From NCBI GenBank assembly GCA_007694095.1, contig RECI01000127.1:1-64000 (forward strand): a DNA stretch of 64,000 nucleotides, read 5' to 3'. This document shows, in pieces, positions 1 to 64,000 of this stretch. Each line of letters opens with the position of its first letter. Within the stretch, counting starts at the first letter, position 1. Under the pieces are notes generated by a model that was not told where the DNA came from, did no database searches, and worked only from the letters and a program-made list of their open reading frames with translations. Both the position numbers and the translations under genes were made by a program. Source of the DNA: Balneolaceae bacterium. Its GTDB lineage: Bacteria > Bacteroidota > Rhodothermia > Balneolales > Balneolaceae.

Positions 1-644
1 CCTGCTGCCACAACAAGTATGTCGGCAGCTATGGTATGGGTTGTTAAATCTTTGGTAAATTTGTGGCAGATGGTGGTTGTAGCCTTGCCTGTTGTGTTTT
101 CACGCGAAAGCATAATGGCCATTGGTGATCCTACAATGTTGCTGGCGCCAACCACAACCGCATGTTTACTTTTTACCTGGATGCTGTAAAATTGAAATAG
201 CTCAAATATCCCGGCTGGTGTGCAGGAACGAAATGTGGGCTGGTCTACCGTAAGCCGGCCAACATTCATCGGATGAAAACCATCCACATCTTTACGGTGG
301 TCAATACTTTCAATCACATCATGTGATGACAGGTGCGAAGGGAGTGGCAGCTGCACAAGTATGCCATCGATTGAATCGTTTTTGTTAAATGAACGGATCG
401 CAGCTTTAAGTTCTCTTGCTGAAACAGTATCGGGCAGATGTGTGGTGTCAGTATCAATCCCCACTTGTTTACAGGCTCGTGTTTTGGCACCGATATATGT
501 GGCTGATGCCGGATCGTTTCCCACCTGCACCACTTTCAGAAAGGGTCGTCGGTTACCGGCACTCACCCAGTTTTCCACGTCCTCCTTCAAAAGGTTCATG
601 GTAATATCCGCCACTTTTTTGCCATCAATCAGTTTTGCACTCAT
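1..644 (-). CDS. folD: Bifunctional methylenetetrahydrofolate dehydrogenase/cyclohydrolase FolD, 3' end cut by window
   Basis: Reverse-strand translation from ATG at 644 gives MSAKLIDGKKVADITMNLLKEDVENW...PFLKVVQVGNDPASATYIGAKTRAC...DGILVQLPLP...KDVDGFHPMNVGRL...VVVGASNIVGSPMAIML, FolD signatures. Not in the ORF track because it runs off the edge. Confidence 0.95.
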   Translation of the reverse strand, partial: MSAKLIDGKKVADITMNLLKEDVENWVSAGNRRPFLKVVQVGNDPASATYIGAKTRACKQVGIDTDTTHLPDTVSARELKAAIRSFNKNDSIDGILVQLPLPSHLSSHDVIESIDHRKDVDGFHPMNVGRLTVDQPTFRSCTPAGIFELFQFYSIQVKSKHAVVVGASNIVGSPMAIMLSRENTTGKATTTICHKFTKDLTTHTIAADILVVAA

Positions 645-778
645 CCTTATATTTTTTGGGAATTGGGATTTGGAATTTGATTTTTTCGGGTATTTGATCA
701 AAAAATATTTTCAGAATCTAACCTCTTTATCCATAATAATGGACAACTAATCAGCACTTCAAATGTTGAAGCCATTAC

Positions 779-2149
779 CTATCTTTCAATATCGTACTTT
801 TTCATTTTGTTATAGATGTGGCTTCGCTGGATGTTAATGGCATCGGCTGTTGCCGAGATATTCCAGTCAAATTTTTCCAGCTTTTTTATCAGGAAAAGGC
901 GTTCTGCTTCTTCTTTATACTCATGAAATGAGTCGGTTTCATCAATCAGTTTACCAAGTAATTCCGTTGGTTTTTTCTTCTGCTGAACAAATTTTTGCAC
1001 GTCTTTTGCCATAATTTCGTCTTCCGGCGACAAAAGTGCCAGGCGTTCCACTGCATTTTGCAACTCCCTGATATTGCCGGGCCAGTCCTGCTTTTTTAAT
1101 TCGTTTAGTGCGTCATTTGAAAAAACTTTGCCTGAAAAAATGATTTCCCGTTCTCTGAGCCGGGCCAGGAACCATTCTGCCAGGAGGGCGATATCATCCT
1201 GACGTTCACGAAGCGGTGGCAAATGTATGGGTATTACATTAAGCCGGTGGTAAAGGTCTTCCCTGAAATTTCCTTCTTCAATTTCAAGGGGTAAATCTTT
1301 ATTCGTCGCGGCAAGCACTCGTACATCCACTGTAATACGTTCGTTACCGCCAACCCTCACAATCTGGTTTTCCTGTAAAGCACGAAGTACTTTAGCCTGG
1401 GATTCAGCACTCATATCCCCAATTTCATCCAAAAACAGAGTACCACCGTCTGCCTGTTCAAATTTCCCGATTCTTTGTGCTGAGGCGCCTGTAAACGCTC
1501 CTTTTTCATGGCCGAATAACTCACTTTCCAATAATTCCGATGGTATTGCTGCACAATTCACATCTACAAACTTCTTTGAAGCACGGCCGCTGTTGTTATG
1601 GATGGCTCTCGCTACCAGTTCTTTACCTGTGCCATTGTCCCCGGTAATAAGCACTCGGCTGCTGGTCATAGCCACTTTTTCGATCAGCTTTTTGATGTTC
1701 ACAATAGCCGGGCTATTCCCGATAATATCTGTATTCCCATGCAATTCCGTACGAATCTGCCTGTTCTCTTTGATAAGTTCACTGCTTTTTAAGCCGTTAC
1801 GGATACTCACAAGAAGCCGGTTAAGGTCGGGTGGCTTTTCAAGGAAATCGAACGCACCTATTTTGGTCGCTTCAACTGCAATTTTGATATTTCCATGGCC
1901 GGATATCATAATTACCGGAAGTTCTGGTTTACTCTCTTTGATTTTTTCCAGAACTTCGATGCCGTCCATTCCCCGCATTTTGATATCAAGCATCACAAGG
2001 TCAGGATTTTCTTTCTCAATGGCCTGAAGCGCCTGTTCACCGTTTTCTGCCTCGATAACTGAGTAATTTTCAAATTCAAGTATCTCTCTCAGGGCGTTAC
2101 GGATGCTTTTTTCATCATCCGTTATCAAAATTTTTTCTTTTTTACCCAT
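779..2149 (-). CDS. Sigma-54 dependent response regulator (NtrC/AtoC family: receiver, AAA+, Fis-type HTH)
   Basis: Receiver domain (ILITDDEKSIRNAL, DLVMLDIKMRGMDG), GAFTGA loop (HEKGAFTGASAQRIGKFEQADGGTLFLDEIGD), C-terminal HTH. Confidence 0.95.
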   Translation of the reverse strand: MGKKEKILITDDEKSIRNALREILEFENYSVIEAENGEQALQAIEKENPDLVMLDIKMRGMDGIEVLEKIKESKPELPVIMISGHGNIKIAVEATKIGAFDFLEKPPDLNRLLVSIRNGLKSSELIKENRQIRTELHGNTDIIGNSPAIVNIKKLIEKVAMTSSRVLITGDNGTGKELVARAIHNNSGRASKKFVDVNCAAIPSELLESELFGHEKGAFTGASAQRIGKFEQADGGTLFLDEIGDMSAESQAKVLRALQENQIVRVGGNERITVDVRVLAATNKDLPLEIEEGNFREDLYHRLNVIPIHLPPLRERQDDIALLAEWFLARLREREIIFSGKVFSNDALNELKKQDWPGNIRELQNAVERLALLSPEDEIMAKDVQKFVQQKKKPTELLGKLIDETDSFHEYKEEAERLFLIKKLEKFDWNISATADAINIQRSHIYNKMKKYDIER

Positions 2150-2189
2150 CTGCCTTTTAAAAAAATATTATCCCGTTCAAAAATAATGT

Positions 2190-3656
2190 TTAATAGCTGC
2201 TGTACAGGTATTCAAGTATACGCTGGTGAATAAAATCAACATGGGAGGTTTGAGCTGTGTAGTTGTTGGTAATAATGCTAACCACAAGCCGGTTACCGGT
2301 TTCTGTATCAAGATAACCTGATAGAGCACGTACACCTGAAACAAAACCTGTTTTGCCATAGAAATTTTCACTGATTCTGCTTCCCCTGAAACGATGGCTC
2401 AGTGTCCCGCTCACACCACCTACTGCAAGCGAACTGAACAAATGAGGGAAAAAAGCTTTCTGCTGAACATTGACCAGGTATTGATTCAGGTCGCCTGCAT
2501 TCAGCAATGTGGCTGGGGCCATTCCCGAACCGTCTCGCAATCTCACTGCCGTGGTATCAAAACCCATCCCGCTCATAAATTCTTTTACTACCTGTAAACC
2601 GAGTTCTGTGGTTCCCTGCACGTTATAAACATTTGACCCGAGTTTTTTTACAAGCATTTCAGTAAAAAAATTATCGCTCTCTTTATTCAGGTGCTCTATC
2701 ATTTTATACAATGGTTCAGATAAATGGGTATTCAGTTTTAGAAGCCCGCGTTCACTCCAGGAATAGTAGTCGCTGTCGATAAAAATACCACCAGAAATCT
2801 CCATGCCCCGCAGTTCCATATATCGATAAAATGTATCCATAAAATACAATGACGGCGCTGTTACCGTCAAAGGTTCAGTTTCATAGTAACCTTGTGGAAG
2901 CGTACTGCGAAGAATGATCGTATTTGTTCCCAGTTCTCTTCTGTACGACTCGTTAAACCGTGTTCCTGCCGGAGTGATTGTTTGTTCATTGATAAACTCA
3001 ACAAAAGGTGTGTTGAACGGTGACCATTCGATCCGGGGCCTTGACCCAATACGGCCTGTTGCACTTACTTCAAGGTCAACAACATTTGAATTGAATGAAA
3101 GTGCACTGATTTCAGGGGCATAATAGTAGGTTAGGTCATCCCATTCCCATCCTTTTGGGTATGGTACATCATCAAAAAGACCATCAAACCCAATCAGGTT
3201 CCCGTCAATAACTTTGATACCGGCATTAAATAACATAGTAGTCCATTTTTCAAAGAGAAAAAGCTTATCTCCATTCGAAAAAATACCGCTGATGGTTGGA
3301 TCACCTGAACCTTTAACAATAATGTCACCAACCCACGTACTATCTGTTTGTCTGCCACGGCCATAAAGAGTGGTTTCGAAACGGTATTGCGGTCCAAGGC
3401 GCTCCAACAAGGCACCTGAAGTGACGATCTTGAGGTTTGAGGCGGGGCGTATAAGTTTATCACCGTTCAGGTTCTGCAGTACCCGGCCGGATGAATCGCG
3501 CACCTGCACAGCCCAGAAAGCATTGGATGCCCTTGAGTTGTTTATCAGCTGGCTGATTTCCGGTGAAATCTGGGCATAAACAACACTGTGGGGAAACAGC
3601 ACACCACCACATATCAAGAAAATAAAAATAAGGAAAACAACCTTATAAATCTTCAT
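2190..3656 (-). CDS. dacB: D-alanyl-D-alanine carboxypeptidase/endopeptidase (PBP4, DacB-like)
   Basis: S13-family pattern: RPASNLKIVTSGALLERLGPQYRFET, VKGSGDPTISG, YGKTGFVSGVRALSGYL; signal peptide. Confidence 0.9.
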   Translation of the reverse strand: MKIYKVVFLIFIFLICGGVLFPHSVVYAQISPEISQLINNSRASNAFWAVQVRDSSGRVLQNLNGDKLIRPASNLKIVTSGALLERLGPQYRFETTLYGRGRQTDSTWVGDIIVKGSGDPTISGIFSNGDKLFLFEKWTTMLFNAGIKVIDGNLIGFDGLFDDVPYPKGWEWDDLTYYYAPEISALSFNSNVVDLEVSATGRIGSRPRIEWSPFNTPFVEFINEQTITPAGTRFNESYRRELGTNTIILRSTLPQGYYETEPLTVTAPSLYFMDTFYRYMELRGMEISGGIFIDSDYYSWSERGLLKLNTHLSEPLYKMIEHLNKESDNFFTEMLVKKLGSNVYNVQGTTELGLQVVKEFMSGMGFDTTAVRLRDGSGMAPATLLNAGDLNQYLVNVQQKAFFPHLFSSLAVGGVSGTLSHRFRGSRISENFYGKTGFVSGVRALSGYLDTETGNRLVVSIITNNYTAQTSHVDFIHQRILEYLYSSY

Positions 3657-3666
3657 AGATTTATGA

Positions 3667-4137
3667 TCAGTTACCGAAATATCTCACTTCTTCTTGATGA
3701 AAAGCTTCATAGATTTCATCAGGAGTTTCACATTGCGTCAGGGATTCTCTGAAAGATGTACTATTCATCAGTCTGGAGATTCTACTCAACAATTTAATAT
3801 GTGTACTATTTTTCTTTTCAGGTCCTACCAGAAGAAAAACCATTGTTACCGGCTTTCCATCAATGGAATCAAAATCGATTGGGTCTTTTAAAGTGGCAAA
3901 ACCAGCATAATTATGTTCAATTGAAGCAACTTTTCCATGAGGTATTGCCAGGTTTTTTCCAACTCCCGTTGACATAATTTTCTCTCTTTCAAAAACCGCC
4001 TGGCGAATATCTTCGAGCTGATCACTATTTACCTGGTTTTTTAACAGGTCTATGATACTATTGATAAGATCATTTTTATCTTTCACATTCAAATTAGCTA
4101 AAATAGCCGATTTGTCAAGTAGAGAATAGAGATTCAT
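3667..4137 (-). CDS. PTS IIA (nitrogen-type, PtsN-like) domain protein
   Basis: EIIA-Ntr/fructose IIA pattern: REKIMSTGVGKNLAIPHGKV... and VFLLVGPEKKNSTHIKLLSRISRLM. ORF extends to 4173; the internal ATG at 4137 (MNLYSLLDKS) is more likely the start. Confidence 0.85.
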   Translation of the reverse strand: MNLYSLLDKSAILANLNVKDKNDLINSIIDLLKNQVNSDQLEDIRQAVFEREKIMSTGVGKNLAIPHGKVASIEHNYAGFATLKDPIDFDSIDGKPVTMVFLLVGPEKKNSTHIKLLSRISRLMNSTSFRESLTQCETPDEIYEAFHQEEVRYFGN

Positions 4138-4330
4138 AAAGCAAATAAAATCTGGTTTTAAAAGAATTAACAAGAATAAAGCACTAAAATTCTTTCGGTT
4201 TAAATGTAAGCATCATATCAATTAAAAGCCGTATTTGATTTATCAAGAATGATGACATTCATTTGTTTTATCTTAATCAAGTTATTACAACTTGCTCTTT
4301 CAAACGATAAGAACTATTTACAGCCGTATC

Positions 4331-6316
4331 ATGCGTCTCATTCTCAGTATTTTCTTTTCATTTTGTAGTGTTTCCTTATTATTTGCACAAATTTCAGTTG
4401 AACTCGACAGTATCATGGTAACAGCTACGCGTATTACTACAGAAATATCAGAAAGTGGTAAACACGTCTCTGTATTAACCCGTGAGGACATTGAAAACAT
4501 GCCTGTCACCTCGGTGGATGAACTACTGAGATCGCTGACGGGCGTTAATATAAACGCACGGCAAAGCTTTGGCGTTCAGTCTGATGTGGGAATCCGGGGC
4601 AGTACCTACTCACAGGTGCTTTTTATGCTGGATAATGTTCCTCTGAATGATCCGCTTACCGCCCACTTTAACACTAATATTCCTGTTTCCCTGTCTGAAA
4701 TCGGCCAGATTGAGCTGATCCGTGGTCCTGCCAGCACATCATTTGGAGCCGATGCTGTGGGTGGGGTGGTTCATATCAAAACCAATATGTACCTTCAGCG
4801 TGAACTGGATACAGGCAGTGAACGCGGGATCTCAATAGCAAATTTTGATATTGCCGGTGGCCAGCATAATCTTCTGATGACAGATGCCACCCTGGCTATG
4901 CAGGCTAATCGATGGCGTTTCAGCACTTCGGCAAGGGTAAGCCGTTCAGATGGTGAAACCTATCAAAACCCGGGGTTTGCGGCAGGCGTATCGTCGCAGC
5001 CCGAGTATAACACCTATTTTGACCTGTTCAATATCAGCGCGGCTGTTTCATACCGGTTCAGCGACAGGTTAAGCGGGTATGTGCGCGGAGGATTCGATCA
5101 GCGTGATTTTAATGCCCGTTATTTTTATACCCGAAGCATTTTTGACGAATCGGTTGAGGAAATCCAGAGTCGTTGGCTTCTTTCAGCATTCACATACAGC
5201 CATGGAAGTAACCGAACTGAAATCAACGCTTCATACAGAAGTGTGAATGATATTTTTACCTTTAATTCTGATATTGCCCCGGTAAACGAACACACAACCG
5301 GGCAATTATTCCTAAACCTTTCGCACCAAATCGAACTGGCAGGTGAAAGCAGTAGATTCAGGTATGTGCGCCTCATGGGTGGTGCCCAGTACCTCGACAA
5401 AAATATTGAAAGCACCGACCGGGGCGACCATCGCGATGGTATGGGAGGTATTTACGCCATCGGGACCGCAAGCTGGATCAATGGTCTCAGCATCACATCA
5501 AGCCTGCGCCTGCAGTTCGATTCTGCCGGACAGGCCGATTTACTGCCCCAGGTCAGTGCAGCCTATAACCTGCAAAACCTGATCTTCCGGAGCTCTGTGG
5601 GGCGTGCTGTTCGTGTGGGTGATTTTACCGAGCGTTATATTTCTTCAGCCATACCGAACCTCACCCCGCTGCGTAATATCGGCAACCCCGACCTGCAACC
5701 GGAAAAATCCACCACAATTGACCTCGGGATTGACTGGCGTCCGGCCCGGAATTTACGGCTTTCACCCACTGTTTTTTACAGATCTTCGAGCAACCTGATC
5801 GATTACACCCTCACAAACGCTGACAACATCCCAAATGCCGCGAACCTTCTGCCAGGTGAAAATTATTTTTATGCTCAAAATATCAGCAGCAGCAGTACGA
5901 GCGGAATTGAACTGATGGGAAACGGAAATTTCCGGATTCCGGCAGGAACTGGAATTTCCCTGCAAGGGGGATACACATACATCCGCACCACCAGCGACCA
6001 GGAAACCGTTTCGAGATATATCGCCAACCATCCATCTCACCAGGTGAGTGCCGGAATTCAAATTACCCATTCCTGGCTTTCTGTATATTCCCAGTCGGAG
6101 TATAATGTACGTTCTCCTGAAGCGGAAATGCTGGTGGATGGAGTAGTCCCTTCATCCTATTTTATCACAAATCTTAGGATTACGATCTCTCCTGCTCAAT
6201 CAGGAGTAAAATTATATACCCGGATAATGAATGTAACAGATACAAAATACCAGGAAATCCTCGGTGCACCGATGCCTGGCCGCTGGATTATGGCAGGCGT
6301 GCAGTTGAGTTTATGA
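4331..6316 (+). CDS. TonB-dependent outer-membrane receptor (BtuB-like size)
   Basis: Signal peptide MRLILSIFFSFCSVSLLFAQ, TonB box-like DSIMVTATR, plug domain (IELIRGPASTSFGADAVGGVVHI), C-terminal barrel. ORF track start at 4292; ATG 4331 preferred. Confidence 0.92.
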   Translation: MRLILSIFFSFCSVSLLFAQISVELDSIMVTATRITTEISESGKHVSVLTREDIENMPVTSVDELLRSLTGVNINARQSFGVQSDVGIRGSTYSQVLFMLDNVPLNDPLTAHFNTNIPVSLSEIGQIELIRGPASTSFGADAVGGVVHIKTNMYLQRELDTGSERGISIANFDIAGGQHNLLMTDATLAMQANRWRFSTSARVSRSDGETYQNPGFAAGVSSQPEYNTYFDLFNISAAVSYRFSDRLSGYVRGGFDQRDFNARYFYTRSIFDESVEEIQSRWLLSAFTYSHGSNRTEINASYRSVNDIFTFNSDIAPVNEHTTGQLFLNLSHQIELAGESSRFRYVRLMGGAQYLDKNIESTDRGDHRDGMGGIYAIGTASWINGLSITSSLRLQFDSAGQADLLPQVSAAYNLQNLIFRSSVGRAVRVGDFTERYISSAIPNLTPLRNIGNPDLQPEKSTTIDLGIDWRPARNLRLSPTVFYRSSSNLIDYTLTNADNIPNAANLLPGENYFYAQNISSSSTSGIELMGNGNFRIPAGTGISLQGGYTYIRTTSDQETVSRYIANHPSHQVSAGIQITHSWLSVYSQSEYNVRSPEAEMLVDGVVPSSYFITNLRITISPAQSGVKLYTRIMNVTDTKYQEILGAPMPGRWIMAGVQLSL

Positions 6317-6350
6317 TATCGCATATCTAAGACCTGTCAGCACCGCAGCG

Positions 6351-6425
6351 AAGCAAGGCTCTGACAGCGTCGCGCTATGGACGGCCTCACCACACCAAAG
6401 CAAGGCTCTGACAGCGTCGCGCTAT
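6351..6425. repeat. Direct repeat, 28 bp x2 (AAGCAAGGCTCTGACAGCGTCGCGCTAT), copies at 6351-6378 and 6398-6425
   Basis: Identical 28-mers, 47 bp apart start to start, GC-richer than surroundings. Confidence 0.95.
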
Positions 6426-6595
6426 TGTCATTTCATCGAATCGCATTCCAACACTTCCATTATTCTTCGATAGCTCAATCGGATTTCTTTACCTAACCTA
6501 ATCAGAAGAGAGATCTTAAATCGGGTAATTTGATATCCTCTCCGGCTTACGTTTTAAAAATTTGCCACTTTTGAGAATCTTTATCACTTTTCGGT

Positions 6596-7879
6596 ATGGG
6601 ATTCTTTATACGTAAAGCATTTAAAGCGGGGCCGGTACGATTTAATTTGTCGAAAGGTGGGATTGGGGTATCTGCCGGAATTACAGGGGCGAGAATCGGA
6701 TTGAACCGACGCGGTGCTTATGTTTATGGCGGGCGGCACGGACTTTATTACCGCGAACAATTAACCAGTGGCAGAAGAAACCGCCGTTCGAAGCAGTTGC
6801 AGCCAGCCGGTGTGAATAGCAAGGGTGGAGCTGCCGATATTTTTGTGGATACCGGGTCAACATACCCTACAATTTATAGCGGATTAAAAACACACCCTTT
6901 GCCAGATTTAAAGGATCGGCCACACTGGTCGCGGAATATATTATTGTGGCTGATTGTGGTTTTTGTGGCCGTTTTCTCGGTCATTGAACATTACCTGCTG
7001 CTACTGGGGCTCTCTTTTGCAGGTTTCGGGGTTCTTTTATTCAGCGTATATCGTGACCAAAAATGGAGGAAAAAGGGTCAGGCTATGATAGAATCCATAA
7101 CTAAAATATTTGAAGAATCACCCGTTAAAGTAAATATTGACACCATACGGAGCTTTACCAAAAACGCACCGGAAGCATATACCGAACGCTTTATGCCCGA
7201 TCTCTACTCTGTACTCCTGCAGATTGCCGTTGAAAAACCGGATGATGCCCATATAAACAAATTCAACCAGATAGAAAATATGTTACCTGTTTCGTCGGAA
7301 TTTGCCGCTCAAACCAAACGCGCACTTCTTTCTCAACATCTTGATGCCGTTCTGGAAGATCATCTTCTCAGTAAAGATGAGGAACAGGAGATTCGGGCAT
7401 TGATCAATAAACTGAACCTTCCTGAAGATTTTGCAAAAGAGGAGTTTCGATATCTTAATCTTGCTTCTGCTATCCGGCATGAAATGCAAATGCCGCTCGC
7501 CAGCCGGCCGGCCTCCATCCCTCTGGTTCGCGGAGAAACCTGTTATGCGGAATTTAAAAACACCCGGCTTCTCGAAGAGAGAGTGCTTAGCCGGTTCCAG
7601 CAAAACCGGGTTCAGTACCGTAAACTTGGCTATGAAGTTCAGCTGCAGGGTATACTAACACTTACCGACCGCCGGATGGTGATTACCGGCCGGGGCTCGC
7701 GAGAATACAGGCTGAACCGTATTGCCGACGTAATTACCGATCTCGAAGCCAATGTAATAGAGCTAATCCTGACAAACCGAAAAAATCCGGTATATCTAAG
7801 CCATCCCACGTCCATTTTGGTTTCAACTATTCTGGAGAGAATTATGACGAACGAGTTAATAAATAAATCTACAGACTAA
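6596..7879 (+). CDS. DUF4236 domain-containing membrane protein
   Basis: N-terminus MGFFIRKAFKAGPVRFNLSKGGIGVSAGITGARIGLNRRGAYVYGGRHGLYYR matches the DUF4236 pattern; two TM segments follow. Confidence 0.85.
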   Translation: MGFFIRKAFKAGPVRFNLSKGGIGVSAGITGARIGLNRRGAYVYGGRHGLYYREQLTSGRRNRRSKQLQPAGVNSKGGAADIFVDTGSTYPTIYSGLKTHPLPDLKDRPHWSRNILLWLIVVFVAVFSVIEHYLLLLGLSFAGFGVLLFSVYRDQKWRKKGQAMIESITKIFEESPVKVNIDTIRSFTKNAPEAYTERFMPDLYSVLLQIAVEKPDDAHINKFNQIENMLPVSSEFAAQTKRALLSQHLDAVLEDHLLSKDEEQEIRALINKLNLPEDFAKEEFRYLNLASAIRHEMQMPLASRPASIPLVRGETCYAEFKNTRLLEERVLSRFQQNRVQYRKLGYEVQLQGILTLTDRRMVITGRGSREYRLNRIADVITDLEANVIELILTNRKNPVYLSHPTSILVSTILERIMTNELINKSTD

Positions 7880-8508
7880 TTCTGGTTTTCAAGAGCAAAT
7901 TTTACAAGGCCTGTATTCGATTTGATATCCAGCTTTTTACGAATGTTTTTACGATGGGTATCAACTGTCAATTTACTGATGTTCAGAAAACCTGCGATTT
8001 GCTGTGATGTTTTCCCAACAGCAATAAGATCCAACACTTCCCATTCCCGTCTTGTAAGTTCGTTTTCAGGGTTTGTCTCTTCAGGATTCTTTAGCCAGCC
8101 GGAAATCGTTTTTTGGATTCCGGGACTGTAATATCTGCGATTAGCGGCAACCAAACGAATGGCTTTTAACAGTTCATTTACACCGGCTTTTTTGGGGATG
8201 TAGCCTTTTGCTCCACTTTTTAAAATTTCGACGATCTCTTCTTCTTCCTCAAACATGCTGAGAACAAGAACAGGAATTTCCGGAAAATTCTTTTTCAAAT
8301 ATCTTACAGCTGCAACCCCATCCATTCCCGGCATTCTTAAATCCGTAAGAATGATATCAGGCCTGTGAACCTCTGTCATCTTTATAAGATCAACTCCGTT
8401 ATTGGCCTCTGCAACAACCTGCATATCCTGCATACCGGCAAGAATTGAACGTAATCCGTCAAGAAAAATCTGATGGTCGTCAGCAATGATAATGGTCGTT
8501 TTTTTCAT
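7876..8508 (-). CDS. NarL/LuxR-family response regulator
   Basis: Receiver (IIIADDHQIFLDGL, DIILTDLRMPGMDG) plus LuxR HTH (LTRREWEVLDLIAVGKTSQQIAGFLNISKLTVDTHRKNIRKKL). Confidence 0.95.
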   Translation of the reverse strand: MKKTTIIIADDHQIFLDGLRSILAGMQDMQVVAEANNGVDLIKMTEVHRPDIILTDLRMPGMDGVAAVRYLKKNFPEIPVLVLSMFEEEEEIVEILKSGAKGYIPKKAGVNELLKAIRLVAANRRYYSPGIQKTISGWLKNPEETNPENELTRREWEVLDLIAVGKTSQQIAGFLNISKLTVDTHRKNIRKKLDIKSNTGLVKFALENQN

Positions 8509-8628
8509 CAGATATCCTCAGAATGATCCTCTCATTATTATTTCCAAGCGTTGTTTTTTCTTAAAAATTTCACACTCTCATCATTAATGGCAATCTATAA
8601 CCTCTTGATTCATCCAAATTGAAGCAGA

Positions 8629-9117
8629 TCAGAATCGCAATTCTCTCTCTTCATTTCCATAAATAACGATCCTGTATTCAAATTCATCTTTTACGGCAAA
8701 ATAACGGGCAGTGAATCCTATATCCAACTCTCTTATATTCTCTTCATCACCATCACACACATAAAAATCAGAATTCAGCAGACGAATTTCAGTAACGAAA
8801 TTTGCCTCTTCAACCGTGAATATTAAACTATACCCTGCAGCCAAAGGTAACGCGTCGTCAAATATGTTCCAAAATACCTGGCCGCTGGTAACAGATTCAG
8901 CAAAATAAAATATATTGTCATTATTATTATTTATTTCTACTCTGACGCGAATGTCTGGCCACGTCGGACTGAAATGATCGTCAAAAAATCTTAAGCTTAA
9001 CATGAGCTGGGTATCTACTGCAGCAAAATGAGCTTCCATTGCACTTTTACTGTCGGAACACGACTGGAGGCTAAAAGCCAACGATGCCCCAAGCAGAAAT
9101 AGAATTATTTTTTTCAT
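8629..9117 (-). CDS. Small lipoprotein, uncharacterised
   Basis: ATG at 9117 gives MKKIILFLLGASLAFSLQSCSDSKSAMEAHF, a lipobox signal. ORF track start at 9243 is likely too far upstream. Confidence 0.75.
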   Translation of the reverse strand: MKKIILFLLGASLAFSLQSCSDSKSAMEAHFAAVDTQLMLSLRFFDDHFSPTWPDIRVRVEINNNNDNIFYFAESVTSGQVFWNIFDDALPLAAGYSLIFTVEEANFVTEIRLLNSDFYVCDGDEENIRELDIGFTARYFAVKDEFEYRIVIYGNEERELRF

Positions 9118-9249
9118 GATTCCGGGATTTGAGTTATTGGTTATCGATAGTGTATGATACCTGGCCTGTATTAAACGACCTTTTATACACATCACAGGAA
9201 TAACCGGATCTTCCTTCTTATAAAATATACCTGGTCTGAACATTTCTGT

Positions 9250-9267
9250 ATACCTACAAACAGGTAT
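9250..9267. promoter_or_regulatory. Inverted repeat ATACCT-ACAAAC-AGGTAT, candidate response-regulator site
   Basis: 6-bp perfect arms with 6-bp spacer; same arms and spacing as the site at 14325-14342. Further ATACCT half-sites at 9157-9162 and 9227-9232. Confidence 0.5.
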
Positions 9268-9294
9268 TTTTTTGTTTTCAGGTGTTTACTTTTG

Positions 9295-12156
9295 TTACCA
9301 ATTTTCTAATGTTTCATCCTGTTCGATGATTCTATCAAAGTAACGCAGATCAGAAAAATTTGAGTTATAAACTGCCTGGAAGCCGTACTGCCCAACCACA
9401 AAAGGCACCTGTATGACTGCTCCCTGCGGAGGGGCTCCGCTCATACTTGCTATTTCAACTCCGTTTTCGAGAATCCGGATGGTATAGGTTCCGATATTAT
9501 CAGGTGCCCTGATAACCGTTACCGTAGCGATATATGATCCTGGCGGAAGCCTCAGCGGGTATGTTCTTGATCCCCCCTCGGGTGTGGAACCCAGATTCCC
9601 CTGCCCTGAAACTGCCAGGCCAAACACATCGTCCGGCAATCTGCCTGAATCATACAATACAATAATCACATTAAAATTCCCTTCGGTTTCGCACCCTTCG
9701 TCAATCAAACCGTTGCCATCATTATCGATCCCATCACCGCAAATTTCAAAAGCACCCGTTCCTCCTGCCTGGATAATTTCCGGGTCTGTGCGTTCAGCTA
9801 TGGTGTCTCCCCTGTCTGTAACATCATGGGTGTTACAGCTGAAAATATTGAATTGGTTCTCCATTTCACCAATTCCTCTTTCCATTACATGAACCGGTTG
9901 ACCGGTTTGTGAAACAAGCTGTAATATTGAACTCAGGTCGATATTTAAATCATAGGCAGCACAAATTGCTCCTTCAAGAATCAGTTCCGTACTGATTTGA
10001 CGTGCTTCATCAATCATAAACCGGTAATCGGCCAATGTTTGCAAGGCCTCAGCATAAACAACCGCAATAATAGTATTTTCACACGGATTTGAATTTTGAT
10101 CGTTCACCTCCTTATAAAATTTGTTCAATGTATTTTGAAAATTGGCACTGATTCTGTTCCCTGTTGCGGCTATTTCCTGAAGGCGGGATAATCTTGCTGT
10201 TATGGCAATCTCATCGCATAGATAGCCATTTTCTTCACTTACTTCTTCAATTGCTTCTTTAATGTTGATACACCGGTCAAGCTCTTCACTGAATTCATAA
10301 CCTTCTTCGGTATTACAGCGGCATCGTTGAAGCTCATCATCCCAAACTTCAGTCACTTCATCGCATACTGGTGGTTCAATTTCTTGTTCTGTTTCTTCTT
10401 CCTCTACAGTTACCAGAGCATCAGCAGTAATACCCATGTACGACACAGTTATCACGAATTCACCTGCTTCAGAAGCAGTAAACGTATTGTTTCCGGAACT
10501 CCAGAATGTTACAGGATTCGCTGTGATATCCATCACAGTTTGATCTTCAAATACGGCAGTGGCTGTAAAGCTTGTTGATTCCCCGATCGCGAGTGTTACT
10601 GCATCCGGAACAAGAGTGAGCCTGACAGGAGTTCTTTCAACCTTTTTCAATACCAACACCCAGTTGTTAAAACCTTGCTGGTAAAACCGTCCTGAATCCT
10701 CAAATAAATCCTCACCTTGGCCTGCACGAATTGTAAAACGTGAGTCCAGCCGGCCCCGGGCAAAAACAAAATACGCGCCGTTGGCATCGGATACAGACTG
10801 GCCAAACCCTCCATCTTCGACGTCAAGTTCGACCGGTATATTTGATGCCGGCTCCCGGCCGGTTGCTGTTTCACGCATCACGGTTCCTTCTGCGTACACA
10901 TATTGTGTGAGTACATCTGAAATTCGGCGTATTTCATTGTGCTTTTCTGACGAGAAGAGCCACAGCCCCACAAATGAAGACTCACCGTCAGAAAGCAGTA
11001 ATCTCATAGACTCCCAGAGCCCCATTTCCTCAAGGATACGTTGATGAATGTAATTTCTTACAGATTCACTGAACAGCCGGAAGTGCTGTTTAGCCTGATC
11101 GATAAATACTCCGGGATTAGACCTGGCCTGAGAAACCATTAGTTCCGCACGGTAACCTTCCGATATTGCACCCCGATATTGGGCTGGCATGGCATCAAAA
11201 TAACGATAAACGGTTTGGAATTCACGTATAACAATCCAGCCTCTCTCTCTTCCGAAGGATCTGTCATAGACAAAGTAGTCCATGGATAAGCTTACGAAGT
11301 TTTGAAATACCTGTACATTTGACCCAAGAAGAGAAAATTGGGACGTAACATCAAAAAACTCTGTCGCATATCCGCCGCTCTTTTCAAAATTTCTTTCAAA
11401 ATAGGCTTGAGCATTAGCATAAGAGCTCCAGCCGCCTCCGAGATTTCCCTGACGGGCATTTTCTATTTTACCCTGCAGGTCAACCAATTTGCCGGCGATG
11501 ATTTTTACCGACTCAGCATAACCTTCAAAGATTTTATTCATTGGATAGGGCAGTTTGCCGGCCGCTCCACCGATGGCCTCCCCGATCAATAACAGGCCGC
11601 GGGTAGGATCTCCCCTTGCACCTTCCGGATTATACTTTTGGAATTGATCAACAAAATCAATCACATTTTTCGCATTACCTATGATAGCTGCTGCATCGCT
11701 AAAACCTTTTTTAGCATCTCCAAGCATTTGAAAGGCTCTGCTCGATTCAAAATCGGAGAGGATCTCCTCCATCGTCATTTTTGCTTCCATAACAGCTTCA
11801 TGCGCCTCAATTCCTGCAGATTCATACAGGAGGTCGATATATTGCTGGCATTCACGTCCTGTATCACCCCGTCCGGATACGCACTCCCTAAATTGATTAT
11901 AGTATCCCTCTGTCTTTGCGATTCGGCTGTTCCATTCTTTAATGCTGCCACCAAAATCATTCAAAATGTGATTGGCTTCCTCTAGTGCCTCTGCCGGTGT
12001 TTGTGCATATAAATGGTGTTGGGGAATCAATTCCGCCATGGAAATCAGAAGGATCAATAATACCGCAATCTGGTTCAACCGACCGAATCTGCAATTCATT
12101 AGAGCAGCCAGAAACCCGGACAGTTGAAAATGACATGAATCGTTATTATAACCCAT
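9295..12156 (-). CDS. Large exported protein with Big-like Ig domain and MopE-type DGxDNDxNGxIDE motif
   Basis: Signal-like N-terminus; Ig-like segment PVRLTLVPDAVTLAIGESTSFTATAVFED...; ICGDGIDNDGNGLIDEGCE motif near C-terminus. Confidence 0.75.
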   Translation of the reverse strand: MGYNNDSCHFQLSGFLAALMNCRFGRLNQIAVLLILLISMAELIPQHHLYAQTPAEALEEANHILNDFGGSIKEWNSRIAKTEGYYNQFRECVSGRGDTGRECQQYIDLLYESAGIEAHEAVMEAKMTMEEILSDFESSRAFQMLGDAKKGFSDAAAIIGNAKNVIDFVDQFQKYNPEGARGDPTRGLLLIGEAIGGAAGKLPYPMNKIFEGYAESVKIIAGKLVDLQGKIENARQGNLGGGWSSYANAQAYFERNFEKSGGYATEFFDVTSQFSLLGSNVQVFQNFVSLSMDYFVYDRSFGRERGWIVIREFQTVYRYFDAMPAQYRGAISEGYRAELMVSQARSNPGVFIDQAKQHFRLFSESVRNYIHQRILEEMGLWESMRLLLSDGESSFVGLWLFSSEKHNEIRRISDVLTQYVYAEGTVMRETATGREPASNIPVELDVEDGGFGQSVSDANGAYFVFARGRLDSRFTIRAGQGEDLFEDSGRFYQQGFNNWVLVLKKVERTPVRLTLVPDAVTLAIGESTSFTATAVFEDQTVMDITANPVTFWSSGNNTFTASEAGEFVITVSYMGITADALVTVEEEETEQEIEPPVCDEVTEVWDDELQRCRCNTEEGYEFSEELDRCINIKEAIEEVSEENGYLCDEIAITARLSRLQEIAATGNRISANFQNTLNKFYKEVNDQNSNPCENTIIAVVYAEALQTLADYRFMIDEARQISTELILEGAICAAYDLNIDLSSILQLVSQTGQPVHVMERGIGEMENQFNIFSCNTHDVTDRGDTIAERTDPEIIQAGGTGAFEICGDGIDNDGNGLIDEGCETEGNFNVIIVLYDSGRLPDDVFGLAVSGQGNLGSTPEGGSRTYPLRLPPGSYIATVTVIRAPDNIGTYTIRILENGVEIASMSGAPPQGAVIQVPFVVGQYGFQAVYNSNFSDLRYFDRIIEQDETLENW

Positions 12157-12159
12157 TTT

Positions 12160-14256
12160 TTACCTCCTAAACTGTAGTTGATCAAACCGGTATTGAATGC
12201 CACCAGTGAATCGCATACCGCTTCGTGAATCAACCGGGTTAATGCTTATCGCTTCCGTAACATCCAGGTCAATATTGTAATAACTTAAATCTGCTCGCAG
12301 TAAAAAAAACTCCCCTAAGGGAATGAGAATACCGCTACTGAATTGTATGGTTGCAGGCATACGTGTTTTTAATTCGCCCTCAGTAATAAGGCCTGTTCTG
12401 GTATCAATGCTTATTTCGTTACTGTACACATAGGATCTCTGGTATCTGAAGGTCCCATATACAGAAGCTTTTTGAATAACAGTATGCACCCGGCCTTCTA
12501 ACCCTGCACGCAGGCTGTTTCCATTTCGCTCGATCGTTATATCATCAGGATCCAGCAGGAACTGGGCTCCGATAACCGGACCTATTTCAAATTTTTGAAA
12601 TTTATAACCGAATCGGCTGAAGAAATCGATACGGTGAAGCCGGTCTTTATCATCCCAGTACCTTCCGAAAAGGTTCAGGTCAAAAAACATTCTGTCATTA
12701 ACAATGCTTCTGTCAGCTCTTACATCAAGATAATCTGAGAGACGAGTGCCTTCCCCGGTATGATATACATACTGAACCGATACTGACGTCCGCCTGAAAT
12801 TTCCAACCGAGAACTGCCTCCACTGATTCTGAAATCGAAAACGCATCTGATCAAAATCGGGATTATTCGGATACTGCCTGATCATAAATCTCAGAGTGCT
12901 GACTCGAGCTGACTGAATCCATTCCAGATCTGCAATTCCGAGATAATGATTATTTCCTTCAGCCTCACGCGCATAAATAAGCTGTTCACCCTCACCTCTT
13001 AGCGTAAAACTCCCATTTTTTGTTAACAATCGTAACCGGGCAACCGGGTTTATTCGTGTATAGTCAAGAAAACTTATATCACTGCTTTGGATCCGTCCTC
13101 TGATTCCAAAATCAGCCTGCTTGTTTTGACCGTGATACATCAGACCAGAATTGAAGCCGGCTCCCTGAAATTCATTTCCGCCCTCAGCCTCATATGATTT
13201 CGAAGTCGCCTGGATGTCACTAAAAAACCGGATATCAGAACGCAGCTCATGTTCAAGATTAAATCCCGCTCCAACATTTTTAAAGTTATTTCTGCGGAAT
13301 TGTTCATCATTATAAGAGTTATAATTAAGGTTGGCCCTTATGCGTGTAACCTCAGATCGGTTATGAAATAAGTGCAGATTAACATTATTAGCGGTATAAG
13401 GTGTTTGAACCACATCGAGGTTATGGTTCAGGTTCACATTTACATTCGTCTGCGGATTAATAATTACATTTCCCGCAAGATGAAACGCACGTGATGTTGC
13501 TGTCTCTTTTCCTGCCGCTTCATATGATGATGATCCCAGGCTGGCAGATAATGTTCCATTAAAGTGTACAGGCTGTTTATCCGATACAGCTACCTGTTGA
13601 ACAGGACTCAGTTTTTTGTAGTAATGTGTGGCGTATGCATAAGAAATGATAATTTTTTCTTTTTCTGACTGATATTCTCCAAACAGATTTTCATCTGCAT
13701 TATTTCCACTACTGATAATGGAATGGTACGTATCATCGAAATCCTTAAAGAGATTGATGGCATTTACGTTTTTCTTTGAAATATCATTGTAGATTGCGTC
13801 AAATAATTCTCTTACTTCAAGATCTGCCGATAAAGGATTCTTACCGATTTTCCGGACTCTTCCATTCAGTCCTGTAATCTGCACATCATCTTTGTGGATC
13901 CATCCCGGCCTGCCGTCGCGCATACTGATTCTGAACCAATCATCTCTCTCCTCTGAAACAAGGTACTCTTCATCGGTATACGTAACGGCAAGTATGGTAG
14001 AAGTCAGTAAATCCGACTCCCTGATTACAGCGTCACGGCTTACGATGCGAATGTATAAATCATCAGTAATTTCATCGGTATCCATATCCAATTCAAACTG
14101 CTCTGCAATTAACAGGAATGAAGCAGTACTCCTTTGAATCTCTAATCGTAGTGATTGGATCTCTTTTAGTACATCATCAATTTTATCAGGATCGGAACCG
14201 TGTACTTCATTTATGATAAGGAAGAGAATAGTAATAAGGAAAAGAATCAATTTCAT
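12160..14256 (-). CDS. Exported protein with SH3-like domain and predicted outer-membrane beta-barrel
   Basis: Signal peptide; SH3_3-like IVSRDAVIRESDLL...DDWFRISMRDGRPGWIHKDDVQI; long alternating amphipathic C-terminal region. Confidence 0.7.
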   Translation of the reverse strand: MKLILFLITILFLIINEVHGSDPDKIDDVLKEIQSLRLEIQRSTASFLLIAEQFELDMDTDEITDDLYIRIVSRDAVIRESDLLTSTILAVTYTDEEYLVSEERDDWFRISMRDGRPGWIHKDDVQITGLNGRVRKIGKNPLSADLEVRELFDAIYNDISKKNVNAINLFKDFDDTYHSIISSGNNADENLFGEYQSEKEKIIISYAYATHYYKKLSPVQQVAVSDKQPVHFNGTLSASLGSSSYEAAGKETATSRAFHLAGNVIINPQTNVNVNLNHNLDVVQTPYTANNVNLHLFHNRSEVTRIRANLNYNSYNDEQFRRNNFKNVGAGFNLEHELRSDIRFFSDIQATSKSYEAEGGNEFQGAGFNSGLMYHGQNKQADFGIRGRIQSSDISFLDYTRINPVARLRLLTKNGSFTLRGEGEQLIYAREAEGNNHYLGIADLEWIQSARVSTLRFMIRQYPNNPDFDQMRFRFQNQWRQFSVGNFRRTSVSVQYVYHTGEGTRLSDYLDVRADRSIVNDRMFFDLNLFGRYWDDKDRLHRIDFFSRFGYKFQKFEIGPVIGAQFLLDPDDITIERNGNSLRAGLEGRVHTVIQKASVYGTFRYQRSYVYSNEISIDTRTGLITEGELKTRMPATIQFSSGILIPLGEFFLLRADLSYYNIDLDVTEAISINPVDSRSGMRFTGGIQYRFDQLQFRR

Positions 14257-14324
14257 AAGGCAGATGATTTCGTTGAACTCATACCCCGTTACAAGTAAGT
14301 AAACTGAAGGGGTATAAAGATGAA

Positions 14325-14342
14325 ATACCTACCGATAGGTAT
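14325..14342. promoter_or_regulatory. Near-palindrome ATACCTACCGATAGGTAT, candidate response-regulator site
   Basis: 16 of 18 positions symmetric; lies between divergent genes starting at 14256 (-) and 14473 (+). Confidence 0.55.
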
Positions 14343-14472
14343 ATAGAATATCACAATACCGGAATAATTTTACTTAAGAAACAATTCGATACTGCATAAT
14401 TTTATTAGCTGAATTTGCGGTTGAAGGTAGATTTGATCAGATATTTTAAATCGAACTCTAAACTATTAGAAA

Positions 14473-15039
14473 ATGAAAAATATTATATTCTACATTTTAA
14501 TTGCAGCATTTGTCTTATGCCTGCACGCATGTTCCGATAGCACCAGCGCTGTTGAGGATGAGGAAAATAATGATGAAACCCTTGTTGATATGCAACCTGG
14601 GTCAGGAGCCTATTCACTAACCGGTGCAATAAACAGGGATGTAACCGGATTTGCAGATTTTTATTACGTGGTAGAAGACGGCATTGTATTTCTTGTCATG
14701 TACATAACCGAAGAGTCCGGCAACTATTTTGATCTTGAGTTCACAATGGCATATAAAGGCAGTACACTTCCAGCTGCCGGTACATTCAAAGTTGGACAGT
14801 TATCCGGAAATCCGGAATATGTTTACGGAGTTTTCCAGAGCCTTGAAGATGAATCCATATTATACTGTACGGATTGGGTTGGGGCTGATAATAGCTCTGG
14901 AACGCTGGTTATTACAGAAATCTCCCATGAAAGTTTAAAAGGGACGTTTGAGTTTGAGGCAAAACCAAGCTTTGATAACGGCTCAACTGAAACGCTTACA
15001 TTCACGAACGGAAGGTTTCATGCCAGGGTATGGAACTGA
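14473..15039 (+). CDS. Small lipoprotein, uncharacterised
   Basis: MKNIIFYILIAAFVLCLHACSDSTSAVEDEE lipobox signal; CSDSxSA motif shared with the 8629-9117 lipoprotein. Confidence 0.75.
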   Translation: MKNIIFYILIAAFVLCLHACSDSTSAVEDEENNDETLVDMQPGSGAYSLTGAINRDVTGFADFYYVVEDGIVFLVMYITEESGNYFDLEFTMAYKGSTLPAAGTFKVGQLSGNPEYVYGVFQSLEDESILYCTDWVGADNSSGTLVITEISHESLKGTFEFEAKPSFDNGSTETLTFTNGRFHARVWN

Positions 15040-15116
15040 TGGGTGAGTATTTCATCGAATACTCTCTGATTTATATAACTGAAAATGCTGTAAAGCAATC
15101 TTCTGAATTATTCTTG

Positions 15117-17054
15117 TCAGCCAAAAGGTATATTCAAAAAAACAGACGTACCTGAGTTTATTGAACTTTTTACAATGAACTCACCTTTTAAATCATGCAT
15201 GCGTTGCCGGATAGTTGTGAAACCCTGTCCCCAGGATGTATTCGCTGTATCAAATCCCTGTCCATTATCACGAACTGCAATACTCAACAGATCATCATTC
15301 TGAGTGAGACTTACCTCGACAAAACTTGCATGAGAATGTTTAATAACATTTGACAAGAGTTCCTGAACAGATTTAAAAATGCCGGTTTCTGTTTCAGCCT
15401 CCATTCTGCTGTTGTATTTCGTTCCTGTGACGGTGATTTGAATATTTCTTGCCAGGGAAATGTTTTCAGCCATCGCTTCAATTGCAGGCAGTAAACCTTT
15501 GTGAATAAGCACACCTTTTCTTTTTGTATGTGCCATATCACGGACATGATCGTATGTCAGATTAAGTATGTGGTTTGCCTTTTCATGCAGTTTTTTAAAT
15601 TCGTTTGAATAGCCATTCAGACCAAGGCTATCCAGATACAGTTTCAGTGTGGCCAATAAGCTGCCAACCTGATCGTGCAGTTCTTCTGAAATTTTCTCAC
15701 GTTCATGTTCTCTTCCGGTCATCATTGCCTTGATACCAAGCCACTCCTGTTCTCGCATCAACTGATCCATTCTTTGTTTTTCTATTTTTTCATTTTGCTC
15801 AGAAATCCGTCTTTTCTTGTTATTATTTTTTAGAAAAAGAAGGGTAATTACAAGCGATGATGCCAGTAGTATTGAAACTCCGAAAAATATGAGACGGTTT
15901 TGATTTTGAACTGATTGCAGGCGGGCAATTTCAAATTCCATCCGGTCTTTTTCGTATAATGTGCGCAATTCGTCGATCACCTTTTGGCGATCTGCTGAAA
16001 AAATACTGTCTTTTGCTGCCAGCGTTCTATCGAAATAAATGATTGCAGAGTCCGGCTGACCCGCTGCAATGTAAGCCTTTGAGAGATTTCCCAGCAGTGG
16101 CCATCGTTCTTCTGAAACGGTTAATGAAAGTCCTTTATGTAAATACCTGATTGCTTCATCAGGATTACCTAAAAATATATGAATCTGGCCAAGATTATTG
16201 TAGGTAGGTACCAGGTCTGAAGCCGTACCGGTTATCATTTTTGATTCCAGTGATTTTTCATAGTACTCTAATGCTAATGGGTATTCACCGGCAGAGAAGG
16301 CAAACTGACCCAGATTGTTGTAAATAATTCCTAATGCATACGAATCATTCAGTTTCTCTCCTAAGGCTTCCGCTTTTTTATTATATGTTAATGATTTATC
16401 CAAATCATTCAGTTTAAGGTACTGTCCGGCAAGATTTGTAAGAGTGATGATTTCATATTGTTGTATCCTGAAATTTTGGAAAACCGTTAATGCCATCTCG
16501 TTATATTCTACAGAACGCTGATGATCACCTGTATCTGCAAAAATACCCGCCATATTTGTATGGCACATTGCAAGATTAATTTCATCACCAATACTTTCAA
16601 AAAATGCTGCGCTCTCCATAAAGACTTCGAACGCTTTCTGATGTTTCTTTTGCCTGAGTAAAGAAACCCCAATTCGATTATTTGCAGAAGCTGATTTTTT
16701 TAATTGCCCTGCAACTTCAAAGTAATTTCTTGCCTGATTGAACGCCTCTTCAGCTAATTCAAAAAATCCTCCCAAAAAATACAGCCTCCCCTTTCCGTCC
16801 CACACTAAACCAAGAATAGAATCAGATTCAGCAGACTTAAGAGCTATTTTAAGATAATCAAGGGCAGTTTCTTCATCTTCAGAAGATATCAACTGAGATA
16901 AACCGACCATTACAAGCGCAATTGAATCAGACTTTGCAATTCTTTCAATACCTTTCGAATTGTTCACCAGATCGATATTTTTTGCACAAAGGCTACTTGC
17001 TTGACTTTGAGTCAGAGTAATAGTAACAATAATATATATTGCAAAATGAATCAC
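15117..17054 (-). CDS. TPR-containing sensor histidine kinase (HisKA_3/NarX-type)
   Basis: Multiple TPR units, one TM, HEREKISEELHDQVGSLLATLKLYLDSLGL H-box and DNGQGFDTAN ATPase motif. Confidence 0.92.
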   Translation of the reverse strand: MIHFAIYIIVTITLTQSQASSLCAKNIDLVNNSKGIERIAKSDSIALVMVGLSQLISSEDEETALDYLKIALKSAESDSILGLVWDGKGRLYFLGGFFELAEEAFNQARNYFEVAGQLKKSASANNRIGVSLLRQKKHQKAFEVFMESAAFFESIGDEINLAMCHTNMAGIFADTGDHQRSVEYNEMALTVFQNFRIQQYEIITLTNLAGQYLKLNDLDKSLTYNKKAEALGEKLNDSYALGIIYNNLGQFAFSAGEYPLALEYYEKSLESKMITGTASDLVPTYNNLGQIHIFLGNPDEAIRYLHKGLSLTVSEERWPLLGNLSKAYIAAGQPDSAIIYFDRTLAAKDSIFSADRQKVIDELRTLYEKDRMEFEIARLQSVQNQNRLIFFGVSILLASSLVITLLFLKNNNKKRRISEQNEKIEKQRMDQLMREQEWLGIKAMMTGREHEREKISEELHDQVGSLLATLKLYLDSLGLNGYSNEFKKLHEKANHILNLTYDHVRDMAHTKRKGVLIHKGLLPAIEAMAENISLARNIQITVTGTKYNSRMEAETETGIFKSVQELLSNVIKHSHASFVEVSLTQNDDLLSIAVRDNGQGFDTANTSWGQGFTTIRQRMHDLKGEFIVKSSINSGTSVFLNIPFG

Positions 17055-17346
17055 TCTTTCCTGCCTCTTTACAGATTTGAGTGAAAAAATTGATTTTTAA
17101 AAGTGAACTAAACACTATTCAAGACCAAAGATGCCAAAGACCTTAACTGCCTGTAGCTTTACTAACCAACTGTTATGTTACATTTACCTTTATGATTTTT
17201 CCAAAAAAAATCAATTCTGTTTGATGCATGCCGGTTTGACAGATATACCTCTATCATTAGATAAACAATACTCCAAATACTTTTCATTGCATCATGTTTC
17301 AAGAAACCCTGATATCTCTGATGCATGTTGTATCTTACTTTTAAAA

Positions 17347-18387
17347 TCATAAAACAGGAGTAGGCTCGCCATACCCCCGAACTTCAAAAATTGTACCTGT
17401 TTCACAAATTACGACCCTGTCGCGACTGTAACCAAGATGTGAATTATAAAGCCGAAATCTGCCTGAATGTACACGGAATACAGATCGCTCATCCGGCTCA
17501 TCGTAAATCATCACTTCATCAGGATTGATATGCCCGCCATCCACCAAAATTGCACCAACAGCTTGTGCAATCATATCTTTTTCCTGTTGGTCTAATTCAC
17601 CAAAGCTGCGTCCCCGTGTCATCATTTGCACCATGGGCCCCGCCTGTGGATGATTCAGGTAACCTTCGGCTTCAAGATCCATGTATTCCATTGAAATAGC
17701 TGTAATGACTGCATGTTGCTTGATGGCCCGCTGCTCAGATGCGTTTAAATCATTTAAGCTTCTGCCAAATAACATTCCTGAAATGTGCCTTTTAATCACC
17801 GGATGCTCCATAACCGGAACCATTGATCTTGTGCCAATATCCCCGGAAACAACTTCAATGACTACTGTTTCATTACGATTTCTCTGCATAGTAGCAACTG
17901 AATTATTGGTCCTGATTACTGTATTAAACGAATAGCTAACCGGTTCAGCAATCTCAAAACGCATGGACCCGGTCAACAAATCTAACTCCAATTCACGGGA
18001 ACTCCATCTGCCGTCGTCAGCTATTGGCCGCAAATCACTGCAATAGAGTCCTCCTTTTCTAAAGCTTGCCTCCGACATTTCGTTCAAGAGCAAACGGCTG
18101 CTCCGTTCTTGTGTGCCATCCTCTAAAAACAGCACTACACTTGATCCGGAAGACGTTTGAATAGTTGAACCAGGCTGAATGGCAGTCCCCAGTGAAGCGG
18201 GTTTGTGACTGCCATTCATATCAACTATAGTAACAGTTCCGGTAAATGAGCCAAGTCGTGCCATGTGCCCTGCGCTTTGGTCCGGATCGCAAGACTCACC
18301 CGGATTTTGTGCAAGTAGCAATACATTATTTAATCCAAACAGCAGAATTAAAAGAAATAGTTTGATAGGAATATTAAAAGTTTGCAT
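17347..18387 (-). CDS. FecR-like domain exported protein
   Basis: Signal peptide; FecR-like segment GSFTGTVTIVDMNGSHKPASLGTAIQPGSTIQTSSGSSVVLFLEDGT. Confidence 0.65.
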   Translation of the reverse strand: MQTFNIPIKLFLLILLFGLNNVLLLAQNPGESCDPDQSAGHMARLGSFTGTVTIVDMNGSHKPASLGTAIQPGSTIQTSSGSSVVLFLEDGTQERSSRLLLNEMSEASFRKGGLYCSDLRPIADDGRWSSRELELDLLTGSMRFEIAEPVSYSFNTVIRTNNSVATMQRNRNETVVIEVVSGDIGTRSMVPVMEHPVIKRHISGMLFGRSLNDLNASEQRAIKQHAVITAISMEYMDLEAEGYLNHPQAGPMVQMMTRGRSFGELDQQEKDMIAQAVGAILVDGGHINPDEVMIYDEPDERSVFRVHSGRFRLYNSHLGYSRDRVVICETGTIFEVRGYGEPTPVL

Positions 18388-18833
18388 AAATAAACCTCAT
18401 AGTGATTTAATTTTGGTTAACAGCAAACTCTCTTTAATTGAGATTTACCGGTTATAAAATAACAAGTAAAAGCCTCTCTGATGTTTGCACCATTAAATCA
18501 TATCCAATGGTGTATATAAAAAGATATGCAAGTTTTTGATTTTGAACTCAAAATTCCGCTTTTCACGGATATTGTAAAAAGGATGCCCATGAAAGACTGG
18601 CTGTCAACATAAAAGTCCCGATTTTATCATTTCCCCTTATCACAAAACCTTCTGTCGGGTACTTTTACCAGGTTTATGTCATCAGTAAAATTGCAGATAC
18701 CCGGTGATACTACTAACTAAAAGTAACTCTCTAAACACAAAAAACTTTGTTAAGTACAATCATCAAAACAGTTAAACCTGAATTGGAATCAGTTCACAGC
18801 AAGAAAAAAAGTGAGTCCCGTATTCATCAAAAA

Positions 18834-18863
18834 AAAGGCTGCCGTGTTTCCATGGCAGCCTTT
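18834..18863 (-). terminator. Rho-independent terminator of the OmpA-like gene
   Basis: AAAGGCTGCC-N10-GGCAGCCTTT stem, followed on the minus strand by a T-run. Confidence 0.85.
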
Positions 18864-18889
18864 CGAAAAAATTGCGCTTTAAGATGATT

Positions 18890-20170
18890 TTACTGAATCG
18901 TCATTTCAACTCTTCTGTTCAGCCTTCTGGCTTCTTCAGTAGTATTTGGAACAAGAGGATTCAATTCACCCCGGCCTGCAGTTGTTATCCTGTTGGCATC
19001 GATTCCGGACTCGACAAGAAATCTCTTAACAGATGCGGCTCTTCTTTCAGAGAGTCCCTGGTTGTAGCTTTCAGAACCGATATCACATGTGTGTCCTTCA
19101 ACATGAAGGGTTTTTTCCGAATGTCTTGCAAGAGCCCTTACCACTTTGGCGAGAGTTGGTTTTGCAGCTTCACGTATAACGGATGAGTCGAAAGCAAAGA
19201 GAATATCACTGTCAATCGTGAGGTCTACACGGTCCATATCAGCAACAAGCTGCTCAAGATTGTTAAGCCTTCTTTCAAATTCATCCATTCTTTCTTGAAG
19301 TGCACGGATATGCCGCTCATTTTCATCGATTCGTGCGGTGTTGTCATGAACTCTTTCATCAATATTGCTAACCCTGTCTTCAAGTGCACTGAAACGCCTA
19401 GTATCTAATCCAGGTGTATAAGTATGCCAGTCAGCATCCCGGTCACTACTTCCGAATTTGATTTGAAGACCGGCAGTTAAAGAACTCCAGCTATCGGACG
19501 TTCTTTTGAAATTGTCAATTTCCCTATCAGGCCTTGTTCTGTGACCGTCGATCAGATCAGAGTTTGCCACGTTAAAATCATATTGTGCGAATAAATCTAA
19601 ACGCCTTCCAAGATTCACGCGTACACCTGCTCCTAATACCCCAAACAAATCAATATTCGAATGATCCTCTCCTCTGTATTCTTCGGAGTGGTTCAATTGC
19701 GGGTTGCCCATACTTGTTTCAACATCATTATATATTAATCCAAGGCCAACATTTGCATACAGATTAATCGTTTCTGAAGTAGATCCGAGCATTCTGAGGA
19801 GATTGATATGCGAGCTTACAGATGATTTTATATAGCTGTTAGTGAAATGCCTGTCATACCAGTTGCCTTCATTATTTATTCCATCTTCGTCCGAAGAAGT
19901 AAATTCCCCGAATTGAAAATTGGTTTGAATTGCAAACGTGGGATTTGCTGCATATCGCAGATTGAAGCCGAATGTTGGATCGTATTCAGTTCCAATGTTC
20001 ATGTGCCCAATCGTGATCCCCCCAAACAACCCAATGCTCAATCTGTTGGGCTCTTCATTATCCTGAGCTTCAACAGGGGAAACAATCACCAGAGATGCAA
20101 CAAGTGCAGCGATAAGTAATGTATAAAAGGTCTTCATATTCATTATGGGTTTTTTGTTAGTATTTGACAA
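18890..20170 (-). CDS. OmpA-family outer-membrane protein
   Basis: N-terminal barrel, coiled coil, C-terminal OmpA domain (LHVEGHTCDIGSESYNQGLSERRAASVKRFLVESGID). Confidence 0.92.
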   Translation of the reverse strand: MSNTNKKPIMNMKTFYTLLIAALVASLVIVSPVEAQDNEEPNRLSIGLFGGITIGHMNIGTEYDPTFGFNLRYAANPTFAIQTNFQFGEFTSSDEDGINNEGNWYDRHFTNSYIKSSVSSHINLLRMLGSTSETINLYANVGLGLIYNDVETSMGNPQLNHSEEYRGEDHSNIDLFGVLGAGVRVNLGRRLDLFAQYDFNVANSDLIDGHRTRPDREIDNFKRTSDSWSSLTAGLQIKFGSSDRDADWHTYTPGLDTRRFSALEDRVSNIDERVHDNTARIDENERHIRALQERMDEFERRLNNLEQLVADMDRVDLTIDSDILFAFDSSVIREAAKPTLAKVVRALARHSEKTLHVEGHTCDIGSESYNQGLSERRAASVKRFLVESGIDANRITTAGRGELNPLVPNTTEEARRLNRRVEMTIQ

Positions 20171-20511
20171 CCTTTTGATTCGGATATTATATGACGGCCA
20201 TGGGTTAATTGTTCCCTATTTGATCATCTTTCTCTTACATTTCAACAGGCTGTATTGTCTTGCTTAAGTGTACTAACTTACTTGTATCAATCAGGTACAC
20301 AATATTACGAAATATTCACAATTTACGGAATTATTCAATTAATATCCTTTTAACACTTTACTCTAAGCTGTTACAAGATTCAGGAGTACTTTACACTCTT
20401 CAAATTACAGAATATTAACAATGATGTAAATAATTTATTTTTGGTAACATCCAAATCTTCAAAATAATTTCCGAAAAATAAAATCGCCACTAAAATTTAA
20501 TTATTATAAAA

Positions 20512-21888
20512 ATGAAACATCGCTCATGGGCTGAACCCTATAAGATAAAAATGGTGGAACCGGTCCGTATAACATCAAGATTTGAACGGGAAAAAGCCAT
20601 TGAAGATGCCGGTTACAATACTTTCCTCTTGAAATCAGCTGATGTCTATATCGACCTGCTTACCGACAGCGGTACCTCTGCAATGAGCGACCGCCAATGG
20701 GCAGGTCTGATGCTTGGCGATGAATCGTATGCCGGCAGCAAGAATTTCTACCATCTGGAAGAAGCTGTTCAAAAATATTATGGATACAAACATCTGGTCC
20801 CAACTCACCAGGGTCGCGCGGCAGAGCACATCATTTCTCAATTATTAATAAAAAAAGGGGATATCATTCCCGGGAATATGTATTTCACTACAACAAAATT
20901 GCACCAGGAGCTGGCTGGTGGCACTTTTGTGGATGTAATTATCGATGAAGCCCACGACCCTGAAAACGAACATCCATTTAAAGCAAATGTAGATCTCAAT
21001 AAGCTCGAAAACCTGATTAAGAAGTATGGCGCTGAACGGATCCCATATGTATCTATCGCAACAACTGTAAACATGGCCGGGGGTCAGCCGATTTCTCTTG
21101 AAAATCTGCATGAAGTGCGGTCACTCACACAAAAATACGGGATTAAGATAATTCATGACATGACCCGTGTCGCCGAAAACGCATATATCATAAAGGAAAG
21201 AGAACCGGGATATGCTGACAGGGAAGTATCTGAAATCGTACGTGAAATCTGCAATTTAACAGACGGCGCAACGATGAGTGCCAAAAAGGATGCACTCGTT
21301 AATATTGGCGGCTTTCTCGCTGTTAACGATGATGAGCTATTCGACCGTGCCCGTAACATGGTTGTGATCTATGAAGGGCTGCACACCTATGGCGGCATGG
21401 CCGGACGCGACATGGAAGCCCTGGCAATCGGTATAGGCGAATCTGTTGATTATAACCACATTAAAGCACGGGTAGGCCAGGTATATTATCTCGGTGAGAA
21501 AATCATAAACATGGGAATTCCTATTGTAAAACCCATAGGAACCCATGGCGTATTCCTGAATGCCAAAAAAATGCTTTCACATCTTTCTAAAGATAAACTG
21601 CCAGCCCAGGCGCTTGCCGCCGCATTATATCTTGACTCCGGAGTCCGGGCTATGGAACGCGGTGTGGTTTCAGCCGGCCGAAATCCGGAAAACGGTGACC
21701 ATAATTATCCTGAACTTGAATTAGTACGCCTAACAGTTCCGCGCAGGGTTTATACCCAGGCCCACATGGATGTTGTAGCAGAATCGGTTGAGGTTGTTTA
21801 TGAAGAGCGAAATAAAATAACCGGGCTAAAATTTGTTTACGAACCCCGATACCTCAGGTTTTTTCAATCAAGGTTTGAGATTTTGTAA
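20512..21888 (+). CDS. Beta-eliminating lyase; tyrosine phenol-lyase more likely than tryptophanase
   Basis: Full-length TPL/TnaA family: LTDSGTSAMSDRQWAGLMLGDESYAG, MSAKKDALVNIGGF (PLP lysine). YFTTTKLHQE and GVRAMERGVVSAGRN match the TPL rather than TnaA pattern. Confidence 0.85.
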   Translation: MKHRSWAEPYKIKMVEPVRITSRFEREKAIEDAGYNTFLLKSADVYIDLLTDSGTSAMSDRQWAGLMLGDESYAGSKNFYHLEEAVQKYYGYKHLVPTHQGRAAEHIISQLLIKKGDIIPGNMYFTTTKLHQELAGGTFVDVIIDEAHDPENEHPFKANVDLNKLENLIKKYGAERIPYVSIATTVNMAGGQPISLENLHEVRSLTQKYGIKIIHDMTRVAENAYIIKEREPGYADREVSEIVREICNLTDGATMSAKKDALVNIGGFLAVNDDELFDRARNMVVIYEGLHTYGGMAGRDMEALAIGIGESVDYNHIKARVGQVYYLGEKIINMGIPIVKPIGTHGVFLNAKKMLSHLSKDKLPAQALAAALYLDSGVRAMERGVVSAGRNPENGDHNYPELELVRLTVPRRVYTQAHMDVVAESVEVVYEERNKITGLKFVYEPRYLRFFQSRFEIL

Positions 21889-21901
21889 TCACAAAGAAAA
21901 T

Positions 21902-22429
21902 CTATTTCTGATTGAAAATCTGATCAATGAAAACAATATCATCAAGTTTATTAGCCAATTGCTGAGTGGCAAACTCAATTTCAATGATTGCCCTGGCATA
22001 TATGTAATAGATTCCTTCATCTGAATGATCTGTCTCAATGTCAATTTCAACTCCTGATAAATCCATTTCACGAACCGCATTTCGAAGTTTAATAATAAAG
22101 GCAGGCGTTTCATATCCTGAAGCATCAGGAGTATCGGTAAGGATACGCCTTGTTTGTTCCGCGAGCCTGTCTATTTCAAAACGCACATTATTCACAGCCG
22201 TTTCCTGTGCAAATGCTGCTGCGTAGGTTGAATCGTATGATGATGCCATGGAATAACCATAAAATGCAAGGCTGTCAACAGATGAATGGACTGCTGACTG
22301 AAACCAGGCCGGTACAGGGCTTACGATCTCTTCAGCAACAACTGGTACAGCTTCTTCAATCAAAGGCTCAGACGGTGAGCATGAGGCAAGAATAATTATT
22401 AGAGACAGGAATCCCGACAGGTTTTTCAT
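21902..22429 (-). CDS. Lipoprotein (LPP20-like)
   Basis: Lipobox MKNLSGFLSLIIILASCSPSE; PAWF...FYGYSMAS... architecture. Confidence 0.6.
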   Translation of the reverse strand: MKNLSGFLSLIIILASCSPSEPLIEEAVPVVAEEIVSPVPAWFQSAVHSSVDSLAFYGYSMASSYDSTYAAAFAQETAVNNVRFEIDRLAEQTRRILTDTPDASGYETPAFIIKLRNAVREMDLSGVEIDIETDHSDEGIYYIYARAIIEIEFATQQLANKLDDIVFIDQIFNQK

Positions 22430-22434
22430 TTGAT

Positions 22435-23982
22435 TTATTGAAGCTTGAAGTGGCCAATCGAACCGCTTTCTGTTCGGACTTTCAGGTCAATCGGTGTCTT
22501 GTTTTTTAAGGATGTTGTAATTTCATTTTCAATCACCATTAAATCATCGGCTTCTTTGCCGTTTACCTCAAGCAATTCTGAACCTTCTTTGATCCCCCTG
22601 TTCCATGCTTGTGAGTAAGATTGAACCCTGAAGAAATAAATATTAAACTTCAGTGGATTTTCAGGAGTAGCCAGGCCTCTCAGTGTAAAACCAAGTTCTT
22701 CAAAATCTTTCTGTTCAATACCCCGTTCCCTTCCATTTTCAGGAATTTCATCAAAATATTGCAATTCATCTTCGCTGTCGAATTGTTCAATAATTGGAGC
22801 CTCTGCAATAGTGACTTCCCTTTCTTTAAGCGTAAGCGGTTGCAAGAACGTCTGGCCCCGTCGCCAGATTTTGAGTTCTATTACATCACCCGGACGAAAC
22901 ATGGCAACTTTTTCCTGTAAAGAATTTGATTCATTAACCCTGTCACCGTTTATTGCAAGTATTACATCATCAGGGCGTAAATCTGCTTCTGATGCGGCAC
23001 TGTTTCTTCCGATGCCATTGATCAACACCCCTTCGATACGGTCAAGATTAATCCGGCGTGCGGTTCTGTCATCAACGGTTTGGATTCCAACGCCCATCAT
23101 GCCACGTTTAACTTCACCATATTCAATTATATCACTTGCCACTTTTAACGCGAGATTACTCGGAACAGCAAAACCATAACCCTGGTATGTACCACTTTGT
23201 GTAGCTATTGCAGTATTTATACCAATCAATTCACCACTTGTGTTCACGAGTGCCCCGCCACTGTTACCGCGATTGATGGCAGCATCCGTCTGTATAAAGC
23301 TTTCAATTCGGTATTCGTCATTAATAATCTGAACATCCCGGCTTAATGCACCAACTATTCCTGCTGTAACTGTTGATCTGAGCCGGAATGGATTTCCAAT
23401 CGCAAGCACCCACTCTCCCACTTCAACCCTGTCGGAATTACCAATAATTGCAGGCTGCAGACCGGTAACGTCTATTTTAAGAACAGCAAGATCCGTACTC
23501 GGATCTCTGCCCACAACTCGTGCATCAAATGTTCGCTTATCATCGAGAGTTACTGAAATTCCATCGCGAAGGGCGTCTTCAATAACATGATTATTTGTAA
23601 GTATATATCCGTCTGATGTAATAATAACACCAGAACCTACCGTACGGGCGCGTGGCGGCATAAAACGGTCCCAAAACCCATTTTCATCTTCACCGCCCCC
23701 ACCATTTCTCATTTCCCTGCTTCTGTTTGAAATCACAGTTTCAATATATACAACCGTGGGAGTAACATTTTTTGCTGCATTTCTGAATACAAACCTGTCA
23801 TCAATTTTTTCAAGGTCTTCATTACTCCAGAAAGGCATATCACTACGGTTTACTTCTGTAATTCGCACTTCAGCCATGTCAAAAGAAAATGACCCTTGCC
23901 TAAAAAGCATGAGTATCATCCCAAACATGATACCGATGAGCAAAAGCAGAATTCCTGAAAGTATTTTATCTCGAATTTTCAT
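22435..23982 (-). CDS. Do/DegP-like periplasmic serine protease with PDZ domains (HtrA family)
   Basis: NNHVIEDA, DPSTDLAVLKI, NRGNSGGALVNTSGELIGIN catalytic motifs. Confidence 0.95.
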   Translation of the reverse strand: MKIRDKILSGILLLLIGIMFGMILMLFRQGSFSFDMAEVRITEVNRSDMPFWSNEDLEKIDDRFVFRNAAKNVTPTVVYIETVISNRSREMRNGGGGEDENGFWDRFMPPRARTVGSGVIITSDGYILTNNHVIEDALRDGISVTLDDKRTFDARVVGRDPSTDLAVLKIDVTGLQPAIIGNSDRVEVGEWVLAIGNPFRLRSTVTAGIVGALSRDVQIINDEYRIESFIQTDAAINRGNSGGALVNTSGELIGINTAIATQSGTYQGYGFAVPSNLALKVASDIIEYGEVKRGMMGVGIQTVDDRTARRINLDRIEGVLINGIGRNSAASEADLRPDDVILAINGDRVNESNSLQEKVAMFRPGDVIELKIWRRGQTFLQPLTLKEREVTIAEAPIIEQFDSEDELQYFDEIPENGRERGIEQKDFEELGFTLRGLATPENPLKFNIYFFRVQSYSQAWNRGIKEGSELLEVNGKEADDLMVIENEITTSLKNKTPIDLKVRTESGSIGHFKLQ

Positions 23983-23983
23983 A

Positions 23984-24727
23984 TCAGTGATTTAAAATCT
24001 GGTCAAAAATGCTATCTGAAGACCGCGGTTTTACGCTGCCAACGTGATAACGAATATATCTGTCTAAATATTCAATTAGCTCGCTTAGTTCACTTTTTGA
24101 TAAATTATTTTCAAATATTGAAGATTTATTTTTGAGTAAAATAGCTTTCAGAAATATAAGTTGACCTTCTGAGAGTAATAACGAATGTGCCCCCTCAGCT
24201 GTGTTGGTTAACGTACCTGATTCGATATTCATATAGCCACGTGCAGGTAATTTTGTTTCAATCTGTTCATTTACCTGCAGGCCTATACCGATGTAATGAA
24301 TGATCCTGGTTTGAATGTATGGAAAATATTTTCTAGAAACATCCGGCCTTCCATTTATCCACTCCAACAGTTTTACAAGGAAATCGAACAGGGATTCATT
24401 GACTTCATTTTCGTGTATTACCTGATTTACAAGCTCCATGGTAGTAACTGTAATCGCCATTTTTTCCACATCATGCCTCAATGCATCCAGTTTAACAAGA
24501 AATGAAACATCAGAAAGAGTTTGAATCGAACGCGTGGATTTATAATAAAAAACCGATTCAAGAACCTGTCCCGGCACTAAAAAGGATGCAAATTTACTTT
24601 TCGGTCGTTTTGCACCTTTTGCAATCACAGAAACAAGCCCGTTATTGCGGGTAAACAAAGAAGCGATCAGGCTCGATTCACTGTAATCAATTGTTCTCAA
24701 TACTATGGCATCTGTTTTTATAATCAT
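23984..24727 (-). CDS. recO: DNA repair protein RecO
   Basis: N-terminus MIIKTDAIVLRTIDYSESSLIASLFTRNNGLVSVIAKGAKRPKSKF typical of RecO. Confidence 0.93.
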   Translation of the reverse strand: MIIKTDAIVLRTIDYSESSLIASLFTRNNGLVSVIAKGAKRPKSKFASFLVPGQVLESVFYYKSTRSIQTLSDVSFLVKLDALRHDVEKMAITVTTMELVNQVIHENEVNESLFDFLVKLLEWINGRPDVSRKYFPYIQTRIIHYIGIGLQVNEQIETKLPARGYMNIESGTLTNTAEGAHSLLLSEGQLIFLKAILLKNKSSIFENNLSKSELSELIEYLDRYIRYHVGSVKPRSSDSIFDQILNH

Positions 24728-24788
24728 ATAAAGCTTTTACGAAACCCGATGTATCAGCTGAATGGATGCAGATGAACAGGAAAAAAAA

Positions 24789-27302
24789 TCAATCATGCAT
24801 CATTTTTTTATCTTCAAGCCATTGTACCATCGAAGGAAGGAACGTAAGAGCTATGAAGAGGGTCATTCCGATACCAACTACCGCCATGATTCCGATTGAC
24901 TGAAGCCCGGGATGAGTCGTAAAAAGAAGCCCTGAAAAACCCATCATTGTAGTAAAAGAGCCTATAGTGATATGCTGCCCGGTACTCGAGAGAACCTCCC
25001 ACATATTTTTCCTCCCCTCGTCCCTGAAACGGTGGGCAAGGTGAACTCCATTATCGCAACCAATACCTAAAACTGCCGGCAATACAACAAGATTATAGAA
25101 ATTGAATTTCAGTCCGAATATCAACATAATACCAAAAAGCCAAAGCAGTCCGATGATTAATGGAATCAATGCAATTAACGACCACCTGAGATTTCCAAAG
25201 GAAATAAGAATAAAGAAAAATACTATGATGAAAGTAGCAACAACCATGTAGGGGCTTTCCTCACGCATGAGTTCCAGCATGGACGCCGCCACAATCGATG
25301 TACTTGCAGCATGATATATTTTACCGTTATTGAGCTGTATTTCTGAAATTTCTTCCTTAAAGGCAATGGAACGTAATCCATCAGACAAGCTTGTGTTCGG
25401 ATAAACAATTACGAACCGTCCGATTTCGCCATCCCGGGTGGTAAACCGGTTTTTGAGGAAGTCGGGTATTAATTCTTCATCCAACGGTTCGGTTGTCTGG
25501 GAACCTCTTCTTAGAATATCCAGTGTTTCATTTTCCTGGTTAACAATAAATGTGTTTTGCAGTAGCCGTCTGACTTCACCTATATATTGCAGCTTTTCAT
25601 TTGCCAGTTCCCGGTTTGGCGGAAATCGTTCCTGGAGAGCTTCAACGTCCAGAATCATTGTCTCCGGGTTGCTTCGTTTTCTTTCCCTTAAAATCTCGAG
25701 GATTTCGAAAACATCTTCGTCATTATCGGCAATTATATATGCCGGGTTCCTCCTGCTGCTTTGATCCACACCACTCGTGAAATCCCTGAATTGTTCATAT
25801 TCTTCGAAAACCGGCTCCAGTTTCCCGAAATTGTATTCAAACCGAAGGTTACCGGATAAACCAATAACTATTACAGAAACCAAAACACCGAATATGACAA
25901 TAGTCCTAGAATAAGGAAACTTTTTTATTACCGGATTGATTTCCACTTTATCAGAGCGTTTTATAAGCAAAATCCAGTGCCATCGGTCGAATATCACCAA
26001 CAGGGCAGGTAGTAAAAATAGCATACATGCAAGTGCCAGGATGATGCCTGTACCTGCTATAAATCCAAATTCAGAGAAACCTCTGAAATCGGCAAACATC
26101 AAAACATAAAGAGCAGAGGCAGTGGTAATTGCACTGACAAAAATAGCAGTACCGGTTCTCTGGTAAGCTTCGAGTACACTTCTTTGTACACTTTTTCCTG
26201 AAGAACGGAATTCGATATAGCGGGCGTAATAATGAATGCCATAATCAATTCCAAGCCCAAACAGAATCACAAAAAGTACAGATGTCATGGTGTTTAAAAC
26301 ACCAAGGTAGAAGTAAGTTATGCCGAAAGTCCACAGGAGACTCACCATAAGTGGAATCCCAATAACGAGTACCGGAACAGGTGTTCTGATTAGGTGCTGC
26401 CAAAACGAATGCCTTTGCTTACTGTGATCACCCCTTTTGTAATTAATGTACTTTTTTGAGCCAAAGTAAAACATTACCAACAGGATAACACTGCTGAAAC
26501 CGAGTGCGAAACTGTTGAAAACGTCATTCATAATGGATTCAAACTCATTGAGGTGACGTTTCAAACGTCCACCGAAACGTACTTCCATTTCCGGGTGAAA
26601 AGAAGCTGGATCCAATGAAGCGATTAACCCTTCATAAGCTTCAAACATGTCCTCAAGGTACCGAATATCACTTTGTGGGCCGGTAGGATACAGGGTTAGA
26701 ATGACAAGGGTGCTGTCGTCACTTGCAGGATACTCTGCCGGGATTAAATCATCATAGGCTTCCTGGAAACGGTCGATATTGGGATCATCTGTAACTTCAT
26801 CAAAATCGTCATCAAAATCATCAAGAAAATCCACAAAAAAGGGATTGGCTTCCTGGCGGGCGATTTCTATTTCATCTTCTAAAAATTCTATAATCTCTTC
26901 AAGCTCGCTTACTGTTGCCAGGTAAAGTGCGTTGTCTTTCAGAACATCTGTATCCCGGCGAAATTCTGCCCTGTTAAAAAAATTGAAATCACGCCTGGGA
27001 TAATAAAGCTCGAGGCTTCGTTCTGCTAATAATTCGGCAAATGCAACATTAGCTTCGAAGTCGGGCGATTTAATCGCCACTCTCATTTCCGTCTCACCTC
27101 CCGAAACCTCCTGGAGCTGGTTCAATGCCATCACATTAGGATGAGTTTTTGGCAACAGGTTGGCTATATCGGTATCAACACTCAGTTTTATGGCGTAATT
27201 GCCTGCAAACAGCGCTGTTACCAATGCAATAACAACAACCCAAAACGGATAACGGATATTAAACTCAACAATCGGCTGTAATAATCGAATAATTTGATGC
27301 AT
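24789..27302 (-). CDS. MMPL/RND-family transporter
   Basis: Two repeated TM blocks; VDTDIANLLPKTHPNV; GLGIDYGIHYYARY and GIGCDNGVHLAHRF. Confidence 0.9.
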   Translation of the reverse strand: MHQIIRLLQPIVEFNIRYPFWVVVIALVTALFAGNYAIKLSVDTDIANLLPKTHPNVMALNQLQEVSGGETEMRVAIKSPDFEANVAFAELLAERSLELYYPRRDFNFFNRAEFRRDTDVLKDNALYLATVSELEEIIEFLEDEIEIARQEANPFFVDFLDDFDDDFDEVTDDPNIDRFQEAYDDLIPAEYPASDDSTLVILTLYPTGPQSDIRYLEDMFEAYEGLIASLDPASFHPEMEVRFGGRLKRHLNEFESIMNDVFNSFALGFSSVILLVMFYFGSKKYINYKRGDHSKQRHSFWQHLIRTPVPVLVIGIPLMVSLLWTFGITYFYLGVLNTMTSVLFVILFGLGIDYGIHYYARYIEFRSSGKSVQRSVLEAYQRTGTAIFVSAITTASALYVLMFADFRGFSEFGFIAGTGIILALACMLFLLPALLVIFDRWHWILLIKRSDKVEINPVIKKFPYSRTIVIFGVLVSVIVIGLSGNLRFEYNFGKLEPVFEEYEQFRDFTSGVDQSSRRNPAYIIADNDEDVFEILEILRERKRSNPETMILDVEALQERFPPNRELANEKLQYIGEVRRLLQNTFIVNQENETLDILRRGSQTTEPLDEELIPDFLKNRFTTRDGEIGRFVIVYPNTSLSDGLRSIAFKEEISEIQLNNGKIYHAASTSIVAASMLELMREESPYMVVATFIIVFFFILISFGNLRWSLIALIPLIIGLLWLFGIMLIFGLKFNFYNLVVLPAVLGIGCDNGVHLAHRFRDEGRKNMWEVLSSTGQHITIGSFTTMMGFSGLLFTTHPGLQSIGIMAVVGIGMTLFIALTFLPSMVQWLEDKKMMHD

Positions 27303-27540
27303 TATGAATCTTGGTATTTAACCGGATAAATCATGAAAAATAAGCAAATTCCCTTAAAGATTAGTTCGCTATAATGAATTATTACAGTTGAATGTTCATG
27401 CTGCATAAATTTTCCGTTGAAATTCCAACCGCTGATTTTATTTGAATGGGCATCAGCCTGAAGTTTACTTCTTTATTAGTCAGTTTTTTGAAATTATGAT
27501 AATTTAACACTTACACTCATTGATTGATTAACCAACGTAG

Positions 27541-27572
27541 TAATCCCGGTTTAATTGATTGAAACCGGATTA
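27541..27572. promoter_or_regulatory. Inverted repeat TAATCCCGGTTT-N9-AAACCGGATTA between divergent genes
   Basis: 11-bp arms with one bulged C, in the intergenic region between 27302 (-) and 27638 (+). Confidence 0.45.
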
Positions 27573-27637
27573 ATGTTAACTTTTTTAATGACGGGATATT
27601 ATTACCATTTAATCACATTTAAAATACAAAACATGTA

Positions 27638-28141
27638 ATGAATACTGAACAAACAAAGCGAGGCATAAAAGTGATTGGCATCATTCTGTTGATCTATGCC
27701 GTTTTAGTTGCAACTCATGAAGGGGAGTTTTGGCCGTTCAGTATCTACCCGATGTTTTCGCAGGCAGGTAATCCGTGGACCCGCGCGATGGTTATCGATG
27801 TAACCGATGTACCAGACGAAATAATGTGGCAGCTTCAGAATCCAGATCAAAAAACCGGCCCTCCGGTTTCTATGCGCGAAATAGGCGTTGACCAAATCGA
27901 CTATTCCAACTTTATCTCTAAAACCGAAGACTGGACCGGCTCACGCAGGGATGCAGTCAGATTGATGTTTGGCCCTGATAATATCGGGAACAGCCGATGG
28001 ATGGCAGCCAAAGTACACGGAAAAATGATTGGCAGCGATTCGGTGGCCGTCACCATCCAGCCGTTTCTTCTGGTCACGGCTGATTCGGTGTACATGAATC
28101 CGCTGCTTGATGAATCTCATTATTTCAGGGGTGGACATTAG
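27638..28141 (+). CDS. Small single-TM protein preceding HTTM-like protein
   Basis: One N-terminal TM followed by GEFWPFSIYPMFSQAG motif; its stop overlaps the GTG start of the next gene. Confidence 0.75.
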   Translation: MNTEQTKRGIKVIGIILLIYAVLVATHEGEFWPFSIYPMFSQAGNPWTRAMVIDVTDVPDEIMWQLQNPDQKTGPPVSMREIGVDQIDYSNFISKTEDWTGSRRDAVRLMFGPDNIGNSRWMAAKVHGKMIGSDSVAVTIQPFLLVTADSVYMNPLLDESHYFRGGH

Positions 28142-29031
28142 TGAAGTGGACAGATAACATCGGCAGGGGGCTATTTGAACCGGAACGTGAAACCAGCTCC
28201 GGTGAACTCTGGTTTTTCAAATTCTTCGAACTCTTTGTGGCTGTTTACACCATCCTTTTTGTCTGGGAATGGGGATGGTACACCCAGCTTCGCAATGTGG
28301 AAGTGGTGCTTCCGCTCGGCCTGGCGAACTACATCGATGTATCTCTGTTTTTTGACCATAACCTTGCCTTGTTCAATGCAGCACTCATAACCATTCTTGT
28401 AATTCTCTGTTTTTTTAGACTCGGCCCGAAATGGCTTTATATGGTAGTGTTGATTCTGTTTCACCTGCAATATGTGATCCGTTTTTCTCAGGGTGAGATC
28501 CCCCACAGCCAGAACCTGATCGGGATGTCGGTATTTTGTTTTGCCATCGGTGCATGGTTTTTCCCCGGTGCTAAACAAATACCGCGGTTTGTAATGGGCT
28601 CCATCATTTTTTTTATTGGCCTTGGATATACTTCAGCGTTTTTTGCCAAATTGATCGGCACAGGTTTCAACTGGTACGACGGCCGGCATCTCTGGCTTTG
28701 GATCAGTGAGAAAAGCATTGATATTCTCTCCCGTGAAGGCTTTTATCATCCTAACTTGCTGCAGCAAATGGCATTAAACAGTACGGCTGTTGCATCTGTC
28801 ATTCTTTTGATCGGATGGTTTACCGAATTTATCGGTTTTACCCTGTGGTGGAAAAAAATCCGTCCTTACACCACCACCCTTCTCATCGGCATGCATTTCG
28901 GAATCACACTCACCATGAACATCCGCTTTGATGCGTTTGTGATACAGCTCATCCTTGTAGGATATCCCTGGTATAAACTTGTAGACCACTACCTTACTAC
29001 CATGCCGGATTCGGTGAGGAGGTGGGTGTAA
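28141..29031 (+). CDS. HTTM-like (vitamin K-dependent gamma-carboxylase-like) multi-TM protein
   Basis: Multi-TM with GYTSAFFAKLIGTGFNWYDGRHLWLWI and GMHFGITLTMNIRFDAFVIQLILVGYPW; GTG start. Confidence 0.7.
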   Translation: MKWTDNIGRGLFEPERETSSGELWFFKFFELFVAVYTILFVWEWGWYTQLRNVEVVLPLGLANYIDVSLFFDHNLALFNAALITILVILCFFRLGPKWLYMVVLILFHLQYVIRFSQGEIPHSQNLIGMSVFCFAIGAWFFPGAKQIPRFVMGSIIFFIGLGYTSAFFAKLIGTGFNWYDGRHLWLWISEKSIDILSREGFYHPNLLQQMALNSTAVASVILLIGWFTEFIGFTLWWKKIRPYTTTLLIGMHFGITLTMNIRFDAFVIQLILVGYPWYKLVDHYLTTMPDSVRRWV

Positions 29032-29041
29032 GCACGGGATG

Positions 29042-29218
29042 AAATAATAACCCGCCAAGTGAACTTTGTCCGCCTGCCGAACGTCCGTAAATCCCGACTT
29101 TGCTATTGCTATACCAAGAATACCTTTCTGCCACAGCCTGGTGCCATAGAATCCTGTCCGGTGGCCATGAAATAGAATTGAAGTTGTAATAATTACCCTC
29201 CGAACCATCACTGCTGAT
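29042..29218 (-). pseudogene. Gene-like remnant in the convergent intergenic region, identity uncertain
   Basis: Reverse frame reads ISSDGSEGNYYNFNSISWPPDRILWHQAVAERYSWYSNSKVGIYGRSAGGQSSLGGLLF, with a GxSxG-type GRSAG; interrupted upstream by stops. Confidence 0.25.
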
Positions 29219-29311
29219 CCTGAATCACGTATCTCGTCCATGCACGAACCCGTATTGTCATCTGACGAGTTTTTCGAATTACACATCTGTCACTGGTAGT
29301 GTCGGTGATCA

Positions 29312-30454
29312 TCACTTTGGAGACTCCTGAGATGAGCCCGGTTTGATGATATCAAATCGAGAGATAACTTGTGAAAGTGTTAATGATGCAAGAATAAATA
29401 CAATAAGAAAAGCGACTGAAACCACAACAACTTCGTGCAGCATTAGGTCAGACCCGGTGAGGTAAAGCTCTTTAGAACTGACATAACTCAGGAAGGAAAA
29501 GAGAATCAGTAACACCCCGGAGAGCACCCAGACAGACCGTTTTTTCGATTTTTCACCTTTTTTGCCTGTGATGCGGCGATATAACCGGAGATTGGAATCG
29601 TAAATTTCTGTCCAATTCAAAAACACGGCATATACCAGGAAATTGGGTAGAAATGCGATATTTAACATCATCATGGTAGAGAAATGAAATAGTACCGCCA
29701 GGCATAAAAACCACTTAAACCATTTTCCACTCAACACAGCAACCATGAAACCAACTTCAAACAAAACTGTGGCCCAATCGAGCAGTTCCCAAAATACGAT
29801 ATTATCAAAATTCACAAACCAGGCGGCTAGCAGTGCATCTCGTTCCCTCACAAAAAACTGGTTGAACATATGCCCCTGGGCAGCCTGTGTTGCAGGATCT
29901 AACCAGCCGCCCAGGATTTTGGGAAATCCTGCCGTAAACATCATAAAACCGATCAAAAGGGCGAGCAGTGACAGTGGCCAGCTATGTACTTCGTGTGAAA
30001 ATCCTTTCCGTGTGGAATCAACAGAAAAAGCAGCACCCCAATTGCTAAAAGCCATCACTATCGGAACCACCGCAATCAAAATTTCATGGTTCACTTTACC
30101 AATGCTAAAAATAAGCCCCTGAAGAAGTAAAATCGATATACCCGCAATTACTGAAGCCAGTTTTGTGTAATACCCGGCCAGCATTCCAGCGAGTGAGAAA
30201 AGGAGTACGGTATGCAAGATCTGAAAAACAGCATATGCCGGAAAACCGTGAAGAAGCATCATCGGTCCCGGAGGAGGGGCAAAGAAATCATCTGGCATTT
30301 CGGAAAGGAAGACAAAATGAGAGCTGCCTTGCCCCGGAATCAGAAAAAAGAGAATAAACAATGACGTGAAAATTCTCAGCAGCCCAAGTCCATCCGCAGT
30401 TACCGTAAATGATTTAAAAATCCAGTGGTCGAATCGTTTTTCACTATGTTTCAT
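29312..30454 (-). CDS. HTTM domain membrane protein
   Basis: Multi-TM; FMMFTAGFPKILGGWLDPATQA, LFHFSTMMMLNIAFLPNFLVYAVFLNW typical of HTTM proteins. Confidence 0.75.
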   Translation of the reverse strand: MKHSEKRFDHWIFKSFTVTADGLGLLRIFTSLFILFFLIPGQGSSHFVFLSEMPDDFFAPPPGPMMLLHGFPAYAVFQILHTVLLFSLAGMLAGYYTKLASVIAGISILLLQGLIFSIGKVNHEILIAVVPIVMAFSNWGAAFSVDSTRKGFSHEVHSWPLSLLALLIGFMMFTAGFPKILGGWLDPATQAAQGHMFNQFFVRERDALLAAWFVNFDNIVFWELLDWATVLFEVGFMVAVLSGKWFKWFLCLAVLFHFSTMMMLNIAFLPNFLVYAVFLNWTEIYDSNLRLYRRITGKKGEKSKKRSVWVLSGVLLILFSFLSYVSSKELYLTGSDLMLHEVVVVSVAFLIVFILASLTLSQVISRFDIIKPGSSQESPK

Positions 30455-30936
30455 CGGCTCGCAAAACTGATAGTTGTTCGCTGCAATTCCTTCACCGAAT
30501 CCCTCACGGCTCCCAAATCAGCAATAGAATAAAACTCCATCAAACTAACAACATCCATACTCACCAACTCACCACCAGCCATCAACGCAGCCTGCCTTTC
30601 AAGCCAACGTACGGTTTGCGGAGTGAATGATTCAATTCCGGCACTATCACTGAAATGGGTACGCATAAATCCCGGCACCTGCGAAAGTGGAATTTCGGGG
30701 AACAACTCACGGGGCTGTAGAATCATTGGCTCTTCAGAATCCACAGTAAACACTTCAAATCGTGTTTGTGCAATTTCAAATCCTCCCTCATAAACATAGA
30801 CGTTTTTGAATCCGGGAAAAACAAAGGCCGGCCAGGGTTCGCTGTGGTAAAAACCAATAATACCTACAATCCCATACTGAATAGGCAACCATATCAACAC
30901 GGCTATGAAAAATTTTTTAACGGTTTGTTTACTCAT
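30451..30936 (-). CDS. Small single-TM protein preceding HTTM protein
   Basis: N-terminal TM followed by SEPWPAFVFPGFKNVY; overlaps the downstream HTTM start by 4 bp. Confidence 0.7.
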   Translation of the reverse strand: MSKQTVKKFFIAVLIWLPIQYGIVGIIGFYHSEPWPAFVFPGFKNVYVYEGGFEIAQTRFEVFTVDSEEPMILQPRELFPEIPLSQVPGFMRTHFSDSAGIESFTPQTVRWLERQAALMAGGELVSMDVVSLMEFYSIADLGAVRDSVKELQRTTISFASR

Positions 30937-31056
30937 CTTTTAATGTAACATGCTGAACTCAAAGCAATGGTAATTCATTTTCGTTTGGACTCAGGCTAAA
31001 TTATTATCTTCTTTTGGCAAATTGAAATCTTCCGTTGTATCAAACAAGTTCCTCTG

Positions 31057-32163
31057 ATGAGAAAAGTACTTCATTACAAAACCAATTACCTCAACAAATC
31101 GGAGACCTTTATCGACCGGCTTGTGCGAAACCACCATGAATTTGAACCGGTAATCTTGTGCTGTCAAAAACTTGATTTTACGGATGATCTGAATATTCAT
31201 GAACTCCCAAAATATGGTTTAGAGTCCGTGTTTAACCGGGCAGCTTTCCATCTGAATTTTTCTTTACCCTGGTTTAAAAAATTAATTCAACATGAAAAAC
31301 CTGCTTTGATTCATGCCCATTTCGGGTACGATTCTTACAAACTACTATCCATTTCGCGGGAAACCGATATTCCGCTGATCACAAGTTTCTATGGTTCGGA
31401 TGTATCCCGGCTGCCAACAGAATGGGGATGGAATTCACGGTATCGCAGGCTTGCAGAATTTGGTGCTGCTTTTATTGCGGCATCCGATTACATGAAATCA
31501 CAACTGGTTCGGCTCGGTTTTCCGGAGAGAAAGATCCATGTTGTACGTTTCGGGCTGAATGTAGCTGAACTGGATTTTTTTGATGGGAACCGGGATACAT
31601 CAGCAGTCATGATGGTTGGCCGCCTGGTTGAAAAAAAAGGGTTCGAATATGGAATTAAAGCCGCTTCAAAATTGATAAAAAAAGGCAGCCAAATCAGACT
31701 AAATATATATGGCGACGGCCCGTTAATGGAATCATTACAGGACCTTGTAATGCAGCTTGAAACAGAAGAGGCGATCTGGTTTCACGGTTTTCAGCCAATC
31801 GAAACAATCGTGCGGGCACATCACCAGCACACCCTACTGCTGGCGCCAAGTGTTACGGCAACAGACGGGGACATGGAGGGTTTGCCCAACACCATACTCG
31901 AAGCGATGGCAAAGGGAACCCTTATTGTAGCGAGCCGGCATGCTGCCATCCCTGAGGCTGTAATTCACGGTAGTACCGGTTTTCTAACGGATGAGAAGGA
32001 TGTTGATGGTATCGCAAAAACCTTAGAATCAGTACTGGACAAACGATCCGATATGGACAGCATCAGGAAACAGGCCAGGAAAACGATTGAAAGAGATTAC
32101 AACATTCAGAAAATGGTAGCAGATGTAGAGAATATATACAAAACAACGCTCCCGGGAAGTTAG
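31057..32163 (+). CDS. Glycosyltransferase family 4
   Basis: HAHFGYDSYKL, VGRLVEKKGFEYGIKA, GLPNTILEAMAKGTLIVASRHAAIPEAV. Confidence 0.92.
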   Translation: MRKVLHYKTNYLNKSETFIDRLVRNHHEFEPVILCCQKLDFTDDLNIHELPKYGLESVFNRAAFHLNFSLPWFKKLIQHEKPALIHAHFGYDSYKLLSISRETDIPLITSFYGSDVSRLPTEWGWNSRYRRLAEFGAAFIAASDYMKSQLVRLGFPERKIHVVRFGLNVAELDFFDGNRDTSAVMMVGRLVEKKGFEYGIKAASKLIKKGSQIRLNIYGDGPLMESLQDLVMQLETEEAIWFHGFQPIETIVRAHHQHTLLLAPSVTATDGDMEGLPNTILEAMAKGTLIVASRHAAIPEAVIHGSTGFLTDEKDVDGIAKTLESVLDKRSDMDSIRKQARKTIERDYNIQKMVADVENIYKTTLPGS

Positions 32164-33689
32164 GAAACGATCTTAGATGAGAGAAACCTGAGCATCAGCC
32201 AATCTTTGAATTGCCGCCAGTCTTTGCGAGTGATTACCCTTAATGTGGTTCCTGTAATAGAAAACAGGATGAGGTACACGATCAATGAATAGATCAAACC
32301 AATCAGCACACTCTCTTCTGCAATAAAAAAGTAACGGCTGTACCATACCGGCAATGCCGTGATACCTGCAATGGTAATCAACTTCAGATAAAAAGGAAAC
32401 GGCAGTACCTTGCTCACCGGCAGCTCCATATGCCCGCTGATACGCCGCAACGTGATCCACCAATTATAGAAATTTGCAATAAACGTACCCGCTGCCGTTC
32501 CGATAATACCATACATCAATGTGAGCGGAATACTCAGGATGATATTGGCAGCGACGAGGTTCAGACTCAGATAAAAAACGCCTTTGGTATCCCCATAGGC
32601 CTGAAGAATACTGCCATAATTGGTGATTCTGAGCAACACGATAAGGTTATATATCATAAATGGCGCTACTGAATTCCGGTAGTCTGTATCTTCGGTTTCG
32701 GCAACAAGCGCGATCAAATCGGATGCTATGATGATCGAAGCAATAGTAAGCGGAACCACAAGAAGGCTCACTTTTTGAATTCCCTTGTACCAAAGCTGAA
32801 CCAGTTCCTCTCTTTTGCCTTCCAGTTGATAGGCCACATACCGGCTTATCAGCACTGATCCCACAGCGAATGGTATCACCCTGATTATTGGTACCTCCTG
32901 TGCGCCAACTGTGTATTCGGCATAAGCTGTTGCCGGCAGTAGTACAGAAACAACAAACTTATCGGTATACCGGTTAATTTTGTTCACAAGCGAGGACAAC
33001 CCAAGAGGAATGGCAAAGTTGAATTGTTGCCTGAGGGTAATTTTTGAATCGGATAATTTACCCTCCGGCAATACCAGTTTCATCCAAATTAAAGAGCCTA
33101 TAAGCCGAATAACCGCATAGGCAAGCATTCCGTATATGGCGATTTCAAGGTCATAACCGAGCGCTAGCGGACCGACCAAAAAAACAACTATCATAAGGCT
33201 GGTAGCCATCTCATACCAGGCCGATTCTTTCTGCCGGTCAATAGCTAATAAAATATTAGAAACCGGCCAAGTTGGGATCTCCAGCAATGCAATAAGTGCC
33301 ATCACCGGCAAAAGGTGCTGTACTGTGGTAATACTCTGAGCATCCCACTCCGGCAGAAGTGAAGGAACAAGTGCTGAAATAAAAAGGATAAAAGCCGCCG
33401 CTACAAGGGCGGTTGCCAGAAGTACAAAAGTGGTTTGAAGAACGAATCCCTTCCTGGCAGAACCCGCCACTCTCTCGAAGAAATAGAAAACACTGTCAGG
33501 GAATCCAAGAGTAGCAAGATTGCGCGCCACTTCATGAATCATAAGCAGGTAGCCGATAATCGCAAAATCTGTTTTAGAGAGAATGCGTATTATGGCAATA
33601 ACGATGGCAAGATCAATAACCGTGGTAACAATTCGTGCAAAAACAACAACTCCCGCCTTACCGGTAAGATTTCGGGATTTATCAGGCAT
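32160..33689 (-). CDS. Polysaccharide flippase (Wzx/MOP-type)
   Basis: Multi-TM (about 12-14) MOP-like protein next to glycosyltransferases. Confidence 0.85.
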   Translation of the reverse strand: MPDKSRNLTGKAGVVVFARIVTTVIDLAIVIAIIRILSKTDFAIIGYLLMIHEVARNLATLGFPDSVFYFFERVAGSARKGFVLQTTFVLLATALVAAAFILFISALVPSLLPEWDAQSITTVQHLLPVMALIALLEIPTWPVSNILLAIDRQKESAWYEMATSLMIVVFLVGPLALGYDLEIAIYGMLAYAVIRLIGSLIWMKLVLPEGKLSDSKITLRQQFNFAIPLGLSSLVNKINRYTDKFVVSVLLPATAYAEYTVGAQEVPIIRVIPFAVGSVLISRYVAYQLEGKREELVQLWYKGIQKVSLLVVPLTIASIIIASDLIALVAETEDTDYRNSVAPFMIYNLIVLLRITNYGSILQAYGDTKGVFYLSLNLVAANIILSIPLTLMYGIIGTAAGTFIANFYNWWITLRRISGHMELPVSKVLPFPFYLKLITIAGITALPVWYSRYFFIAEESVLIGLIYSLIVYLILFSITGTTLRVITRKDWRQFKDWLMLRFLSSKIVS

Positions 33690-34986
33690 CGGTTGTCAGA
33701 TCATCAAATATGGCTGCCAGCTTGCGGGTGGTATATTCTGATTCATATATACCCCGGTCTGGGATATCTTTTTCAACTGATAAAAGACTAGGCTCATTAT
33801 TCTTTTTTGCCATAGCATAAGAGATCAGTATTTCAGCAATTTCAGCAGTATTTTCAGGATGAACCTGAATACCGGCTTTGCTTCTCATGATAATTTCACC
33901 AACCTCCGGATTCGATACAATACTAAAAATGGAAACTTCAACAGATAAATAATCCCATAATTTAGCAGGAATAACATCTTCACGATCCGCATTTGTACTT
34001 AACAGTAAAATATCTGCACTTTTTAGAACCGGGACCATCTCTTCTGGTACAACAGGTTCATGAAAGATAAAAATATGATTTAGATCAGCTTTGTTAATAT
34101 GATTAGCACATACGGGATCTGGTTTCCCAAAACTGTGGATCCGAATGTAATTTAATGCTTCCGGATATGTGGATTTCACTCTAATTAATGCGTCTGTTAC
34201 TGGTTTTGCAGGACTTAGCCTTCGGAAACGCCCAAAGAAGATTATGTTTAATTTTTTGGGATCCGGTTTTACATTCCATTTCCTTTCAGGATTCGATCCA
34301 ATAATGGTATTGTCGAATGAATTATAAATAGTTTCAGTTTTGCTGGTAATATCATGATAATATTGACAATATTTATTTCTGGTCATCTCTGAGGTAAATA
34401 TAATCCGGTCGGCAGCTGTGATAATACGTTTTTCCACTTTCTTGTCCCATTTTGAGGAAAATGCAGACCTGGCCCTGAGGTTGATGTTTGATACTGTCCA
34501 TGGATCGCGAAAATCCGCAACAAACGGTTTTTTCAGATCTCTGGCAATTTTCTCACCGAGCCATAAACCCGACCATGGATCTCCGGTAGCCCAAATAATA
34601 TCCGGCTCCTTTTTTTTTATCACCGGATAAATTGAGTTGTATTTGGCCTTAAAAAGGTATATCCATGCATCCAGGGGTGTTTGTTTGTCAATCCAATTTA
34701 TCATGTAGTCAGATAAGCTGTTTTTTTTAACGGATTTATCTGAATTTGATATTATTGAACCGGTACGATCAAACGGTGTATTTATCTCAACAATGGTGAT
34801 TTTTTGGAGTAAATCTTTTTCTTTCCGGGTCAACATACTTCCGGGATTCCCAATAGTCAAAACAACTGGCTGGTATCCGAATTTCTGGAGGTGTATTGCA
34901 AATTTGAAAGGTCTTAATGCCCCTACCCTTCTTCTTGGTATAAAATAAGGGGCAACCATCAGCACCGTTTTCATAACATCTTTCAA
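33682..34986 (-). CDS. Glycosyltransferase (GT4-like, GT-B fold)
   Basis: MVAPYFIPRRRVGALRPFKFAIHLQKFGYQPVVLT...PFVADFRDPWTVSN...KLWDYLSVEVSIFSI. Confidence 0.85.
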   Translation of the reverse strand: MKDVMKTVLMVAPYFIPRRRVGALRPFKFAIHLQKFGYQPVVLTIGNPGSMLTRKEKDLLQKITIVEINTPFDRTGSIISNSDKSVKKNSLSDYMINWIDKQTPLDAWIYLFKAKYNSIYPVIKKKEPDIIWATGDPWSGLWLGEKIARDLKKPFVADFRDPWTVSNINLRARSAFSSKWDKKVEKRIITAADRIIFTSEMTRNKYCQYYHDITSKTETIYNSFDNTIIGSNPERKWNVKPDPKKLNIIFFGRFRRLSPAKPVTDALIRVKSTYPEALNYIRIHSFGKPDPVCANHINKADLNHIFIFHEPVVPEEMVPVLKSADILLLSTNADREDVIPAKLWDYLSVEVSIFSIVSNPEVGEIIMRSKAGIQVHPENTAEIAEILISYAMAKKNNEPSLLSVEKDIPDRGIYESEYTTRKLAAIFDDLTTDA

Positions 34987-35029
34987 AAAGAATTGAGTAA
35001 GGAATTACTGTGGCAAAGTATTATTAATC

Positions 35030-36025
35030 TTAATCAAAAGCAGGGATTTTTTTCTTCTGATTTAATTTTTGCCAGGTTCTTTCTGAAAAGTCTCTGAGGT
35101 ATTTTTTTTGATGCATCCAGCCAAAATGAAGACAGTATGGGGTAACATACATATAGTCTCCCTTTCCAGGCATGTATGTAATCAATTTCAATAGTATTTT
35201 TTGAAGCCATTTAGATTTCAATCCTTTCAAATCATAAACAAACCGATCACTATATAACAAATAACTGATGTTATTAAAATTTTCATCATGAATGGTAAAT
35301 GAGTCGATATAATCGAGTTGCGGGCTATGATAACCATTCAGCCATGGATATACCTGTAATTTCAATCTAGACATTGCCATCGAAAGACTCCATTCACAAC
35401 TTTCATCATTTCTGCCAGATTCTTCTTTTCTACTTCTGAAGTGGGTGAAATTTTTATCCTCAAAAAATTTCTTTGCTTCCTCGCATACATTTTCTGCCAG
35501 TTTAGCATCAGAAATATAAATCATTCCTGCCTGTACACGGCTAAGATACGTTAGGTTAAATCTTTTTAAGGTACGTTGTCTTTTGAATAACAGAATATCA
35601 ACAAGTACAGAAAGACCCTTCGATGATCCAAAAAACAAGTCTGCTTTTTGGTTACCAGTAATGGTGAAGCCATAACATGCAAATGAACACCAAAGAGCAT
35701 CCGGATTCTTGCACCAGATAGTATCAGAATCAATGATAATGTTTCTTTCGAAAGGGAGAAATTGATGCAGATTATGTTTGAACCCGTTAATGGATTGATT
35801 TTCATGTGGGAGCAGGAATATGTAATCAAATTCTTTTTCAATGGCATTTTCCTCCAGTAGCATTTTATGCTCGTGAGAACAAAAAAGAACTACGCGCCGG
35901 CTTGCATCATACCTGCGAAGTGTTGTAACACTTGCAAGGGCATTCAGCAAGTATTTTTTATCACCATATGTAAAATATATATAACCTTCGGAAGCTAATT
36001 TTGCACCATTGAAATTGAAGTTCAT
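35030..36025 (-). CDS. Putative GT-A/GT8-like glycosyltransferase
   Basis: LNALASVTTLRRYDASRRVVLFC..., DxD-like RNIIIDSDTIWCKNPDALW. Confidence 0.55.
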   Translation of the reverse strand: MNFNFNGAKLASEGYIYFTYGDKKYLLNALASVTTLRRYDASRRVVLFCSHEHKMLLEENAIEKEFDYIFLLPHENQSINGFKHNLHQFLPFERNIIIDSDTIWCKNPDALWCSFACYGFTITGNQKADLFFGSSKGLSVLVDILLFKRQRTLKRFNLTYLSRVQAGMIYISDAKLAENVCEEAKKFFEDKNFTHFRSRKEESGRNDESCEWSLSMAMSRLKLQVYPWLNGYHSPQLDYIDSFTIHDENFNNISYLLYSDRFVYDLKGLKSKWLQKILLKLITYMPGKGDYMYVTPYCLHFGWMHQKKYLRDFSERTWQKLNQKKKIPAFD

Positions 36026-36034
36026 TCAAGCAAA

Positions 36035-36628
36035 TTAAGTTGTGGACCGAGCTGCACGTCGTCGTAAACTTTGTAATAAGGCATCAAAACCACGCTGACG
36101 TATTATACTTTGAAATTGTCTGTTATAGGATTCTGCAGTTGAAACATCATCAATGGTCATGTCGATGATCATCCATTCATTGCCTTTTCTTTCAAGATTA
36201 TAATCTACCGGAGTTCTGACGTTTTCAAGTTCTGCTATGGTTTTAACGATTGCCTTATTACCATTCACAGTAATTTCTTCATAGGTAACATCGGCGCGGT
36301 AAATATCCAGCCTGTTCAGTGAGTTATCCCGAATAATAGTAGCAAATAATGATACAAATTCTTCCTGTTGCTCAGCAGAAATTTCATGATATGTATTTCC
36401 CAGGGCAAATTCAGCCATTGCCTGATAATCAATAATATCATTGATGATATCTTTTAGCTGGTCGCGTTGCTCCTGGGTATATTCGGTACCCGACGGCCCG
36501 AGAAGTTCTTTTATTTCATCGTCCCTATCCTGAAGCATTCTCCTGATTTCGTCGTATGCTGCCTGGGATGAAATGGAAGGTGCGAGCCAAAAGATGATGC
36601 AAATTATAAAAAATATTGGTTTTAACAT
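36035..36628 (-). CDS. MlaC/Ttg2D-family phospholipid-binding periplasmic protein
   Basis: Signal peptide; IIDYQAMAEFALGNTYHEISAEQQEEFVSLFATIIRDN and NEWMIIDMTIDDVSTAESYNRQFQSIIRQRGFDALLQSL. Confidence 0.85.
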   Translation of the reverse strand: MLKPIFFIICIIFWLAPSISSQAAYDEIRRMLQDRDDEIKELLGPSGTEYTQEQRDQLKDIINDIIDYQAMAEFALGNTYHEISAEQQEEFVSLFATIIRDNSLNRLDIYRADVTYEEITVNGNKAIVKTIAELENVRTPVDYNLERKGNEWMIIDMTIDDVSTAESYNRQFQSIIRQRGFDALLQSLRRRAARSTT

Positions 36629-36634
36629 ATCAAA

Positions 36635-38032
36635 TTAATTAATTGACAATTGTTGTATCGGTATGCCGCCTGCTTTATAAAGCGCCGCTACCTTTTTATT
36701 CAAATTGAATACATTTTGTTTCAATAGCAGACGAAGTTCGAGTTCTTTTTGTACGGAATCGAGCAGGTCTTCAACATCTCCAAACCCAATATCGTAGTTA
36801 AGTTGTTCATTTCGTACCCAATTACGTGCAGTGACAAGGGCTTCCTCTGTTTGCCGAACTTTGACTTCTGCTATAACGGCTTCTCTGTATTTATTATTTA
36901 TTTCAAGAGTAATTCCATCGGTAACAGCTTTATGAAGATCATTTACACGCCGGTATTCTATTTCGGCACGGTCAACTGTATTTCTGATGCCTGAAAAATT
37001 TAAATTCTGGCGGATGCCAAATCCAACACCCCCGGATGCATAGTTGGTATTATTGATTATAAAAGGATTGCTTTGCCTGGGTCGGTTTGGGGTATTGGCA
37101 TAACTACCTGTTATTCCAAGAAAGAATAACGGGTACTGTTGTGCCCTGGCTGCATCAAGACCGCTTCTGAGTGCGTCGATTCCCGATTCAACACCTCTGA
37201 GTTCAGGCCTCGCATTTATAGCCATTTGCAGGTAATAGTTAAAATCCTGCAACTGAAATGCAATCGGATCAAGAAAATTTTCCTCTGGAATGAATACCTG
37301 ATTGGGACTTGCCTGAAGTGCATAGTTCCAGATTCTTCTCACAAAATCCATTCCCTCCCGAACTTCCACTTTTTGAACCTGGAATTCAGACTTAAATATC
37401 TCAAACTTAAATATGTCGGATTCTTTGATATCAGGATCTCCTTCATCGCGCATACGATACAATTCACGCTCAACCCTGTTAATTTCCCTGTCGGCTTCAT
37501 CTAAAATTCTAGATATTTCAAGTGCAAGCAGGTAACTGTAATAGAGCTCATAAAGTTGCAGTTCTGCTTCAGCTTTTACCGCATCAAACTGAAATTCAGC
37601 AGCCCTGGCACCAGATCGTGCAGCGTCAACAGCACTCCGGATTGCGCCCCAGCTGTAAATCGGCTGAATTGCGCTCAGTTCTGCACGGGTAAAAATGGCC
37701 CAGTCTTCCCAGTCATTTTCAAGATTGGGATCGAGGTAGAATTGACCGGGTGGTAGATTTCTTGGGTCTTTACTTACAACACCCGGAATTACTCCATGCT
37801 GAGAACTGAATTCAACCCTTGGTAATATGCGCTGGGACTGCGCGGTATTCACCCGGTTCTGAGCCAAATCAACGGCTCTTTGTTCGTAAGCTACTTGGCC
37901 AGAAGTTTGTAAACCGCGTTCAATAAACTGAGACAGGTTTACCCGCAGAGTATCCTGAGCCATCACCGGAAAACTTATAAATAGTATACCTGAAAAAAAT
38001 ACCGGAAACAGGTGAAAAAGTCGTTTGTACAT
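36635..38032 (-). CDS. TolC-family outer-membrane efflux protein
   Basis: Signal peptide and two OEP-type repeats with long helices. Confidence 0.88.
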   Translation of the reverse strand: MYKRLFHLFPVFFSGILFISFPVMAQDTLRVNLSQFIERGLQTSGQVAYEQRAVDLAQNRVNTAQSQRILPRVEFSSQHGVIPGVVSKDPRNLPPGQFYLDPNLENDWEDWAIFTRAELSAIQPIYSWGAIRSAVDAARSGARAAEFQFDAVKAEAELQLYELYYSYLLALEISRILDEADREINRVERELYRMRDEGDPDIKESDIFKFEIFKSEFQVQKVEVREGMDFVRRIWNYALQASPNQVFIPEENFLDPIAFQLQDFNYYLQMAINARPELRGVESGIDALRSGLDAARAQQYPLFFLGITGSYANTPNRPRQSNPFIINNTNYASGGVGFGIRQNLNFSGIRNTVDRAEIEYRRVNDLHKAVTDGITLEINNKYREAVIAEVKVRQTEEALVTARNWVRNEQLNYDIGFGDVEDLLDSVQKELELRLLLKQNVFNLNKKVAALYKAGGIPIQQLSIN

Positions 38033-38097
38033 GTTATCAAACTGAGTTAATTGAAAGACTAAGCCACAAACGATTGAATTACCACTTTATTTAACAG

Positions 38098-38124
38098 AAA
38101 AGCCCCAACCTTGGCTGGGGCTTT
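38098..38124 (-). terminator. Probable terminator downstream of tRNA-Ser
   Basis: AAAGCCCCA...TGGGGCTTT stem, followed by TTTTCTGTT on the minus strand. Confidence 0.65.
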
Positions 38125-38315
38125 GAAACCACTCAGAAACAGAGATTCTTTTGAACGGAAATCATTGAAAAAAAGCATCTTAAATATCGTCTGTGAACCT
38201 TCCCTATTTTCACGGTTAATTAACATTAATAAGTGCATATGATGACTTCTCCCAAAGGCAATGCTTAACTTATCGTTTAATTAATTAACATGAATAAATT
38301 GCATCCAAAATAACG

Positions 38316-38400
38316 CGGAGGGAGAGGGATTCGAACCCCCGGAGACTTGCGCCTCAACGGTTTTCAAGACCGCCGCATTCGACCACTCTGCCATCCCTCC
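38316..38400 (-). tRNA. tRNA-Ser(UGA)
   Basis: Minus strand GGAGGGATGGCAGAGTGGTCGAATGCGGCGGTCTTGAAAACCGTTGAGGCGCAAGTCTCCGGGGGTTCGAATCCCTCTCCCTCCG; class II long variable arm, TTCGAAT T-loop, anticodon TGA, acceptor stem pairs. Confidence 0.95.
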
Positions 38401-38476
38401 AAAAAACTAAGTAAAAGAACATTCTCAACAATCGCTAATCCTTATGGTAATACTATCTGCAAAAATACGTGTAAAG

Positions 38477-38719
38477 TTAAATAATTCCTTTCATTTTTAA
38501 ATACCTGTAACCGTCAACGCTTTTAAAAAACTGCTCTCTTTTATAAGCTTCTGACTTGGTCTGATGCTCCTCAGAATAAATTAATTTCCAGGGTTTATAT
38601 GCTTTTGTACTTCGTACTTTCCCAGCATTGTGCCTTTTCAATCTTTTATTAAGCTCACTACAGTGACCATAATAATGAGATCCATTTTTTTCGCTTCGCA
38701 ATATATAAGCGTAAAACAA
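38477..38719 (-). CDS. GIY-YIG nuclease superfamily protein (80 aa)
   Basis: MFYAYILRSEKNGSHYYGHCSELNKRLKRHNAGKVRSTKAYKPWKLIYSEEHQTKSEAYKREQFFKSVDGYRYLK; TTG start at 38719. Confidence 0.92.
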   Translation of the reverse strand: MFYAYILRSEKNGSHYYGHCSELNKRLKRHNAGKVRSTKAYKPWKLIYSEEHQTKSEAYKREQFFKSVDGYRYLKMKGII

Positions 38720-38750
38720 TCCTTTTTCAATTTATATCAAAAAACTAATT

Positions 38751-38833
38751 CGGAGACTTGCGCCTCAGCGGTTTTTCCCATAGGGATCCCTGCGGGGCAA
38801 GACCGCCGCATTCGACCACTCTGCCATCCCTCC
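38751..38833 (-). pseudogene. Truncated pseudo-tRNA-Ser with 22-nt palindromic insertion in the anticodon loop
   Basis: Matches the intact tRNA from the 5' end through the variable arm, lacks T-arm and 3' acceptor strand; insertion CCCCGCAGGGATCCCTATGGGA (minus strand) after TCTTG. Confidence 0.9.
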
Positions 38834-38909
38834 AAAAAACTAAGTAAAAGAACATTCTCAACAATCGCTAATCCTTATGGTAATACTATCTGCAAAAATA
38901 CGTGTAAAG

Positions 38910-38978
38910 TTAAATAATTCCTTTCATTTTTAAATACCTGTAACCGTCAACGCTTTTAAAAAACTGCTCTCTTTTATA
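38910..38978 (-). pseudogene. GIY-YIG 3' remnant (second copy)
   Basis: Encodes YKREQFFKSVDGYRYLKMKGII plus stop, identical to the intact gene's C-terminus; in-frame upstream GNKSTA resembles TKSEA before a stop. Confidence 0.85.
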
Positions 38979-39088
38979 GGCAGTCGACTTATTTCCAGGC
39001 ACTGCAAATTAAACAGCATAAATAATAAGAATTAATTCTATGAGATAATAGTGTATTGATTTCAGAAACAATAACTCTTAATTCATTA

Positions 39089-39979
39089 TCAATCCTCTAA
39101 AGCAGCAGCACCGGACACAATTTCTGAAATCTCTGTGGTTATAGCGCTTTGTCGTGCCTGGTTGTATTTAAGCCTTAACTCCTGTTCAAGTTCCTTGGCA
39201 TTTTCAGTGGCATTATCCATTGCGGCCATCCTGGCACCTTGTTCTGAAGCATTTGATTCAAGGACTGCACGCCATAATTGCATATTTACATATACAGGTA
39301 AAATATCATCGAGAATAGTGTCTGCGTCAGGTTCAAAAATATAATCCGTTTCTATTTTTGCTGAATTCTGTCCCTTATCATCAAAAGCTTCTGTTTGAAT
39401 AGGGAGTACTTCTTCTACTAACCTGTTTTGGGAGATTACTGTTTTGAATTCGTTAAATGCAATCAAAATTTTGTCGTAAGTACCATCAGCAAAATTGCCG
39501 GACGCCCAATCCATTATATCGGAACATTGAGTGTAATTCAGATCATCAAAAAAACCCGGATATGATTTAATTACCTGATATCTCCTCTTTTTAAAATATG
39601 CCTCAGCTTTTTTTCCGATTGCAATAAGGTGAAGATTTTCAGATTTCTTGGTTTCAGAATATTTATCCTCAATGGTATTCTCAACCACCCTGAAAAGGTT
39701 GTTGTTGAATCCGCCGCAAAGCCCTCTGTCTGAACCAACAATGATCATCAAAATTTTTGATACTTCATCCGGCTGCCTGAGAAGTATGTTTGAAACCTCT
39801 TCAACATTTACCAGTTTAGAGACAACCTCACGCAATTTTTTTGAATATGGCCTTGTTGCCGTCATCCGCTGTTGTGCCTTGCGTAGTTTGGCAGCGGCCA
39901 CCATTTTCATGGCTTTTGTAATTTGCTGAGTATTTTTAATCGAGTTTATTCGATTACGTATGTCTCGTAGATTTGCCAT
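39089..39979 (-). CDS. atpG: ATP synthase F1 subunit gamma
   Basis: MANLRDIRNRINSIKNTQQITKAMKMVAAAKLRKAQQ; SDRGLCGGFNNNL. Confidence 0.98.
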   Translation of the reverse strand: MANLRDIRNRINSIKNTQQITKAMKMVAAAKLRKAQQRMTATRPYSKKLREVVSKLVNVEEVSNILLRQPDEVSKILMIIVGSDRGLCGGFNNNLFRVVENTIEDKYSETKKSENLHLIAIGKKAEAYFKKRRYQVIKSYPGFFDDLNYTQCSDIMDWASGNFADGTYDKILIAFNEFKTVISQNRLVEEVLPIQTEAFDDKGQNSAKIETDYIFEPDADTILDDILPVYVNMQLWRAVLESNASEQGARMAAMDNATENAKELEQELRLKYNQARQSAITTEISEIVSGAAALED

Positions 39980-39983
39980 TTCT

Positions 39984-41600
39984 TTAAGCTTCGGCTGCGG
40001 CTAATATTTGATCGATGGTGCTTTTCGCAGTTTCAACGAGTTCATCGCCGAAAGAATCATCAAGTACACCAGTTCTGGCCAGATTTTCCATCTTTTTAGC
40101 ATATTTTACGGCTACTGTTTCAAGAAACATATTCTCAAACTCCCTGATTTTTTCAACCTGTAACCTTTCGAGCATACCAACATTGTTTATTTTTAGCAGG
40201 GCAATTTGTTTGTCTACCGAAAGTGGGTTGTATTCGCCCTGTTTCATAAGCTCTACAGTTCTTTCGCCACGTTTGAGCTGACGCTGGGTTGCCGCGTCAA
40301 GGTCAGAGCCGAATTTTGAGAATGCTTCAAGCTCTCTGTACTGGGCAAGGTCGAGTTTTAAAGTTCCGGAAAGTTTTTTCATGGCTTTTACCTGTGCAGA
40401 ACCACCAACACGTGATACAGAAATTCCAACATCAATTGCAGGTCGTATACCGGAATTAAACAGGTCAGTGTCAAGAAATATCTGACCGTCTGTTATGGAG
40501 ATAACATTAGTTGGAATATAGGCAGATACGTCACCCGCCTGGGTTTCAATGACCGGAAGGGCAGTTAGTGAACCACCGCCTTTTACTTTGGGAGCAAGTT
40601 GTTCGGGAATGTTATTCATCTGTTTTGCTACGTCATCATTCTCAATAATTTTGGCAGCTCTTTCCAAAAGCCTGCTGTGCAGATAGAACACATCACCGGG
40701 ATAAGCCTCTCGTCCGGGTGGACGTCTCAATAAAAGTGAAAGCTCCCGATAGGCAACCGCCTGTTTCGATAAGTCATCATAAATTACCAGGGCATGGCGG
40801 CCGGTATCACGAAAATATTCCCCGATAGTTGCGCCTGCAAACGGTGCGATATACCTTACGGGTGCTGTGGAACTTGCAGGGGCTGATACAATAACAGTAA
40901 ATTCGAGAGCACCGTTTTCTTTCAGGGTGTTAACTATGTTAGCAACAGTCGAACCCTTTTGACCAACTACCACATAAATACAGTAAACAGGCTTATCAGT
41001 ATCCTGGGTAAATTTTTGATTGATAATCGTATCGAGAGCTACGGCAGTCTTTCCGGTTTGCCTGTCGCCGATGATAAGCTCACGCTGCCCGCGGCCTATC
41101 GGGATCAGTGCATCAATCGGTTTTATTCCTGTTTGAAGTGGTTCGCTCACAGGTTGCCGATAAATCACACCAGGTGCTTTTCTTTCGAGAGGAAGTTCAA
41201 TGGTTTCCCCGGCTATTGAGCCTTTTCCGTCTAATGGCCTGCCAAGCGGGTCAATCACACGGCCAAGCAAGCCGTCGCCCACTTGTAATGACGCGATACT
41301 TTTTGTGCGTTTAACAGTATGGCCCTCTTCAACCACTTTCGTTGAACCGAATAGAACAATTCCAACATTATCTTCTTCAAGGTTCAGTACCATTCCAAGA
41401 ACAGGTTTTCCTTCACTGTCGATTGAATCCGGCAGTTCAACAAGTTCGCCCGCCTGTACTTTCGACAATCCATATACCCGTGCAATTCCGTCTCCTACCT
41501 CGAGAACGGTTCCCACGTCATATACCTCAGCTTCACTACTAAATCCCGAAAGTTGTTTTCTTAAAATAGCTGAAACCTCGTCAGGTCTTACTTGACTCAT
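39984..41600 (-). CDS. atpA: ATP synthase F1 subunit alpha
   Basis: [20 protein letters not shown]-loop; [30 protein letters not shown]. Confidence 0.98.
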
Positions 41601-41617
41601 GTTATATCCTTAAATTT

Positions 41618-42169
41618 TTATTCTACAGATGCTGAAGCAAACCGGTCCTTCAGCTGGTTTAATTTATGTTTTACAGTTCCATCTATAACGGTATCATCAA
41701 TCCTTACAAGAATTCCGCCTAATAAATCTTCATTCACAGAAATATTGGCCTTAACTTTTTTCCCGGTAACCAGTTCAAGTTCCTTGACAAGATTGTCTAA
41801 CTGCCTGTCTCCAAGCTCGGCGGCAGTAATCACATTTACTTCAATAATGCCATTATAAATGTTGTATATATCAATGAAATGTTTGCCAATATCTTCCAGT
41901 AAATTCAATCTGCCTTTATCAGATAAAATATTGAGAAGATTTACTGTGAGTGTGTTTATTTTTTTTTCAAAAATAGTTGCAAGTGCTGCACTTTTCTGAT
42001 CTTTTTTTATTACAGGGCTTTTTAGAAAAAGCCTCAGATCATTAGAAGATCGCAACGTATTGATCATAAGCATCATATCATCATTTGCTTTTTCTAAATC
42101 ATTTTGCTCTACTGCAGCTTCTAAAAAAGCATTTGCGTATCGCCTTGCCGCCTTTGCACTCATGATCAA
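41618..42169 (-). CDS. atpH: ATP synthase F1 subunit delta
   Basis: Position in operon; ARRYANAFLEAA..., VTGKKVKANISVNEDLLGGILVRIDDTVIDGTVKHKL. Confidence 0.95.
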   Translation of the reverse strand: MIMSAKAARRYANAFLEAAVEQNDLEKANDDMMLMINTLRSSNDLRLFLKSPVIKKDQKSAALATIFEKKINTLTVNLLNILSDKGRLNLLEDIGKHFIDIYNIYNGIIEVNVITAAELGDRQLDNLVKELELVTGKKVKANISVNEDLLGGILVRIDDTVIDGTVKHKLNQLKDRFASASVE

Positions 42170-42684
42170 TTATTTTTTGATAGATCGTTGATGAAAGAAT
42201 CAACCAGGTGTTTATTCTTTTTAGAATCCAGTTCTGACCGAATGATGATTCCTGAAGCCTTTATTGCCAAATCTGCTACTTCACTTCGAAGTTCGGTTAA
42301 GGCCCGTTTCTTCTCCTGTTCTATAGCAACTTTTGCATCCTCAAGAATTTTTGCCGCATCCTTTTTGACTTTATCAATTTTTTCAGACCTCAGATTTTCG
42401 GCATCTTCAAGGGCTTCCTTCCGGATTTTTTGAGCGGCAATCTCAGCCTCCTTTAATGCTTTTTCATTTTCCCGTGAGATTGCTTCGGCTTTAGCTAGTG
42501 CCTTCTCAGCTGATTCAAGTGAATCTTTAATCCTGTCTTCCCTTTCATTGAGCGCATTCATAATGGGGGGAACAAGGTACTTGTTCATCAGGTACAGAAA
42601 TAGTAAGGTTGAAATGAGAACCCAAATTCCAAAGCCCGTATCAAACGAGAGCAAGGTTCCCCCACCCGCCATGAAATATTGCAT
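42166..42684 (-). CDS. atpF: ATP synthase F0 subunit b
   Basis: Single TM followed by long charged helix; position in operon. Confidence 0.95.
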   Translation of the reverse strand: MQYFMAGGGTLLSFDTGFGIWVLISTLLFLYLMNKYLVPPIMNALNEREDRIKDSLESAEKALAKAEAISRENEKALKEAEIAAQKIRKEALEDAENLRSEKIDKVKKDAAKILEDAKVAIEQEKKRALTELRSEVADLAIKASGIIIRSELDSKKNKHLVDSFINDLSKNN

Positions 42685-42699
42685 GTTGTAACCTCTTTG

Positions 42700-42945
<246 letters not shown>

Positions 42946-42956
42946 TTATGTTGTGA

Positions 42957-44009
42957 TTAAAGTTGTACGTCCTGTGCATGAGCTACTGACGTTTCATCAT
43001 GTTCATGATGATGCTCTTCTGCAGCCATGCCTATAAACACTGCCGACAAAAGAGTAAATACATAAGCTTGTATAAGTGCTACCAAAGCCTTGAGAAAATA
43101 GAGGGCTGCCGTCAATAAAACCCAAAATATTCCTGAACCTACCCCAATAACAGCACCAAACAGATCAGTAAAAATAAAAATGAGTCCAAGAATACTTACA
43201 ATCATTATTTTTCCTGATAACATGTTTGCAAAAAGACGAATGGCAAGTGCGAACGGTTTTGTAAATAACCCCAGGAATTCGACAGGTGTGAGTATAAAGC
43301 GCGACCACCCTGGCACTCCCGGGAACATAAATACATGCTCCCAGTGATCTCTGGAACCATTAACCTGGGTAAGTACAAATGTTATCATTGCAAGTGTGGC
43401 AGTAACGGTTAAGTTTGCAGTAGCCGCAGCTGCCCATGGCAATAAGCCAAACAGGTTCATAAAGGCAATTGCCATAAAAATGGTAAAAAGATAGGGTACA
43501 AATTTTTTGTACTTATCATGAGGGATAAACTCCCTGGCAATGTCATCACGTATAAAAACAAAAAGAACCTCAAAAATATTTTGCCAGGCACCGCGCGGCT
43601 CGGTTTTTGTTCCAATTCCCCGCTTATATCGCCTTGATGCCCACAACGTGATCAGGAATGTCAAAATAAATCCAAACCATACATAAATCAGGTGCGAACT
43701 TATTGACATATCCAGCGAAATCGGCGAGCCATCAACCTGAACCAAACCAGCTTCACTTTCCATGAACATCCCGGATTCAACCGCCTTTTTTGTACTTGTG
43801 AAAAAATACCATTCCCCGCCAGCCAGAAAAATCCTTGGTAAATAAAGTTTGTTGCCCAAAGGCAGCTCAAAATAGTCGTGGTTTGATACTTTGCCTACCA
43901 CATCAATTACGCTCTCCTGCTCATTGTGTGCGTCTGCTGCTACAATAACGGGACTATTAATCAGTAGTAAAACCCAAACTACTGTAAGCCGACGCAATAT
44001 TTGGATCAT
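42957..44009 (-). CDS. atpB: ATP synthase F0 subunit a
   Basis: ALAIRLFANMLSGKIMI and C-terminal TM pattern; position in operon. Confidence 0.97.
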   Translation of the reverse strand: MIQILRRLTVVWVLLLINSPVIVAADAHNEQESVIDVVGKVSNHDYFELPLGNKLYLPRIFLAGGEWYFFTSTKKAVESGMFMESEAGLVQVDGSPISLDMSISSHLIYVWFGFILTFLITLWASRRYKRGIGTKTEPRGAWQNIFEVLFVFIRDDIAREFIPHDKYKKFVPYLFTIFMAIAFMNLFGLLPWAAAATANLTVTATLAMITFVLTQVNGSRDHWEHVFMFPGVPGWSRFILTPVEFLGLFTKPFALAIRLFANMLSGKIMIVSILGLIFIFTDLFGAVIGVGSGIFWVLLTAALYFLKALVALIQAYVFTLLSAVFIGMAAEEHHHEHDETSVAHAQDVQL

Positions 44010-44030
44010 GTTTAATTAACCTTCGGTAGA

Positions 44031-44414
44031 TTAGTTAGAGAATTTCCTATTTAGCAAAATCACTTCGTTTACAGAATGAAAAAGATAAGAAATAATGAAA
44101 CTAACAGTAAAGCTAAATTCATCAAAATTTAATAACACCAATATCAGGGCATAAATCAAAAGAACTATCAGAAACCTTAGAAAAAGACTGATGTAATAAA
44201 TATTTGTAAACTGTTTTGATGTGCTGTTTTTTGAAAAAAATGAGCTTGCCAGGTGCACAACAACCGCGAATAAACCCAGCATATATCCGGTAATCCAGGC
44301 AATTTTCTCATCCTCCGTTAAGAGAAATGCGATTGTTAAACTCAAAACCGCAAAACAGAAAATACTTATATAAAATATTTTGGCAGAAGGTGTTTTTTCG
44401 GAGATACCCATCAA
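44031..44414 (-). CDS. ATP synthase subunit I-like membrane protein
   Basis: 127 aa, four predicted TMs, immediately upstream of atpB and overlapping the AtpZ-like gene. Confidence 0.6.
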   Translation of the reverse strand: MMGISEKTPSAKIFYISIFCFAVLSLTIAFLLTEDEKIAWITGYMLGLFAVVVHLASSFFSKNSTSKQFTNIYYISLFLRFLIVLLIYALILVLLNFDEFSFTVSFIISYLFHSVNEVILLNRKFSN

Positions 44415-44626
44415 TCCATTTTACCCATATTCCTGATGACTTTCGAAAAAATCCCAAGCATCATTACTATACCGACACCTATTCCGGCCAGCAGAAGTAT
44501 AGGTGACGTGTCAAAAAAAGAGTCGGCCCAATACCCGGCAAGAATAGGGACACTTAGTGCTACAGCTATTTCAGCCCCAAGCCCTATATACTCAAGGTAT
44601 TTTTTATGAACCGGATCTTTGAACAA
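44411..44626 (-). CDS. AtpZ/AtpI family protein
   Basis: 71 aa, two TMs, GLGAEIAVALSVPILAGYWADSFFDTSPILLLAGIGVGIVMMLGIF. Confidence 0.8.
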   Translation of the reverse strand: MFKDPVHKKYLEYIGLGAEIAVALSVPILAGYWADSFFDTSPILLLAGIGVGIVMMLGIFSKVIRNMGKMD

Positions 44627-44632
44627 ATGAGG

Positions 44633-45079
44633 TCAGTTTACTTCTTTTGCTGTTTTCTTTTTACTGTTTTCGGCGAATATTGTATCGGTCAGCCCATCAA
44701 GAACATCATTGCCGGCACCCATTTTGAAACTACCGTTTATTTGTGCACCTTCTTCAACCACAAGTAATTTTGTATGAATATCACCTCCAATATTTGCCGA
44801 TTGACGCAAAATGAGCCTGTTTGATACTTTGATAGTTCCGTCAACATTACCTGATACATCAGCATCTACAGATATTAAATCGCCCTGAATGTGAGCTGAT
44901 GATGCAATGATTATCTTTCCTTTGCACCTGGCTTCACCTTCAATTTTTCCTGAAATACGGATGTCGTTTTCACTTGTTATTGAACCTTTTATTTTGGTTC
45001 CCTCACTGATCATATTCAGGATGGGAGATTTTTGAGATGTATCATTCACGGTTGTCTGTTCCTTTTTATTTTTAAACAT
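44633..45079 (-). CDS. Bactofilin family cytoskeletal protein
   Basis: ISEGTKIKGSITSENDIRISGKIEGEARCKGKIIIASSAHIQGDLISVDADVSGNVDGTI beta-helix. Confidence 0.93.
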   Translation of the reverse strand: MFKNKKEQTTVNDTSQKSPILNMISEGTKIKGSITSENDIRISGKIEGEARCKGKIIIASSAHIQGDLISVDADVSGNVDGTIKVSNRLILRQSANIGGDIHTKLLVVEEGAQINGSFKMGAGNDVLDGLTDTIFAENSKKKTAKEVN

Positions 45080-45094
45080 TTGATATGTTTTGTT

Positions 45095-45964
45095 TTAGTT
45101 TACATAAATTAATGGATTTTTGGGAACTCCGTTTTTCCAGATTTCAAGATGCAGATGCGAACCACTGCTTAATAAACCACGATCACCTACCACACCAAGA
45201 ATGTCCCCTTTCAAAACAATATCGCCGGGCTCTTTATAGAGCCTTTCTGCGTGTTTATAAATACTTATAATTCCATCCGCATGCTGTACATAAATAACAT
45301 TTCCATAATTAATTGTCCAGTTTGTATTTATAACAGTACCGTCCGCTATTGATCTGAACTGTGAATTTCTTTGTGCTGCAATATCAATGCCGTAATGGCC
45401 TACATTTGGTGTGAAGCGCTGTGATAAGGTTCCCTGAACAGGGAAATGTGATGGAAAGTCAGGATTGCGTTCGCCTGTATTTGCTGTCATGATTTCGTTA
45501 CGCGTAAGCAGTTCGAACGTATTTACAGTTAGAGGTTCCCGGTAAACGGTGCGTAAGCCCGGAGAAATACCTGCATCATAATAATGATTTACCTGGAAAA
45601 TCGTATCAGGTACATTCCGAACAAAATTTTTCAAATCATTTAGTTGAATTTCCCTTGCCAACAGTGAATCCTGAAGTGCCATCACCCGCTGGTTGATAGC
45701 TATAACTTCATCACGAAATTTATCATCAATCTGCTGGTAGTATATTGAGCTCAAAGGTGTGGCAAAAAAAATCAATACAGCAAGCAAAAGCGTAACTATT
45801 ACAATTCCACCACCCAATACATATATATCCAGTGATTTTACAGTATACGTGCTTGCGGCATCCGGATCATTTTCATCCAGCACCACTACGGCTACCTCAC
45901 CATCTTTCTTTGAAATAATTTTTTTTAGGAATTCCCACATCGCAAAAACCGGAATATATTTCAA
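45095..45964 (-). CDS. M23-family metallopeptidase, membrane anchored
   Basis: N-terminal TM; HYGIDIAAQRNSQFRSIADGTV and GSHLHLEIWKNGVPKNP. Confidence 0.93.
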   Translation of the reverse strand: MKYIPVFAMWEFLKKIISKKDGEVAVVVLDENDPDAASTYTVKSLDIYVLGGGIVIVTLLLAVLIFFATPLSSIYYQQIDDKFRDEVIAINQRVMALQDSLLAREIQLNDLKNFVRNVPDTIFQVNHYYDAGISPGLRTVYREPLTVNTFELLTRNEIMTANTGERNPDFPSHFPVQGTLSQRFTPNVGHYGIDIAAQRNSQFRSIADGTVINTNWTINYGNVIYVQHADGIISIYKHAERLYKEPGDIVLKGDILGVVGDRGLLSSGSHLHLEIWKNGVPKNPLIYVN

Positions 45965-46012
45965 AACGTTAAATACTGTGAATTTTGGAAAAATTTTTAA
46001 CCGGTTCTTATA

Positions 46013-47488
46013 TCATGAAACCGAGTAATTGGGCGCTTCTTTCGTGATTTGTACAGAGTGAGGATGACTCTCCCTGTAACTTGCGGCGGAAATTTGTACA
46101 AATTCCGCACGTTTGAGTTCCTCAATATTTTTGGCACCTACATAACCCATCGCCGCACGCAGCCCACCGGTCATTTGGTGCACAACTTCACCAAGGTATC
46201 CTTTATATGGAACCCGGCCCTCTATGCCTTCCGGTACAAGTTTAAGATCATCTTCAACATCCTGAAAATAACGGTCTTTTGAACCTTTGCTCATAGCGCC
46301 AAGGCTACCCATACCGCGGTATGATTTATATTTTCTTGCTTCGTAAATAATAGTTTCGCCTGGACTTTCATCCACTCCGGCAAACATTGAGCCCATCATC
46401 ACTGCATCAGCCCCCCCCGCAATAGCCTTGGGAATATCACCCGTTTGCTTGATACCACCATCGGCAATCAAACCAATTTTTTTCTTTTTAGTATACTCTG
46501 CGATTTCCATTATTGCGGAGAGTTGAGGTACTCCCACACCGGTAACCACTCTTGTGGTACAGATGGAACCAGGACCAACTCCTACTTTCACAACATCTGC
46601 ACCTGCCTCTGCAAGCGCCTCGGCAGCAGCCCTTGTGGCTATATTTCCACCCACAACATTCAGCTCTTTATAAGTCTTCTTGATTGTTTTAACCATTTCC
46701 AAAACCCCTTGCGAGTGTCCATGAGCCGTATCAATGGTAATAATATCCACGCCAGAATCCACAAGTGCATCAACCCGATCCATAGTATCAGGTGTTACAC
46801 CAACAGCCGCACCAACCCGAAGCCTTCCCATATCATCTTTACAGGCATTCGGAAAATTCATCTTTTTTTCAATGTCTTTGAACGTGATCAGACCAACAAG
46901 CACTTTGTCTTTATTCACAATTGGCAGTTTCTCAACCTTGTACTGCTGCAGAATTTCTTCTGCTTCCTCGAGGCTGGTATTTTCTTTAGCGGTGATCAGG
47001 TTTTCGCTCGTCATTATGTTGCCAAGCTTTTTGTCTACATAATGTTCAAACCGAAGGTCGCGGTTTGTTACAATGCCTATGAGCCGGTTTCCATTTTCAA
47101 CAATAGGTATTCCGCCGATTTTATGCCTTTTCATCAGCAATCGTGCGTCTTTAACAGTAGCATGCGGCGGCAGGGTAACAGGGTCTACAATCATCCCGCT
47201 TTCGCTTCTCTTCACCAGGCGCACATGTTCGGCCTGCTCTTCAATAGTCATGTTTTTATGGAGCATGGCTATACCCCCCTCCCTGGCAAGTGCAATCGCC
47301 ATCCTGTACTCCGACACTGTATCCATTGCCGCGCTTAAAATGGGAATATTCAGGGTTATAGCAGGCGTGATCTGCACTTTGGTGTCTACATCTCGCGGCA
47401 GAACATTAGAATAAGCCGGTACAAGCAGAACATCATCATAGGTTAAACCTTGGCGGGTAATACTTGCGAAAGGTGAAGAGTTCGTCAT
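46013..47488 (-). CDS. guaB: IMP dehydrogenase
   Basis: [21 protein letters not shown] pair, [30 protein letters not shown]. Confidence 0.98.
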
Positions 47489-47705
47489 CGGGGTAAAATT
47501 TCGCTTGGTTTACAGTTTGGTAAAGATAAAAAAATCCCGCCGAACATATTTGCCAAATCTTAAAAATCATTCCAACAAATCTGAACCCGTCCTTTCCGCT
47601 TTTTATCCAGAGATGTTGGGAGTATCACTGCCGTCCCAGCTATTCGCATATTAAACTGAGTTCGATTGACAGGATGGCACAATCCCAGATACTCGTCGGC
47701 CCGTC

Positions 47706-47770
47706 TGTTTGTAGAAACAACTGATGTTCATCCTGCAAGGCACCAGCGCAGCCGTTTGTTTGAAGAAACA
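47706..47770. repeat. Two short hairpins TGTTT-NNAG-AAACA (47706-47719, 47757-47770)
   Basis: TGTTTGTAGAAACA and TGTTTGAAGAAACA within a degenerate ~51-bp tandem repeat. Confidence 0.75.
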
Positions 47771-47809
47771 GATGATATCCATTCCAAACAATCAAACGCA
47801 GAAACCATC

Positions 47810-47899
47810 ATGGCCAATACATTTTCAAACATCTATTTACAATTTGTGTTTGCAGTACAAAAACGCAAGAGTTTGATCCCCAAAAAGCACAAAGAGTAA
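47810..47899 (+). pseudogene. Truncated RAYT/IS200-like transposase N-terminus
   Basis: MANTFSNIYLQFVFAVQKRKSLIPKKHKE then stop; matches the N-terminus of IS200/REP-associated transposases; no downstream HUH (HxH) or Tyr region. Confidence 0.75.
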
Positions 47900-47969
47900 T
47901 TACGGAGCAAATTCGAGATTCCTTATGATGGAAAATACCTGTTCCGGTTCTTTGATTGATGGTACAGGC

Positions 47970-48037
47970 GGCTCCTCCGGAGCCAACAGGGTATTGCCTT
48001 CTGCCTGATCTATAAACAGGATGCTCCTGCCGGAGCA
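47970..48037. repeat. REP-like hairpins GGCTCC-TCC-GGAGCC (47970-47984) and TGCTCC-TGCC-GGAGCA (48022-48037)
   Basis: Related stems in tandem, with ATCTATAAACAGGATGCTCC context. Confidence 0.8.
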
Positions 48038-48267
48038 GAATAGGGTCCCCCCCTTGATCCGTATGTTGCCCTGGTACCGATACAAGTACATAGTTCATCT
48101 GATAACCATAAAGGATATGTTGTACTATCGAAATTTAAAAAGGAGTAGCAACTACAAAGCCATTTTGCGAAAGTTGAGATAGTGATCCAAATGGGAAAGG
48201 TCTATGTAAACAGTCTTTACATCATCTTTGCTGATACTTTTTATTCGAACTCAGGATATTAGTTAAT

Positions 48268-48591
48268 TTACAGCTTTGTTACCCTCAGCACATTTACAGC
48301 CGTTTCAAGTGAACAAATCTGATCCATAAAACTTTTTACCCAGAAATCGACGCTTTCCCTTCTTCGCTGCACAAGGGAGCAATTGGTGGAGTAGCGGCCT
48401 TCCAGCTCGTCCACATAGCCTTTTACATCAGCTTCAATCACAAATCTTAGTTCAGCAGGCAGTTCTCCCCAGCCCAGCAGATCGAACATTTCCTGCGTTT
48501 GGCGATAATCTTTCTCCGCTTTATTAAAAATGGAATGGAGTGCGGATTTCGGAGCTTTTCTTTTGATATTTTTTTTTGCTGCGTTGATCAT
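48268..48591 (-). CDS. Hypothetical protein
   Basis: 107 aa ORF, basic N-terminus; intact but no family recognised. Confidence 0.5.
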   Translation of the reverse strand: MINAAKKNIKRKAPKSALHSIFNKAEKDYRQTQEMFDLLGWGELPAELRFVIEADVKGYVDELEGRYSTNCSLVQRRRESVDFWVKSFMDQICSLETAVNVLRVTKL

Positions 48592-48730
48592 TGCTTTTTG
48601 GTTTGGTTAATGTTTACAAGCAATCTACACAGCGGTAGTGACAGCTTTATGTCACCCCATTGCTAAATATTTTTACTAAATAAAAGTTAAATATATTTCC
48701 TCTGATTTTGGGTAATCAAAAACCTGAATA

Positions 48731-49660
48731 TCACCTCCATAAATCCCTGAATTTGTTTCCTATGCTTTTCGATGCGTCCATTGTTTTCCGAATTGGCGCA
48801 CTGCCGATCAGTTTCATCAAATCGTAGGTGCCCTTGGTCACAATACCACCCAGTTTTTTTGCAGCTGCTGCTGTTGCCGAATTCCGCAGAGTAATTCGCT
48901 CCGGCCTTATCAGCGAATTGCAGTAGCGTTGTGTTATAATCCCTACGCGAAGGGTAAGAAAGGTGTTGGACGCTCCCGAAAGTGCAGAATTTACAATGAG
49001 TGCTGTACCCGGAATCATCGATACAGCCGAGCCAAAACCGGTATTTATGGCACTCTCAATCATCTCAAGATATTCGGCCTCGTCGAGCTGTGAGGCAATA
49101 AGAGCTGTGGCCATCACATTGGTATAAAGAAAACTCATATCGTTGATGGTGGGTCTCTGGCTGTAAACATGGGCAACATCCCAGATCAGTTTGAACTGAA
49201 GTGCAATCATAAAAAGAGCGTCGAGAGCTCCGTTTTGTGAAATAGCCGTGGTATAAAAGGCACGTTTCGCATAAAGTTTAATCTTCTCATCCGCAATATC
49301 ATTGAGTTGTGAAAAGGCTTGCTCAATCTCTTCCGGTGAGTTCAGCGGCAACCCCTTCGGCACATTCGGGTTTTTGGCAAGTCTGCGGGATAGCTGTTTG
49401 AGGTGCTTCTCGTACTCTCTCCCCTCACTTTTCTTAGGCGGGACCAGCGGAGCGGGCATAAACATAAACAGCAGCAGAGGCAGCACCACGGCAATACCAA
49501 AAATGGCCAGGGATATCAGAAGAACAATTTGCCCTGCAACCGGGCTTAACTGGCTTATCGAAGCCGAAAATTGGATAATCTGATTCAAAAGAAACACCAG
49601 GAACAGCAATCCAACTGAGATGGATAAGACCGCTAAAATTCGTTTTGATGATCTTGACAT
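48731..49660 (-). CDS. DUF697-like membrane protein
   Basis: Two N-terminal TMs and YcjF/DUF697-like C-terminal region. Confidence 0.6.
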   Translation of the reverse strand: MSRSSKRILAVLSISVGLLFLVFLLNQIIQFSASISQLSPVAGQIVLLISLAIFGIAVVLPLLLFMFMPAPLVPPKKSEGREYEKHLKQLSRRLAKNPNVPKGLPLNSPEEIEQAFSQLNDIADEKIKLYAKRAFYTTAISQNGALDALFMIALQFKLIWDVAHVYSQRPTINDMSFLYTNVMATALIASQLDEAEYLEMIESAINTGFGSAVSMIPGTALIVNSALSGASNTFLTLRVGIITQRYCNSLIRPERITLRNSATAAAAKKLGGIVTKGTYDLMKLIGSAPIRKTMDASKSIGNKFRDLWR

Positions 49661-49709
49661 GGCAACATTGTATCGTTAAAGTCATATCGGGAAACAGCTC
49701 CCCTTCGGC

Positions 49710-51002
49710 TTACAAACCAACCCTTTCAAAAATCTTGTCCACCATGCGAGTGTGATGGTTGATATCAAATGCATCTTCAATATCGATAGCAGTGAGGTTT
49801 TTGCTGATGGTTTGATCTTCTTCCACAAGTTTCCGGAAAGATCGTTTTTCATGCCAGGCTATCATAGCCAGTGGCTGCACAGTGTCATAGGCATATTCGC
49901 GCGAGAGGCCTTTTTCTATCAGCATCAGCAACAGTCGCTGTGAATAAACCAGCCCGTGGGTTTTCTCCATGTTTTCTTTCATATTTTCGGGATAAACCAT
50001 CAATTTTTCTATTACGCCGGAAAAACGCTGAAGCATATAATCGAGCAGAATAGTGGCATCAGGCAGGATAATGCGTTCCACCGACGAATGGGAAATATCG
50101 CGCTCGTGCCAGAGGGGGATATTCTCAAAGGCCGACACCATATACCCGCGCAGTACCCGCGCACAACCGGTAATATTTTCGGAACTGATGGGGTTGCGCT
50201 TGTGTGGCATCGCTGAGGAGCCTTTTTGCCCCTTGCTGAAAAACTCTTCTGCCTCGCGAAGCTCAGTTCGCTGAAGATGGCGGATCTCAACGGCAATTTT
50301 TTCAAGCGTAGAACCAATCAGCGCAAGGGTTGCCATGTAATACGCATGACGGTCGCGCTGCAGGGTCTGGGTGGATATTGGAGCCGGACTGATGCCCAGA
50401 ATCTCACAGGTAATTTTTTCCACTTCCGGTGGTATATGCGCAAACGTGCCTACTGCGCCGGAAAGTTTACCAAACTCCACATCTGCAGCGGCTTTATCGA
50501 AACGTTCCAGGTTGCGCTTCATCTCAGCAAACCAGAGGGCACACTTCAGCCCAAAGGTGGTGGGTTCGGCGTGTACACCGTGGGTTCGGCCCATCATCAC
50601 GGTTAGTTTGTGCTCCCGGGCTTTTTCTGCCAACGCACTGATGAACCGCTCTAACCCCTCCCTCAAAAGCCAGTTGGCTTGTTTCAGGCGGTAACCATTA
50701 GCCGTATCCACCACATCGGTTGAGGTAAGACCATAGTGTACCCATTTTTTTTCATCACCCAGCGTTTCAGATACGGCGCGAGTGAACGCAACCACATCAT
50801 GGCGTGTCTCTTTTTCAATTTCATTGATCCGGCCGATATCAAATGAGGCCTTTTCATAAAGCCGGTCTACATCTTCGACTGGAATTTTCCCGATTTTACT
50901 CCACGCACGGCAGGCAGCCAGCTCCACATCCAGCCACGCCTGGTAATGATTTTCCTCAGACCAAATATCGGTCATTTCTTTTCGGGAGTATCGTTCGATC
51001 AT
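49710..51002 (-). CDS. purB: Adenylosuccinate lyase
   Basis: [46 protein letters not shown] signature. Confidence 0.98.
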
Positions 51003-51028
51003 TTTTGTATGTCAGTCTGATTTTAATT

Positions 51029-52579
51029 TTATTGAACCGGAATTTTTATAAAGGTGCCTGCAGGAATGGTATCATCAAGATAAACCTGGTTAATAATTTC
51101 AACCTCTTCAGGGGTTATATTCATAGGCAGGTTCGATGGCAGCAGGTCGCGGAAACGGGTGTCACGTTCAACTTGCCTTACAGACAGCCTCACCGGGTTG
51201 ATATTCAATATTCGTTGATCGGTTAGCTGTCTGAAACCCCCTGTGGTTGCTGCAAACCGGGGTTTCATCGCATCAAATTTGTTCCGTTCCGTGTAGTTAA
51301 TATAACGGTAAACCCTGCCGGCGTATTCGAGCGCGTAAATATTTACACCCAGGTTCTGGTTCTGGTCCTGGATAAAAAAGTTTGCTTCATAGGCGGTTAA
51401 ATTGCCGCTTTGGGTTGTACGCTGGTCATCCGTTTCAATATTATTTGCACTGAGGAAAGTCTGTACCGATTCGCGTGGATTTGCTGATTCGCTGTCGATC
51501 CTGAGAATCATAACGGCATCCTGTTCAGGACTCAGCAATACAACCTGACTGGGTTGATTGATCATCCGCCAGTTTTGTGGTATCGGGAATAGGAATGCCA
51601 GCTCGGGATGATAGTAAGTATTCTCCTCACGGAAACCGTTGCGCGGGTTATCACCAAAAATCATTCCGTCAAGTATTTCCATGTATCTTTCGGTATTCAG
51701 GATGGTTTGTTGATAGCCAGCCTCTTCCCATTCACGTGCTTTTCGGGGAATATTTCTTTCCCTTTCCCCGGGATCGGGGTGAGTGGAAAGCAGTGACGGA
51801 ATCGATTGCCCGGCTCTTTCGGATATCCGTTTCAGGCTGGTAAAGAATGCCGCGCCTTCTGCAGCCACATAACCCGTTTTGGCTGCATATTCCACACCAA
51901 GCCGGTCTGACTCACGTTCATGGTTGCGGCTGTAGCTAAGGAAAATTAGTCCGGCTGCCTGGCTGCTCAGGTTCAGGATGGTTTCACCGGGGAGACCCAG
52001 CAGTTCCTGGCCCAGTATGGCACCACCGAGCACAACTACGGATCCAATGGTTTGCTGCAACCCCCTCTGTGAAGCGTGGCGCGCAGCCACATGGCCAATT
52101 TCATGGCCAATCACAACGGCTAACTGCGCTTCATTGTTCATGTGAGCCATCAAACCGCGGGTTACATAAACATAACCCCCAGGCAGGGCAAATGCGTTCA
52201 CCACGGGGCTGTCGAGAACACGAAATGTAAATTCGGTTTCCCTGAAACGCGCCGCGGTATCTTCGCGCCGCATATGACTGTTTTCGAGAATTTCCTTGCT
52301 GATCGCATTAAAATAATTGCTCACCCTTTCATCATCGTACAAGCCAAACTCCCTGATAATTTCCAAATCCACATCCCTGCCGATTTGCACTTCCTGATCC
52401 CAGGAGTAAGCATATGCCCTTTTTTGTCCTGTGACAGGGCTTTCCTGGACCACGCAAGAAGGAATAAAAAATGATATGAACAGTACAGGGAGAAAAAGTT
52501 TGATCAGCCTATTCATGACAAAATTGTTTGAAAGTTGGATATCCGGAGAATCATTCTCCATGTTTTTATCATTAAACAA
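51029..52579 (-). CDS. M48-family zinc metalloprotease lipoprotein
   Basis: VVIGHEIGHVAARHASQRG HExxH motif; ESDRLGVEYAAKTGY. Start probably internal (MNRLIKLFLPVLFISFFIPSC). Confidence 0.93.
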   Translation of the reverse strand: MFNDKNMENDSPDIQLSNNFVMNRLIKLFLPVLFISFFIPSCVVQESPVTGQKRAYAYSWDQEVQIGRDVDLEIIREFGLYDDERVSNYFNAISKEILENSHMRREDTAARFRETEFTFRVLDSPVVNAFALPGGYVYVTRGLMAHMNNEAQLAVVIGHEIGHVAARHASQRGLQQTIGSVVVLGGAILGQELLGLPGETILNLSSQAAGLIFLSYSRNHERESDRLGVEYAAKTGYVAAEGAAFFTSLKRISERAGQSIPSLLSTHPDPGERERNIPRKAREWEEAGYQQTILNTERYMEILDGMIFGDNPRNGFREENTYYHPELAFLFPIPQNWRMINQPSQVVLLSPEQDAVMILRIDSESANPRESVQTFLSANNIETDDQRTTQSGNLTAYEANFFIQDQNQNLGVNIYALEYAGRVYRYINYTERNKFDAMKPRFAATTGGFRQLTDQRILNINPVRLSVRQVERDTRFRDLLPSNLPMNITPEEVEIINQVYLDDTIPAGTFIKIPVQ

Positions 52580-52598
52580 AGGTAAGGTTTCAAAAAGT

Positions 52599-54443
52599 TT
52601 ATTTCGATAAAGATTGGCTAAAAATCACAAGATCATTTCCATCCATAATTTTAGCATGTTTTTGAAGATGTCTGAACAGGTACAACATTGCATAGGAGTC
52701 AAGAGAGCAATATTTCTGTAATGCTTCCGGTATAACTCTTTTTTCTTCCGGTGAAAGAAGGTCATTTTTTAGTGCAATCCAGGCATTCATCGCAGTTGAA
52801 CCGTCATAAATATCCGAATCGTAATCCTGTATTTCCTGATAACCCACATGTTCAGGGTTGCCATCCTTTACTTCATCGCCATATGTATCCTCCCATTTCT
52901 TTATCGCTCCATACATTTGTTTCAAGCCGAGTCCTTCCATTTGAAAGCTGTTGTAGTAATAACTCCTGATAAGCTCGTTGATGTCAAAAAATCGGTACCG
53001 ATAATTACTATCTGTTCCATGGCGAATCTCTTCAAGGATGATGATTTGGCCTGCAAAGATCATCGAATTCTTTTTAAACGTGTTAATGATATTTTTTATC
53101 CCCTGACTTTCAAATGGTGAAAATTGGATTACGGTCCCGTCAAAGATGCCCGGTATTCGACTGATTGCATTCACAAAATCCGGATGAGGATCTGGATTTT
53201 CAGGGTCCAGATCGATCCACCAGGTATGACATAGGCTGCCATCAGCTCCAAGTGTATGGCAGGAAAATTGAAAATAAACTGGTTCATAGGGTCGGGCAGC
53301 TCTCTTAAAAGGAAGTGCATAGGTAGCCGCTTCAAAGTCTATGAAATGAAGCGGGTATTTCACTTCATCGATTTTTTTTATACCGGGCTTCATCCAAAGA
53401 ATGGGTGATTCTTCACTTTTTGCCTGTAATATCTGCAGATTTCTCCGCTGCTGAATGGTGAAGGTTGGCCCTCCGTATTTATACATTTTTTCAAATGAGT
53501 CCAGACCGTCATCAATTTCTGCCTTTTCCTGGTAAAATATACCGTTTCTGCTTTGAATTTGATTCCCATGACCCGCCAGTTCAAAGATATGTCTGTCAGG
53601 TTTTGTGATAGTCTCATTTAAAAAAAAGGACTGCCAGCAACCGGGTTCATCGCCCTTTTTTTTCCGGAAATCACACCATTTGCATCCTTCATGCCTCCTG
53701 AAACTCTCTGAGTAAAAAGGAAGCTGAGTGGAATTTATTTCGTCTGCCGCATCCCCAACAGATTGCCCTGAAAAAAATGAATGCGACACCACTTCAGGAA
53801 TAGATTTACAAACTTTCAGGGTTCCGGGTGTGGCATCAACGCTTGAAAAAAGACGGTTAAAGTCGGCAAGCTTCTCTTTCTTATCCTTTTTATGATAAAA
53901 TTGCACCCGGTTCAAACCATCAATGGTTGATCTAAACCCGGTGCCCGGGAAAAAAAACTCTACAGATATCTCTGCATTCGGATATGCACGTTTCAGGACT
54001 TCAAACCTGTATGCCGATTTGAGCAGGTAAGCAGCCGTGGTCCGTTTTTTCCCCACCTCATCTATTGTACTTCGTTCCGACTCCTTTCGTAGTTTGCCGT
54101 GTATTTGAATGATGAAAAACCGGTTTCCATCCTTCACAAGAATTGGTATTCGCGTCACCAGGTTCCCTGACATTATTACCGCACCGCAAATCGCTGCCTG
54201 TTGATCCCTGAGCCAAACCTCAGTTTCTCTTGCTGCTAAACGAAATGAATCGGATGTGTGTCGAACGCCGGGAAAACGGAGTGCTGCAGCATTCCGCAGG
54301 TTAAGTTTATTTCGCTGGCGGTAGATCGGTTTTTCCGAAAAAAGAGATTCATCACCGGTCATAAAATTTATTTTCAACGGACAGCTTACTGCCTGCTGAA
54401 AAAAATGGTCATTGATCAGGAGAGGTGATTTTATTGCAGCCAA
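52599..54443 (-). CDS. DUF2779 domain protein (RecB/Cas4-like nuclease relative)
   Basis: FIDFEAATYALPFKRAARPYEPVYFQFSCH; CKWCDFRKKKGDEPGCW cysteine cluster. Confidence 0.75.
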   Translation of the reverse strand: MAAIKSPLLINDHFFQQAVSCPLKINFMTGDESLFSEKPIYRQRNKLNLRNAAALRFPGVRHTSDSFRLAARETEVWLRDQQAAICGAVIMSGNLVTRIPILVKDGNRFFIIQIHGKLRKESERSTIDEVGKKRTTAAYLLKSAYRFEVLKRAYPNAEISVEFFFPGTGFRSTIDGLNRVQFYHKKDKKEKLADFNRLFSSVDATPGTLKVCKSIPEVVSHSFFSGQSVGDAADEINSTQLPFYSESFRRHEGCKWCDFRKKKGDEPGCWQSFFLNETITKPDRHIFELAGHGNQIQSRNGIFYQEKAEIDDGLDSFEKMYKYGGPTFTIQQRRNLQILQAKSEESPILWMKPGIKKIDEVKYPLHFIDFEAATYALPFKRAARPYEPVYFQFSCHTLGADGSLCHTWWIDLDPENPDPHPDFVNAISRIPGIFDGTVIQFSPFESQGIKNIINTFKKNSMIFAGQIIILEEIRHGTDSNYRYRFFDINELIRSYYYNSFQMEGLGLKQMYGAIKKWEDTYGDEVKDGNPEHVGYQEIQDYDSDIYDGSTAMNAWIALKNDLLSPEEKRVIPEALQKYCSLDSYAMLYLFRHLQKHAKIMDGNDLVIFSQSLSK

Positions 54444-54445
54444 AC

Positions 54446-55474
54446 TTACTCCACAACATTCACTTCCGGTACAAGTTCAACTCCAAACATATTTTTTACA
54501 GATTCCTTGATTCTCATTGCGTGATTGTAAATCTCCTCTCCGGTGGCACCTCCGTGATTAACAATTACAAGCGCCTGGTTTTCGTAAGTACCAACATTAC
54601 CCACCTTTCTGCCTTTCCAGCCAGCTTTTTCAATGAGCCATCCGGCCGGAATTTTCACCTGTCCAAAAGCTGCCGGATAGGCTGGTACTTCAGGATAATC
54701 TTTGCTTATCCTTTGATGAATCGATTTGTCCACAACCGGATTTTTGAAAAAGCTGCCTGCATTTCCCAATAGTTCAGGATCGGGCAGTTTCGATCGCCTG
54801 ATCGCAACAACTGCGTCAAAAACATCCCCGACATTTGGGTTTATTACATTTTTTTCTTCAAGATATGCTGCAAGTGCATGATAAGATGTATTTGGGATGT
54901 GGTTCTTTTTTTTGAGGCGAAGAGTTACGTAAGTGATGATAAACCTGTGTTTTAACTCCCGTTTAAAAATACTGTCGCGGTATCCGAACCCACATTCTTC
55001 ACGCCGGAATGTCTTTTCCGTATCATTCAGAAAATCATAACATTGTAAAGATTCAAATACCTGTTCAAGTTCTACACCATAAGCACCGATGTTCTGAATA
55101 GGAGCAGCACCCACTGTTCCTGGTATAAGCGCCAGGTTTTCGATACCGCCGTAATTTCTCTCCACAGCCCATGCAACCAGTTTATGCCAGTTTTCTCCCG
55201 CACCAGTTTCAATCAAAATATCTTCATCATTTTCCTCAGCCACCCTGATACCGGTAATAGAGATTTTCAGTACCGGCCTCTTAAGATCTCTCTTTAACAA
55301 TATATTACTGCCTCCGCCGAGTATAAATGGATTTTCTTTTCTAAAGAAACCTTCTTCTGAAAGTGTAATCAGACCGCTCAGGGAAAAAACTTCAATAAGA
55401 CGTGACGCGATTACGGGCAGGCCAAGGGTGTTCAGGTGAGTAAGATCTGCTTTTTCCGTGATTGTATATGTCAT
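54446..55474 (-). CDS. murB: UDP-N-acetylenolpyruvoylglucosamine reductase
   Basis: ILGGGSNILL, ALIPGTVGAAPIQNIGAYGVE, GNAGSFFKNPVV. Confidence 0.97.
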   Translation of the reverse strand: MTYTITEKADLTHLNTLGLPVIASRLIEVFSLSGLITLSEEGFFRKENPFILGGGSNILLKRDLKRPVLKISITGIRVAEENDEDILIETGAGENWHKLVAWAVERNYGGIENLALIPGTVGAAPIQNIGAYGVELEQVFESLQCYDFLNDTEKTFRREECGFGYRDSIFKRELKHRFIITYVTLRLKKKNHIPNTSYHALAAYLEEKNVINPNVGDVFDAVVAIRRSKLPDPELLGNAGSFFKNPVVDKSIHQRISKDYPEVPAYPAAFGQVKIPAGWLIEKAGWKGRKVGNVGTYENQALVIVNHGGATGEEIYNHAMRIKESVKNMFGVELVPEVNVVE

Positions 55475-56850
55475 TGAACTTTCGGTTCTGAGAGCAATTT
55501 CACCCGGAGTTTTTTAACACGGTTATTTTTGACAGAATGAACAGTGAGTTCCAGATTTTTATAGATCACACGTTCCCCGACATTCGGTATACGCTCAGTT
55601 AAGTGGTAGATAAGGCCGCCCAGGGTTTCAAATTCATCATCATAAGCTGAAATCTTAGTTCCCATGATCTCGTCAAGATCATCAAGGTCAATTTTAGCGT
55701 CAAAAATGTAAACACCGTTTTTAAATTTTGTGTAAAGCTTTTCCTCTTCATCATCATACTCATCACCAATATCGCCTACAATTTCCTCAAGAATATCATC
55801 CAGTGTTACAATACCCTCCGTACCGCCATATTCGTCCACAACAATGGCAATGTGTGTCTTTTCGTGCTGAAAATCGCGGAGAAGGTCATCCAGCTTTTTT
55901 GTTGCCGGTATAAAGAGTGCTTTTCGGGCCACCGTTTTCCAGTTAATCACACTATCTTCCATATCGGTGTTTATATACGGAAGCACATCTTTTGAATATA
56001 TCACGCCGATAATGTTATCCAGGTCATTCTCGTAGAGCGGCATTCGTGAGAGACCTTTTTCCCTGATAATCTCGATCACATCGGGTAATGTAGCCTGAAC
56101 AGCAACGGCTACGATATTAACACGGGATGTCATTATTTCGCGTACTGTGGTATTTCCAAACTCGATCACGTTTTCAATAATTTCACGCTCATCCCCTTTG
56201 ATGGAACCCTCCTTTTCGCTCATCTCCGCCATGGCTCTAAGATCCTGTGCGGTCATTTTGTTATTCGGTTTTGGAAGGTTTTTTTCGAGTGTCATTGTAC
56301 TGTTGGCAATCAGCTTTGAGACTGGCGACAGCAGGATAAAATTCACATAAATGAAACCGCTCATTCTTCTTGCCATCTTAAGGGGGTTGTTAATAGCAAT
56401 AATTTTTGGAGTAATTTCACTTAAAATCAAAATCATAAATGTAAGCACCACAATCTCAATTGTGTAAACAAGTGCGAGCGAAAGTCCGTAATGGATGGCA
56501 ATTTTCCCTGCAATAACCGCTGCAAGCACCGAACTCACGATATTCGCAAAAGTGTTTCCGATCAGTATGGTTGCCAGAAGCCGTCTCGGTTTATTGAGCA
56601 TGGTGTGAATACGCTGGTCTTTTTTTGCGTACTCGCCATCATCTTTAAGTTTATCGAGCTGGTTTACAAGTGAAAAGAATGCCACTTCCGAACCTGAATA
56701 AAGCGCACTTATCAGCAGGCCTGCAAGCAACACAAGCAGCTCAATTGTAATCGTCCCAAAATGAAGGCTATCGGTTTCTCCTGATATTAAGAAGAGAAAA
56801 TTTGATATCAGAGCAATAGGGCTACCCGGAGGTTCGTCTATCGTATCCAA
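55471..56850 (-). CDS. CNNM/CorC hemolysin-family protein with CBS domains
   Basis: DUF21 TM domain, CBS pair, VVDEYGGTEGIVTLDDILEEIVGDI. Confidence 0.93.
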   Translation of the reverse strand: MDTIDEPPGSPIALISNFLFLISGETDSLHFGTITIELLVLLAGLLISALYSGSEVAFFSLVNQLDKLKDDGEYAKKDQRIHTMLNKPRRLLATILIGNTFANIVSSVLAAVIAGKIAIHYGLSLALVYTIEIVVLTFMILILSEITPKIIAINNPLKMARRMSGFIYVNFILLSPVSKLIANSTMTLEKNLPKPNNKMTAQDLRAMAEMSEKEGSIKGDEREIIENVIEFGNTTVREIMTSRVNIVAVAVQATLPDVIEIIREKGLSRMPLYENDLDNIIGVIYSKDVLPYINTDMEDSVINWKTVARKALFIPATKKLDDLLRDFQHEKTHIAIVVDEYGGTEGIVTLDDILEEIVGDIGDEYDDEEEKLYTKFKNGVYIFDAKIDLDDLDEIMGTKISAYDDEFETLGGLIYHLTERIPNVGERVIYKNLELTVHSVKNNRVKKLRVKLLSEPKVQ

Positions 56851-56895
56851 AGATTATTTTATTGGTTAAAAAAACACATCTCAAATATGACAAAA

Positions 56896-56930
56896 AATAG
56901 GTGACGATCAAAGTATGGCCGTCACCTATT
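56896..56930 (-). terminator. Terminator downstream of ssb
   Basis: AATAGGTGACG...CGTCACCTATT stem, followed on the minus strand by a T-run. Confidence 0.85.
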
Positions 56931-56953
56931 AAATGTAAAAAAAATTGTTTTGA

Positions 56954-57388
56954 TTAGAACGGCAAATCGTCATCCATATCATCAAACTGGTCATCTATTT
57001 CAACAGCTGCCGCATTTTTTTTATTTTTGGCTGGTGCACTGCTCCCGCCTGAACCTCCCCGTGAATCGAGCATCTGCATGTTGAGTGCCTTGATTTCGGT
57101 AGTGTACCGCTTCTGGCCATCTTTATCTTCCCATTCCCGGGTCTGGATCGGACCTTCAAAATAGACCAGAGACCCTTTTTTCAGGTATTCCTGGCAAATT
57201 TCCGCGAGACGACCCCAGACAACAACCCTGTGCCATTCTGTGGTTTCCTGCAATTCGCCATTCCGGTCTTTATATTTTTCGGAGGTAGCCACACTCATGT
57301 TTGCGAAGGCAGTATTCGACTGGGTGTAACGAACCTCGGGATCCTGCCCTAATCTTCCGATAATCATTGCTTTGTTTAGTGAACTCAT
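56954..57388 (-). CDS. ssb: Single-stranded DNA-binding protein
   Basis: [25 protein letters not shown]...; acidic tip DDMDDDLPF. Confidence 0.97.
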
Positions 57389-57463
57389 ACTGTTTTCCTC
57401 TTTTTTTATTGTTAGTGTTCTACCTATAAGAACCGAAAAATCCGAATTCCTTACAGAATTTTT

Positions 57464-58210
57464 TTAGCGCAATGCATTTTCCAGTTCAAGTGAAGCATCG
57501 CTGTCTTCGTCACGATACTTTACAATCAACGGACAATACATGTTTAAACCCATTTTTGATGCCCATTCGCTGCCTGCCGGGCGTGTACCGGGAACAACAA
57601 CAGCACCCTCCGGTATAGCGACACCTTTGCCCAAAATGGTTTCGTTTACACAATCGTATACCGGTACCGATTTTGATAACGTAACACCTGGTGCAATTAC
57701 TGCCCGCCTTTTTACCAATATTCCTTCCACAATCACAGCTCCTGCCCCCACAAAACAGTCATCTTCGATAACCACCGGGCTAAGCCCAACCGGTTCAAGC
57801 ACACCACCTATTTGCACACCGGCTGACAGGTGAACATTCTTTCCAATTTGAGCGCAGGAACCGACCAGTGCGTGGCTGTCAATCATGGCGCCTTCATCCA
57901 CATAGGCACCGATATTTACATAAGCAGGTGGCATGATTATAACACCTTTGGCAACATAAGCACCTCTTCGCACAGAGCTTCCGCCCGGCACCATCCGAAC
58001 ACCTTGATTAACGGAAAACATTCGGGGTGGAATATTATTTTTATCGACAAAACCTTCGTATATGCCGCTATATTCGGCATTTTTTCCTTCCCGAAAAGCT
58101 GCAAGTATAGCTTCTTTTACTTCAATGTTGGCCTTCCATGTATCTCCCGACGGCTCTGCCGCCCTTATAATCCCGGCTTCAAGGTCGTCAAGAATTTTTT
58201 TCCAATCCAT
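57464..58210 (-). CDS. dapD: 2,3,4,5-tetrahydropyridine-2,6-dicarboxylate N-succinyltransferase
   Basis: Left-handed beta-helix hexapeptide repeats; GAYVDEGAMIDSHALVGSCAQIGKNVHLSAGVQIGGVLEP. Confidence 0.95.
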   Translation of the reverse strand: MDWKKILDDLEAGIIRAAEPSGDTWKANIEVKEAILAAFREGKNAEYSGIYEGFVDKNNIPPRMFSVNQGVRMVPGGSSVRRGAYVAKGVIIMPPAYVNIGAYVDEGAMIDSHALVGSCAQIGKNVHLSAGVQIGGVLEPVGLSPVVIEDDCFVGAGAVIVEGILVKRRAVIAPGVTLSKSVPVYDCVNETILGKGVAIPEGAVVVPGTRPAGSEWASKMGLNMYCPLIVKYRDEDSDASLELENALR

Positions 58211-58218
58211 AAAAATAT

Positions 58219-59094
58219 TTACCTGTTTTTTTGATACCAGTTTTTAATTTGTGCATCTATCGCAAGAAGTGCATCGGCCGACGAAAGTTCTTCTTCTGTC
58301 AATGGCGGCCTCAGTGCAGCCAAACTAATCCATCCTTTTTCCTTTAGTAGCCTTTTTACCGGTATCGGGTTAGATGCGCTGAACATTGTTTTCACGGCTG
58401 TATGCCAAAGTGGAAATAATGTAGCTGTATCCCCTTTAAGGCATTTCTCGGTATATAAACTCACTTCATCCGGCCACACATTGGAACAAACGGAAACCAG
58501 TCCTTTGCAACCAACTGCCGAGAAAAATGGCAACAGAGCATCATCACCGCTAAAAAGGGGAATGTCAGGAACAGTTTCACGAAACACCTGAAAATCGTGA
58601 AGGCTGCCACTTGCTTCTTTCATGGCCCAAATGTTCGGATGGCTTTTGAGAGAAGCCATTACCTGCGGAAAAAGCTTTACCCCGGTACGGGAGGGTATAT
58701 TGTAGATCATGCAGGGTTTATGGGCATCATCCAGTAATTGCCTGAACCATTCAGTTTGCCCAATAAGCCCCGGTTTTGAATAGAGGGGTACAACCAACAA
58801 AAAAGCATCCGTTTTATCATTGCAATAAGTAATCCATTCTCTTTGTGCTTGCAGGTTAAAGCCGCCAACTCCCGTCATTACAGGAACCTTCAGGCCGAGC
58901 CCGGCCACAAAATCTACAACTTCCCTTTTTTCTGCGTCCGACAGTGCAAGGCCTTCGCCGGTGCTGCCGAGAATCAATATTCCGTTCCCGGCCGCTTCCT
59001 GCCGGCGGGCAATTTTTTCAAGATCTCCAAAGTGAACTGCCCCTTTCCCGTTCAACGGAGTTACAAGAGCTGTCCATAAAGTATAGTTTTTCAT
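58219..59094 (-). CDS. dapA: 4-hydroxy-tetrahydrodipicolinate synthase
   Basis: GSTGEGLALSDAEKREVV; MIYNIPSRTGVKL. Confidence 0.95.
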   Translation of the reverse strand: MKNYTLWTALVTPLNGKGAVHFGDLEKIARRQEAAGNGILILGSTGEGLALSDAEKREVVDFVAGLGLKVPVMTGVGGFNLQAQREWITYCNDKTDAFLLVVPLYSKPGLIGQTEWFRQLLDDAHKPCMIYNIPSRTGVKLFPQVMASLKSHPNIWAMKEASGSLHDFQVFRETVPDIPLFSGDDALLPFFSAVGCKGLVSVCSNVWPDEVSLYTEKCLKGDTATLFPLWHTAVKTMFSASNPIPVKRLLKEKGWISLAALRPPLTEEELSSADALLAIDAQIKNWYQKNR

Positions 59095-59786
59095 GTAAGT
59101 TGTTTAAAGGCCTGATCAAAAATATCCTGAAATTGATACACTCCGGCATCAATATAAGGATTGGCAAGCAGGTAGTTGGCTGCCCAAATGGCGCCGTGGG
59201 CAAAAATATTGCGTGTGTGTGCCTCGTGTTTCAGGTAAACTGATTCCCCTGGTGTTTTGATATGAAGATTGTGTATCCCTATTACATCACCCTGCCGGTC
59301 GGATGATATCGATGCATCTTGCCTGAGCCAATCCCGCCAGGAAAGGGCCGTTCCGCTCGGAGCGTCCTGTTTTTGAATGTGATGAATCTCATGAATATGA
59401 AATTCCGGATTGACCAATAGCCCGGACCCTTTTCCCAGGATTTGTATCGCTTTTCTCACAAGATTCATACCCAGGCTGTAGTTTGAACCGATGATCCAGC
59501 GGGTATTCACATCTTTAACCCTCTGCGGGAGTTCGGCTGGCCATGCGTAACCTGTTGTTCCCCAGATGGCTGGTATTTCTGCTTTCAAAACAATTTCAAT
59601 AACTTCCGCTGCGGCACTTCCCGGAACAAAGACGATCGCGATATCGGTTTGTTTCAGTTTTTCAGTGGTTGGCCTGTTATATTCATCAAAAGGAACAGCA
59701 TTTTCCCCAAGGTGTTGAGCGATTGTTCCACCCGTCTTTCCTGTTCCGATTATTGAATACCTTATATTTTTATCCTGGCTTGTCAT
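59091..59786 (-). CDS. dapB: 4-hydroxy-tetrahydrodipicolinate reductase
   Basis: IPAIWGTTGYAW, NYSLGMNL, EIHHIQKQDAPSGTAL. Confidence 0.93.
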   Translation of the reverse strand: MTSQDKNIRYSIIGTGKTGGTIAQHLGENAVPFDEYNRPTTEKLKQTDIAIVFVPGSAAAEVIEIVLKAEIPAIWGTTGYAWPAELPQRVKDVNTRWIIGSNYSLGMNLVRKAIQILGKGSGLLVNPEFHIHEIHHIQKQDAPSGTALSWRDWLRQDASISSDRQGDVIGIHNLHIKTPGESVYLKHEAHTRNIFAHGAIWAANYLLANPYIDAGVYQFQDIFDQAFKQLT

Positions 59787-61138
59787 GACTCTGATATAAA
59801 TTTTTTATGTAAAACTCGAACGACTTCTTCTGCCTCATTTTCTGCAACCAGAAAACAGAGATTATGCGAACTTGCCCCATGGCATATCATCCTGATATTA
59901 ACATCTTCAAGTGCACCAAATACAGGGCCACTTAAACCCGCAGTTGTATCGAGGTTGTTTCCGATAAGGGCAATTAAAGAAAGTTTATCTTCTATATCCA
60001 CTTCACAAAACGAGCGAAGTTCGTTAAGTACTTTTTCGGTCAATTTTTTATTGCCCGGTGCATTGAGATCTGAATCGAGTGTTAATGCCACACTAACCTC
60101 ACTTGTGGTAACAAGGTCCACACTTATTTTATAGTTTGCAAGAACCTGGAAAAATTTCGCAAGAAATCCGTGACGATGCAGCATATCAAGGCTGTGAACG
60201 GTAAGCAGTGTTTGATTCCGGCGCAGGCTAATTGCCCGGATTACCGGTTTTTGTCGGGTTTCTTTCACAATCCATGTACCCGGCTTTTCGGGATGAATGC
60301 TTGAACCAACATAGACCCGGATGTTTTTACGGATCGCAGGCACCATGGTAGCCGGATGCAAAACCTTGGCACCAAAAACCGATAACTCGGCTGCTTCATC
60401 AAAACTGATTTCCGTGATAGGCCTTGCATCTCCGGCAATTCGAGGATCGGTAGTATAAATAGCGGTTACATCCGTCCATATTTCAAGTACATCAGCATTC
60501 ATGGCTTCTGCAAATAGCGCAGCAGAGTAGTCGCTGCCTCCGCGTCCCAGGGTTGTAGTTACCCCCTTTTTATCAGACCCGATAAAACCCTGGGTTACAA
60601 CTCGTGATTCCATTACAAGTGCTTCAAGCAAGGCAGGACATTTTTCTGAAATCACTTCAATATCCGGTTCGGCACTGCCAAAGTTATTGTCTGTTATAAT
60701 TGCATCCCGCGCATCAAAAAGGTGTATCCTATCACCGGTTGCCTCTTCCAAAATGGCTTTAAAAATAACTGAAGATAACCGTTCCCCGAAGGAGAAGATC
60801 TCATCTCTCAGCATTAAGGTCATTATCTGTTTTCTGGTCGCGATTGCTTCCAATTCATCACAGAGTATATCAACATTTTTGAGTACATTTCCAGGATGTT
60901 TTAATTCGTGGCATATGGAAAGATGTTTATCCCTGATTTGTTTAGAAATTGCGATTCGCTGTTCTGTTGGAATGTCTGTTGCAAATTCCGAAAGCAGGTT
61001 TGTGGTGCCCGCTGTCGCACTTACTACAATAATTTTTTTATCAGGATCACCTTTTACGATATTGGCACACCGCCTCATTGCTGCGGCATCAGCCATACTT
61101 GTACCACCGAACTTGGATACTTTAAATAAATCGGGCAT
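59783..61138 (-). CDS. lysC: Aspartate kinase
   Basis: FKVSKFGGTSMADAAAMRR, TTLGRGGSDYSAALFAEAMNADVLEIWTDV; C-terminal ACT region. Confidence 0.95.
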   Translation of the reverse strand: MPDLFKVSKFGGTSMADAAAMRRCANIVKGDPDKKIIVVSATAGTTNLLSEFATDIPTEQRIAISKQIRDKHLSICHELKHPGNVLKNVDILCDELEAIATRKQIMTLMLRDEIFSFGERLSSVIFKAILEEATGDRIHLFDARDAIITDNNFGSAEPDIEVISEKCPALLEALVMESRVVTQGFIGSDKKGVTTTLGRGGSDYSAALFAEAMNADVLEIWTDVTAIYTTDPRIAGDARPITEISFDEAAELSVFGAKVLHPATMVPAIRKNIRVYVGSSIHPEKPGTWIVKETRQKPVIRAISLRRNQTLLTVHSLDMLHRHGFLAKFFQVLANYKISVDLVTTSEVSVALTLDSDLNAPGNKKLTEKVLNELRSFCEVDIEDKLSLIALIGNNLDTTAGLSGPVFGALEDVNIRMICHGASSHNLCFLVAENEAEEVVRVLHKKFISES

Positions 61139-61408
61139 AGTTGAGTTAGTATTAAGTTACAGCTTCGAAAAATAGTGAAAATCTATTCGTAATGCATTCA
61201 TAACCCTGAGAGCGGGAAATGTTTATAATGTTTTAATAAAAAAATATGATGCATGAAAATTTTTATATATACGTAAGCAGTTTCTAATTTTAGCTTTACG
61301 TGTTTTGTTAAAGGTATCATTTACATTATAGAATTATAAAAAACATTTTGTATTTTGTGGTTCTGTTATAATCACAAGGTTAATTATTTAGATATTCGGT
61401 GATTCTTA

Positions 61409-61501
61409 ATGCCAAGCGGAAAGAAAAGAAAAAGAGCAAAAATTGCTAAGCACAAGCGGAAGAAGCGTCTGCGTAAAAACAGGCACAAGAAGAAGAAGTA
61501 A
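61409..61501 (+). CDS. AURKAIP1/COX24-domain-like 30-aa basic protein (bS22/mS38-type)
   Basis: MPSGKKRKRAKIAKHKRKKRLRKNRHKKKK*, followed by a terminator; below the ORF-track length cut-off. Confidence 0.9.
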   Translation: MPSGKKRKRAKIAKHKRKKRLRKNRHKKKK

Positions 61502-61523
61502 ATTTCTCGGCTTACGATATTTT

Positions 61524-61553
61524 AAAAGGGCACCTTGTTGTGCCCTTTTTTAT
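61524..61553 (+). terminator. Terminator after the 30-aa ORF
   Basis: AAAAGGGCAC-CTTGTT-GTGCCCTTTTTT. Confidence 0.9.
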
Positions 61554-61554
61554 T

Positions 61555-62205
61555 TTATGCAGCGTGTACCACTACACTATCATCGGCAATCTTAATAATC
61601 CGGTTTGCCTTATAAAGCAGATGTGTGAGTTTTCGGGCAACATAATGGTGTACTTCATTCAGACTGTCTAAATTTCCAAGACTGAACTGAAAATATGAGA
61701 GAAGGTTAATAGCTGTGAGATATTTTCCGTATTCGTCACCGTCAATTTCAATATGCCAACGTGTTATAATATCATCGGATAGCAGCAACTCGTTTACTTT
61801 TTTACTTGCCCTTTCCATCCACTCACTGGCCATCTGGATCCGATAATTATCATCATGATCACCGGGTTGGGGCTGGCAGCGTTCTACATCAAAATGCCAT
61901 ACCAGCTCAATATCGATGGCAAGGTTTACATTTGCCTCAGTAAGATTTTTATTTTTAAGCATGGGATGTCCGTCAGTACCGCTTAACTTATTGGCAAGTG
62001 CTGCTTCCCGAAAACTGTCCCAATCAAAATTGATGGATAAATGGGTTAAATGATTTGTTGAATCTTTTAAATCGATTACAATTTCAAGGCCGGCAGCATA
62101 GATCTTGGATTCTTCCCATGTTTTAAATTTTACAACGTTAATGTTTCTCTTGTTTAATGAACTGTTAATTTTATTTACAACTGATTGAAAAATAGGATAT
62201 GGCAT
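61555..62205 (-). CDS. Hypothetical protein
   Basis: 216 aa intact ORF with coding-like composition; no family recognised. Confidence 0.6.
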   Translation of the reverse strand: MPYPIFQSVVNKINSSLNKRNINVVKFKTWEESKIYAAGLEIVIDLKDSTNHLTHLSINFDWDSFREAALANKLSGTDGHPMLKNKNLTEANVNLAIDIELVWHFDVERCQPQPGDHDDNYRIQMASEWMERASKKVNELLLSDDIITRWHIEIDGDEYGKYLTAINLLSYFQFSLGNLDSLNEVHHYVARKLTHLLYKANRIIKIADDSVVVHAA

Positions 62206-62246
62206 GTCACTTTCGATCTTTACATGTTATTAGTTAAATCTGCCAA

Positions 62247-63830
62247 ATGAATAATTACTATGTTCTCCATCATTTAACAAAAAAAATGAATGAAACCTGT
62301 AAAGGTTTTTCATTCAAATTCAGCGTTTCTCCCCATAAAAACGTCTGGGAAGCGTATATCGGTGATGCTCAGCTAACACAACGCCTCGTCTTCTCAGCAA
62401 ATAGTACAGAAACTGCACTTTTTCTTGATCAATTCCGGGAACCCAAGAATGTTAATATTACCACATTTTTCAATAAGTTAAAAAAACGTGAAATAACCAA
62501 AATTGAACTTGCTAAAAATGACCGTTTTGTAAGCTTCTGTTTTTCAGGCGGCTATACTTTGCTTATTCAGGCTTTTGGGAATAAGCCGAATATTTTTTTA
62601 GTCCATGAGAACCTCATCTGCGAATCTTTCAAATCTCCCGATGATTTTACCGGAAATATTCCGCCTGAACCCCGAAAAGAGAAAACCTCACAGATAAAAC
62701 CGAATGTTTCCCTCAGCCCAAAAAATCAAATCCTGAACATTGATCCAAAATTTCCGCGGCATCTTATTCCAAAAATTATTAAAACGTATTCACTCGACAA
62801 GAGTAATCCCGGTGAAATTGAATCCCTGATTCAGCAGGCAATTCATGCAATGCTGAATGCAACACAATTCAGGGTACTTCAGGATGGAAATCTGTGCCTT
62901 TTGCCTCAGCATATTTTACCTGCAGAAAATCTTGACGTTTTTGATGATGTGAATTCTGCCATCCGGTTTTCCTATTATAAAGCTTCGGGCGAACGGCGGT
63001 TTTCTGCCAAACTTCAATCCATAAAACCAAAAATTGAAACTCGAATCCAAAAGCTTGAATCCGCAATAAGCCAGCTTCAACAGGCAGATAAAGGGCTGGA
63101 ACGAGCCAAAATGTATGAGCAGTTTGGGCATATTCTGATGGCTCATGCTCATCTTAACATCGTTTGTAATGAAGACGATCTCGAACTCCCTGATTTTTAT
63201 AACAATAATAAACCCGTAACAATACCCATTGACGGCCGTTTGTCTATTGCAGAAAATGCACAGAAGTATTATGAAAAATCATCCAAGGCAATCAGAGGGG
63301 TAAAAGAATCTGTCAAAAGACTTGAGCAAACGGACAAACAACTGGGTGAGCTTAAAGAAATTTACCGGTCCTTAAACAGTATCACAAAAATATTCGAATA
63401 TAATCACTGGCTTAAAGAAAATAAAAGTCGGCTTGTGCATCTGGGTGTTTTATCAGAAAAAAATACCGCTCAAAAAGCACCCTATCGCAAACTTCAGGTG
63501 GATAGTTACGAGGTGTGGCTCGGCAGAAATGCAAAAAGTAACGATAAGCTCACTTCCGACTCCCACAAGGAAGATATATGGATGCACGCACGTGGAGTGA
63601 GCGGTTCACACCTTGTGATCCGTATGAATAATCAAAAAGAAATGCCGCCAAAAAGTGTACTTTTAAAAGCAGCGGCTCTTGCGGCCTGGAATTCAAAAGC
63701 ACGGGGCGCAGGGCTGGTACCGGTAATCATAACCAAACGGAAATATGTTGTAAAACCCAAAGGGGCTCCACCCGGAACGGTTCGTGTGCAACATGAGAAG
63801 GTTGAGATGGTAGAACCGTCTGAAATCTGA
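62247..63830 (+). CDS. rqcH: NFACT-family protein (RqcH-like)
   Basis: NFACT-N, coiled coil, SHKEDIWMHARGVSGSHLVIRM NFACT-R motif. Confidence 0.88.
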   Translation: MNNYYVLHHLTKKMNETCKGFSFKFSVSPHKNVWEAYIGDAQLTQRLVFSANSTETALFLDQFREPKNVNITTFFNKLKKREITKIELAKNDRFVSFCFSGGYTLLIQAFGNKPNIFLVHENLICESFKSPDDFTGNIPPEPRKEKTSQIKPNVSLSPKNQILNIDPKFPRHLIPKIIKTYSLDKSNPGEIESLIQQAIHAMLNATQFRVLQDGNLCLLPQHILPAENLDVFDDVNSAIRFSYYKASGERRFSAKLQSIKPKIETRIQKLESAISQLQQADKGLERAKMYEQFGHILMAHAHLNIVCNEDDLELPDFYNNNKPVTIPIDGRLSIAENAQKYYEKSSKAIRGVKESVKRLEQTDKQLGELKEIYRSLNSITKIFEYNHWLKENKSRLVHLGVLSEKNTAQKAPYRKLQVDSYEVWLGRNAKSNDKLTSDSHKEDIWMHARGVSGSHLVIRMNNQKEMPPKSVLLKAAALAAWNSKARGAGLVPVIITKRKYVVKPKGAPPGTVRVQHEKVEMVEPSEI

Positions 63831-63858
63831 ATCTAAACCATTAATAATTGTCTAAAAT

Positions 63859-64000
63859 TTGAAAAGAATCTCACTGTTTATTTGCGGCATGATGGGTTCC
63901 GGTAAATCAACAGCCGGAAAGATATTGGCCGATGAATTAAATCTTCCTTTTCAAGACCTTGATGAAATCATTGAGCGTGAGGCCGGAATGTCGATCCCCG
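63859..64000 (+). CDS. aroK: Shikimate kinase, partial at window end
   Basis: TTG start; (M)[47 protein letters not shown]-loop and DxD motif. Confidence 0.9.

Follow-up and report, generated by a model that had tools for sequence, protein, structure and literature searches.

A 22-nt double mini-hairpin element splits the anticodon of a truncated tRNA-Ser beside a small GIY-YIG gene in a Balneolaceae bacterium

In the stretch of 64,000 nt from a Balneolaceae bacterium analyzed here (contig RECI01000127.1, positions 1 to 64,000; referred to below as the window), two copies of a tRNA-Ser sequence are located on either side of a full-length small GIY-YIG ORF, which is on the same strand as the tRNAs, and one of them (copy B) is split within its anticodon by a short G+C-rich sequence. 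The question raised by this locus is what this sequence is and how it came to be present at this position. The initial annotation had described it as a 22-nt insertion in the anticodon that is missing from the intact tRNA, and a direct comparison of the two copies bears this out. Positions 38751-38775 directly repeat 38340-38364 (96%), positions 38798-39013 directly repeat 38365-38580 (93%), and these two blocks of copy B are parted only by the 22-mer TCCCATAGGGATCCCTGCGGGG (38776-38797, + strand). In the sense of the tRNA, the insert separates nt 36 from nt 37, the second and third bases of the anticodon, without replacing any nucleotide of the tRNA. Besides the tRNA, the duplicated segment extends over the spacer and the final 27 codons of the GIY-YIG ORF. 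Copy B does not extend beyond tRNA nt 61; because nt 62-86, with the T arm and the 3' strand of the acceptor stem, are missing, it is a truncated pseudo-tRNA, and no tRNA was called at its position by either ARAGORN or Rfam. The intact tRNA-Ser(TGA), which is referred to as copy A, is present in 100% identical copies in several congeners. Downstream of this gene, a 17-nt AT-rich direct repeat, TTAATTAACATTAATAA, occurs at 38216-38232 and 38281-38297 (65 bp apart). The features of the locus are summarized in Table 1.

Table 1. Positions of the tRNA-Ser copies, the GIY-YIG sequences and the double mini-hairpin element in the window.
Feature	Position	Strand	Remarks
Double mini-hairpin element, 22 nt	38776..38797	+	T + CCC-ATA-GGG + AT + CCC-TGC-GGG + G
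Hairpin 1, CCC-ATA-GGG	38777-38785	+	Within 22-nt element
Hairpin 2, CCC-TGC-GGG	38788-38796	+	Within 22-nt element
Pseudo-tRNA-Ser (copy B)	38751..38833	-	tRNA nt 1-61; element located between anticodon bases 2 and 3
Intact tRNA-Ser(TGA) (copy A)	38315..38400	-	Uninterrupted counterpart
Small GIY-YIG nuclease ORF, 80 aa	38477..38719	-	PF01541, E=5.7e-16
Spacer between GIY-YIG and tRNA, second copy	38834..38912	-	Direct repeat D1
Second GIY-YIG copy, remnant	38913..38993	-	Residues 54-80, 93% identical; part of tandem duplication

The inserted sequence consists of two tandem mini-hairpins, each with a 3-bp stem and a 3-nt loop, which are joined by AT, and the general layout of the element is T-[CCC NNN GGG]-AT-[CCC NNN GGG]-G. 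The initial annotation had centered the insert upon the palindrome AGGGATCCCT, and this palindrome is present at 38782-38791 (one match vs. 0.06 expected), but two mini-hairpins provide a better description of the 22 nt, and a single long palindrome was rejected because the loops are anti-complementary. In 140 distinct sites, which share some common ancestry and are thus not independent events, the complementarity between loop 1 and loop 2 was below that expected by chance (147 paired positions vs. 181.7, sd 7.8, in permutations), and two copies were fully palindromic where 12.2 were expected. Compensatory changes were also observed in the stems. Of 359 9-mers preceding ATCCCNNNGGG, 305 have the form X3N3X3', and at the 83 sites where the first arm before this sequence is not CCC, X3N3X3' is still paired in 29 (chance 1.6%), with arms such as GCC/GGC, CAC/GTG, CGC/GCG, TCC/GGA, GGC/GCC, and ACC/GGT. 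Additionally, the same 22-nt layout with other stems is found in pseudo-tRNAs of other genera and in another tRNA in Rhodohalobacter; for example, a T-loop copy in a tRNA-Ser fragment reads T-GCC-AAA-GGC-AT-CCC-TCG-GGG-A (genome G076), and one in a tRNA-Met fragment, likewise in the T loop, reads T-TCC-GAA-GGA-AT-GCC-TTT-GGC-A (G003). It is based upon these three characteristics that the element is read as two mini-hairpins. Loop 2 has the sequence TNC in 97 of the 140 sites, which corresponds to C(UNCG)G as RNA and to C(GNA)G on the opposite DNA strand, and loops of both these classes are unusually stable. Folding of the 22 nt as single-stranded DNA gives the double hairpin (-3.4 kcal/mol), and their folding as RNA favors one long hairpin (-9.9); neither fold is exceptional in comparison to shuffled sequences. 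A search for X3N3X3'-NN-Y3N3Y3' in 400 kb of G003 revealed no general excess of this pattern, except for AT-linked stems made entirely of G+C.

The 22-nt sequence is a member of a dispersed family of elements of fixed length. Allowing up to two mismatches, AGGGATCCCTGCGGGG has 80 matches in the 4.56-Mb genome as against none for the reversed control, and the symmetrical pattern CCCNNNGGGATCCCNNNGGG is present at 23 sites vs. none for the reversed pattern, although the statistics are limited by the fragmentation of the assembly and by redundancy among the loci. The 22-mer is also present in exact form in a congener (G011:C242:9850-9871); uniqueness in the genome and in relatives was what the initial annotation had considered to be the expectation for a random indel. 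Its suggestion of a minimal palindromic element has, on the other hand, held up, in view of the dispersed copies, the fixed length, and the clean insertions and empty sites described below. The distribution of CCCNNNGGGATCCCNNNGGG in the genus Rhodohalobacter, to which the genome of the window belongs, is patchy (e.g., 50, 34, 28, 14, and 10 copies per genome, and none in about ten of them), and it is scarce outside this genus, being confined to four genera among 97 genomes of the family. Many further copies in the genome of the window read CAC-AAA-GTG-AT-CCC-TTC-GGG-G (e.g., loci L025, L026, L028, L032, and L039) and are part of a longer repeat context (GGGGCAAATTC...). In another genome (L202, G003:C6:224000-240000), six double-hairpin elements are spaced at 2- to 3-kb intervals between tandem paralogous lipoprotein-type genes, where they sit in flanking hairpins such as TTCACCGCAC...GTGCGGTGAA. 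The possibility that the element marks the end of a repeated mobile gene was considered for contigs C125, C199, and C204 and rejected, as only short flanking repeats are present; no transposase ORF was seen at the two ends checked among these contigs.

The copies of this element behave as clean insertions without target duplication, often into the loop of an existing hairpin. When the joined flanks of each site were searched for in 1.78 Mb of sequence (at most two mismatches in 22 nt), an uninterrupted counterpart was detected for 58 of the 140 sites and for none with shuffled right arms, the copies compared being partly related by descent so that these counts do not represent independent events. 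Examples of empty sites, with the insertion point marked by a caret, are GTCCCCTCT^CAAGAGGGGAC, GGGATTC^GAACCC, CGGTTTT^CAAGACCG, and GACATT^CGATATT. No duplication of the target was found at the element sites, and the junction is pyrimidine-rich on its left and purine-rich on its right, frequently TTC^GA or TTT^CAA. The sequences flanking the element form stems with a mean length of 3.49 bp, in comparison to 2.43 bp for permuted flanks (the maximum of 500 permutations was 2.71), and stems of at least 6 bp are present at 28 sites as opposed to about four in the permutations. As such stems are commoner than in permuted flanks, a substantial proportion of the sites lie in hairpin loops; many other sites have no evident flanking stem. 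By our count, 19 of the 140 sites are in pseudo-tRNAs (nine in anticodon loops, nine in T loops, and one in a D loop), and about 120 lie outside tRNAs. Clean 22-nt insertions in anticodon, T and D loops, in which no tRNA nucleotide is replaced where both edges can be aligned exactly, are seen in several genera and tRNAs.

The truncated tRNA-Ser whose anticodon loop contains the insert adjoins a GIY-YIG gene, and similar fragments beside other tRNA-linked GIY-YIG genes of the class are nearly all interrupted by hairpins. The initial annotation had suggested a link between such palindromes and small GIY-YIG ORFs; this link is supported and extends beyond what was suggested, as hairpins are present in nearly all of the adjoining tRNA fragments both in Rhodohalobacter and in other genera of the class. 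Of 48 pseudo-tRNA regions, whose loci were gathered by means of element or GIY-YIG protein queries and do not constitute an unbiased survey, 83% carried either a double mini-hairpin or a strong hairpin, defined as perfect and 6 bp or longer. The proportion was 12% in random regions from these loci and 28% in intact tRNAs. The remaining eight fragments contain, as judged by eye, mostly decayed, shorter or longer-loop hairpins. The hairpins in these fragments are of two size classes, viz. the 22-nt double form and a 16-nt single form, and the latter (e.g., TCCCGACGTCTCGGGA) takes the place of 7-10 nt in either the D arm or the anticodon arm. Hairpins of 15 to 18 nt (mostly 16 nt), such as TCCCGA-N4-TCGGGA and TCCGCC-N4-GGCGGA, were observed in tRNA-Met, -Gly, -Asn, and -Asp fragments beside GIY-YIG ORFs, where they replace half of the anticodon arm or the D loop (loci L328, L330, L332, L334, L336, L350, L356, L358, L360, and L364). 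At L330 (G003:C10), four tandem 5' pieces of tRNA-Gly, with a spacing of about 101 bp, are present at 1400-1860, followed downstream by an intact tRNA-Gly and by GIY-YIG ORFs, and in each piece half of the anticodon arm is replaced by a 16-nt hairpin. Tandem 174-bp units, each an interrupted pseudo-tRNA-Ser with double hairpins in the T and anticodon loops, were also found in a stretch without a GIY-YIG gene (L188, G018:C182:30080-30632). Because interruptions also occur in fragments that consist solely of a 3' tRNA part, silencing of a second tRNA is not the whole reason for the interruptions, and a broken cleavage site, broken homology with the intact gene, or targeted insertion fits the observations better.

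The GIY-YIG ORF in the window has relatives that are 55-76% identical to it, and all of those with a nearby tRNA adjoin tRNA-Ser. In comparison with its nearest relatives dN is 0.14-0.18 and dS is about 3 or saturated, and these values place the ORF under purifying selection. In Rhodohalobacter halophilus the tRNA-Ser directly follows atpG, with neither a GIY-YIG gene nor a pseudo-tRNA, which indicates that the GIY-YIG unit in the window is an addition. Its GIY-YIG domain, its absence from this homologous allele and its insertion at or close to a putative target are characteristics that the ORF shares with homing endonuclease genes. Related units are found at the tRNA-Ser gene in G003, G011, G012 (in tandem), G016, and G020, and also in G021 (at a contig end) and in other genera. 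Among the 56 small GIY-YIG ORFs found across the class with sufficient flanking sequence, 32 are within 300 nt of a tRNA gene, and all of these are on the same strand as that gene. On a tree of 65 GIY-YIG proteins, which is of modest resolution due to the small number of columns, the type of the neighboring tRNA (39 labeled rows, eight tRNA types) changes 10 times vs. at least 20 times in 300 shuffles, which shows that clades of these proteins track tRNA type.

The best explanation of these observations, and in our assessment a fairly probable one, is that a mobile double-hairpin element and a tRNA-specific GIY-YIG homing cassette have come together at this locus. The GIY-YIG unit would be a homing cassette specific for a tRNA gene, which entered the tRNA-Ser gene and brought with it a replacement tRNA part that restored a working gene, while the original part of the tRNA would have been left behind as the pseudo-tRNA. 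The double-hairpin element may then have entered the anticodon loop of this dispensable copy, probably through a reaction whose substrate was hairpin DNA in single-stranded or extruded form. The element would take hairpin loops as its targets and be tolerated or favored in a dispensable tRNA remnant, and interrupted copies may have been kept because the nuclease could no longer cut them and because recombination with the intact tRNA, which would delete the cassette, could not occur. No mobilizing enzyme was found for the element. As most of its copies are not close to tRNAs or GIY-YIG genes, the preference for loops and the GIY-YIG cassette may be separate phenomena. The many sites lacking an evident flanking stem, and the replacement of tRNA nucleotides by the 16-nt hairpins in place of clean insertion, also speak against this explanation. 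A more far-reaching reading, which we put forward only tentatively, is that GIY-YIG cassettes specific for particular tRNA types split and rebuild tRNA genes, and that the displaced parts are capped in their loops by hairpins of fixed size (22-nt double or 16-nt single) through insertion directed to hairpin loops, which would provide immunity to self-cleavage and loss.

Among the other explanations, one in which the element marks a site of cleavage, i.e., the nuclease scar of the initial annotation, survives best, and we consider it rather unlikely. According to it, the GIY-YIG nuclease cuts tRNA loops and the break is sealed by the capture of a hairpin. The presence of hairpins in nearly every fragment beside a GIY-YIG gene agrees with such a scar, as does the frequent location of one edge of the 16-nt hairpins in a D loop or, for Gly and Met, in the anticodon loop, and genomes lacking the 22-nt element still have 16-nt hairpins at these places (G023). 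However, the great majority of the double-hairpin sites are outside tRNAs, ten congeners possess GIY-YIG genes but not the 22-nt element, and a fixed length of 22 nt with a conserved architecture is unlike random capture. GIY-YIG genes as a sufficient cause of the 22-nt element were rejected, as they are present in all 28 genomes. That the element is REP-like and is mobilized in the form of single-stranded hairpins by a RAYT/Y1 HUH transposase is improbable. The short dispersed hairpins, their hairpin-loop sites and the common occurrence of Y1 transposase genes in the genus are in its favor, but this mode of mobilization was rejected due to its lack of co-occurrence with the element: G011, which is 98% complete, contains 14 copies and no match to Y1_Tnp (PF01797), whereas G023 has 17 Y1 matches and no copy of the element. 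Furthermore, no conserved GTAG-type foot is present and the hairpin is double rather than single. We assign an equally low likelihood to the possibility that these are stable hairpins acting at the RNA level (UNCG-type loops, on one strand) in transcript stability, processing or termination, which were spread by selection and not by transposition. This is suggested by the sequence of loop 2 and by the intergenic settings, but the element occurs in both orientations, the window copy as RNA prefers one long hairpin over two, and the clean filled and empty pairs point to insertion.

The initial annotation had also raised an intron-like hairpin, and a removal of the 22 nt from, or a function of them in, a transcribed tRNA is suggested by the tRNA-like sequence around them, in whose anticodon loop they lie. 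This is very unlikely, and an intron of the group I or bulge-helix-bulge type was rejected, as the host copy ends at nt 61 and removal of the 22 nt would yield no tRNA; moreover, the insert lies between anticodon bases 2 and 3, neither tRNA-detection method recognizes the copy, the element is also present in loops other than those of tRNAs, and its fold is no better than that of shuffled sequences. A random indel, for which only the small size speaks, has a negligible likelihood and is rejected by the copy number of the element, the reversed controls at zero and the filled and empty pairs.

In terms of form, the element is closest to the mitochondrial double-hairpin elements, GC clusters and bacterial REPs, and its neighboring ORF is closest to SegB. 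The double-hairpin or repetitive hairpin-forming elements of the mitochondria of Allomyces and sponges (PMC2800124) are likewise very short, G+C-rich, dispersed single or double hairpins with conserved stems and variable loops, which are patchy among related genomes and whose mobility is deduced from their distribution. The present element shares with them its two adjacent short hairpins and the insertion polymorphism at homologous sites (58 of 140 vs. 0; copy A vs. copy B), but it differs in its bacterial chromosomal location, its constant length of 22 nt, its AT linker, and the way it enters tRNA loops cleanly next to GIY-YIG genes. The likeness is structural only, as 22 nt is too short to establish homology. 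Yeast mitochondrial GC clusters are also short, palindromic, G+C-rich sequences with presence/absence polymorphism and structural constraint, but GC42 is 42 nt in length and tied to AG target nucleotides (PMC4478555), whereas the element described here is 22 nt long and lacks target duplication. REPs, which are associated with RAYT, are dispersed extragenic palindromes of 20-40 nt (PMC3733652; PMC12306157); in contrast to these, two tandem mini-hairpins are present here, the flanks are pyrimidine-rich on one side and purine-rich on the other with no GTAG- or CGTC-type tetranucleotide foot, and, as seen from G011 and G023, a Y1 transposase is by co-occurrence neither needed nor sufficient. SegB of T-even phages, a free-standing GIY-YIG homing endonuclease that cleaves tRNA-containing DNA and drives segmental duplication (PMC13096335), resembles the nucleases described here in that its gene adjoins tRNA genes, but the latter are chromosomal, putative nucleases of 80 aa with a single domain, with seemingly one clade per tRNA type, and they are accompanied by hairpin-interrupted tRNA fragments. 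In a literature search covering few subscription journals, no earlier description was found of hairpin-interrupted tRNA fragments beside GIY-YIG genes or of the 22-nt element.

Ultra-short mobile hairpins are known chiefly from mitochondria, and the mechanism by which they move has been a long-standing question, debated over decades. The clear filled and empty sites on a bacterial chromosome, together with tRNA loops as a target that recurs, make this mechanism testable. In addition, the tRNA-type-specific GIY-YIG genes together with the hairpin-interrupted fragments look like an undescribed lifestyle of selfish genes in essential tRNA genes.
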